Shown in pieces: positions 1 through 37,561 of a DNA stretch of 37,561 nt. This DNA is from Acidimicrobiales bacterium (GTDB lineage Bacteria; Actinomycetota; Acidimicrobiia; Acidimicrobiales; RAAP-2), in the NCBI GenBank assembly GCA_017883075.1, contig JADGOI010000009.1, positions 1 through 37,561 on the forward strand, in the 5' to 3' direction. The number at the start of each line of letters is the position of its first letter. Positions within the stretch are counted from its first letter, which is position 1. The notes beneath the pieces were generated by a model. It searched no databases and was not told the origin of the DNA. It saw only the letters and a list, made by a program, of their open reading frames with translations. Both the position numbers and the translations under genes were made by a program.

Positions 1-833
1 ACCTCGGCGCTGGCCCAACTCTCGAAGGCCGACGGCGTCACCGAACGGATACTGAAGAGCATCTCGGAGTGGTACAACCCGCAGAACTGGGTGCATTGGC
101 CGTCGTAGGTGCCGGTGTGCAGCACATTGAGGTCGAAGATGTTGGTGACACCGGGCTGGGCATAGCGGCTGAAGTTGAAGTCCCGGAGGTAGAACCCGTG
201 AACGGTGTCATTGGATAGCAGAGTGATCTGGACGGTCTCGCCGGCGGGCACGACCATCTGGGGCCCCTTGTTGTTCGGGCCGTTGGTGGTTTCGCCGACC
301 ACTCCGACGTTGAGACCGGTGTAGTCGAATCGCCAACCCCATTGGAAGGCGGTCACGGTGATGTCCACCACCGGGCGACCGCTGGAGGTGACAGTGGCGT
401 TGACCGGCTGGGTGGCGTCGACGTTGTTCTCGGTGAGAACCGTAAAGACGAACAGGACTCCGACGATGATGACCGGCACTGCCGTGTAGAGGAATTCGAT
501 GGGGAGGTTCTCGTGGAACTGTTTGGGCATCTCATCGGAGCGCCTGCGGTAGCGGACCACCGTATAGAGGATCAGCAGGCCAACGAGCCCGCCGATGATG
601 ATGCCGGTGGTCATCATCCCCGAGTAGAGCTTGAAGGTGTCGCTGCCTTGCTTGGTGGCTCCGGGGTCAGCGCCGTAGGTGGGATACATGTTGCATCCGG
701 CCAGGAGCAGGGGAGCACCGACGATCAGCGCGGTGATCCAGCCGCGGCGCATCCCGCTGACCCGGTGTTGGGGCGGGTCGGTGGGGTCGGCGGAGGGGGC
801 GTTCACAGCGATGACACTAGCGGGGGATGGCAT
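1..833 (-). CDS. coxB: Cytochrome c oxidase subunit II, 3' end cut by window edge
   Basis: CoxB carries the CuA centre that takes electrons from cytochrome c and passes them to subunit I of the aa3-type oxidase in the cytoplasmic membrane. The 277 visible residues show a lipoprotein-type signal ending in a lipobox LLLAGC (Cys47), two transmembrane helices (about 72-93 and 115-134), the aromatic patch FQWGWRFDY (163-171) used for electron entry, and the CuA ligands His212, Cys247, Cys251, His255 and Met258. The usual Glu between the two Cys is Gln here; it binds copper through its backbone, so function is probably kept. The start is uncertain: ATG at 833, GTG at 806 or ATG at 752 are all in frame, and 752 would give a compact lipoprotein signal. 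None has a clear ribosome site. Only the extreme C-terminus is missing. Confidence 0.93.
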   Translation of the reverse strand, partial: MPSPASVIAVNAPSADPTDPPQHRVSGMRRGWITALIVGAPLLLAGCNMYPTYGADPGATKQGSDTFKLYSGMMTTGIIIGGLVGLLILYTVVRYRRRSDEMPKQFHENLPIEFLYTAVPVIIVGVLFVFTVLTENNVDATQPVNATVTSSGRPVVDITVTAFQWGWRFDYTGLNVGVVGETTNGPNNKGPQMVVPAGETVQITLLSNDTVHGFYLRDFNFSRYAQPGVTNIFDLNVLHTGTYDGQCTQFCGLYHSEMLFSIRSVTPSAFESWASAE

Positions 834-920
834 GCAATTAGAAGTTGAGACGAGAGCGCGGTGGGCGATGGCATCAACCCAGGTCAGAGCGGTGGCCGTG
901 CCTGGGGGAGTCCGGGAGCC

Positions 921-2246
921 TCATACCTGCCCGTGGTGATGGCTGGCGGACTCCCGGGCCGCCCATGAGAACACCCCGCGGGCCATTGTCGAGGTGGCAG
1001 CCTCGGCCCGCGCCTCGAAGACCCGTTGTCGGATCCGCTGGATACCCGGGTCTGTCGGCTCCACCTGCCATGCCAGCTCGGCCAGATGCCCGGCCAACCG
1101 CAGGGCGGCGTCGTCGGGCCCACCGCCTTCGGCGCCCGTGGATGACTCCAGCAGGGCAAGCGCCCGGTCGGCCAGGGCGGAGGCCCCGCCGGCCAGCCCG
1201 GCCACCTCGCCGGCCAGGGCCCTCTCGGGGGCCGGCTGCAACGTGGCCGGGTTGCCGTCCCACCAGCCGCCGTAAAGCCTCCAGACGGTGCGCACGATGA
1301 ACTCGGGCTCGTCGTAGACGGGCTGCAGATACGGCCGCTCCATGAGCCGGGGTGGAGGGGTCACCGCGTGGATGATCTCGTTGAGCCTGGCCCCCTGATT
1401 CATCAAGGCGAGGGTCTGATCCACCAATGAGTCGAGTAGATCGGCGGTGTCTCCGAGGGCCTGACGGATCCGTTCCGCACCCATCACCGGAAATCCGTGG
1501 CCGGGGAGGAGGACGTCGGGGCCCCCGTCGGGGCCGTCGTAGAGGGCGAGCATCTCCCGGAGCGCCTGCGCCCACTCGCGTGGGTAGCGCTGCACCTTCT
1601 GCGGATTGCCGGCGTTGGGCGATGCCCAGATGAACAGGTCTCCGCAACACAGCACGTTCCGGTCGGGGAACCACGTCCAGGTGTGATCGTCGGTCTCACC
1701 CTTGGCATGATGGAGTTCGGCCCGCATGCCCCCCACCTCGAGGTTGAGGTGATCGCTATAGGTGCGGTCGGGGTAGCGGTACTCGGTCGGCCATTCGAGA
1801 TCCTCGATGTTGAACTGCCGACGGTTGATGATCCCGTTGTATCCGGCGGTCAGGATGTACCTGTCAAAACGCGCCGGTAGGGCTTCGTGGGCGATCACGG
1901 TGGGTTGGGACCAGCCGTTGGATTCGGACTCCGACTCCCACACCGGAACGCCGAAGACATGATCGATATGACCGTGGGAGTAGACGGCGGTATTGAGTCG
2001 GCTGTCCGACCACTCTCGCAGCGTCCGGTGGATCTCACCGGCCATCAGTGAGCTTCCGGTATCGACCAGAAACAGGCCCTCGTCGGTATCCAGTGCCGAC
2101 ACGTTGGCAAACGACGGGGTAAATGCCACCCCGTCGGCTACTTCGGCCAGGCCACCCCAGGTGTGCAAGGGGTGGGCCTCCGACGTGGATGTCTCACCTG
2201 TCCACAGGCGCTCGGCGATGTCGAGTACGTCAGGCCGTTTGGACAT
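921..2246 (-). CDS. Metallo-beta-lactamase-fold hydrolase, alkylsulfatase-like with dimerisation domain
   Basis: The 441-residue protein has the metallo-beta-lactamase zinc motif HGHIDH (His91, His93, Asp95, His96), followed by a second ligand block HHAKGETDDH and a GHGFP histidine. This is the arrangement of SdsA1/BDS1-type alkylsulfatases. The segment YGGWWDGNPATLQP is typical of the alkylsulfatase dimerisation domain. The C-terminal SCP2-like sterol-carrier domain of full-length SdsA1 (about 650 residues) is absent, so the natural substrate may not be a long-chain alkyl sulfate. No secretion signal is seen, which suggests a cytoplasmic enzyme. The ATG at 2246 is preceded by AGGGGA at good spacing. 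It lies 65 bp downstream of the small membrane protein gene, in the same direction. The family is secure; the substrate is not known. Confidence 0.85.
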   Translation of the reverse strand: MSKRPDVLDIAERLWTGETSTSEAHPLHTWGGLAEVADGVAFTPSFANVSALDTDEGLFLVDTGSSLMAGEIHRTLREWSDSRLNTAVYSHGHIDHVFGVPVWESESESNGWSQPTVIAHEALPARFDRYILTAGYNGIINRRQFNIEDLEWPTEYRYPDRTYSDHLNLEVGGMRAELHHAKGETDDHTWTWFPDRNVLCCGDLFIWASPNAGNPQKVQRYPREWAQALREMLALYDGPDGGPDVLLPGHGFPVMGAERIRQALGDTADLLDSLVDQTLALMNQGARLNEIIHAVTPPPRLMERPYLQPVYDEPEFIVRTVWRLYGGWWDGNPATLQPAPERALAGEVAGLAGGASALADRALALLESSTGAEGGGPDDAALRLAGHLAELAWQVEPTDPGIQRIRQRVFEARAEAATSTMARGVFSWAARESASHHHGQV

Positions 2247-2311
2247 TGGATTCCCCTATTCACTTCGGATGCAATGTACCGGTCGAAGCCGAGGTTGGCG
2301 AGATCCGGGGA

Positions 2312-3028
2312 TCAGCCTGGTTTGGATCGGGGCCCATCGGGTCGGGATGCGGCCTTGCCCGCCAGGCGCCCGGCACTGCGGATGGTCCGCTTCACCTGAG
2401 CTTTGGCGATGGGACCGTGTTTGGCCGTCGACCTGGATGCCGCCGATGTGGCTGCACCTGCAGCCCGCCCCGCCCTCCGGGCGGCCGAGCTGACACCCTC
2501 CTCGGCGGGAGGGCGGGACCTGCCGGTAGAAGGGGACGCATTCCGACCGCGCCGTTCAGGCGCCGACGGATCGGCCACCCTCGCCCTGGCGTTGATCACC
2601 GCGCCGGACCCTCCGACGCCGTTCGGATTGGCCGGTCGTGGATCGGTGTTGACCAGGGTGGCCAGGCGGATGATCCCGATGGCGGCGACCTCGAGGATGA
2701 TGATCCCCTCGATGTCGGGACGGATCGTGGACACCACCGGGGACACGGCCACGATGACCGCGACGGCCGAGACCAGGATCACGTGGAGTTTGCGACCACT
2801 GATCCGGAGGATGCCGAGTGGGCCATCGGCAGTCAGGGCCAAGGCGGCGAAGACGGCACCGGCGACCGCCAGAACTCCACCTCGGCTGACGTGAAGAGAG
2901 AGATAGGCCAGAGTCATCACCGAGAGGATCTCGGTGGCTTGGAGAATCCAGAACGGAGCCACCCGCTGGGAGCGCCGGTCCGCCACACCGACACCACGGC
3001 CGACACCGTTCCCGCCGTGAGCGCTCAT
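2312..3028 (-). CDS. Small integral membrane protein with basic Ala/Arg-rich tail, function unknown
   Basis: The 238-residue protein has about four hydrophobic segments in its first 130 residues (roughly 25-45, 50-68, 80-100 and 108-126). A long, polar, positively charged C-terminal tail follows, rich in Ala, Arg, Ser and Pro. I do not recognise a family. It starts 19 bp after the tatA stop, on the same strand, so the two are probably co-transcribed. A link to Tat export or to the membrane oxidase downstream is possible but is only inferred from position. The tail resembles disordered, nucleic-acid- or membrane-surface-binding tails of actinobacterial membrane proteins. The hydrophobic pattern and codon use support it being a real gene. 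Confidence 0.7.
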   Translation of the reverse strand: MSAHGGNGVGRGVGVADRRSQRVAPFWILQATEILSVMTLAYLSLHVSRGGVLAVAGAVFAALALTADGPLGILRISGRKLHVILVSAVAVIVAVSPVVSTIRPDIEGIIILEVAAIGIIRLATLVNTDPRPANPNGVGGSGAVINARARVADPSAPERRGRNASPSTGRSRPPAEEGVSSAARRAGRAAGAATSAASRSTAKHGPIAKAQVKRTIRSAGRLAGKAASRPDGPRSKPG

Positions 3029-3047
3029 ACCCGCAGCGTTGCCAGCG

Positions 3048-3353
3048 TTACGACGGGGTCCCGGAGGAACCGTCGCCCGGGGGCTGTGCCGGCTGGGCCA
3101 CCGGAGTCACCACCGGCGCTGGAGCCGGAGCTACCGGGGCTGGAGCCGGGGCCGGGATAGCCGCGGCGGCCTGCACACCTTTGTCATCGGCCGAGGCGCC
3201 CTCATCCAGGCCCTTCTTGAACTCCTTCTGGGCGGAGCCCAGCGAGCGGGCCAGCTTGGGAATTTGGGTGCTCCCGAAGAGAACGAGCACGACGACAATC
3301 AAGACGATGATGCCGTCAACACCAAAGATTTCTGCGGATGGAGCGAAATGCAT
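3048..3353 (-). CDS. tatA: Sec-independent protein translocase subunit TatA
   Basis: TatA oligomers form the membrane passage for folded twin-arginine substrates selected by TatBC. The 101-residue product has one N-terminal transmembrane helix (about 14-30), the hinge FGSTQIPKLARSLG and an amphipathic helix ending KEFKKGL, the classic TatA/E architecture. The usual FGxxKLP hinge is altered to FGSTQIP. A Pro/Ala-rich C-terminal tail of about 40 residues, with repeated PAPAP units, follows and is probably disordered. Position and hinge fit TatA better than the longer TatB. An excellent ribosome site (AGGAGGTG, six bases before ATG) supports the start. tatC is not in this window. The neighbours are membrane proteins and, farther on, CoxB; respiratory proteins are common Tat clients. 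Confidence 0.9.
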   Translation of the reverse strand: MHFAPSAEIFGVDGIIVLIVVVLVLFGSTQIPKLARSLGSAQKEFKKGLDEGASADDKGVQAAAAIPAPAPAPVAPAPAPVVTPVAQPAQPPGDGSSGTPS

Positions 3354-3450
3354 GGTTACACCTCCTACGTCGGCCTCTACAGAGGTTAGACCCGTCTACG
3401 GACAACCTGTACTTCGGCGCCGACCACCAGGCCGGATGACCGCGGATCGA

Positions 3451-3891
3451 TCAACCGGCCAGGAACACCCCCAGGACCAGCGCGGCGATCGAGGCGATTC
3501 CCCCGATCGATCCCCACACGGCCAATCCCCGCTTCGAGGTGGCCCGTTGGTGCAGGAACACTCCGACCCCGGCAACGACCACCACGGTGATCTTGATCAT
3601 GAGCACCGACTTCCAGGCCGACGGCGCATCTTTGAAGGTAAACGCCGAGATGTTCCAGAATCCAGTGATGACCAGTACGGCATACGCCGGCCACAGCAGC
3701 CAGCCCAGCGCCCGGGCCACCTTCTTGGAAGCGTCCTCTCCCAAACTGCGCACGGTCGGGAGGAGCCCGGCCACGGTGAACTGACCACCCACCCAGATGG
3801 TGGCGGCCAGGACATGGAGGGTCAGCCGGATGCCGTTGACGCTGGGGCTGAGCGCCGGTACTTCGCCGACCAGGTGGGTGATCACGTCCAT
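3451..3891 (-). CDS. CopD-like four-helix membrane protein
   Basis: The 146-residue protein has four predicted membrane helices (about 20-40, 62-82, 95-112 and 125-144). The first contains HVLAATIWVGGQF, a histidine-plus-WVGG motif typical of the CopD domain of copper-resistance membrane proteins and related haem/copper-handling proteins. Families with this fold are implicated in copper uptake or haem-protein assembly. With a cytochrome oxidase gene a few kilobases downstream on the same strand, a part in copper supply to the oxidase is an attractive guess, but only a guess. The ATG at 3891 has AAGGT just upstream and follows the crotonase stop by nine bases, so the two genes are likely read on one transcript. 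Confidence 0.7.
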   Translation of the reverse strand: MDVITHLVGEVPALSPSVNGIRLTLHVLAATIWVGGQFTVAGLLPTVRSLGEDASKKVARALGWLLWPAYAVLVITGFWNISAFTFKDAPSAWKSVLMIKITVVVVAGVGVFLHQRATSKRGLAVWGSIGGIASIAALVLGVFLAG

Positions 3892-3900
3892 TGACCTTTT

Positions 3901-4674
3901 CTACCTACCGGACCAGTTTGGTTTCCGCTTTTCGGCGAAGGCCACCGGGCCCTCCATGGCATCGGCGGAGCCGAAGACCTCGGGTACCGCGGCGTTGTTG
4001 ATCTCCCAACCCTGCGCCTCGGGAAGTTCACCGGCTTGCTTCATCACCCGCTTGGACGTCCGTACTGCCAATGGGGCGTTCTCCGCGATGGTGGCGGCAA
4101 GCGCCAATGCCTCTTCCATCAGCTTGTCGGCCGGGACCACCCGGTTGATGAGGCCCAGGGCCAGGGCCCGTTGGGCGTCGATGGGCTCGCCGGTCATGGC
4201 GAGCTCGAGGGCGATGGCCGGCGGGATCCGCTTGGGCAGGCGGATGAGACCACCGGCAGCGGCCATGAGGCCTCGCTTGACCTCGGGGATACCGAACTTC
4301 GCCCCCTCGACGGCCACCACCAGGTCGCAGGACAGCATGATCTCGCACCCACCGGCCAGAGCCGATCCATTGACGGCGGCGATGAGCGGCTTGGCGAAGT
4401 CACGTTGGGCAATGCCGGCGAAGCCGCCCTTGGCACCCATGATGTCCCCCGCCTCTCCGGCGGTGAAGGCCTTGAGGTCCATGCCGGCGCTGAACGCCTT
4501 GTCGCCGCTCCCGGTCACGATGACGACCCAACAGTCGTCGTCGGCCTCGAGCTCGTCGAAGGCGGCGGAGAATCCCCGGGACACCGCGCCATTGATGGAA
4601 TTTCGGGCATCAGGCCGGTTGATCGTCAGGATTTCGATGTGACCCTGTCGCTCACGGAGCAGTTCATCAGACAC
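3901..4674 (-). CDS. Enoyl-CoA hydratase/isomerase (crotonase) family protein
   Basis: Crotonases stabilise enolate intermediates of CoA thioesters; the commonest role is adding water to trans-2-enoyl-CoA in beta-oxidation. The 257-residue product has the N-terminal NRPDARNS motif, the oxyanion-hole segment FSAGMDLK (Ala63-Gly64, with Gly109 as partner) and both catalytic glutamates of true hydratases, Glu111 (AGGCE) and Glu131 (FGIPE). It is therefore more likely a hydratase than a one-Glu isomerase or dehalogenase. I chose the GTG at 4674 because AAGGAAGGGA lies just upstream; an in-frame extension to 4743 would run into the preceding gene. It follows the thiolase-like gene by 22 bp and probably shares its transcript, so the two may act on the same acyl-CoA. 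Confidence 0.92.
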   Translation of the reverse strand: MSDELLRERQGHIEILTINRPDARNSINGAVSRGFSAAFDELEADDDCWVVIVTGSGDKAFSAGMDLKAFTAGEAGDIMGAKGGFAGIAQRDFAKPLIAAVNGSALAGGCEIMLSCDLVVAVEGAKFGIPEVKRGLMAAAGGLIRLPKRIPPAIALELAMTGEPIDAQRALALGLINRVVPADKLMEEALALAATIAENAPLAVRTSKRVMKQAGELPEAQGWEINNAAVPEVFGSADAMEGPVAFAEKRKPNWSGR

Positions 4675-4696
4675 GTTGTTGTCCCTTCCTTGGATC

Positions 4697-6256
4697 TCAG
4701 CGTTCGGGCAGACGGTAGCGCGGCGGCTCGCCCTCCACGACAATTGCCGTGCCGACCATCCCCGGAGTGTCGCCCCGACCGACCTCGGCGACGACCTCGG
4801 CGTCGGCCGGCGAGGCCGCTACGTGCCGCCCGTCGGGAAGCCGGGCGATGACCGGCGCCCCGGTTGGGGTTCCCCCGTGGTCACGGACCACCGTGACGGC
4901 CAGCACGGTGGCGGTTGTCGTGTCGGGCACCTGAAGGGCCATCTCCATGGCGCCGGCATCGATGCGCTGTTGGTCTGCGGAGGTGTCCCCCAGCTGGAAT
5001 CCGCCTGGGGGCGGGGTGGCGCCGTAGAGTCCGAGCGCGTGTTTGGTGATGAACCAGCCCACTCCGGTGGCCAGGCCCAACCGAGGTCGGTCCCCGGCGG
5101 GGCCGGGACCGGCCTGGCGGAGGAGGCTGGTGACCGAGGCAATCCCGTGGGTGGTGTAGTTGTTCCCGGGCCCACCGAAGTAGGGGAGGCCACCGGTGGA
5201 CGTAAGGCCCCGACTGTCGTCGAGGTTGAGTCCGAGGGCTTCGGCGGCCAGCTCTACCGCCGAGGGGAAGCACGAGTAGATGTCGAGGACCTCGATGTCA
5301 TCGATCCCGATCCGGCCCAATCCGTTGGCGGGGCCGGAGGCAATGTTGGCCGCCTCGAACAGCGCCCGGCCGGCGGCGGCGATGGCCGGAGACCTCCCCG
5401 GGTCGGGCCGGGAGGCGGGAAACCGGACATCGACCGTCCCGGAGCCCGACCAGATGAACACCGACCGGTCGGCTACCCCGGCTCGTCGGGCCGCCGCCAG
5501 CGAGCACACCACCAGCGCTGCACCCTGATCGGAACCGAGGAAGGCGGTCATCCGCTTGGTATAGGGCTCGCACACGATCCGGTTGTCCGGTGAGGGAGTA
5601 GCGATGTCCGCGGCCGTGTATTCGACCGGGAACCACGCGAACGGATTGGTCGACGCCACCCGGCTGAACGGGGCGAACAACTCACCGATGGCCTGGCGGT
5701 GTTGAACGGCGGTATGGCCTGCCCGGGCTGCCACCACGCTTTCGAACAGCGGATAGACGTGGAGCGGGGCCAGCAAGCCAATGGCAGATTCCGCCGGCCC
5801 TACGCCCGGCAGGTCATCGCCCACTGCCGGGTCGGGGGCCAAACTGGTGTCCCCGCTGTCCCGGGGTCGACCCAGCTTGTGCCGCAGGCGAGACGACCGG
5901 ATTGCCTCGGCCCCGGCGATCAACGTCGCGGACAAGGTGCCGGCGGTGATGTCGGTGGCCGCTCGGTTCACCAGCCATTGAGGGGAGTTGCCTCCGATGG
6001 TGGTCACCTCGCGCACCGGAGGCGACATGCCCAGGGCGCGGGCCAGTTCGGATGCCGGTGCAGGGCCGGTGCGCGTCATGATGGCGACCACGGAGAGCCT
6101 GTCGATCCGATGGCGGAGATCGGGCACGTCAGCGAGCGCCGCCTCGCAGGCCCGGGCCATCAGGTCGATGGGGGTGACCGGGTCACCACGTTCGATGGAT
6201 TCCCCCGATGCGATGACCACCGGAATCCGTTCGGCGTCCTGCTCGGAGATGCTCAT
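4697..6256 (-). CDS. Thiolase-like protein (TLP1/SCP-x type) with extra C-terminal domain
   Basis: The 519-residue protein has the two-repeat thiolase fold followed by about 90 residues resembling the extra C-terminal domain of mycobacterial thiolase-like protein type 1. The canonical thiolase catalytic residues are not in place. Where the nucleophilic Cys belongs the sequence reads GGNSPQ (88-93, Ser91); the GHP histidine loop reads FGGPGNNYTTHG; the final CxG loop reads ATGVGWFITKHALG. The YSCFPSAVE segment fits the NEAF/HDCF loop. It may bind acyl-CoA without doing classical thiolysis, as proposed for mycobacterial relatives. I chose ATG 6256 because upstream codons overlap the divergent promoter region and look non-coding. 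It is the first gene of the leftward run and is followed by a crotonase. Confidence 0.85.
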   Translation of the reverse strand: MSISEQDAERIPVVIASGESIERGDPVTPIDLMARACEAALADVPDLRHRIDRLSVVAIMTRTGPAPASELARALGMSPPVREVTTIGGNSPQWLVNRAATDITAGTLSATLIAGAEAIRSSRLRHKLGRPRDSGDTSLAPDPAVGDDLPGVGPAESAIGLLAPLHVYPLFESVVAARAGHTAVQHRQAIGELFAPFSRVASTNPFAWFPVEYTAADIATPSPDNRIVCEPYTKRMTAFLGSDQGAALVVCSLAAARRAGVADRSVFIWSGSGTVDVRFPASRPDPGRSPAIAAAGRALFEAANIASGPANGLGRIGIDDIEVLDIYSCFPSAVELAAEALGLNLDDSRGLTSTGGLPYFGGPGNNYTTHGIASVTSLLRQAGPGPAGDRPRLGLATGVGWFITKHALGLYGATPPPGGFQLGDTSADQQRIDAGAMEMALQVPDTTTATVLAVTVVRDHGGTPTGAPVIARLPDGRHVAASPADAEVVAEVGRGDTPGMVGTAIVVEGEPPRYRLPER

Positions 6257-6407
6257 CGGCTCGGTCGGTGACCGGTGGTAATGATGCGGTGGGTGCGTGT
6301 CATGATCGGACGCGGAAGCTATCACTGTGGCCGGACCACCGGCTCTTCGGCCTTTTCGTGCCAGCGGCTCTGTGCGGACGGGGACGAGAAGCTGAGAGGC
6401 TGGGCCG

Positions 6408-7925
6408 GTGGCTGTGGACTTCGTACCCCCCTCTCCTCGCACCGGCACGCCCTCCGGCGGGATCCTTCCCGACGGCTTTCTCTTTGGGGTGGCCACTGCC
6501 GGTTTTCAGATCGAGGGTGGCTTCAACGGTCCGGGCGAGCCCGCCAACAACTGGCTTCGATGGGAGCAGGATGGCCGGGTGGAGCCCTCGGGGAACGCCG
6601 TCGGGTTCTGGGAGCGACCCGAAGAGGCGCTCGATCGGACCGCCGATCTCGGGTGCGACAGCTTTCGTCTTGGCCTCGAGTGGGCCCGGGTGGAGCCAAG
6701 GGAGGGAGATATCGACGAAGGAGCCTTGGCCAAGTACGGCGAGATCATCGACGGGTGCATCGAACGCGGGTTGAAGCCATTGGTGACCCTTCATCACTTC
6801 ACCCACCCGTCGTGGCTGGGAGAAGACTTCTGGCTCCGGCCAGATTCGCCGGATCGTTACCTGGCCTGGGTGGAGTTGGCACTGTCCCGGCTGGCGACCA
6901 AGGTCCGACTGTGGGTGACGATCAACGAGATCAATGTTCTGGCATTCGGATCGTGGCTACTCGGAATATTCCCGCCCGGCCGCCTGATGGCGTTCGGCGA
7001 TGCCGCAATCGCCACTGACAATTTGTTGACAGGGCACGTGCTCGCCTACCAAGCCATCCACCGGGCATCTCCTGGAGCCGTAGTGACCACGAACAATGCC
7101 TGCGTCAGCGGCTACGAGTTTGATCGGCTGATGACTGACGTCTTGATGGCGCGAAGCTTGGGGGTCAACCGAGACGAGCTCGATGACTGGATCGACGGAC
7201 GGCGGGCTGCGCACTATGGGTGGCTTCCGGCATCGGGCCCGGGGGAACGTGCCTTCCGTCGCTTGAGTGCCATGACGTCAGCCTTTGGCTCGGCGGGGCG
7301 GCGTCATCCGTTGCGAGGGCACAACGGAACTAGCGCGGGGATCCCGCGGCGGGCGGTCGATGCCGTCTACGCCAGTACCCATGAGCGGACCCTCGACGTG
7401 GTCGGTCTCGACTACTACGACCCCATGGTGGCCCGCCACTTCCGAGCCCCTGGCCACCGAACCGCCGGTGGCCGAGGATGGCACCCGACTCGAGCGCTCT
7501 GGGACGACGTAGTCGACCCGACCGGTCTCACCCGATGGCTTGGTGCCCAACAATCGGTGACCCCCGAGGCGCCCCTTTGGGTGGTGGAGAACGGACTGTG
7601 CAACCGGGTCCGGAACGGGCATTCCTATCCGCGCCTCGACGGGTGGACTCGCTCCGGTTACCTCAGGGAGAATCTCAACGCGGTGGTGTCCGCCATCGAT
7701 GGTGGCGTACCGGTGGCCGGATATTGGCACTGGTCGTTGGTCGACAACTATGAGTGGGGTTCCTATCAACCTCGGTTCGGTCTCTACGGAGTGGACCGAC
7801 ACCGGGGCGGGCGCGGATTCCGCTGGCTCGACACCGACTCTTTGGGAGACGATGCCGGTGCGACCTATCGGAGAATCATGTCGGGTCTCCGAGCCGGGGA
7901 CAGGTCGGTACTCGACGGCGAATGA
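6408..7925 (+). CDS. Glycoside hydrolase family 1 protein (beta-glucosidase-like)
   Basis: GH1 enzymes hydrolyse beta-linked glucosides, galactosides and similar sugars with retention of configuration. The 505-residue product has the N-terminal FLFGVATAGFQIEGG block, the general acid/base in TINEIN (Glu174, the TFNEP motif) and the nucleophile in VVENGL (Glu394, the TENG motif). Near the C-terminus, YWHWSLVDNYEW is the sugar-binding aglycone motif. No signal peptide is present, so it should act in the cytoplasm on imported sugars or glycosylated metabolites. The TINEIN variant departs from the classic Pro after Glu. The GTG at 6408, with GAGAG upstream, is the likely start; a second in-frame GTG follows at 6414. 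It is divergent from the thiolase-like gene, with about 150 bp of shared promoter region. Confidence 0.93.
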   Translation: MAVDFVPPSPRTGTPSGGILPDGFLFGVATAGFQIEGGFNGPGEPANNWLRWEQDGRVEPSGNAVGFWERPEEALDRTADLGCDSFRLGLEWARVEPREGDIDEGALAKYGEIIDGCIERGLKPLVTLHHFTHPSWLGEDFWLRPDSPDRYLAWVELALSRLATKVRLWVTINEINVLAFGSWLLGIFPPGRLMAFGDAAIATDNLLTGHVLAYQAIHRASPGAVVTTNNACVSGYEFDRLMTDVLMARSLGVNRDELDDWIDGRRAAHYGWLPASGPGERAFRRLSAMTSAFGSAGRRHPLRGHNGTSAGIPRRAVDAVYASTHERTLDVVGLDYYDPMVARHFRAPGHRTAGGRGWHPTRALWDDVVDPTGLTRWLGAQQSVTPEAPLWVVENGLCNRVRNGHSYPRLDGWTRSGYLRENLNAVVSAIDGGVPVAGYWHWSLVDNYEWGSYQPRFGLYGVDRHRGGRGFRWLDTDSLGDDAGATYRRIMSGLRAGDRSVLDGE

Positions 7926-8169
7926 ACCGAGTAACGCCGACGACCTGCACTAATGTGTCCCCAGCACCCTCAAACAGGGTTGTCGTCATCGGCCCCCGAG
8001 CCTGTGTGGGACTGATGGGGTCGCGAGAAGGACAGGTCCTCGGAGCGGCCCGTATGGGGGAAACTTGGCAGAACGCGGATCGTGGGGCGTCGCCGGTGAT
8101 GGCCGAGGCGATGCCATCGGAGTCCCCGGTGAGCGGTGAACCCGCACGTTGCGAAACGGCGTTGCTTCG

Positions 8170-11100
8170 ATGGTGACTGTCTCCGAACCCCGTAGCGGTG
8201 CATCGCACCGGCTCCATAGTTGGGAGAATGTCCCCAGCCGGGCAGCGTTTGGCGTCGTCGCTGCATTGGTGCTGGTGGCCTCGTATGTGGGAGTGAACGC
8301 CCTTCACCCCTTGGGCCCCGGTGTGGTGCTGAGGGGAATCGTCACCGGCGGCCTGGGCTCGATGGTGGCAATGGGCCTGGTGCTGATCTATCGGTCAGCG
8401 CGCATCATCAACTTCTCCCAACAGATGATCGGTGGTGTGGCAGCCACCCTGGTGCTGCTTCTGGTGTCCTCCCAGGGCTACCCGTATCTGGTGGCGGTCG
8501 CCATTGGAGTTGCCGTGGCCATCTTCATCGGATGGTTCACGGAGCTGACGATCATCCGGCGGTTCGCCACCGCGCCTCGATTGGTCCTGACCGCGGTGAC
8601 CGTCGGCATCTATCAGCTTCTCGGCGCCGCCGAGTTGGGCCTTCCCAAGCTGTTCACAACCAGTTCGAATACCACCGGTATCCATGTACCGTTCTCGTTG
8701 ACCTTTCACCTCCGTCCGTTCACGTTCACCGGAGATGACGTGGTGGCGCTGGTGGTGGTTCCGATCGTGCTGATCTCTCTCAGTCTCTTCTTCGCCCGCA
8801 CCGACTACGGCGTGGCCATCCGGGGTGCGGCGGACTTCCCGGAACGGACGCGTTTGCTGGGGATCCCGGTCCGTCATCTCAGCCGGATCACTTGGATGGT
8901 GGCCGCCGGCCTGTCGGGGATCGGGGTGATTCTGGCCGCGCCCAAAGGGATGGGGGGCCTCACCCTCGGAAACGTCTCCACCCCGGCGACACTGCTGCTC
9001 CCGTTGGCTGCCGCGGTGCTGGCGGGTATGGACTCCTTCCCGATGGCGGTGGCCTGGTCGGTGGTACTCGGGGTCGTCAACCAGGCGGTGTTCTCGATCT
9101 GGCAACGGGCCAGTTACGAGGACGTTGCCCAGTTCATCGTGATTATCATCGGGTTGCTGGTCATTCGTTCCCGGACCACCGGTGTCGATGAGCAGGGCTC
9201 TGGTGAGTTCATCTCGGTTCGAGAGATTGCGGGGCTCCCTGCCCACCTGGCCAAACTTCGAGGAGTACGGATCGCCAGGTGGACCTCGTACACGGTCCTG
9301 TTGGTGGGAGCCGCGATGATCCCTCTCACGTTTGTCCAGTCCAAGCAGCTACTGGCGGCCAACGTGGCCATCTATGCGGTGATCGGCATTTCCATCGTGG
9401 TGCTGACCGGCTGGGCCGGACAGATCAGCTTGGGGCAGTTCGCTTTCGTCGGGATCGGGGCCGCCACTTCGGGAGCACTGCTCGTCCATCAGCACGTTGG
9501 ATTTCTGGTGGCCACATTGGCTGCTGCAGCGATCGGTGCCGTGGTGGCGGTGGTGATCGGCCTGCCCGCGCTGCGGGTCCCGGGCCTCTACCTGGCCGTT
9601 GCCACCTTGGCATTCGCGGTGCCGGTGTCCTCCTATCTGCTTTCGTCCTCGACATTTCGCTCAGAGAACCCGGCGTTCGTCGCCAGGCCGTTCCTGATCG
9701 GCCATGTTGACCTCGCGTCTCAAGCGACCTTCTATGAAGTTTGTTTGGCTTTCTTGGTGGTAACGGCGGTGGTCACCCGCATCCTTCGCAAGGGGAGTAT
9801 CGGCCGGAGTGCCATCGCTGTTCGCGAGAATCCGAAGACCGCCTCCGCCTACGGCATCAGTCCATTGAGGAACAAACTTGTGGTGTTCGTCATTTCGGGC
9901 GCCATCGCCGGTGTGGCCGGCAGTCTCTACGAGGTCGGCATGGAGGGGATCAAATCGGGAGGCATACCTGCCGACCTTTCCATCACGGTTTTCGTCATGG
10001 TGGTGATCGGCGGTCTCGGTTCGATCACCGGTGCCGTGTTGGGTGCCGTCTACGTTCAGGCGGCCCAGTACTTTCTGCCCGAGGGCCTTCGATTCGTGGC
10101 CATGGGAGCCGGTCTCATCATTCTGCTCATGGTGCTGCCGGACGGTCTGGGAGGTCTGTTATTCCGCCTCCGCGACTTGGCGCTGGCAGGGATCGAGGTC
10201 CGGCAGGGCCGGCGGACCTCGGCGGGGCTCCGAGGGCCCAGCTCCGGTGGCGACGATGCGGCTGATGGAGCGTTGGCCCAGGATGGCGCCGGCCCCACCG
10301 TCCACGCCGCCGCTCTTCGCATCAAGGCAATCGAGAGCCGTGAAGACGAACATCCATTGGTCTCCCCTGGTGGTCCCGCGCCCGACGCCGGGCCGCCTGA
10401 CAACGAGCGCGCCATCGTCGAGCTCAATTCCGTCGATGCCGGCTATTCCCGGCATGCCAAGGTGCTCCGGGACGTGGACATCGGTATTGCCCAGGGTGAG
10501 ATCGTGGCGCTCCTCGGCACCAATGGGGCTGGCAAGACGACGGTATTGCGCGTCGTTGCCGGTTTCTTGCCGCCGACCAAGGGGACTGTCTGCTTCATTG
10601 GCAGGGATGTTGAGGACCTGGGCGTGCGCGACCGGGTGCAGGCCGGGTTGATAACACTGCTGGGAGGTCGAGGGGCATTCCATTCCCTGACCGTCAAGGA
10701 GAATCTGCGGCTGGCCACATGGATGGCCCGACGCCACCACAAGGATCCGGTCTTTGCCGCCGCCGCCACGGAGCGGGTGTTGACTCTCTTCCCGGTGCTG
10801 GGGGAGAGGCTCGAACAGCTGGCAGGTTCGCTCTCGGTCGGTGAACAACAGATGCTGGTCCTGGCTCAGGCTCTCCTGTGTCGCCCCAAGTTGCTGATGA
10901 TCGACGAGCTCTCCCTGGGCCTGTCTCCATCGGTGGTGGTCCAGATGCTCGACGTGATCCGGGCACTGGCCGCCAGCGGTGTCACGGTGGTGATCGTCGA
11001 ACAGTCGGTGAACGTGGCTACTGCAATATCGGGCCGCGCCATCTTCATGGAGCGAGGAAGGGTCCGATTCTCAGGCCCCACTCCCGACCTGTCCCAGCAA

Positions 11101-12009
11101 CCTCATCTTCTGCGCTCGGTGTTCGTCCATGCGGCCCAACGGGCTGCGAGGCGAACGCAGGGGACCACTTCGGCGACCGTCGCCGCTGACCGGGTGGCTC
11201 CGGCACTTGCCGTGACGGATGTGTCCAAGCGCTTCGGCAAACTCGCCGTTCTCCGGAATCTCAGTCTCCAGATTGGAAGCGGCGAGATTCTCGGAATCAT
11301 CGGAGCGAACGGCGCGGGCAAGACCACGCTGTTTGACGTGTGCTCGGGGTTCGTTGCCCCTGACCGGGGAACGGTGGCCATGCATGGCCACGACATCACC
11401 GGTCTTTCGCCTGCCCGCCGTGCCGACCGCGGCCTGGGACGGGTATTCCAGAACGGGCGGCTGTTTCCGTCGTTGTCGGTGATCGAGACTTTGACCACGT
11501 CGCTCGAACAGTCAGCTCGGGTTCGAGATCCACGGCCAACGGAAACCGGCCGTACCTTGCCTCCTGCCTCGCGGAAGGAAGTGCTCTCACGGGCCGAAGA
11601 GGTGATCGTCGAGATGGGCCTGGAAAGGTTCCGGGACACATTGATCTTCGAACTGTCATCGGGGACCCGTCGCGTCGTCGAACTGGCATGCGCGGTGGCA
11701 CATCACCCCAAGGTGCTGCTCTTGGATGAACCGACGGCCGGGATATCCCAGTACGAAGGAGAAGCCCTGGGCGAACTCCTGCTCGGGATCCGCGATCAGA
11801 CGGGTGCCACCTTTGTCATCATTGAGCATGACGTTCCCCTGGTGTCGTCGATCGCCGATCGGCTGGTCTGCATCCACCTGGGCGAGGTGATCTCAGAAGG
11901 CAGTACGACGGAGGTATTGAACGACTCAGCGGTGGTCACCGCATACATGGGAACAGATGAGGCGGTCGCACGCCTTACCGGGGGAGTCCCTGCGACGACC
12001 TCGTCATAG
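8170..12009 (+). CDS. Four-domain fused branched-chain amino-acid-type ABC transporter (LivH-LivM-LivF-LivG)
   Basis: This 1279-residue chain contains a whole Liv-type import machine. Residues about 20-340 are a LivH-like permease (RIINFSQQMIGG near 78-89). About 390-670 are a LivM-like permease (GWAGQISLGQFAFVGIGA near 414). A Pro/Gly/Ala-rich linker spans about 675-745. NBD1 is LivF-like (Walker A GTNGAGKTT 783-791, signature LSVGE 888-892, Asp912-Glu913). NBD2 is LivG-like (Walker A GANGAGKTT 1045-1053, signature LSSGT 1162-1166, Asp1186-Glu1187). All four parts have intact motifs, so it may work as a single-chain transporter. These importers carry branched-chain amino acids, amides, urea or small acids. 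No substrate-binding protein gene is adjacent. ATG 8170 is preferred over a TTG at 8149; an in-frame stop lies just upstream of the TTG. The ribosome site is weak. Confidence 0.93.
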   Translation: MVTVSEPRSGASHRLHSWENVPSRAAFGVVAALVLVASYVGVNALHPLGPGVVLRGIVTGGLGSMVAMGLVLIYRSARIINFSQQMIGGVAATLVLLLVSSQGYPYLVAVAIGVAVAIFIGWFTELTIIRRFATAPRLVLTAVTVGIYQLLGAAELGLPKLFTTSSNTTGIHVPFSLTFHLRPFTFTGDDVVALVVVPIVLISLSLFFARTDYGVAIRGAADFPERTRLLGIPVRHLSRITWMVAAGLSGIGVILAAPKGMGGLTLGNVSTPATLLLPLAAAVLAGMDSFPMAVAWSVVLGVVNQAVFSIWQRASYEDVAQFIVIIIGLLVIRSRTTGVDEQGSGEFISVREIAGLPAHLAKLRGVRIARWTSYTVLLVGAAMIPLTFVQSKQLLAANVAIYAVIGISIVVLTGWAGQISLGQFAFVGIGAATSGALLVHQHVGFLVATLAAAAIGAVVAVVIGLPALRVPGLYLAVATLAFAVPVSSYLLSSSTFRSENPAFVARPFLIGHVDLASQATFYEVCLAFLVVTAVVTRILRKGSIGRSAIAVRENPKTASAYGISPLRNKLVVFVISGAIAGVAGSLYEVGMEGIKSGGIPADLSITVFVMVVIGGLGSITGAVLGAVYVQAAQYFLPEGLRFVAMGAGLIILLMVLPDGLGGLLFRLRDLALAGIEVRQGRRTSAGLRGPSSGGDDAADGALAQDGAGPTVHAAALRIKAIESREDEHPLVSPGGPAPDAGPPDNERAIVELNSVDAGYSRHAKVLRDVDIGIAQGEIVALLGTNGAGKTTVLRVVAGFLPPTKGTVCFIGRDVEDLGVRDRVQAGLITLLGGRGAFHSLTVKENLRLATWMARRHHKDPVFAAAATERVLTLFPVLGERLEQLAGSLSVGEQQMLVLAQALLCRPKLLMIDELSLGLSPSVVVQMLDVIRALAASGVTVVIVEQSVNVATAISGRAIFMERGRVRFSGPTPDLSQQPHLLRSVFVHAAQRAARRTQGTTSATVAADRVAPALAVTDVSKRFGKLAVLRNLSLQIGSGEILGIIGANGAGKTTLFDVCSGFVAPDRGTVAMHGHDITGLSPARRADRGLGRVFQNGRLFPSLSVIETLTTSLEQSARVRDPRPTETGRTLPPASRKEVLSRAEEVIVEMGLERFRDTLIFELSSGTRRVVELACAVAHHPKVLLLDEPTAGISQYEGEALGELLLGIRDQTGATFVIIEHDVPLVSSIADRLVCIHLGEVISEGSTTEVLNDSAVVTAYMGTDEAVARLTGGVPATTSS

Positions 12010-12225
12010 AGGCCTGGCGCTTCAGGTCTCGTAACCGAGATTGGCATCAAGAAGGGCGTGAGGGTGTCGAAGACCTGTGGGTACTGAGAACTCGATCCAA
12101 GCCGTCCACCTGGGCTTTCGCATGGTGAGTGGGCTGGCGAAGACGGACCATGGCATTGTCCTTCCTCTTCTGCATGACGTTCGTCCACCTGCACCAGTTG
12201 CTCCGGTTTCGTAGGAGTTGGCCCA
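12010..12225. other. Intergenic gap between convergent genes
   Basis: This 216-bp stretch separates the ends of the Liv fusion (plus) and the DUF2254 gene (minus). A weak hairpin with TCTCG/CGAGA arms lies at about 12029-12042, just after the Liv stop. I see no convincing gene and no T-rich terminator tail. Confidence 0.4.
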
Positions 12226-13665
12226 TCACCGAAGTGGTGGTGCATCAATGACCGAGGCCGATCGGAGGCTGTCGTCCAGTGCCCGAGAACACTGAACGAG
12301 CTGATGGAACCGATCGCGGATCTGTGCCAGGTCAAGCTCCTCGGGTACTTCCTCCTCAGCACCCCGCAAGATCATCTCGGCCTGCCGCAGGAGCACTGAG
12401 CGTTGCTGGCTGTTGGTGGTGCTTTCAGCAATGTGGGCAAGTGCGTCAATCATTCGGATGATCACGGCAGGCATGGCTCGGGCTGCTTGGCGGATCTTGT
12501 CGAAGGCCCGGTTCACCATCCGGCTGTAGCTCGGATCGAATTCGATCAGGCGAACATGTCCAGCCCGATCGCGATAAACGCCTTCGACAAGCACTCTGCC
12601 CGAGACCTCTGACAACCCGGCAGAGAGCCAGTCGATGCAGGTCATCGCGGTGAACGTGTCGTTGACTGCCGGAGACAGTGCCCGAATGGCGATCTCTACC
12701 AGCTGATCGATGGCAAACACCGGGTCCTGGGTGAGAGTTCGATGGGGTCCGGTCACATGTCCCTTGTCCAAAGCAGCAGCTACCCGCCTTGCGGCCCCAG
12801 CAGGCCAAACCGTGGCCAGCGGGCGATGGGCCACCACGAAGTGTCCGGGCCGGTGGGCCAGACGAATCACTGCATCCGAGGCCTCGGCAATCTCTATCAG
12901 TTGCCCGTAGCCGACGAACTGGAGATAGCCACTGTGTTTGGCGGTGACCACTGCGCCTGGTTTCCCGAGCATTTCCTCCAACTCGGTGAGGGACTCGGAC
13001 GATCCGTGGTCATCTCCGTCCAAGGCATTGAAATGCACGGGGTACTCAGCACCGATAGCCCGGTTGAGGTCACGGGCTATGGCGGCTATGACCTCCGGAA
13101 GCTGAATGGACTTGGCGATGTGATGGATGAAGTAGATGAGCACCGCCAGATCCACCAGCAGAAAGGCCTCTGCCACGGTGATCGAAAGGTGGGGGACGAA
13201 GTCGCCCTCGGGGAGGCTGGTGATCGAACCCAGAGCCAGGACCGAATAGACAAAGGTCGCAACAAAGACCCCGAGAGTCATCTGGTTGCCCAGGTCCCGT
13301 ATGAAATTCCGCATCATCCGAGGTCCGAACTGCTGCGAGGCGAGCGTCAGTGCCAGAATGGTGATCGAGAACACCACCCCAACGGTGGTGATGATGGCCG
13401 CAGCGATGGCGGTCAGAACCTGGCGGCCGGCGTCGGCACTGCCGGTCCTCACCCACCAGGGCAATCCCAGGTGGCGGTGATATGCGGCCAGGTCGATTTC
13501 GTAGGTGATGGCGAACAAGATTCCGGCGGCCACGATGAGCAACGTGGGCACCACCCAGAAGGTGGTGCGAAGGGCTTCCCGACGCCAGCTGGGAAGGCGT
13601 AGCTGACTCCGCCTGGCATGCTCCGGTATTTGGTGTGCCGGGCTTATCTTTGTTTGGTCGGTCAC
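12226..13665 (-). CDS. DUF2254 family membrane protein
   Basis: The 479-residue protein matches the DUF2254 predicted membrane protein family. It has an N-terminal cytoplasmic stretch, a first helix near 35-55, a second in the AAIITTVGVVFSITILALTL segment with the conserved SQQFGPRMMRNFIRD block after it, then two more helices. A long soluble C-terminal half follows, with the family's RALSPAVNDTFTA motif. The molecular role of the family is not established; the ring-like SQQFGPR motif suggests a channel-like or sensor membrane protein. I chose the GTG at 13665 because a perfect GGAGGA lies five bases upstream; the open frame continues to 13848 but that part is hydrophilic and atypical. It is transcribed leftward, away from the SHOCT gene. 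Confidence 0.85.
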   Translation of the reverse strand: MTDQTKISPAHQIPEHARRSQLRLPSWRREALRTTFWVVPTLLIVAAGILFAITYEIDLAAYHRHLGLPWWVRTGSADAGRQVLTAIAAAIITTVGVVFSITILALTLASQQFGPRMMRNFIRDLGNQMTLGVFVATFVYSVLALGSITSLPEGDFVPHLSITVAEAFLLVDLAVLIYFIHHIAKSIQLPEVIAAIARDLNRAIGAEYPVHFNALDGDDHGSSESLTELEEMLGKPGAVVTAKHSGYLQFVGYGQLIEIAEASDAVIRLAHRPGHFVVAHRPLATVWPAGAARRVAAALDKGHVTGPHRTLTQDPVFAIDQLVEIAIRALSPAVNDTFTAMTCIDWLSAGLSEVSGRVLVEGVYRDRAGHVRLIEFDPSYSRMVNRAFDKIRQAARAMPAVIIRMIDALAHIAESTTNSQQRSVLLRQAEMILRGAEEEVPEELDLAQIRDRFHQLVQCSRALDDSLRSASVIDAPPLR

Positions 13666-13957
13666 CGCGCTCCTCCGCAAGGACAGGCACTTGCACCTGT
13701 CCAATGCCGACCAGACTTCCCGGCGCTCCGATTCAAGAGTACCTGGAAGCGGGAGCCAAGAAAGCAAAAGCATCCGGGGACCATGTCCCTGAACAGTGTC
13801 CTGAAGCGGAACTGAGGTGACGTGCGGGTGCCAGGGGCTTGGGCGCAACTTGGCAGCAGCAGCGACCCTCTGGGCTTCTTCAGCGATTCACACGATGTCC
13901 ACAGGTCGGTATGCTTGCGTTGTCGTCTCGTATCGACTGCGTCGGCAAGGAGTTCTC

Positions 13958-14284
13958 ATGTTCCGTTATGGCCACCATGCCTCTCACCCTGCATTCGGCA
14001 TACTGCTCGTGGTCTTGCTCGGCGCGTTGTTGGTGGTCGGAGTTGTCGCTTTGGTGCGGATATGGAGGACTCCACCAGGCCGCAGCAGGCCGTTTCGGAC
14101 GGTGACGTTGCCCGGAGCGGTCAACGACCCTGCCCTTGCGGAACTGCGAATCCGCTACGCGCGAGGCGACGTCACCTGGGACGAGTACTCACAGCGAGCG
14201 AGCAACCTGGGTTACCCGCTCCCGCAAGGGACCGGCCCAGCCGGTTCATCACATGAAGGCCAAGCGCCGCCTCCCGCTGCGTAA
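13958..14284 (+). CDS. Small membrane-anchored SHOCT-domain protein
   Basis: The 108-residue protein has one membrane helix (about 12-36). After a short basic linker it has a SHOCT domain at about 58-86 (DPALAELRIRYARGDVTWDEY), the short C-terminal helical hairpin found at the end of many small bacterial membrane proteins and thought to aid oligomerisation. The final 20 residues are Pro/Gly-rich. The ATG at 13958 has AAGGAG six bases upstream, which decides the start over in-frame codons as far back as 13817. Nothing in the sequence gives a specific function. A GC-rich hairpin follows the stop immediately. Confidence 0.8.
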   Translation: MFRYGHHASHPAFGILLVVLLGALLVVGVVALVRIWRTPPGRSRPFRTVTLPGAVNDPALAELRIRYARGDVTWDEYSQRASNLGYPLPQGTGPAGSSHEGQAPPPAA

Positions 14285-14285
14285 C

Positions 14286-14312
14286 GGGGCCCTAGACGCT
14301 AAGAGTGGCCCC
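14286..14312 (+). terminator. Possible hairpin terminator after the SHOCT gene
   Basis: GGGGCC (14286-14291) pairs with GGCCCC (14307-14312) across a 15-base loop, one base after the SHOCT stop codon. There is no T-run, so it would be a weak or Rho-assisted terminator. It could also be chance in GC-rich DNA. Confidence 0.3.
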
Positions 14313-14808
14313 AAATCGCTTAATACACGGGTGATCCATCGTGTATCCCATGTCTTCCACACGCAGCTGGGAGGGTGCGAGAATGACCATCTGCCCGTCC
14401 CTCGTCCGCTTCGCCGTCCGGTGAGGCCCGATATTTGTGGCTCTTGTGACCAATCCGTGGGTCGATCACGCAGCCTCTTGACGGCCCGGTAGCGGCGGGC
14501 AGTAGCCACCTCGGTCGAGCAGGCACCGGGCGATGAGGTTGTCGGTGGACCGCGGGATCCATAGGCCACGCGCGTAAGCAGTCGCAGCTTGCTGTTCGTC
14601 GACTCGACCAACGGATTGGACAGGGTGTCAGACGGAATGCCTCCCATCCGGGACGGCTGACCCGGTGGATTCCCGCTTGAGCGTGTCTTCTCTGTGGGGA
14701 GGTAGCACACACCTTGCGGCACGCGAATGTGAAGAGCGGGGATCGCCCCACCGGTAGGCGCCAGCAAGCACCGCGGCCAGTCCCTACCGCTGCCCTAGGA
14801 TTCAGTAC
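14313..14808. other. Gene-poor stretch holding a decayed insertion-sequence remnant
   Basis: About 500 bp between the SHOCT and HtpX-like genes hold no intact gene. The middle (14466-14634) carries a frame-shifted transposase tail, listed separately. The flanks show no recognisable terminal inverted repeats or target-site duplication, so the element is old or only partly present. Confidence 0.6.
14466..14634 (-). pseudogene. ISL3-family (IS1096-like) transposase C-terminal remnant, frameshifted
   Basis: Read leftward, one frame gives SDTLSNPLVESTNSKLRLLT then RVAYG. Two bases out of register, a second frame gives RSTDNLIARCLLDRGGY then CPPLPGR and a stop at 14466-14468. Joined, these match the end of ISL3/IS1096-type DDE transposases (the RVEstNt-LRLLTRrAYGF-SpeaLIAma-L-rGGlCPpLPGR pattern known from that family). 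The frame break lies at about 14555-14560, just after AYG. The N-terminal catalytic part is missing. It is therefore a dead fragment of a former insertion sequence between the SHOCT and HtpX-like genes. The match is from memory of the family motif, not from a search. Confidence 0.65.
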
Positions 14809-15780
14809 GTGTACAGCGAGATCGCCAGCAACAAGCGACGCAGCGTCATCTTCATCGTCCTGTTCTTCGTGATATGGCTAGCCGTCGGCGCTGCCTGTGG
14901 CTACCTCTTCAAGGCCGTCTACCGTCACTCGGCCAACACCGGCTTCGCAACCGTCCCGCCGGCAAACTACGGCTGGACCCCGGTCATCACCGGCATGGTG
15001 ATCTGTGGCCTCTTGGCCGTCTGCGGGGTCCTCTACTCCCTGAGCGCGGGAGCGAGGCTGGTGCTTCGGGTCTCGGGGGCCGTGCCAGCAGACCCAACCC
15101 AGTACCAGCAGCTGCACAACCTGGTAGAGACACTGGCCATTGGCGAGGGGATTCCCAAGCCTGCCGTCTATGTGATCGACGACCCCTCGCCCAACGCCTT
15201 CGCCACCGGGGTCAGTACGAACAAGGCATCCATCACTTTCACCACCGGGCTGCTCGCCATCATGAACCGCGAGGAGCTCGAGGGCGTGGCCAGCCACGAA
15301 ATGAGCCACATCAAGAACCACGACATCCGTCTCCTGCTCGTGGTGGGCACCATGATCGGCATGGCCGCCCTGCTGGCCAGCATCCTGTGGCGGAGCGCGT
15401 TCTTTTCCGGAGGCGGGCGAGGCAACAGCAACGGCAACCAGCTGATGCTGGTGGTCTTCGCCGCCGGAGCCCTGCTCGCCGTAGTCGGCTTCATCTTCGG
15501 CCCACTGATTCGCCTGGCACTCTCACGCCGCCGCGAGTCGTTGGCCGACGTCAGCGGTGTGGAGCTGACCCGCAACCCGGCGGGGCTGCTGAGCGCCCTC
15601 AAGAAGCTGCAGCAGAACGACAAGCCATTCAAGAAGATGAACCATGCCACCGCGGCGATGTGCATCGACGACCCGTTGCAGCACCACGAGACCTGGTACC
15701 ACCGGCTCTACGACACCCACCCTCCCATCGCGGAGCGGATCGCTGAACTCGAGAAGATCTCCTCGGGCCAGTCTCTCTGA
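14809..15780 (+). CDS. htpX: M48 family membrane metalloprotease, HtpX-like
   Basis: HtpX-type proteases are zinc enzymes of the cytoplasmic membrane that cut damaged or misfolded membrane proteins. The 323-residue protein has two N-terminal helices (about 13-34 and 58-80), the zinc motif HEMSH (His163, Glu164, His167), a third ligand in RRRESLAD (Glu243) and two further helices around 173-193 and 213-233. It ends with the M48 THPPIAERI motif. Motif order and length fit HtpX. The GTG at 14809 has AGGA eight bases upstream. It faces the lemA gene tail to tail with only 26 bp between. LemA and HtpX are often neighbours in bacteria, so the convergent arrangement is unusual. Confidence 0.92.
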   Translation: MYSEIASNKRRSVIFIVLFFVIWLAVGAACGYLFKAVYRHSANTGFATVPPANYGWTPVITGMVICGLLAVCGVLYSLSAGARLVLRVSGAVPADPTQYQQLHNLVETLAIGEGIPKPAVYVIDDPSPNAFATGVSTNKASITFTTGLLAIMNREELEGVASHEMSHIKNHDIRLLLVVGTMIGMAALLASILWRSAFFSGGGRGNSNGNQLMLVVFAAGALLAVVGFIFGPLIRLALSRRRESLADVSGVELTRNPAGLLSALKKLQQNDKPFKKMNHATAAMCIDDPLQHHETWYHRLYDTHPPIAERIAELEKISSGQSL

Positions 15781-15806
15781 TCGGCCGGGCAGCCCACTCG
15801 ATCGTG

Positions 15807-16481
15807 TCAGCCGGCTGGCGGCGGGCCTTCGGGGGCAGTGGCGGAGGGCGGAAGCCCATCGGGTCCACCAGCAAGCGGGGGTCCCGATGGTGCGGGACCG
15901 ACCGAACCTGGGCCAGGACCGGAGAAGTTCACCTGAGGCACGGCGCGGTCGTCCTCGTCGGTAGCGAAGAACGCCACCGCCTTGAAGCCGAAGGGCCCGG
16001 CGATCATGTTGCGTGGAAACGTCTGCAGCCCGATGTTGTAGTCGCGGGCACTGGTGTTGTAGTAGCGGCGGGCGAATTCGATCTTGTCTTCGGTGGCAGT
16101 GAGCGTCTCTTGCAGCTGGAGGAAGCTCTCGACCGCCCGCAGCTGGGGGTAGTTCTCGGCAACTGCGAACAGCGAGCGCAGCGCCCCGGAGAGGGCGTTC
16201 TCAGCCGGGGCGATTTGGCCCGGGTCGCCGGTCGCGCCGGCAGTGACTGCGTTGGCCCGGGCCTGGGTGACCGCCTCGAAGGTCCCCTGCTCGTGGGCGG
16301 CGTAGCCCTGCACCGTCGACACGAGGTTGGGGATGAGGTCGTGGCGGCGCTTGAGCTCGATGTCGATCTCGGACCACGCCTCCTGGGTCCGGTTGCGCTT
16401 CTTGACGAGGCCGTTGTATGCGGCCCACAAGCCGAGGCCGAGGAGCACCACGATGACGATGACGATGATAAGGACAACCAT
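15807..16481 (-). CDS. lemA: LemA family protein
   Basis: LemA proteins are membrane-anchored coiled-helix proteins, often found with HtpX or TPM-domain proteins; their biochemical role is unsettled. The 224-residue product has a single N-terminal membrane helix (about 2-20) and then the family hallmark KRNRTQEAWSEIDIELKRRH with DLIPNLVSTV. The helical block runs to about residue 150 and includes the YNTSARDYNIGLQTFPRN motif. The last 45 residues are Gly/Pro-rich and probably disordered, longer than usual for the family. ATG at 16481 begins directly at the membrane helix; codons upstream are not membrane-protein-like. Ribosome-site support is weak (a G-run 11-16 bases away). Confidence 0.92.
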   Translation of the reverse strand: MVVLIIVIVIVVLLGLGLWAAYNGLVKKRNRTQEAWSEIDIELKRRHDLIPNLVSTVQGYAAHEQGTFEAVTQARANAVTAGATGDPGQIAPAENALSGALRSLFAVAENYPQLRAVESFLQLQETLTATEDKIEFARRYYNTSARDYNIGLQTFPRNMIAGPFGFKAVAFFATDEDDRAVPQVNFSGPGPGSVGPAPSGPPLAGGPDGLPPSATAPEGPPPAG

Positions 16482-16834
16482 TTTGGAGCGGACCCCCCTC
16501 GAAGCTTCAGTGGCGCGAACTCTATCGGCTGTGTCCCCGAGCGGCCAGAGATCGGTTGTCCGTCCATCCCGACAGCTAGAAGAAATTTGGGTATGTGGTG
16601 CAGCCCAGGGCACTCGTCCGGCATTCCCGCGGTCTGGGGCTGGCTGGGCTTCACCCCGCACCGGCTATGAGCATTCAGTGCGGAGGTCGGAGAAACCCGG
16701 GCTATCTCGCCGAGCGGCACCGACAATTGGCCCCGGCAGGGTCAATGTCGCAACTGAGCACCGGACGTTCCACTCCGCGCTTGTGGCCCGAATAGGCTGT
16801 CCTCGATGGGACCAAGCGGAGGTGGGAATACGTC
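16482..16834. other. Divergent promoter region between lemA and the nitrobindin-like gene
   Basis: This 353-bp region lies between two genes that start away from each other, so it should hold both promoters. I see no convincing small gene. A strong ribosome site (GGAGGTGGGA) for the rightward gene lies at its right end. A TAGGCT at 16793-16798 could be a -10 box for that gene, but no good -35 matches it. Confidence 0.4.
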
Positions 16835-17386
16835 ATGACGAATGAATGGGGTCCCCTCGGGGCATTGGCCGGTGAATGGGAGGGCGAGGGAGGACTCGAC
16901 ACGGCGTTCTCACATGCCCAGAACAAAGTGCTCGGCACCCCATACCTCGAGAAGTGCTCGTTGAAGCCGTTCGGGCCGGTCGACAACGGAAGCCAGCACC
17001 TCTATGGCCTCGACTACAGGAGCGCCATGTGGAGAGGCGATGAGGAGAACCCTTTCCACACCGAGGTCGGCTACTGGCTCTGGGACGCAGCGACAGGTGA
17101 GGTCATGCGGGGTTTCGTCGTCCCTCGCGGCATCACGGTGCTCGCCGGAGGCGCTGCCGCCGCCGACGCCAGCGAGTTCATGCTGAAGGCCGCCCAGGGC
17201 GGAGCGCAGTACAACATCGGCGAGAACCTGTACCTCGCGGAGAACGCCAGCACGTTGAGCTATGAGGTGACCATCACCGTGGGCGATGACACCTGGTCCT
17301 ACGACGAGACCACGATGCTGCGAATGAATGAGTTCGACGAGCCGTTCGCACACACCGACCACAACATCCTTCGCCGGGTGGGCTGA
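16835..17386 (+). CDS. Nitrobindin-like heme-binding beta-barrel protein (FABP-like/THAP4 type)
   Basis: The 183-residue protein opens with GPLGALAGEWEGEGG, the GxWxGxG signature (Gly13, Trp15, Gly17) of nitrobindin/THAP4-like beta-barrels. It ends with FAHTDHNILRRV, which has the C-terminal histidine context (His173 or His176) that ligates ferric haem in nitrobindins. Characterised relatives bind haem and react with nitric oxide or peroxynitrite. The middle has the GYWLWDAATGEVMRGF strand block typical of actinobacterial members. No signal peptide is present, so it should be cytoplasmic. The start is well supported by GGAGGTGGGA upstream. Whether this copy binds haem needs the histidine to be confirmed by alignment. 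Confidence 0.75.
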   Translation: MTNEWGPLGALAGEWEGEGGLDTAFSHAQNKVLGTPYLEKCSLKPFGPVDNGSQHLYGLDYRSAMWRGDEENPFHTEVGYWLWDAATGEVMRGFVVPRGITVLAGGAAAADASEFMLKAAQGGAQYNIGENLYLAENASTLSYEVTITVGDDTWSYDETTMLRMNEFDEPFAHTDHNILRRVG

Positions 17387-17590
17387 AACCGGAGCGATCC
17401 CGCGATGGTCGCGCCGCACCTGGCCATCGCGGCCTTGAAGCGTCTCGTCAACTGGCCCAGATCGGCCGCTTGATCTTCCTTGTCCCCACAAGGACGCCGC
17501 GATCGAGCCGCACAACAATGGCTACCCGGTCATAGGTAGGGGACCAACCCCTGGATAGGCTGGGGGCGTTGCCGTCAGAAGGGACCCGAA

Positions 17591-18811
17591 ATGGACTTCG
17601 CATTCTCTCCCAAGGTCGAGGAACTGCGCGGGCGGTTGCTCGACTTCATGGACAGCCACGTCTATCCGGCGGAGCAGGTTCACGCGGAGCAGGTGGCGGC
17701 AGCGGGCAGTCCCTACGCCCACCCGCCCATCATCGAGGAGCTGAAGGCCGAGGCCCGCAGCCGGGGGCTGTGGAACCTCTTCCAGCCCAACGAGAAGTGG
17801 GGGGCCGGGCTGACCAACCTCGAATACGCCCCGCTGGCCGAGGTCACGGGGCGTAGCCCCGCTATCGCTCCCGAGGCGCTCAACTGCTCCGCTCCCGATA
17901 CCGGCAACATGGAGCTGCTGACTGAGTTCGGCACCCCGGTGCAGCAGGACCAATGGCTGGTTCCCCTCCTCGCCGGGGAGATCCGCTCCTGTTTTGGGAT
18001 GACCGAGCCGGATGTGGCCAGCTCGGACGCGACGAACATCCGTAGTCGCATCGAGCGTGACGGCAACCACTACGTCATCAACGGACGCAAGTGGTGGACG
18101 ACGGGGGCCATGAGCGACCGCTGCAAGCTGTGCATCGTCATGGGGGTCACCGACGCCGACGCCGACCCGTACCACCGCCAGAGCATGATCTTGGTCCCCC
18201 TCGATGCCCCTGGCGTCACGGTCCTGCGACCTCTGTCGGTCTTCGGCTACGAGGAGGGCGGAGGGGATGCGGAGGTTCTGTTCGAAAACGTGCGGGTCCC
18301 GGCCACCAACCTGCTCGGTGGGGAGGGCAGTGGCTTCGCTCTTGCCCAGGCCCGACTCGGCCCGGGCCGCCTCCACCACTGCATGCGCTCAATCGGTATG
18401 GCCGAACGGGCGTTCGATCTCATGTGTCAGCGGGCCCAGTCACGGCGGGCGTTCGGCAAGCGGCTGGCCGAACAGGGGGTGGTCGGCGACATGATCGCCG
18501 AGTCACGCATCGAGATAGAGCAAGCCCGCCTGCTCGTGCTCAAAGCGGCGTGGTTGATGGACACCGTGGGCAACAAAGGGGCGCGCATCGAGATCTCGGC
18601 AATCAAGGTCATCGCCCCCCGGGTGGCGTGCCAGGTGATCGATCGGGCTATCCAGGTGCACGGTGGTGCCGGGGTCTGCCAGGACTTCCCCCTGGCGCGG
18701 ATGTTCTCCGTCGCCCGCACCCTGCGCATCGCCGACGGTCCCGACGAGGTGCACAAGATGTCCATCGCCCGCCGCGAGCTTCGCCGGTTCGAAACCGACC
18801 TTTCCAGCTGA
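17591..18811 (+). CDS. Acyl-CoA dehydrogenase, ACAD10/11-like
   Basis: Acyl-CoA dehydrogenases use FAD to introduce a trans-2 double bond in acyl-CoAs and pass electrons to ETF. The 406-residue protein has the flavin/substrate segment [17 protein letters not shown] (about 137-153), the WWTTGA strand, the arginine-rich [16 protein letters not shown] helix and the [17 protein letters not shown] block near the end. The RLHHCMR and IADGPDEVH motifs are characteristic of the ACAD10/11 group rather than short- or medium-chain enzymes. In this group an acidic residue of DGPDEVH (about Asp382) takes the place of the usual YEGT glutamate region. AGAAGGGA precedes the ATG. It stands alone on the plus strand; its CoA partner genes are elsewhere in the window. 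Confidence 0.93.
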
Positions 18812-18955
18812 TCGATTCAGGTCTCGGCGCTGTTGGAGCAGTTCGCCACCGATTGAGCGGATGACGAGGGGGCCGTGACGAAGTGATCGACCAGGTCGAC
18901 GCCGGGACTCCGCCCCCCCGCAGCGCACGCCGTTCTCGGACGGGTGCGATTCCTG

Positions 18956-19411
18956 TCACAAGGCGCGGTGGGTGATGCGTCGCCCGGAAATGACCGGAGA
19001 CGCGATGGCGACCCAGTGGTCTTTTGCTCCGCCACCCCACGGTACGAGTTCACGTGCCCGGATGTGCTCGGACCAAGTGTCCGGAGCATCGGTGATCTCC
19101 TCACCAATGCCTTGTACGAGGACGCTCCACCCTTCTCGGTAGAACAGATCAATTGATTCGATCTCAAAGGCCACGTGACCGTGCGTGGCCCAGGTGAGCT
19201 TGGTGCCGGGATCGGTCCGGAAGACCACTGTTCGCCCTTCGAGGATGTAGTTGACGGGAAAGATGAGTGGCTGGTTGTCACGGACGACGGCGATGCATCC
19301 AACCGAGCGGCAGCCGAGTAGCTCAAGGCACTTGTCCTCGGGGAGCACTTCCAACGTGTTCACGGTGGGAATGCTACTTCCCGACCAGGAGTCGTGGCCG
19401 GCTGCTGGCAT
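18956..19411 (-). CDS. PPOX-class (pyridoxamine 5'-phosphate oxidase-like) flavin-binding protein
   Basis: The 151-residue protein shows the split-barrel pattern of the Pyridox_ox_2-type family: LPEDKCLELLGCRSVGCIAV, then PLIFPVNYILEGRTVVFRTD, then KLTWATHGHVAFEIESID and WSVLVQGIGEEI. Small actinobacterial members bind FMN, F420 or haem and act as reductases or sensors; the ligand here cannot be told from sequence alone. I chose ATG 19411 because GGAGG sits eight bases upstream, within an overlapping in-frame ATG at 19426. An in-frame GTG at 19363 starts nearer the conserved domain and is a second option. The neighbours on both sides run on the other strand, so it is a single-gene unit. Confidence 0.85.
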   Translation of the reverse strand: MPAAGHDSWSGSSIPTVNTLEVLPEDKCLELLGCRSVGCIAVVRDNQPLIFPVNYILEGRTVVFRTDPGTKLTWATHGHVAFEIESIDLFYREGWSVLVQGIGEEITDAPDTWSEHIRARELVPWGGGAKDHWVAIASPVISGRRITHRAL

Positions 19412-19662
19412 CGTGTGGGCCTCCATCGGTCGGGTGACGCTCGCCGCACCTCGTCGATACGCCAGCAGTCGGTTGCACTCGTCAACTGGTCGGCTGTGGC
19501 GTGCTGGCCGGCATTGCGCGCCGCTCGCCTGGCCGGACCCGCACACCGAGCAGGTTTCGAGGTTTCCGCTCGGGTTCGGCTGCCCGGGCCGGGACTGCCA
19601 GTCACGGGCGATCGCGAAGGGATAGCCTGGGCACCGGGTGCCGGGTCCTTCAGGAGGAACGA

Positions 19663-20271
19663 ATGAGCGAATCTCTCACCAAGCCACGTGCCAAGTTCCA
19701 CTCGATGGACGAGGGCACCAAAGCCGACTGGGACATCATCGCCACCGAGGCCATGTATGCCGCCGTCGGGCTACCGGATCGGGTGCTGGATCACCTCCGG
19801 TTGTTGGGTGGGGACTACGGGGGCTTCGCCGTCGATCGACTCGAACACAGCCTGCAGACCGCCACCCGCGCCCAACGCGCCGGGCGCGACGACGAGTACG
19901 TGTTTTGCGCTCTCCTGCACGACATCGGCGACACGCTCGGATCGTTCAACCACGCGGACATCGCCGCGGCAGTAGTGAAGCCGTTCGTGAGCGAGCAGAA
20001 CCATTGGATGGTCGAGAAGCACGGGATCTTTCAGGGATACTTCTTCTTCCACCATCTCGGTCTCGACCGCGACTCCCGTGAGCAGTTCCGGGGGAACGAG
20101 TACTTCGACTACACCGCCGAGTTCTGTGCCGAATACGACCAGCCGGCCTTCGATCCCGCTTATGACACGATGCCGCTCGAACACTTTGAGCCGCTGCTGC
20201 GCCAGATGATGGCGGCGCCTCGATCCAGCATCTACGTAAAGGATCCTGGCGCGGAGCTCGCTCCCACCTGA
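19663..20271 (+). CDS. HD-domain protein, PhnZ-like (possible diiron oxygenase)
   Basis: The 202-residue protein has an HD-type metal site: LEHS (His62), LLHDIGD (His86-Asp87), FNHAD (His97), EKHG (His120) and FFHH (His130 or His131). The extra histidines, the LLHDIGD pattern and the overall size resemble PhnZ and inositol-oxygenase-like mixed-valence diiron oxygenases rather than nucleotide phosphohydrolases. PhnZ itself cleaves a C-P bond, but many relatives have unknown substrates, and no phosphonate genes are seen here. The segment [21 protein letters not shown] is strongly aromatic and probably lines the substrate pocket. The ATG is placed by a perfect AGGAGGA seven bases upstream. It appears to be a single-gene unit, with minus-strand genes on both sides. 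Confidence 0.8.
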
Positions 20272-20380
20272 TCTGCGCTCCAGGCTCATCCGACGAAGCC
20301 CCAGCAGGGCCCTGAGCCCTGACCCCAGAGCCATCGTGGCTCTCCGTGCCCGGTTCTACCCCGTGCGATCCGACATGGGG

Positions 20381-21484
20381 TCAGCCGACGCTATGCAGGG
20401 AGGGGACACCCGTTCGGGATCCCGAGGTGGTAGCGGCTGTGCGCGCCGCCGGTCGGCCGTTGAGCAATCGCCACCGTTCCTCGACCTGCTCGAGAAAGCC
20501 GAGCCCGACATCGAGGTAGCGGAGAACCTCTGATTGGCCCTGGGGACGAGCGAACATCCAGGCGTGACCGCCGGGAACCCACTGCACCTTCATGCCGGAA
20601 AGTACTGCGAACTCATCGGCCGTTTCGCGGTTGACGATCCGGTCGAATACCCCCCAGATGGGGAGGACCGGGATGTCACCTTGCTCGGCAATGGCCTCCA
20701 CCTCGGCCCGCAGATCCATGTCCAGCAGCATGCTGCCCACCGGCAGGGTCCGACCGATCGCCCGGATATTGCGTCGGGCATCGGGGAGCAGGGAGCGAAC
20801 GGTGGAGTACATGCGACCCACGAAGAAGTCGGGGCCTTCAACCAGCAAGGAGAAGGCGAAGTCGGCGAGGGCGGCGATCTCCGGTGCGATCGGGGCCAAC
20901 AGGGTGGGGATCAGCCCATGCCGCTGTTTCCACGCCGGCGTGCCGACACCGTCGCGGTAGATGATTCCGAGGGTGAGTTCGGGGTGGGTGGCAGCGTACT
21001 GGACCGCCACCGCACCGCCCATCGAATGCCCGAGGACCACCGCGGGACCGGCTCCGACATGGTCGACGATGGCGGTGATCTGTTCTGCCAAATCCGCCAT
21101 GGAAACATGGCCCCATTCGAGCGGATCACTGCCGCCGAATCCGGGGAGGCTGGGCGTGATGATCCTCCAACCGAGGGTCTCGGCCAACCGGGCACTCTCT
21201 CGCCAGTACATCCCGCCGCCGGCAAAGAAGCCGTGCAGGTTGATGGCCCACACCGGCGGGCTCCCACCACCGTCGGGCCCGACAACCTTCTCGTTGTCCG
21301 ACACCGCAAAGCGCAACTGGCGTCCGTCCACCGAAATGGCTCCGGGCACCATACGGACGCTGGACTTCATCGACCGTCGGAGCGCCTTGGGGAAACTGGT
21401 GGCCGGAATCCGGTCGGGGTGGCGCCGTGCCGTGGTTCGCAGTCCAGCCACCGTGGCAGATCGGGAGGTGGAGCTGTCACTCAT
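20381..21484 (-). CDS. Alpha/beta hydrolase
   Basis: The 367-residue protein is an alpha/beta-hydrolase-fold enzyme with the nucleophile elbow GHSMGG (Ser154), an acid in WGVFDRIVN (Asp281) and the catalytic histidine in GGHAWMF (His307). The oxyanion-hole segment NLHGFFAGG lies at 82-90. Such enzymes hydrolyse esters, lactones or C-C bonds; the substrate cannot be named. About 45 basic, low-complexity residues precede the fold, and about 30 Ala/Thr/Ser-rich residues trail it. It starts 42 bp after the nitronate monooxygenase stop, on the same strand, and is the last member of a probable MarR-MFS-NMO-hydrolase unit. Confidence 0.88.
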   Translation of the reverse strand: MSDSSTSRSATVAGLRTTARRHPDRIPATSFPKALRRSMKSSVRMVPGAISVDGRQLRFAVSDNEKVVGPDGGGSPPVWAINLHGFFAGGGMYWRESARLAETLGWRIITPSLPGFGGSDPLEWGHVSMADLAEQITAIVDHVGAGPAVVLGHSMGGAVAVQYAATHPELTLGIIYRDGVGTPAWKQRHGLIPTLLAPIAPEIAALADFAFSLLVEGPDFFVGRMYSTVRSLLPDARRNIRAIGRTLPVGSMLLDMDLRAEVEAIAEQGDIPVLPIWGVFDRIVNRETADEFAVLSGMKVQWVPGGHAWMFARPQGQSEVLRYLDVGLGFLEQVEERWRLLNGRPAARTAATTSGSRTGVPSLHSVG

Positions 21485-21526
21485 GGTGACCTGGACAATA
21501 GCCGTCGACCACCCGCTCCCCGGTGA

Positions 21527-22510
21527 TCAAGAGGCTCCTTGGGCCCCGATGATCTGGCCCATGCGGCTGAGCACCATGGTGGCATCCTCGACAATCTGTG
21601 CAACCAGCGTGGCGGCGGGAATCAGTGTTCGGATGGCCCCCACCCCCTGCCCGGTCGGGTAGCACTCGCGGTGCGGATCGATGTCCGGTGTGTCTTCGCC
21701 TCCACCCAGGTGGAACGTCCCGTCGGTGATCGATCGCCCGAGTTGCCCGGGGAAGGCGGTGAGCTCACCGGGGTTGTTCTCGAAGAAGGCGGTGTACTCA
21801 TTCCGTATCACCCGCATCGTCTTTCCCGAGTACGCCCGACTCACCACCGTGCCGTCTTCTGCGGTATTGATGAGCGCATCCTTGTACCCGGAAACCCCGT
21901 GGGCCTCAGGAGTGGCGATGAAGCGGGTCCCGATCCACACGCCATCGGCACCGAGTGCCAGTGCCGCCGCCAATCCCCGGCCGTCGAAGATCCCCCCCGC
22001 CGCCACAACGGGAACTTGGCCACCCACCGCGTCGACCACCTGGGGAACCAACGGCATCGTGGCCACCGTGCCGGTATGCCCGCCAGCCTCGGTGCCCTGG
22101 GCAACCACGATGTCACACCCAGCGTCGACGGCCCGACGGGCGTGATCGACCTTGCCGCACATATTGACCACCAACAGCCCGCGGCGGTGGCAAAGGTCCA
22201 CCACATCACTGGGAACCCCCAGCCCGGCCACGAAGACAGTGGCGCCACCTTCGATGATCTGTTCCACCTGAGCCTCCATGCCCCCGGGCATGGCCGTCAA
22301 GAGGTCGACGCCGAAAGGCTTCGAGGTGGTCTCCCGCACCTCTTTCATCTCGGCCACCATGCGGTCGGGGCCCATGGTGGAGGCACCGAGGCAACCGAAC
22401 CCACCGGCTTCGGACACCGCGGCCACCAAGGGGGCGTAGGCAACGCCACCCATGCCGGCCAACATCACCGGGTGTTCGATTCCGAGCATTTCGGTCAGCC
22501 GTGTCTGCAT
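21527..22510 (-). CDS. Nitronate monooxygenase (2-nitropropane dioxygenase family)
   Basis: These FMN-dependent TIM-barrel enzymes oxidise alkyl nitronates such as propionate 3-nitronate. Many relatives are annotated this way without proof, and enoyl-reductase-like roles also occur. The 327-residue product starts LTEMLGIEHPVMLAGMGGVA and has the FMN/active-site block VVAQGTEAGGHTG, with the catalytic His145. It then has the phosphate-binding PVVAAGGIFDGRGLAAALALGADGVWIGTRF segment. GAGGAG lies seven bases before the ATG. The gene follows the efflux pump by about 120 bp and precedes an alpha/beta hydrolase, all leftward, so they may handle one toxic compound together. Confidence 0.9.
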   Translation of the reverse strand: MQTRLTEMLGIEHPVMLAGMGGVAYAPLVAAVSEAGGFGCLGASTMGPDRMVAEMKEVRETTSKPFGVDLLTAMPGGMEAQVEQIIEGGATVFVAGLGVPSDVVDLCHRRGLLVVNMCGKVDHARRAVDAGCDIVVAQGTEAGGHTGTVATMPLVPQVVDAVGGQVPVVAAGGIFDGRGLAAALALGADGVWIGTRFIATPEAHGVSGYKDALINTAEDGTVVSRAYSGKTMRVIRNEYTAFFENNPGELTAFPGQLGRSITDGTFHLGGGEDTPDIDPHRECYPTGQGVGAIRTLIPAATLVAQIVEDATMVLSRMGQIIGAQGAS

Positions 22511-22633
22511 CAGTGACTCCTCTGTAGTGACGCTGCACTGTAGATCTCGCTTTGGAAGACCGCGAACAACCTGGCTGATGGCCCGTCAGCGTCGAACTTG
22601 GTCAACGGGCGTCGGCCCCGCCGATGAGGCGGG

Positions 22634-24244
22634 TCAACCGGCAGGGGCGGCGGCCGCAGGGGCCGGCGCGGTAGCCCCTGATCCCGGTCCACCCGTCGGT
22701 CCCGCTCCCGGCGTGCCGGAGGCATGATCGATCACGAAATCGCGCTGGCGCACCAGAGCGAATGCCGCCACCGATCCGGCGAAGGAGACCACCGTGGAGA
22801 TGATCATGAGGTGGTTGAAGGTAGAAGTGAACCCGACCTGGTAGGCGTGGAGCAGCGCGTGGCGGACAGCGGGCACCGGAATGTTGGCGGCGGCCTGCCG
22901 TACCCCGCCTTCGGTGATGGCCTGGTTGAGGCGGGCCCCACCCTGGATGATCACCTGGTGACCACTGGCCGATCCGGCCAGGGTGCTGAGCGTCTTTGAT
23001 TGAACCTGACTCTGGTACACGGCGCCGAGCCCGGCGATACCGGTGGCGATCCCCACTTGCCGGAACGTGTTGGCCGACCCTGAAGCCATGCCGCTGCGCT
23101 CGTGCGGCACCACAGCCACCGAGGCCGCCGCCATCACCGGGTTGGCGATTCCCATGCCGAGACCGGCCACGATGAAACCGGGCAAGAGAACCGTCCAGGT
23201 GGAGTCGGCGGCAGTGTTGGCCATCAAGAGGCAGCCGATCGACACCATCAGCATTCCCAGCCCCATCAGGTACCGGGACCGAACCCGTACCGTCAGCTTT
23301 CCCGCCACCGGTGCGATCACAAATGCCAGCAGGGTGATGGGGAGGAAGCGGACCCCGGCGGCGAGCGGGCCGTACCCGAGGACGTCCTGTAAGTAGAGCG
23401 TCTGGTACAGGAACATGGCGAAGATCGACGCGGAGATGGCGAAGGAGGCGAAGGAAACGCCGACCATGGCCGGCCGACGGAAGAGCGAGAGGTCGAGCAT
23501 GGGGTCCTTCTGCCGTAGCTCAGCCGCCAGAAAGACAACCATCAGCACACCGGACCCGATGAGCATTCCTACGATGGTGGTGCTCGACCATCCTTCGCTG
23601 TTGCCCCGGACCAGCGCGAAGACCAACAGAAACAGCGAGACGGAAAACGAGATCACGCCAATCCAGTCGATGCGTCGGGTGTTCGGGTCCTTCGACTCCT
23701 CGATACGGGTCAGGGTGGTGAAGATGGCCACCGCCCCGATCGGGAGGTTGACGAAGAAGATCCACCGCCATCCGATGCCGCTGGTGATGATGCCGCCGAT
23801 GAGGGGGCCGACTGCCACCGCCCCCCCGATCACCGCACCGTAGATCCCGAAGGCGGTGCCACGGTCCCTGCCCCGGAAAGCCTGGGCGATCAGGGCCAAC
23901 GAGGTGGCGAACATGACCGCGCCGCCGAGACCCTGAGCTCCGCGGGACAGATTGAGCATGAGCGCCGATGTCGAGAGCCCGCACACCAACGACGACACGG
24001 AGAACACGCCGAGCCCGATGGCGAAGACCTCCCGACGGCCGAACATGTCCCCGACCACGCCAGCGGTGAGAAGAAATGCGGCCAAGGTGAGGGAGTAGGC
24101 ATCGATCACCCATTGGAGATCGGTGAAACTCGAATGCAAGGACTGCTGGATGTCGGGGAGTGCGACATTCACAACTGTGATGTCCAACAGGAGCATGAAC
24201 GTTCCCGTGCACACGGCGATAAGGGTCCACCACTTCTTATCCAT
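22634..24244 (-). CDS. MFS drug efflux transporter, DHA2 (EmrB/QacA) type
   Basis: DHA2 pumps have 14 membrane helices and export drugs or lipophilic compounds using the proton gradient. The 536-residue protein shows TM1 with the LLDITVVNVALPDIQ motif (the DHA2 D-x-T-V-V-N-V-A-L-P signature), motif A as GDMFGRRE, motif C as GGAVAVGPLIGG and a long second half with matching helices. The last 30 residues are a Gly/Pro/Ala-rich tail. The ATG at 24244 begins at MDKKWW, directly before TM1, and has AAGGCGG upstream. Codons farther up overlap the MarR gene. It follows marR by 16 bp, the usual arrangement of a regulator and the pump it controls. Confidence 0.93.
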   Translation of the reverse strand: MDKKWWTLIAVCTGTFMLLLDITVVNVALPDIQQSLHSSFTDLQWVIDAYSLTLAAFLLTAGVVGDMFGRREVFAIGLGVFSVSSLVCGLSTSALMLNLSRGAQGLGGAVMFATSLALIAQAFRGRDRGTAFGIYGAVIGGAVAVGPLIGGIITSGIGWRWIFFVNLPIGAVAIFTTLTRIEESKDPNTRRIDWIGVISFSVSLFLLVFALVRGNSEGWSSTTIVGMLIGSGVLMVVFLAAELRQKDPMLDLSLFRRPAMVGVSFASFAISASIFAMFLYQTLYLQDVLGYGPLAAGVRFLPITLLAFVIAPVAGKLTVRVRSRYLMGLGMLMVSIGCLLMANTAADSTWTVLLPGFIVAGLGMGIANPVMAAASVAVVPHERSGMASGSANTFRQVGIATGIAGLGAVYQSQVQSKTLSTLAGSASGHQVIIQGGARLNQAITEGGVRQAAANIPVPAVRHALLHAYQVGFTSTFNHLMIISTVVSFAGSVAAFALVRQRDFVIDHASGTPGAGPTGGPGSGATAPAPAAAAPAG

Positions 24245-24260
24245 CACGCCGCCTTTTGAT

Positions 24261-24821
24261 TCATCGGGGTGTCGTCGGGAGGTCATGGCTCGGAGGCTCA
24301 CACCGGCGTACGTCCCACGCGTCGTGAGCGGCCAGCAACTTCTGCAGAACTCGTCGCAGCGTCTCGTGATCATCGCCATCGAGATGCTCACCGAAGGCGG
24401 AGGTGACTCCGGCCAAGAAGATCGGCCTCGATCGCACCAGGGCGGATCGGCCGGTAGGGGTCAAGACGGCGAACACCAACCGCCGATCGATGGACGATGG
24501 CTCGCGCTCCACCAGTCCCCCGGCCGCCATGCGGCCGACCAATCTCGAGCACCCGCTCTTCGAAGCCAGAAGCATGTCGGCCAGGCCAGCCATGCGGAGT
24601 CGACCGCCGGGGGCCAGGCTGAGGCGATAGAGCACCTCGTGTTGGGCCAAAGTGATGCCGGCGGAGACGCGGAGGTGGCGGTCGAGGTTCTCCGTCAGCA
24701 GCGACCGGGCAAAGCACAGATTGAGGAAGCCGGCAACGTGGTCGCGCACTTCGGAAGTGGTTGGATCGTCGGCGAAGAGTTGATAGAACGGGATATCGCC
24801 GCTATCGGGGCTTCCGGCCAC
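24261..24821 (-). CDS. MarR family transcriptional regulator
   Basis: MarR proteins are dimeric winged-helix repressors that are released by small aromatic or drug-like ligands. The 186-residue product has the typical helix set: ITLAQHEVLYRL (the scaffold helix), LRMAGLADMLLASKSGCSRLV (recognition helix) and EREPSSIDRRLVFAVLTPTG (wing). The start is uncertain: GTG 24821 has GGGGAG close by, while GTG 24905 and TTG 24965 extend the frame through a stretch that looks non-coding. It lies 16 bp before the MFS pump gene on the same strand and probably controls its own operon. A short imperfect palindrome (ATGT-TG-ACAT, 24912-24921) upstream could be its operator. Confidence 0.88.
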   Translation of the reverse strand: MAGSPDSGDIPFYQLFADDPTTSEVRDHVAGFLNLCFARSLLTENLDRHLRVSAGITLAQHEVLYRLSLAPGGRLRMAGLADMLLASKSGCSRLVGRMAAGGLVEREPSSIDRRLVFAVLTPTGRSALVRSRPIFLAGVTSAFGEHLDGDDHETLRRVLQKLLAAHDAWDVRRCEPPSHDLPTTPR

Positions 24822-24974
24822 GGACTCCCCGGCTGCGCATCCGCCCAGGTTGCCGCCATTCGGGTTCGCCCGGACTCCTGTCCGGTCTGCGGGGCGACCG
24901 GTCACGGCAGAATGTTGACATGGCAACGACCTTCGGGTCAAAGGGACGTCGCCGGGGGAGTGCAAGGTAGGCGA

Positions 24975-26291
24975 CTACCCGGTCCCGTAGGTGGTTCCGC
25001 GGTTGGCCGCGGTGGCCCCCGACACTGCCAACTCGGCAGCTACCGCGGTGATATCGGCGGCCAGGTCGTCGGCTACTGCGGCGTGACCGGCGTGCACGGT
25101 GGCGTGCAGGCTGTCGGGCGGAGACTGTCGGTCGAAGTACCAGCCTCCCCGATCGGCCAGATGGTCACCCAGGGCGAAGGTGTCGATGCCCCCCACGGCC
25201 GACCCGGCTTGAGCCGGTTCGCCCCCGAAGGCGAACACGGTGGCGTCGGGGTCTCCCCGGACGGCCAGGCCTGGAGCCCGCTCGATGGCACCGCGAATGG
25301 TGGTGGCAGCGCCCCAGGTGTCCTCGGCCAACCGCAGATAGCCGTCGTTCCCCAGGTAGTGGAGGACCGCCCACCCGGCCGCGATCGGACCGGCCGGCCG
25401 GGTGCCGGCCATCGAAGGAGAGCCGTAGAGGCCGCCCAACCAATTGCTGGTGATGAACGGCTGGAACCGGGCCAACTCGCGGGTGCGGTAGAGCACCACC
25501 GATACCCCCTTGGACCCGTAGCCGTACTTGTGGAGGTCAGCCGAGATGGAGGTGACGCCGGGAACCGACAGGTCCCACCGTCTGGCCACGTGGCCGAGTT
25601 GTCCGAGGAACGGCAGGATGAAACCACCCATGCATGCATCCACATGGCACAGGATCCCGCGTTCGGAGGCCAGTGCGGCCAGCTCAGGGATCGGATCGAT
25701 TACGCCCTGGGGATAGGAGGGGGCTGAGCCGACAACGAGCACCGTGTTGTCATCGATGGCATCGGCCATGGCATCCAGGTCGGCCCGGAAGTCGAGTCCC
25801 ACCGGCACACGGCGGGACTCGACATCGAAGTAGTGAGCCGCCTTCTCGAAAGCGGCATGGCCGCTGGTGGCCAACACCATGTTCGGGCGTTCGATGGGCC
25901 GGTCCGACGCCCGGCCCCAGTCCCGGGCGGTCTTGGTCGCCTGCAGTAGCGATTCGGTTCCCCCTGAGGTCAGGTACCCACCCACGTCGCCGGTCCTGTC
26001 CGCGGCCACCTGGTCGGCACCGAGCAGTCCGGCGGTGATGGTGACGATGTCGTGCTGCATCCAACCCAGGCTGGGGAACACCATGGTATTGAGGGCGTTC
26101 TCCGCCGAGAACAGGTTGGAGGCTCGTTGGAGGAGGTCATGGACGGCATCGCCGGCGGAGTAGACGAGGCTGAAGACCCGGCCACCCTTCCAATCGCGGT
26201 CGTCGGCCCGGAGTTCGCCCATGCGGGCCAGTACGGTGTCCGCATCCGCACCGTGGGCCGGAAGCCGGTTGTCGGGGAATACGGTGGCCAT
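24975..26291 (-). CDS. PLP-dependent lyase, sphingosine-1-phosphate lyase-like
   Basis: This 438-residue protein closely follows the sphingosine-1-phosphate lyase branch of group II PLP decarboxylases. The motifs run in order: NALNTMVFPSLGWMQHDIV (67-85), SGGTESLLQATK (109-120), TSGHAAFEKAA with the PLP-stacking His145, QGVIDPIPELAAL, HVDACMGGF with the pyridine-binding Asp218, and SADLHKYGYGSKG with the Schiff-base Lys255. A TRPAGPIAAGWA block follows. Known relatives split phosphorylated long-chain bases into an aldehyde and phosphoethanolamine. The eukaryotic N-terminal membrane anchor is absent, so it is soluble. It starts seven bases after the stop of an ABC permease gene and clearly belongs to that operon. 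The true substrate is unknown; other phosphorylated amino alcohols or amino acids are possible. Confidence 0.88.
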   Translation of the reverse strand: MATVFPDNRLPAHGADADTVLARMGELRADDRDWKGGRVFSLVYSAGDAVHDLLQRASNLFSAENALNTMVFPSLGWMQHDIVTITAGLLGADQVAADRTGDVGGYLTSGGTESLLQATKTARDWGRASDRPIERPNMVLATSGHAAFEKAAHYFDVESRRVPVGLDFRADLDAMADAIDDNTVLVVGSAPSYPQGVIDPIPELAALASERGILCHVDACMGGFILPFLGQLGHVARRWDLSVPGVTSISADLHKYGYGSKGVSVVLYRTRELARFQPFITSNWLGGLYGSPSMAGTRPAGPIAAGWAVLHYLGNDGYLRLAEDTWGAATTIRGAIERAPGLAVRGDPDATVFAFGGEPAQAGSAVGGIDTFALGDHLADRGGWYFDRQSPPDSLHATVHAGHAAVADDLAADITAVAAELAVSGATAANRGTTYGTG

Positions 26292-26298
26292 CGCCGGT

Positions 26299-27117
26299 TC
26301 AGGTGATGTCGCGTCGGGTGAGCATCATCGACCCGATGAGGGCGAAGACCAGTCCGTACGCCAACATCAACAGGGTGCCCTGCCACCAGTTGAATAGGAA
26401 CAGCGACAGATCCCCGCGATTCCGGGTGAGGTTGGCAGCGGCCTCGGCCGCGCCGGTTGGGACCCACTTGGCCGCACCGTGCACCAGGCTGACCAGAATC
26501 CCCTCCAGGATGATGAACCACCCCAGTGTCACCACGATGGCAGCCACCTGGTTGGTGAGGAGCGATCCGATGCCGACACCCAGGATGGCGAACAGGATGA
26601 AGACGAGGATCATCCCGGGGGCCACCGCCGGCACCTGATGGAGGAGGGCGGAGAATGATCCTCCCAGCCCGACCAAGGTGAGACCCCCGCCGACGAGGCT
26701 GGAGACCAACATGATGATGGCCAGGCCGGCCCCGCCGATGGCGGCCATGAGCAACTTTCCGGCCACCATGATCGGGCGCACCGGCGTGATGAGAAACGCG
26801 GTGGTGACCGTCTTGTGGCGGAATTCGGTGGTGATGCACAACACGCCGAGCAACAGCGCGAACAGGTAGCCTTCGAAGCCCGACCCCACCAGGTTCCTGA
26901 GCTGTTGGGTTGTATGGGGATAGCTGACGACGGAGGTGGTGACAGAGGAGCCACTGTTGCCACCGCCTCCCCCGCCAAAACCACCGCCGTTGGAATCGTG
27001 GTTCAGGTAGATGACCAGAATCAGCAGGCCGTTGATGAGGAGAGCGATGCCGGCCAGCACCCACGGCACCGCGGTGGTGCGGAGCTTCAGCCACTCGGAG
27101 CGGACGATGGCAATCAC
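26299..27117 (-). CDS. ABC-2 type transporter permease
   Basis: The 272-residue membrane protein begins with SEWLKLRTTAVPW, the amphipathic entry helix typical of ABC-2 (bacitracin/multidrug-type) permeases. It then has about six membrane helices, with TTEFRHKTVTTAFLITPVRP (about 100-120) as the conserved cytoplasmic coupling segment. A Gly/Asn/Ser-rich loop rich in GGGG lies in the first periplasmic region and looks disordered. The GTG start at 27117 overlaps the ATPase stop (GTGA) and has GGAGGT five bases upstream, so translation is coupled. With the ATPase it should form an exporter; substrate unknown. The open frame extends to 27600 on the same strand, but that part overlaps the ATPase gene and is not coding. 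Confidence 0.9.
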   Translation of the reverse strand: MIAIVRSEWLKLRTTAVPWVLAGIALLINGLLILVIYLNHDSNGGGFGGGGGGNSGSSVTTSVVSYPHTTQQLRNLVGSGFEGYLFALLLGVLCITTEFRHKTVTTAFLITPVRPIMVAGKLLMAAIGGAGLAIIMLVSSLVGGGLTLVGLGGSFSALLHQVPAVAPGMILVFILFAILGVGIGSLLTNQVAAIVVTLGWFIILEGILVSLVHGAAKWVPTGAAEAAANLTRNRGDLSLFLFNWWQGTLLMLAYGLVFALIGSMMLTRRDIT

Positions 27118-28100
27118 GAGACACCTCCGGGCATCGGCGTGGGCTTCGCATGTGGCGTTCCGGGCCCGGCGCCGGCGCCGGCGGTGGCCCCGGGAAAGGT
27201 GGCCGCGAATCCCTGGGTCAGGTTGAGGAAGACATCTTCGAGACTGCCACGGTCGTGGATCAGTTCGTAGACGACTATCTGGTTTTGGGCGAGGACCGGA
27301 CCCAGCCATTCGGGGGTGGCACCGTCGATGGCGATGGTGTCGGGGGCGGTGGGTCGGAAGCCAACCTGGGTGGCAGTCAGGATCTCGGTAAGCCGGCCGA
27401 TCTCGGGGGACCGCACCCGCATGCCGTTGGAGGTGCCTGCCCGGCCGGCCAGATCGGCCAGGGTGGTCTGAAGCACCAACCGACCCTCGGACACGATCAC
27501 CACATCGTCGACCGTCTCTTCCATTTCGGACAGGAGGTGGGAGGAGACGAGAATGGATCGACCGATGGACGCCTGATAGCGGATGAAGGTGCGGAGCCAT
27601 TGGATGCCCTGGGGATCGAGACCATTGGCCGGCTCGTCGAGGATGAGGATCTCGGGGTCGCCCAGCAGGGCAGTGGCCAGCTGCAACCGTTGCCGCATGC
27701 CCAGGGAGAACTTGCCCACCCGGCGGCGGGCGACATCGGAAAGGCCGACCAACTCGAGAGTCTCGTCGACCCGGGACAGGGGGATGCCGGCTCCGATCGC
27801 CACCATTTTGAGGTGGTCCTCCGCCCGGCGGGAGGGATGGAAGCTGGTGGCCTCGAGCACAGCGCCCACGTGGTGGGTCGGCTTGTGGAGCTTTTCGTAG
27901 GTGCGACCGCCGAACGTGGCCGTCCCGCTGGTGACCGCCACCAAACCGAGGAGCATGCGCAAGGTGGTGGTCTTCCCGGATCCGTTGGGACCCAGAAATC
28001 CGGTCACCCGACCGCTATCCACCTCAAAACTCAGGTTCTCGACGGCATGGACGCTGCCGAAGTGTTTGGTGAGACCGTGGACTTCGATAGCCGAAGGCAT
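27114..28100 (-). CDS. ABC transporter ATP-binding protein (ABC-2 exporter)
   Basis: The 328-residue protein has Walker A GPNGSGKTT (37-45), the signature FSLGMRQRLQLA (131-142), Walker B ILILDEP (151-157) and the H-loop SSHLLSEM. The Q-loop position reads VGAVLEATSFHP with Glu instead of Gln, as in bacitracin/antibiotic-type exporters such as BcrA. After the NBD comes a regulatory C-terminal domain and a Gly/Ala/Pro-rich tail. It powers the permease encoded next (four-base overlap) and heads the operon that ends in the PLP lyase. I chose the ATG at 28100 because the conserved domain (IEVHGLTKHFG) begins four residues later; no good ribosome site is seen. Confidence 0.92.
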   Translation of the reverse strand: MPSAIEVHGLTKHFGSVHAVENLSFEVDSGRVTGFLGPNGSGKTTTLRMLLGLVAVTSGTATFGGRTYEKLHKPTHHVGAVLEATSFHPSRRAEDHLKMVAIGAGIPLSRVDETLELVGLSDVARRRVGKFSLGMRQRLQLATALLGDPEILILDEPANGLDPQGIQWLRTFIRYQASIGRSILVSSHLLSEMEETVDDVVIVSEGRLVLQTTLADLAGRAGTSNGMRVRSPEIGRLTEILTATQVGFRPTAPDTIAIDGATPEWLGPVLAQNQIVVYELIHDRGSLEDVFLNLTQGFAATFPGATAGAGAGPGTPHAKPTPMPGGVS

Positions 28101-28171
28101 CCCAGACGATACCGTGGCTGAGGGGCCGGGTAGAGCCACCCCCGGATCTGCGGATGGCGAATCGATGTGTG

Positions 28172-28190
28172 GCTCGACGACGGGTCGAGC
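28172..28190. terminator. Perfect hairpin between tetR and the ABC operon
   Basis: GCTCGAC (28172-28178) and GTCGAGC (28184-28190) form a perfect seven-base stem with a five-base loop, eight bases after the stop of the leftward TetR gene. There is no T-run. It could be a terminator for tetR or an operator for the ABC operon, which starts at 28100. Confidence 0.4.
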
Positions 28191-28197
28191 AGGCTGG

Positions 28198-28800
28198 TCA
28201 GGCGGTGGCGTAGATGTTCGCGGGCAGAAGGAGTTCGACCGCCACCACCAACTCGTCGTGCACCCGGCTCATATTGCTCCAGCCATTGACCCATCCGACC
28301 AGGGCCGAGTACCAGACGTGGCCGATCATGCGAGCTCGATCGCCGAGGTCGGGTGGCTGGGGTTCGCCGATGGCCCGGGTGATGATGCCTTCCATCAGGA
28401 TTGACACCTGTTGTTGGCACTCGACGGCTGCGGGGTCGGGAGAGGCGAGGGCAGTGAACACCGCGCTGACCAGTTGGGGCTGGCGACCCATGGCTCTCAG
28501 GGCTCGATCGAGCACGTCGATGACCCGGATGTCCACGGAATCGCCCTGGGCGGGAAGCTGCGCCAACCTGGCGTCCAGCTGCTCCACCCAGTGGACCAAG
28601 GTGGCGGCCAGAAGATGATCCTTGCTGGTGAAGTAGCGGTACACCGTGCCCATGGCCACGTCGGCCCGGGCGGCGACATCACGCATCTGCACGGCGTCGT
28701 AGCCACCGTCGAGGCCGAGCGACATGGCGGCATCGATCACCCGTTGGCGTCGGGCTTGTTGTGTGCGGGTCAGGGATCGAGGCACCGGACGGATCGCCAT
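28198..28800 (-). CDS. TetR family transcriptional regulator, KstR-like
   Basis: The 200-residue protein has an N-terminal TetR helix-turn-helix: RRQRVIDAAMSLGLDGGYDA, VQMRDVAARADVAMGTVY then RYFTSKDHLLAA. The DNA-binding part and the PQLVSAVFTALASPDP block resemble KstR, the mycobacterial repressor of sterol breakdown genes, but the ligand cannot be told from this. The start seems leaderless: TAGGAT (28807-28812, reading leftward) lies six bases before the ATG and there is no ribosome site. It is divergent from a second TetR gene, with 86 bp between and a TGAC-N5-GTCA palindrome in that gap. Candidate targets are the neighbouring ABC/PLP operon and the aldehyde dehydrogenase cluster. Confidence 0.92.
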   Translation of the reverse strand: MAIRPVPRSLTRTQQARRQRVIDAAMSLGLDGGYDAVQMRDVAARADVAMGTVYRYFTSKDHLLAATLVHWVEQLDARLAQLPAQGDSVDIRVIDVLDRALRAMGRQPQLVSAVFTALASPDPAAVECQQQVSILMEGIITRAIGEPQPPDLGDRARMIGHVWYSALVGWVNGWSNMSRVHDELVVAVELLLPANIYATA

Positions 28801-28806
28801 CAGACA

Positions 28807-28812
28807 ATCCTA
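28807..28812 (-). promoter_or_regulatory. -10 box of a leaderless promoter for the KstR-like tetR
   Basis: TAGGAT, read leftward, ends six bases before the ATG at 28800, which puts the expected transcript start at or next to the start codon. No ribosome site is present, consistent with leaderless translation common in actinomycetes. Confidence 0.45.
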
Positions 28813-28838
28813 CTCGGGGCACCTTTGCTACTTCGGAT

Positions 28839-28853
28839 CTGACGCTCCGTCAC
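28839..28853. promoter_or_regulatory. TetR-type operator candidate, site 1 (TGAC-N5-GTCA)
   Basis: CTGACGCTCCGTCAC lies between the two divergent TetR genes. The arms TGAC and GTCA are five bases apart. The right arm overlaps GTCACA (28849-28854), a possible -35 box that is 17 bases from TACCAT (28872-28877), a -10 box for the rightward TetR gene. A repressor bound here could block that promoter. Two further sites with the same layout lie at 33090-33104 and 34992-35006. Confidence 0.6.
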
Positions 28854-28886
28854 ACCTTGGCGGTCCCTCGGTACCATGGAGTGGTC

Positions 28887-29681
28887 ATGGCGCTTCCTGA
28901 GGATCCGGAGTTCATAGCCACCACCGATGGGCGGGTCCCCGGACGCCGGGGGAGGGCGACCCGTCAACGGCTGCTCGAGTGCACGGCTGAATTGCTGGTG
29001 GCCACGCCGTGGAGGTCGATCAAAGTGATCGACATCGCCCGCCGGGCCGGGACGTCTCCGGCTGCCTTCTACCAGTACTTCGAGAATGTCGAGGCCGCCA
29101 TCACCGTGCTGGCCGAGGAGTTGGTGGAAGGCGTCGGGGTCTTGGCCGATCTGGTGGACGGCGATTGGTCGGACGGCGCCAGCTGGACCACCGCGGTCGC
29201 GGTGGTCGAAGGGTTCATGGAGTACTGGGAGACCAACCGGGCCGTGTTTCGGGTAGTGGAGCTCACCACGGTGGAGGGTGACCTCAGGTTCCAGGGGCTG
29301 CGGGTGCGGGCCCTCAACGCGGTGACCGTCACTCTGGCCCGGGTCATCGCCACCGCTGGTGACGGGTCAGGATCCCCGACCGGAGCTGACCCGATGGCGG
29401 CGGCCGGGACCCTGATCGCCATGTTGACCCAGGTAGCCGGGCACCGATACGGATTCGAGTTCTGGGGGATCCGCACCGCCTCGTTGGTCGACAGTCAGGC
29501 CCGGTTGCTCCACTGGGCGGTCACCGGGCGACCGGCTCCCGATGGGGCGTCGGTGGCCGGTGCCGAGAGCCCTCGGCCGCGCACCGGTCCGGTCGTGGGT
29601 GGTGGTGCGGCAGCGGCGCGTTCCGCCCAGGTCAAAGCGGCTTCGTCCAGAGCCAAGGCGATCCGGTCCAAGAAGAAGTAA
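28887..29681 (+). CDS. TetR family transcriptional regulator with basic C-terminal tail
   Basis: The 264-residue protein has a TetR DNA-binding domain: RGRATRQRLLECTAELL, then WRSIKVIDIARRAGTSPAA, then FYQYFENVEAAI. A ligand domain follows with the EGFMEYWETNRAVFRVVEL and FEFWGIRTASLVDSQARLLHWAV helices. The final 60 residues are low-complexity, ending in a lysine-rich SRAKAIRSKKK that is unusual for the family and could strengthen DNA contact. The ATG at 28887 has GGAG close upstream within GGAGTGGTC. Its own promoter seems to overlap the TGAC-N5-GTCA site at 28839-28853, so it may repress itself and is my first candidate for the factor that binds the matching sites near the two catabolic genes. 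Confidence 0.9.
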   Translation: MALPEDPEFIATTDGRVPGRRGRATRQRLLECTAELLVATPWRSIKVIDIARRAGTSPAAFYQYFENVEAAITVLAEELVEGVGVLADLVDGDWSDGASWTTAVAVVEGFMEYWETNRAVFRVVELTTVEGDLRFQGLRVRALNAVTVTLARVIATAGDGSGSPTGADPMAAAGTLIAMLTQVAGHRYGFEFWGIRTASLVDSQARLLHWAVTGRPAPDGASVAGAESPRPRTGPVVGGGAAAARSAQVKAASSRAKAIRSKKK

Positions 29682-29762
29682 CCGGCGGGCGGCCTCCTTT
29701 CGGCTGCACCATGGCGAATGTCCGACTGACCAGCCTGGACGCGATTGAACGATCCTGAAGCT

Positions 29763-30155
29763 TCAGTCGACGAGCAGTTGGGCCACCCGCTCGGCCGGCC
29801 GGGCGATGACAACTGAATCGCCACGAACCAGGATTGGGCGTTGCATCACCTCGGGATGGCCGATCAACACCTCGACCACGGAATCTGGGGTGGTCAATGT
29901 CGCCGGGTCGATGTCGAGATCTCGGAAGGCGGCGTCATCGGTTCTGATCAGGTCGACCAGGGGGCCCTGATACTTTCCTACGATCCGGTCGAGGGTGGCA
30001 CGGTCCGGCGGCGCCTTCAGGTACTCGACCACCTGGTACTCGGTGCCCTGGGCGTCGATCAGCTCGAGGGCTTCACGGGACTTGGAGCAACTGGGGTTGT
30101 AGAAGATGGTGATCGGCTCGGTGCCGGTTGCGGGGCGGGTCTCTTCAGCGCTCAT
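29763..30155 (-). CDS. arsC: ArsC family reductase (glutaredoxin-dependent arsenate reductase-like)
   Basis: ArsC reduces arsenate to arsenite with glutathione/glutaredoxin or similar thiols; related proteins include YffB and Spx. The 130-residue product has the thioredoxin-fold start ITIFYNPSCSKSREAL with Cys23 in a CxxSR motif, the YLKAPPDRATLDRIV helix and the EVMQRPILVRGD block with the conserved Arg before the cis-Pro strand. These fit ArsC better than Spx. No other arsenic genes are near. The ATG has no ribosome site, but TACCCT (30162-30167, leftward) ends six bases before it, so a leaderless transcript is likely. It follows the broken hydrolase gene by 55 bp on the same strand. Confidence 0.88.
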   Translation of the reverse strand: MSAEETRPATGTEPITIFYNPSCSKSREALELIDAQGTEYQVVEYLKAPPDRATLDRIVGKYQGPLVDLIRTDDAAFRDLDIDPATLTTPDSVVEVLIGHPEVMQRPILVRGDSVVIARPAERVAQLLVD

Positions 30156-30161
30156 GCGGCG

Positions 30162-30167
30162 AGGGTA
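30162..30167 (-). promoter_or_regulatory. -10 box of a leaderless promoter for arsC
   Basis: TACCCT, read leftward, lies six bases before the arsC ATG, and no ribosome site is present. The spacing places the first transcribed base at or near the start codon. Confidence 0.45.
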
Positions 30168-30210
30168 CAGGGAGAGCCGCCGATCGCCTCACCCGCACCG
30201 GGGCAATGCC

Positions 30211-30571
30211 TCATGTCGGTCGACCCTTGGTCACCTCGACCGACAAGTCATGAAGCATGGTGTTCAACTCCTCGGGACATTCGAGCATCACCATGTGCCC
30301 GGTCCCGGGCAACACCACGAGCTCTGCGTGGGGGATGCCTTCGGCCATGGCCTTGGCGTGTCTCGGCGGCGTGGATACTCCCGCCGTCGCTCACCGGGAT
30401 CTGGCGGTGCACGAGGAGGTCGTCGAGCACCAGGCCGGCTGCTTCCAGGCCGGCCTGGTCGGACCTCCAGCGGTCGGACATACGACGTTGCCCGGCGTAT
30501 CCCGCCAACGCTCCGGTCGCAGCCACCGCGGCGCCGAATCCGAGACGGCGACGGGTGAGCGGTGTGATCAT
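30211..30571 (-). pseudogene. Alpha/beta hydrolase with internal deletion
   Basis: The gene begins MITPLTRRRLGFGAAVAATG, a membrane-anchor-like start. It runs through DLLVHRQIPVSDGGSIHAAE, which in relatives lies just before the first strand and the oxyanion HG motif. It then jumps, one base out of frame, to AKAMAEGIPHAELVVLPGTG and HMVMLECPEEL, the family's C-terminal end with its catalytic histidine. The join is at about 30360. The nucleophile elbow and most of the fold, around 200 residues, are missing. The ATG still overlaps the stop of the cyclase gene (ATGA), the mark of an intact coupled gene in the recent past. The deletion could also be an assembly collapse. Confidence 0.8.
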
Positions 30572-31566
30572 CGGAGGGCGACCGGGTTGACGGGGGAGCC
30601 CAACCCGTTGGTGAAGGGCAGGGGTGTGGCATCGAGCAGAAACTCGTATCGTCCGTCGGCGGCGCAGGCATCCGCCAACTCGTCGAGAAACCAGTTCTGG
30701 CCTTGGATCATCCCCATCTCGACCAGGTGGATGAGGTGGACGGGAAGATAGAGGTCCTTGTCCTCGCACGGATAGACCTCCAGCACCATGGTGTCGGTGG
30801 CCACCGCGGCTACGTCCCTGGCGTGGAACCACTCGGTGGTGGCCAGGGTCAGACCCGGAGCGGGCCAGGTGTAGGCGATCAGGTCCCGCTTGGGTGGGGC
30901 ACCGGCCAGTCCCGGCCGTCCGGGGAGGGCCAGGTGGGCGGCTTGCCCGGTGCGAACCAGCAGCACATCGCCCGGCTCCACCGTCAGATTGCCGAGTTCG
31001 CAGGCGGCATCGAGGTCGTCGGGAGTGATCGGGTAGCCGGCATCGAGGACTTCCAATCCCTTGGCCCGCGCCACGTCGAGGAGGAGCCCACGTGACACCA
31101 GCGAGCCGATCAGCTGGATGCCGAGCTTGGTGGTGCCGGCCTCGGTGACCGACGATGCCGGGTAACCGTTGTAGAGCTTCCCGCCGTCGGGCCCGGCGCC
31201 ATAGGAGACGTGAGCCAGCCCGTCCCAGTGGGTGGCGCACTGCATGGCGAAGGTGACGACGTCCTCTGACGAGGCGATCCACTCGGGATCGGGCGAGAGC
31301 GGGTTGTTGACACAGATCATCGAACGGGTGGGATTGACCCTGCCCTCGATGAAGCCCATCTGGATCCCTTCCGCCTCGGACATGGGCAGGCCCAAGGGAA
31401 AGGCATTCCCCTCGTGCACCGCGGCCACCCCGCGGAGCCTGGCGGTGGCGTCGATGAAGTTGAGGGTGCCGAGTTGATCGTCGTCGCCCCACCTTCCCCA
31501 GTTGGAGACGCGCCGGGCGAGGTCGATGAAGGCCGATGGCACGGAAGGGGAAACGGGTACGGGCAC
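30568..31566 (-). CDS. Cyclase family hydrolase (kynurenine formamidase-like)
   Basis: The cyclase/KynB-type family hydrolyses amides or lactones with a divalent metal. The 332-residue product has the metal motif THWDGLAHVSYG (His113, Asp115, His119), followed by GLEVLDAGYPITPDDL and the GDVLLVRTG strand. Members of this long subgroup (about 300-330 residues) are annotated as cyclase family proteins with unproven substrates; kynurenine formamidase proper is nearer 210. The start is taken at GTG 31566, 29 bp after the aldehyde dehydrogenase stop; no clear ribosome site helps, and GTG 31542 is an alternative. Its stop overlaps the start of the deleted hydrolase gene. The context suggests ring-opening or amide hydrolysis in a catabolic pathway. 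Confidence 0.88.
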   Translation of the reverse strand: MPVPVSPSVPSAFIDLARRVSNWGRWGDDDQLGTLNFIDATARLRGVAAVHEGNAFPLGLPMSEAEGIQMGFIEGRVNPTRSMICVNNPLSPDPEWIASSEDVVTFAMQCATHWDGLAHVSYGAGPDGGKLYNGYPASSVTEAGTTKLGIQLIGSLVSRGLLLDVARAKGLEVLDAGYPITPDDLDAACELGNLTVEPGDVLLVRTGQAAHLALPGRPGLAGAPPKRDLIAYTWPAPGLTLATTEWFHARDVAAVATDTMVLEVYPCEDKDLYLPVHLIHLVEMGMIQGQNWFLDELADACAADGRYEFLLDATPLPFTNGLGSPVNPVALR

Positions 31567-31595
31567 GGGACTGTCTTCGCCGACCGGGGAGTGTC

Positions 31596-33065
31596 TCAGC
31601 CGGCCCAGATGATCGACTGCAGCTCCGAGTAGGCCTCCAACCCGTAGTCACCACCATCACGGCCGATTCCACTCATCTTGAAACCTCCGAAGGGTGCGTC
31701 CATGTTGCGTTGGGCGGTGTTGATCCCGACGTGGCCGCAGCGCAATTGTTTGGCTACCCGGAACGCCCGGGAGGTATCGGCGGAGAAGACGTAGTCGTAC
31801 AGGCCGAACTCGGAATCGTTGGCGATGGCAACACCTTCGTCGTCATCGTCGAAGGGGATGGCCACCACCACCGGCCCGAAGATCTCCTCCCGGGCCACGG
31901 TGATGTCGTTGGTCCCGGTGATCAGGGTGGGCTCCACGTAGTAGCCGGTGGGAAGGTGCTCGGGGCGATTGCCGCCCACCACCACTTCGCCTTCTTTGCG
32001 GCCGGTCTCGATGTAGTCGAGGACCCGCTTCTGCTGGGCACCGGAGATGAGCGGCCCCACCACTGTCTTTCTTTCGGTGGGGTCCCCGACCGTGAGGAAC
32101 CCGGCGAACGTGGAGAGCCCTTCGACCATCTGGTCGAAGATGCTCCGGTGGATGACCGCCCGGGTCGGGGCCGTGCAGATCTGGCCCGAGTGGAATGCCC
32201 ACGTGGATCCGATGGCGGTGACGGCGGCCTTGATGTCGGCGTCGGCGAAGACGACAGCGGCACCCTTGCCTCCAAGCTCCATGAGGAGGCGCTTCATGGT
32301 GGGGGCGCCGGCGGCAGCTATCCGTTGGCCCACGGACGTGGACCCGGTGAATGACACCATGTCGATATCGGGAGAGGTGGTGAGGGCGGAGGCCGGCTCG
32401 GGACCTTGGGCGCTGATCAGGTTGACCACCCCGGGCGGAAAGCCGACTTCATCGAGGACCCGGGCCAGCGCCACCACCGCCAGTGGATCCTGGGGGGCGG
32501 GTTTGATGACGACCGTGTTGCCCATGGCCAGGGCGGGGGCGACCTTGCCGGCCATATTGGTCAGGGGAAAGTTGTAGCTGGCGATGGCGGCCACCACTCC
32601 GACCGGTTGGCGATAGGCCAGGGCGCTGACCAGGCCGCCGGGGGCCAGGGGGGTGGCGGAGGTGGCGATGGGCGGGAGCATCTTCTCCTGCACGTGGCGG
32701 ATGTCGCGGGAGTACCTGTCGAATCGGTCGGCGCTGATCGGGACCTGCATGCGCGACCCGACCGAGGCGGTGGCACCGGTTTCGGCGATCACCAGGGGAA
32801 CCAACTCGTCGTTCTTGGCCCGGATGGCGGCGGCTGCTTTCTTCAGCAGGGCCAGGCGCTCCTCGACAGGGGTGGCCGACCATGCCGGAAACGCCTCGGC
32901 GGCGGCCGAGGCGGCGTTGTTGGCGTCATCGACCGAGGCGTTGGGGGCTTGTCCGACCACCTGTTCGGTGGCCGGGTTGATGATGTCGTAGGTGCCGTTG
33001 CCGGCGGCAACCCACGCCCCCCCGATCAGCAGTTGGGTCTCATCTCTGGTGGCCGGGTCGGCCAT
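31596..33065 (-). CDS. Aldehyde dehydrogenase (NAD(P)-dependent)
   Basis: Aldehyde dehydrogenases oxidise aldehydes to acids through a thiohemiacetal on a cysteine. The 489-residue product has the full set of family residues: Asn165 in SYNFP, KPAPQDP for cofactor binding, FTGSTSVGQRI, the general base Glu263 in LMELGGK and the nucleophile Cys297 in HSGQICTAPTR, plus EEIFGPV near the end. The length is typical. It is the first gene of a leftward unit with the cyclase and the deleted hydrolase. AGGGGA lies nine bases before the ATG. A palindrome (33090-33104) directly beside a TACACT -10 box suggests repression by a TetR protein. Confidence 0.95.
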   Translation of the reverse strand: MADPATRDETQLLIGGAWVAAGNGTYDIINPATEQVVGQAPNASVDDANNAASAAAEAFPAWSATPVEERLALLKKAAAAIRAKNDELVPLVIAETGATASVGSRMQVPISADRFDRYSRDIRHVQEKMLPPIATSATPLAPGGLVSALAYRQPVGVVAAIASYNFPLTNMAGKVAPALAMGNTVVIKPAPQDPLAVVALARVLDEVGFPPGVVNLISAQGPEPASALTTSPDIDMVSFTGSTSVGQRIAAAGAPTMKRLLMELGGKGAAVVFADADIKAAVTAIGSTWAFHSGQICTAPTRAVIHRSIFDQMVEGLSTFAGFLTVGDPTERKTVVGPLISGAQQKRVLDYIETGRKEGEVVVGGNRPEHLPTGYYVEPTLITGTNDITVAREEIFGPVVVAIPFDDDDEGVAIANDSEFGLYDYVFSADTSRAFRVAKQLRCGHVGINTAQRNMDAPFGGFKMSGIGRDGGDYGLEAYSELQSIIWAG

Positions 33066-33089
33066 GTGCGGGGTCCCCTTTCGCGGTAT

Positions 33090-33104
33090 CTGACGACGTG
33101 TCAG
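33090..33104. promoter_or_regulatory. TetR-type operator candidate, site 2, at the aldehyde dehydrogenase promoter
   Basis: CTGACGACGTGTCAG has perfect five-base arms CTGAC and GTCAG separated by five bases. Read leftward, TACACT (33106-33111) sits just before it as a -10 box, so the expected transcript start falls inside the palindrome. This is the usual place for a repressor site. It shares its arms exactly with the site at 34992-35006. Confidence 0.65.
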
Positions 33105-33132
33105 CAGTGTACGCCGACGACCGCTGGCCCGG

Positions 33133-33160
33133 CCATGCGGCGACCGCCATGCGGCGACCG
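33133..33160. repeat. 14-bp tandem repeat, two copies
   Basis: CCATGCGGCGACCG occurs twice in direct succession, followed by a partial third copy (CCAGCCGACCG). It lies between the amidohydrolase stop and the aldehyde dehydrogenase promoter. Such a short tandem duplication can arise by replication slippage. Confidence 0.75.
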
Positions 33161-33173
33161 CCAGCCGACCGCC

Positions 33174-34910
33174 TCAGACGCTGACCGCGGCCGACGGATC
33201 GACGGTTGTCGTGTCGCGTCCCGACTTGAGCAGCGTCCCGGGCAGGTTGCCGGTGGGCTTGCCGTCGACAATGGTCTCGATCCCGTTTACGAGGACCCGC
33301 ACCACCCCGATGGCATCGGCCACCAGACGCGGGCTCCCCCCGGGAAGGTCATTGACCAGCGTGGCCGGTTCGGAACCGATGGTCTCGGGATCGAAGATGA
33401 ACAGGTCGGCCTGTTGGCCCACCGCCACTCGGCCCCGGTTCTGGAGCCCGAACAGGTCGGCCGGTGCCTCGGTCATCATCTGAATGGCGCGTTCCATCGG
33501 CACCAACTTCCGCTTCCGGAGGCAGTCACCCAAGAAGGAGGTGGGATAGTTGGAGCCGCACATCCGATCGAGGTGGGCACCGGCGTCGGATCCTCCGATC
33601 ATGACGCCCGGGTCGTTCCACGCTTCCAGTCGGGCCTGCCACGATGCATCGTCACCATCGGAGGCTTTGGGCCACAGCACCGTGCGCAGACCGTCGGCGA
33701 TGACGATATCGAGGAGGGTGTCGAACGGCTCCTTGCCCTGCTCCGCGGCGATCGAACCGACGTCGCGCCAACTCAACCCTTGGTTCTCCGGGGCGAACGT
33801 GTCGCCGATGATGTAGTTGGCCCAGTGCGACAGCCTCCGGAATACGCCGGCATCCTTGGAGTGGGCGATCTCGTCGAGTTCGGCCCGTACCGCCGGGTCC
33901 CGCAACTTGGCCATGCGCTCTTCCGCGGGAAGTCCCATCACGTCGCCCCACCCGGGGATGAGGAAGAGGGCGCAGTGGGTGCGAAAGCTCATATTCATGG
34001 GGACCAAGGTGGGCATGGTGAGGGCCACGACCTTTCCGCCGGCCTCGGCCGCCTTGGACGAAGCCTCCAACTGACGGGCCACCTTCTCAGGTGAACGGGA
34101 GTCGATGGTCAGCAGGTTCCAGTTGAGGGGTCGCTTGGCCGTGGTGCTCATGTCCACCATGAGGTTCATCTCCTCGTCGGAAAACATATCGAGACAACCA
34201 CTGGTGATGTATTCGAGGGTGGTCCCCGGATGGGCGGCGACGACCTCGGAGAACGCCAGCATCTCGCGACGATCGGCGTAACGGGACGAAATCGGGTTTC
34301 CATCGCCGTCGGAGTGGGTGCGTGACTGGGACGACGAGAAGCCCAGGCCCCCGGCTTCGAGTGACTCGGCCAACAGGGTGGTCATGGCTTCCAACTCCTC
34401 GGCATTGGCCACCTCTGAGGCCCGATCCTCGCCCATCACCCATCGGCGAAGGGCGCAGTGCCCAACCAGGAATCCGGCATTCACGCCAAGGTGTCCCTCC
34501 AGCCGGTCGAGGTAGTCACCGAAACTCGTCCAATCCCAGGGCAGCCCGTCCTCGAGGGCCACGAGGGGCATGCCCTCCACTTTGGCCATCATCCGACGGA
34601 TGTAATCGTGGTCCTCGGCCTTGATCGGGGCCAGGGTGAAGCCGCAGTTGCCGCCGATGACGGTGGTCACCCCGTGCAGGTTGGACGGTGAGGCGGTGGC
34701 ATCCCAAAAGAGTTGGGCATCGTAGTGGGTGTGGGGGTCGATGATTCCCGGAGCCACCACCAAACCGGTGGCATCGAACTCGGTGGTGGCCTCTTCGGTG
34801 ACGTCGCCGACGGCCACGATCTTTCCGTCACGGATGCCGACGTCGGCGCGGCGACCCGGAGATCCGGTGCCGTCCACTACCAGACCGTTGCGAATGGCGT
34901 AATCGAACAT
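33174..34910 (-). CDS. Amidohydrolase, N-acyl-D-amino-acid deacylase-like
   Basis: The 578-residue enzyme belongs to the D-aminoacylase branch of the amidohydrolase superfamily, which removes acyl groups from N-acyl-D-amino acids with zinc. It opens with IRNGLVVDGTGSPG and the metal motif DPHTHYD (His60, His62). The GGNCGF segment carries the cysteine ligand typical of the group (Cys89). Later come GHCALRR and GGSDAGAHL with the catalytic aspartate, and the C-terminal composite beta-sandwich (GQQADLFIFDPE). Mycobacteria and Acidimicrobiia have many such paralogs with unknown substrates. AAGGGGA precedes ATG 34910; the open frame runs on to 35441 but that part overlaps the promoter and the MscS gene. 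The palindrome at 34989-35009 overlaps its likely -10 box. Confidence 0.92.
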   Translation of the reverse strand: MFDYAIRNGLVVDGTGSPGRRADVGIRDGKIVAVGDVTEEATTEFDATGLVVAPGIIDPHTHYDAQLFWDATASPSNLHGVTTVIGGNCGFTLAPIKAEDHDYIRRMMAKVEGMPLVALEDGLPWDWTSFGDYLDRLEGHLGVNAGFLVGHCALRRWVMGEDRASEVANAEELEAMTTLLAESLEAGGLGFSSSQSRTHSDGDGNPISSRYADRREMLAFSEVVAAHPGTTLEYITSGCLDMFSDEEMNLMVDMSTTAKRPLNWNLLTIDSRSPEKVARQLEASSKAAEAGGKVVALTMPTLVPMNMSFRTHCALFLIPGWGDVMGLPAEERMAKLRDPAVRAELDEIAHSKDAGVFRRLSHWANYIIGDTFAPENQGLSWRDVGSIAAEQGKEPFDTLLDIVIADGLRTVLWPKASDGDDASWQARLEAWNDPGVMIGGSDAGAHLDRMCGSNYPTSFLGDCLRKRKLVPMERAIQMMTEAPADLFGLQNRGRVAVGQQADLFIFDPETIGSEPATLVNDLPGGSPRLVADAIGVVRVLVNGIETIVDGKPTGNLPGTLLKSGRDTTTVDPSAAVSV

Positions 34911-34988
34911 AGTGAGGTTCCCCTTTATTGACATCGTCTTTGCGCAGTTGGGTGGTTGCCCACCCTCCGGATGGCTGGGCACCGTCCA

Positions 34989-35009
34989 AAACTGACAGAC
35001 CGTCAGTTT
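34989..35009. promoter_or_regulatory. TetR-type operator candidate, site 3, upstream of the amidohydrolase
   Basis: AAACTGAC (34989-34996) and GTCAGTTT (35002-35009) are perfect eight-base inverted arms separated by AGACC. The inner CTGAC-N5-GTCAG core is the same as at the aldehyde dehydrogenase promoter. Read leftward, TAAACT (35005-35010) in the outer arm would serve as a -10 box for the amidohydrolase, with an untranslated leader of about 85 bases. The site also lies upstream of the divergent MscS gene. Confidence 0.7.
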
Positions 35010-35121
35010 ACGACACCGTGCGGCCCGATGCGCAGGGGAGGGTTTCGGTGGGGTCGGGTTCGGACTGCCGACCGGAGCTGTTCCGGTGGCGGCGATGCCG
35101 AGACGGCGATGGTAAGTTCCG

Positions 35122-35997
35122 ATGACCGTGCACTGGCTTCGTGACTCTTGGTTGGACAACTCCCTGATCCCAGCCGTGGTTATCCTCCTCGGCGCGGGGT
35201 TGATCGTCCGTCTGGCCCACTGGGCGGGAGCGGTTCGACGTCGCGACCTCGACGCCCGCATCAAGAAGGCCATCGAGGCGGGGCTGGTGGCGTCGGAAGG
35301 GGCCAAGAGGTCACGGGCGCTCAGCGAAGCCGTCGAATGGGTGGTGGTCGCCCTCACGTTCTTCCTTGGCGGGATTCTGGTGCTCGAGAGCCTGGGTCTG
35401 CCCCTCACCACCCTGGTTGCCCCGGCCACGGTGATCGGCATCGGCCTCGGGTTCGGTGCCCAACAGCTCGTGGGGGATCTGCTGGCCGGTTTCTTCCTGT
35501 TCGCCGAGCATCAGTTCGCCTTCGGTGACGTAATTCGGCTGTCGATGCCAGGTCAGAACACCGGGATCACCGGCACCGTGGAGGAGATCACGCTTCGGGT
35601 CACCAAGCTGCGCACGGCCCAGGGTGAGCTGGTGATTGTGCCCAACAGTGCCCTGCGCCAGGTGACCAACCTGTCCAAGGACTGGTCGCGGGCGGTGATC
35701 GACATCCCGGTGCCGGTGGACGAGGATCTCGAACAGGTCACCGGGCTCCTGCGGGAGGTCATCGATGCCATCGCCAATGACGATCATTGGCGCACCCTGA
35801 TCCTCGGCGAACCGGTGGTGGCCGGCGTGGAGTCCATCGAGGTCGGTTACGTGCAACTCCGGTTGATTGCCCGCACCCTCCCCGGTCGCCAATTCGAAGT
35901 CGGCCGGGAAATTCGGCTGCGGGCGGCGACCGCACTCCGGTCCGCCGGAATCACCTCACCCCCGATCGGCGATAGCGCCACCAAGGGGGTGCCGTGA
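35122..35997 (+). CDS. Small-conductance mechanosensitive channel, MscS family
   Basis: MscS channels open under membrane tension and release solutes on osmotic downshift. The 291-residue protein has three membrane helices (about 15-32, 72-92 and 98-128). The third is the pore-lining TM3 with VIGIGLGFGAQQLVGDLLAG, the Gly/Ala-packed helix of the family. The beta domain with GTVEEITLRVTKLRT and VPNSALRQVTN and a C-terminal alpha/beta domain follow. It is close to the E. coli MscS in size. The ATG at 35122 lacks a strong ribosome site. Its stop overlaps the start of the next gene (GTGA), so a Ser/Thr-rich membrane protein is made with it. Confidence 0.92.
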   Translation: MTVHWLRDSWLDNSLIPAVVILLGAGLIVRLAHWAGAVRRRDLDARIKKAIEAGLVASEGAKRSRALSEAVEWVVVALTFFLGGILVLESLGLPLTTLVAPATVIGIGLGFGAQQLVGDLLAGFFLFAEHQFAFGDVIRLSMPGQNTGITGTVEEITLRVTKLRTAQGELVIVPNSALRQVTNLSKDWSRAVIDIPVPVDEDLEQVTGLLREVIDAIANDDHWRTLILGEPVVAGVESIEVGYVQLRLIARTLPGRQFEVGREIRLRAATALRSAGITSPPIGDSATKGVP

Positions 35998-36542
35998 CCG
36001 ACGATTCCGGGGTGGCCGACGATTCGGGCGAGGGATCGACCGACGGATCGGCCGACGAGCCCACCAAGACGATCAGGAAGGCCTCAGCGACCCCTACCCT
36101 CCGCGTCACCAAGCGGCACGGCCTCCCGGGATGGATGGGACGTCCGGTGCACGACCGGTTTCCGGTCAGGCGCTCCACACTGTTGCTGGTCCTCCTGTTC
36201 GCGGGCTTCGAAGCGCTGCATATCCAGTATCCATCAACGCCTCCGGTGCAGAAGAACACCAACATCCCCGCCGGCTACGTCCCGGTGGTGACGCCGATTA
36301 CGGCGCCATCCACCACCACCGTCACTCCGACGTCGACCTCCACCACCCAACCGGCCCACTCCTCTTCCACCACCTCGACGGTCGTCACCGGCGGCAATGG
36401 ATCGACGACCACGACCACCAAGGGGCCTTCGAGTTCCTCCACCTCGACCACCAGCCTCGGCGGATCGGGGACCACCACGACATCGACATCGCAGCCATCG
36501 TCCCAGGGGAACTCAACTACTTCGACCACGTCACCGGGCTGA
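35994..36542 (+). CDS. Single-pass membrane protein with Ser/Thr-rich mucin-like tail
   Basis: The 182-residue protein has an acidic N-terminus rich in Asp, Gly and Ser, a short basic stretch, one membrane helix at about 62-75 (LLLVLLFAGFEAL) and then about 90 residues made mostly of Thr, Ser, Gly and Pro. The charge pattern suggests the tail faces outside the cell, where it could be glycosylated. I know no named family. The GTG start overlaps the MscS stop by four bases, so translation is coupled and the protein may work with the channel, for example as a wall tether or spacer. This is inferred from position alone. Confidence 0.75.
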   Translation: MTDDSGVADDSGEGSTDGSADEPTKTIRKASATPTLRVTKRHGLPGWMGRPVHDRFPVRRSTLLLVLLFAGFEALHIQYPSTPPVQKNTNIPAGYVPVVTPITAPSTTTVTPTSTSTTQPAHSSSTTSTVVTGGNGSTTTTTKGPSSSSTSTTSLGGSGTTTTSTSQPSSQGNSTTSTTSPG

Positions 36543-36582
36543 CCGGCTGACCGGCCGAATAGACCCCGGTTGGGCCCGCGCG

Positions 36583-36588
36583 TAACAT
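36583..36588 (+). promoter_or_regulatory. -10 box of a leaderless promoter for the MaoC-like gene
   Basis: TAACAT lies eight bases before the ATG at 36597 and there is no ribosome site, so the transcript probably begins at or within a base or two of the start codon. A clear -35 box is not seen. Confidence 0.45.
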
Positions 36589-36596
36589 CTCGCGTC

Positions 36597-37448
36597 ATGC
36601 CGATCAATGCCGAAGCCGTGGGGGCCACGTCCGCGCCGGAACGGGTGTCGTGGGATTCGAAGGATGCGCTGGTCTATGCCCTGGGGGTGGGGGCCGGTGC
36701 GCTCGATCCGGCAGGTTCGGAACTCGAGTTCACCACCGAGAACTCTTCAGGTGTCGACCAGCGTGTGCTGCCGACGTTCCCGGTCGTTCTGGCCCGCGGC
36801 GGCAGTGCCTATCGATCGATTGGCCAATTCAATCCGGCCATGCTCGTCCACGGTGAGCAATCGGTGCGTCTGCATTGCTCGCTGCCGGTCGAGGGTGCGG
36901 CCCTCTCGGTGACCACCATCACCGGTATCTACGACAAGGGGTCCGGCGCGGTGGTCGTCACCGAGACCACCGCCAGCGATGAGACCAGCGGCGAAGGCCT
37001 GTGGACCACGTCTTCGTCAGCATTCATCCGGGGCGAAGGCGGGTGGGGTGGTGACAGGGGTCCATCGAGCAATGTGGCTGCACCCGAGAAGGAGCCCGAT
37101 CATGTGGTGGTCTATCCCACCCGGATAGACCAAGCCCTGCTCTACCGGCTCTCCGGAGATCGCAATCCTCTTCACTCCGATCCAAAATTCGCGGCTATGG
37201 CCGGTTTCGACCGACCCATTCTTCACGGACTGTGCTCGTTCGGGTTCACCGGGCGAGCGTTGCTGCATTCGCTCTGCGGTTCGGATCCCGATCGCTTCGT
37301 CTCGATGGCGGCCCGTTTCTCCAAGCCGGTCATGCCCGGGGATGAGCTGACGGTGAGCATCTGGGAGCTCGGCGATGGCAACGCCTACTTTCGGACAGCC
37401 ACGCCGGCCGGCATCGTGATCGACGCCGGCCAGGCCACTTATCGCTGA
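36597..37448 (+). CDS. MaoC-like enoyl-CoA hydratase (hydratase 2 type, double hotdog)
   Basis: Hydratase 2 enzymes add water to trans-2-enoyl-CoA to give the (R)-3-hydroxyacyl-CoA, in peroxisomal-type or sterol side-chain beta-oxidation. The 283-residue protein has two hotdog halves, as in the eukaryotic MFE-2 hydratase and mycobacterial ChsH3 or Htd-type proteins. The second half carries the signature YRLSGDRNPLHSDPKFA, with the catalytic Asp188 and His193 plus Asn190, and GFDRPILHGLCSFG with His210. The N-terminal half has a degenerate hotdog. It is preceded by TAACAT with no ribosome site, so a leaderless start is likely. It fits the acyl-CoA dehydrogenase and crotonase seen elsewhere in the window. 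Confidence 0.92.
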   Translation: MPINAEAVGATSAPERVSWDSKDALVYALGVGAGALDPAGSELEFTTENSSGVDQRVLPTFPVVLARGGSAYRSIGQFNPAMLVHGEQSVRLHCSLPVEGAALSVTTITGIYDKGSGAVVVTETTASDETSGEGLWTTSSSAFIRGEGGWGGDRGPSSNVAAPEKEPDHVVVYPTRIDQALLYRLSGDRNPLHSDPKFAAMAGFDRPILHGLCSFGFTGRALLHSLCGSDPDRFVSMAARFSKPVMPGDELTVSIWELGDGNAYFRTATPAGIVIDAGQATYR

Positions 37449-37500
37449 ATCCAAGTGAGTGCCGCCCATTCCGGGGCCGGCGCCTCGGTGGGATCGATGA

Positions 37501-37561
37501 TCAGGCGTCCACCAACGGGGTGACCTCGGCACCGAAGGTGGCGATTTGATCGCAGAGCTCC
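37501..37561 (-). CDS. C-terminal end of a gene cut by the right edge
   Basis: Reading leftward, an open frame enters from the right edge with ELCDQIATFGAEVTPLVDA and ends in TGA at 37501-37503. It runs toward the MaoC-like gene with a 52-bp gap. The tail resembles those of LLM-class flavin/F420-dependent oxidoreductases, but 19 residues are too few to name it. Confidence 0.35.
   Translation of the reverse strand, partial: ELCDQIATFGAEVTPLVDA

Follow-up and report, generated by a model that had tools for sequence, protein, structure and literature searches.

A one-chain Liv-type ABC importer core that has outlived its own binding-protein gene in an Acidimicrobiales lineage

A single open reading frame in the window (the whole 37,561-nt stretch of contig JADGOI010000009.1 that was analysed) encodes LivH-, LivM-, LivF- and LivG-like domains on one chain (HMFG), a complete Liv-type (type I) importer core that most likely (probability about 0.6) still imports with the help of a binding protein encoded elsewhere. 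The ancestral operon ran from a GH1 glycosidase through a membrane-anchored binding protein to HMFG. Synteny shows that the binding-protein gene was deleted in the ancestor of the window species and two sister species, after which HMFG changed fast while being kept under purifying selection. HMFG would now accept either S44, an orphan LivJ-like lipoprotein seen in these three species but in no other genome searched, or its counterpart from a paralogous four-domain system, HMFG2. An earlier reading of this DNA from sequence only had concentrated on the fusion, and merely touched on what we regard as the more interesting fact: an importer core outlived its own binding protein.

The stop-free translation of 8170–12009 (+) is 1279 aa long (ORF analysis); the mechanical ORF begins at TTG 8149, while ATG 8170 is the start conserved in the sister species. 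The gene and its parts are:
8170–12009, +: HMFG gene, LivH-LivM-LivF-LivG-like domains on one chain of 1279 aa, stop codon within the coordinates (Pfam, NCBIfam, same-frame homologues)
8242–9189, +: LivH-like transmembrane domain, residues 25–340 (PF02653; 94–95% identity to sisters; helical in the AlphaFold2 model)
9322–10185, +: LivM-like transmembrane domain, residues 385–672 (PF02653, E 7e-34, six-frame search)
10186–10404, +: TMD–NBD linker, residues 673–745 (AlphaFold2 pLDDT, dN/dS)
10405–11109, +: NBD1, LivF/UrtE-like, residues 746–980 (Pfam, NCBIfam; best solved relative 1ji0)
11194–11964, +: NBD2, LivG/UrtD-like, residues 1009–1265 (Pfam, NCBIfam)

Pfam recognises BPD_transp_2 twice and ABC_tran twice on the chain. 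The two PF02653 stretches (169 bits, cut-off 26.8) supply the pair of permeases that characterises Liv/HAAT importers, and NCBIfam supplies one ATPase of each type, UrtE/LivF-like at residues 751–976 and then UrtD/LivG-like at 1012–1262; the LivF and LivG equivalog cut-offs were not reached by the chain, and the UrtE and LptB scores above cut-off are sums over both NBDs, hence no test. ORF analysis, Pfam and NCBIfam agree with the sequence-only reading that LivH, LivM, LivF and LivG follow one another in a single frame, and the NCBIfam placement that the LivF-like ATPase precedes the LivG-like one. The four separate core subunits of Liv/HAAT importers are here replaced by one open frame.

Full-length homologues in the same frame are present in independent assemblies of the two sister species (G001, 91% identity; G002, 92%) and of a more distant relative (G004, 70%), and 8170–12009 is a true four-domain Liv-type fusion. 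The nearest relatives are known from MAGs only, which would leave room for separate genes joined by sequencing or assembly frameshifts; this was ruled out with near certainty, since independent assemblies carry the same open frame at 39–93% identity and all four domains are under purifying selection.

Domain calls on fetched DNA identified H-M-F-G in one frame at about 45 loci, mostly from the Acidimicrobiales. With the permease half as query, this taxonomic order frequently yields open frames of at least 1200 aa, and HMFG chains were also found in another class of the phylum (G585) and another order of the same class. The rarity implied by the sequence-only reading was therefore not borne out. 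That reading would have yielded to an architecture both common and already characterised: common it is, but no description of a four-domain Liv fusion was found in the open-access literature, and an inventory for Brucella, in the part available, mentions only ABC-membrane and ABC-ABC fusions (PMC2821768). Beyond the phylum, the scope was a scan for close relatives in genome contigs and plasmids; spread of HMFG by plasmids was rejected, no PLSDB record covering 80% of the chain.

Partial Liv fusions are common in the class, and intermediates among the loci comprise an H-M fusion with separate genes, an H-M fusion with a fused F-G, and an H-M-G fusion preceded by F. The last arrangement, a separate LivF-like gene and then an H-M-G fusion, was seen in L126, L130, L131 and L139, four rows that form one supported clade. 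In L157 (G039), H-M-F share a frame but G is read in a second frame that overlaps it, corresponding to a frameshifted or newly split HMFG gene. On a FastTree tree of the permease part, which includes some truncated loci (‘HMF?’), the H-M label changes at least six times, so that fusion (or splitting) apparently occurred more than once; we claim no number of events.

The nucleotide-binding halves are not equivalent, as is evident from their motifs:
10516–10542, +: NBD1 Walker A, GTNGAGKTT (motif census)
10831–10845, +: NBD1 ABC signature, LSVGE (G to V here and in two sister species; SGGE or SGGQ in other relatives)
10987–11013, +: NBD1 H-loop position, VVIVEQSVN (Gln in place of His, family-wide)
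11302–11328, +: NBD2 Walker A, GANGAGKTT (motif census)
11653–11667, +: NBD2 signature, LSSGT, degenerate (LSTGT in nearly all relatives)
11815–11841, +: NBD2 H-loop, VIIEHDVPL (His present)

The sequence-only reading had described every Walker A, signature and Walker B motif as intact. This holds for Walker A and Walker B, present in both NBDs together with the Glu after Walker B, but not for the signatures (LSVGE in NBD1, LSSGT in NBD2), and NBD1 of the window also has neither the Q-loop Gln nor the H-loop His. Across 38 family members, NBD1 is without the Q-loop Gln (GGRG and variants) and without the H-loop His (EQS and variants), and NBD2 has both but carries the signature LSTGT; the change from LSGGE to LSVGE in NBD1 is seen in the window and the two sister species. 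If the halves combine as in any NBD dimer, following the general ABC mechanism, NBD2 Walker A/B, Q- and H-loops with the NBD1 signature would form a canonical ATP site, and NBD1 Walker A/B, lacking the Q- and H-loop residues, with the NBD2 LSSGT signature a degenerate one, so that asymmetric hydrolysis would be expected. The solved LivF-like protein 1ji0 also aligns with a ‘VEQ’ type H-loop, and part of the asymmetry is thus common to separate LivF proteins. Val is found at the same signature position in active ABCC transporters, which makes LSVGE compatible with activity.

An AlphaFold2 model of residues 24–1223, calculated with 34 relatives and without the first 23 and last 56 residues, has a pLDDT of 79 and a pTM of 0.79 and says nothing on partners. 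Low-confidence stretches lie at about residues 335–350, 682–707 and 997–1007. For the region that the sequence-only reading had singled out for structure prediction (about residues 675–745), the outcome was a predicted helix (about 709–727) flanked by disorder at about 682–707 and 728–734; dN/dS in this TMD–NBD linker is about 0.8–1.0 among the three sisters. The two TMDs and two NBDs, usually separate subunits, would assemble from one polypeptide via flexible linkers. No PDB chain was a good match to the whole model in a structure search, and the permease half had no sequence match to a solved structure up to E = 1.

Upstream of HMFG the window contains:
4697–6496, −: thiolase-like/acetyl-CoA acetyltransferase-like protein (PRK08257 group), divergent from GH1; conserved neighbour
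6408–7925, +: GH1-family beta-glycosidase (PF00232; BGL model below its cut-off), by synteny the first gene of the ancestral GH1-SBP-HMFG order (SBP, substrate-binding protein)
7926–8169, no strand: 244-bp gap, site of the binding-protein gene in relatives; conserved in two sister species

The thiolase-like gene belongs to a conserved minus-strand cluster (3–6496) divergent from GH1, which also encodes COX2-like, alkyl-sulfatase-type MBL, TatA-like and enoyl-CoA hydratase proteins and two unassigned small proteins (2312–3028 and 3389–3904); parts of it are syntenic with GH1-SBP-HMFG across several genera. Elsewhere in the window, a 433-aa ORF (26299–27600, −), flanked by a decarboxylase/aminotransferase-like gene and an ABC ATPase (27114–28139), has no Pfam or NCBIfam match.

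The missing neighbour had been noted correctly: profile searches and tblastn with the binding proteins of ten relatives found no substrate-binding protein gene in the window. A residual gene in the 244-bp gap was considered and rejected, no remnant being detected there. A cognate LivJ/LivK-type binding protein encoded with the core, as in Liv/HAAT importers, is thus lacking in the window, whereas relatives have one: binding proteins of one family, about 550–600 aa long, were found in the same fetched stretch at 32 of 37 HMFG loci, nearly always directly adjoining the transporter. In a model of the window genome's paralogue, a disordered linker connects a membrane helix to a LivJ/UrtA-like domain. 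Judged by these sequence comparisons, the absence is a lineage-specific deletion and not a property of the architecture.

In G004, two presumably adjacent contigs, one ending and the other beginning inside the binding-protein gene, together read GH1-SBP-HMFG, an order also found in G060, G058, G460, G215 and G063. The blocks of G058 (L144) and G460 (L145) are very similar (HMFG branches 0.03–0.05) despite coming from different families (f1, f45), reflecting either recent operon transfer or bin contamination. The window genome and G002 have HMFG as the next gene after GH1, with about 244 bp between the two. This GH1-HMFG junction is shared by G001, but GH1 is broken, and the former operon is eroding there: a segment of L170 (about 7978–8500) matches window 6408–7925 with an internal deletion of about 970 bp. 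By parsimony, the gap shared by the three sisters points to one deletion in their common ancestor; by synteny, what was lost is precisely the binding-protein gene that separated GH1 from the transporter.

G003 and G004 both encode the cognate binding protein. G003 (87% complete) carries GH1 and parts of this protein on L256, L210 and L255; no HMFG orthologue was found in that genome, nor is there one in the roughly 8 kb downstream of its binding-protein fragment. In the window genome, G001 and G002, all MAGs that are 4–6% incomplete, the cognate protein is absent and only a paralogue with 34–35% identity was found, which belongs to the second four-domain system. It is very unlikely that the cognate protein still exists, moved out of the operon into unassembled parts of these genomes: at 94–96% completeness there is some room for it, but three independent assemblies with the same GH1-HMFG junction are without it, and each of them would have had to miss it separately.

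The loss coincides with a change of rate in the transporter. The stem of the three sisters measures 0.30 changes per site in the protein tree versus 0.11 for the G004 branch, and HMFG evolved 2–3 times faster than in the sister lineage (Tajima counts with the three nearest outgroups, 136–151 versus 52–55; chi2 37–45). No significant rate difference was detected by the same test for the thiolase, ECH and COX2 neighbours, and chi2 for GH1 was at most 6.4, with one outgroup only. The increase affects all four HMFG domains, most strongly LivH, and 14 nearly invariant positions changed in all three sisters versus one in G004, among them the NBD1 signature change from LSGGE to LSVGE and, in the D-loop region of NBD2, R to Y. 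Three species do not suffice to distinguish adaptive change along the stem from a relaxation of constraint; LSVGE and the 13 other near-invariant changes could mean weaker coupling. Pairwise dN/dS for HMFG among the three sisters is 0.20–0.27 (0.11–0.27 in the four domains, about 0.5 to above 1 in the linkers), and no stops or frameshifts were found in the three species. As the sisters diverged after the deletion, this value measures selection without the cognate binding protein, and by this measure HMFG is still maintained by purifying selection.

The sequence-only reading had proposed looking for orphan LivJ/LivK-type proteins, and several orphan or paralogous LivJ-type binding proteins were indeed found in these genomes, orphans in the window genome among them. 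S44 (contig C59), a lipoprotein-like, LivJ-type PF13458 protein, occurs in the window genome (G000), G001 and G002 (98% and 93% in the two sisters) and was not detected in another 20 genomes searched, G003 and G004 among them. The 8–10 kb fetched on each side of S44 in G001 and G002 yielded no Liv permease; in G001 it is preceded by an ABC ATPase and two further ORFs, which look like an Ssu/Tau-type transporter. S44 is a candidate partner of HMFG, and its match with the loss concerns one clade, i.e. one event. SBP2, the binding protein of HMFG2, would be a second candidate. HMFG2, about 40% identical and equipped with a membrane-anchored binding protein of its own, was found in both sisters and the window genome (L161:8047–11510, L162:1–2334, L172, L173), and in the latter is apparently split over contigs C86 and C212.

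How HMFG works without its own binding protein can be read in several ways. Tentatively, the fast evolution of every domain, the ABC signature included, may have rewired this one-chain type I importer so that it either works with an orphan binding protein not its own or transports without any. The second of these, in which HMFG would have become, for example, a low-affinity importer, a valve or an exporter driven by an asymmetric ATPase, appears unlikely: it would fit the deletion of the cognate protein, the faster evolution of the four domains with LivH foremost, the altered signature and D-loop residues and the retained purifying selection, but type I importers generally need a binding protein to trigger hydrolysis, and the orphan or paralogous LivJ-type proteins of these genomes could serve. 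Also unlikely is a locus on its way to a pseudogene, with the binding protein lost, GH1 truncated in G001 and HMFG shedding near-invariant residues until the transporter no longer works. The GH1 internal deletion in G001 may indicate a decaying locus, and the 14 changed positions (one in G004) and a stem about three times longer point the same way. Against this, HMFG dN/dS after the shared deletion is 0.20–0.27 while its own linkers drift at about 1, none of the three species has a stop or frameshift, and both NBDs retain their Walker A and Walker B motifs and the Glu that follows Walker B. Import through a binding protein encoded elsewhere remains the preferred reading.

A fully fused core fixes the stoichiometry at 1:1:1:1 and allows each ATP site to be mutated singly in one gene. 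The three core-only species, set against G004 with both components, form a natural experiment that asks whether the binding protein of a type I importer can be exchanged or dispensed with, and the HM, HM+FG, HMG and HMFG stages within one class show how importers of four genes are condensed into a single one. As to substrate, the link with GH1 weakly hints that it was ancestrally a glycoside, and nothing in the surroundings points to Leu, Ile or Val.

Among known systems, LivHMGF-J/K (HAAT, the E. coli branched-chain amino acid importer) shares with HMFG two BPD_transp_2 TMDs and LivF- and LivG-type NBDs, and HMFG relatives carry a LivJ-fold binding protein (fold search with the paralogue's protein). 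Unlike that system, HMFG has its core on one chain in the order H-M-F-G and no binding-protein gene at the window locus, and a predicted helix plus disordered linker anchors the binding protein of the paralogue in the membrane. Separate-gene Liv systems of the same genome (contigs C83, C87, C135 and C67) have LivH and LivM fused in one gene, followed by LivG and LivF genes, and a binding protein lies next to three of them, the exception being C67, which is at a contig end; these systems differ from HMFG in their separate NBDs, in the order G then F and in permeases with about 26–43% identity in matched parts. The urea transporter UrtABCDE is not matched: UrtD scores below cut-off, UrtE exceeds it only as a sum over two NBDs, and no binding protein lies beside the gene. 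Eukaryotic full transporters (P-glycoprotein, ABCB4) also have four core domains on one chain, but the likeness in layout suggested by the sequence-only reading breaks down, as these are TMD-NBD-TMD-NBD and HMFG is TMD-TMD-NBD-NBD; they also have an exporter fold and no binding protein, and the whole-model TM-score is about 0.3. Mycobacterium tuberculosis OppABCD/DppABCD (PDB 8j5q, 8wdb), peptide importers whose TMDs, unlike those of HMFG, are separate subunits, likewise carry both NBDs on one chain and are among the best structural matches to the HMFG model.
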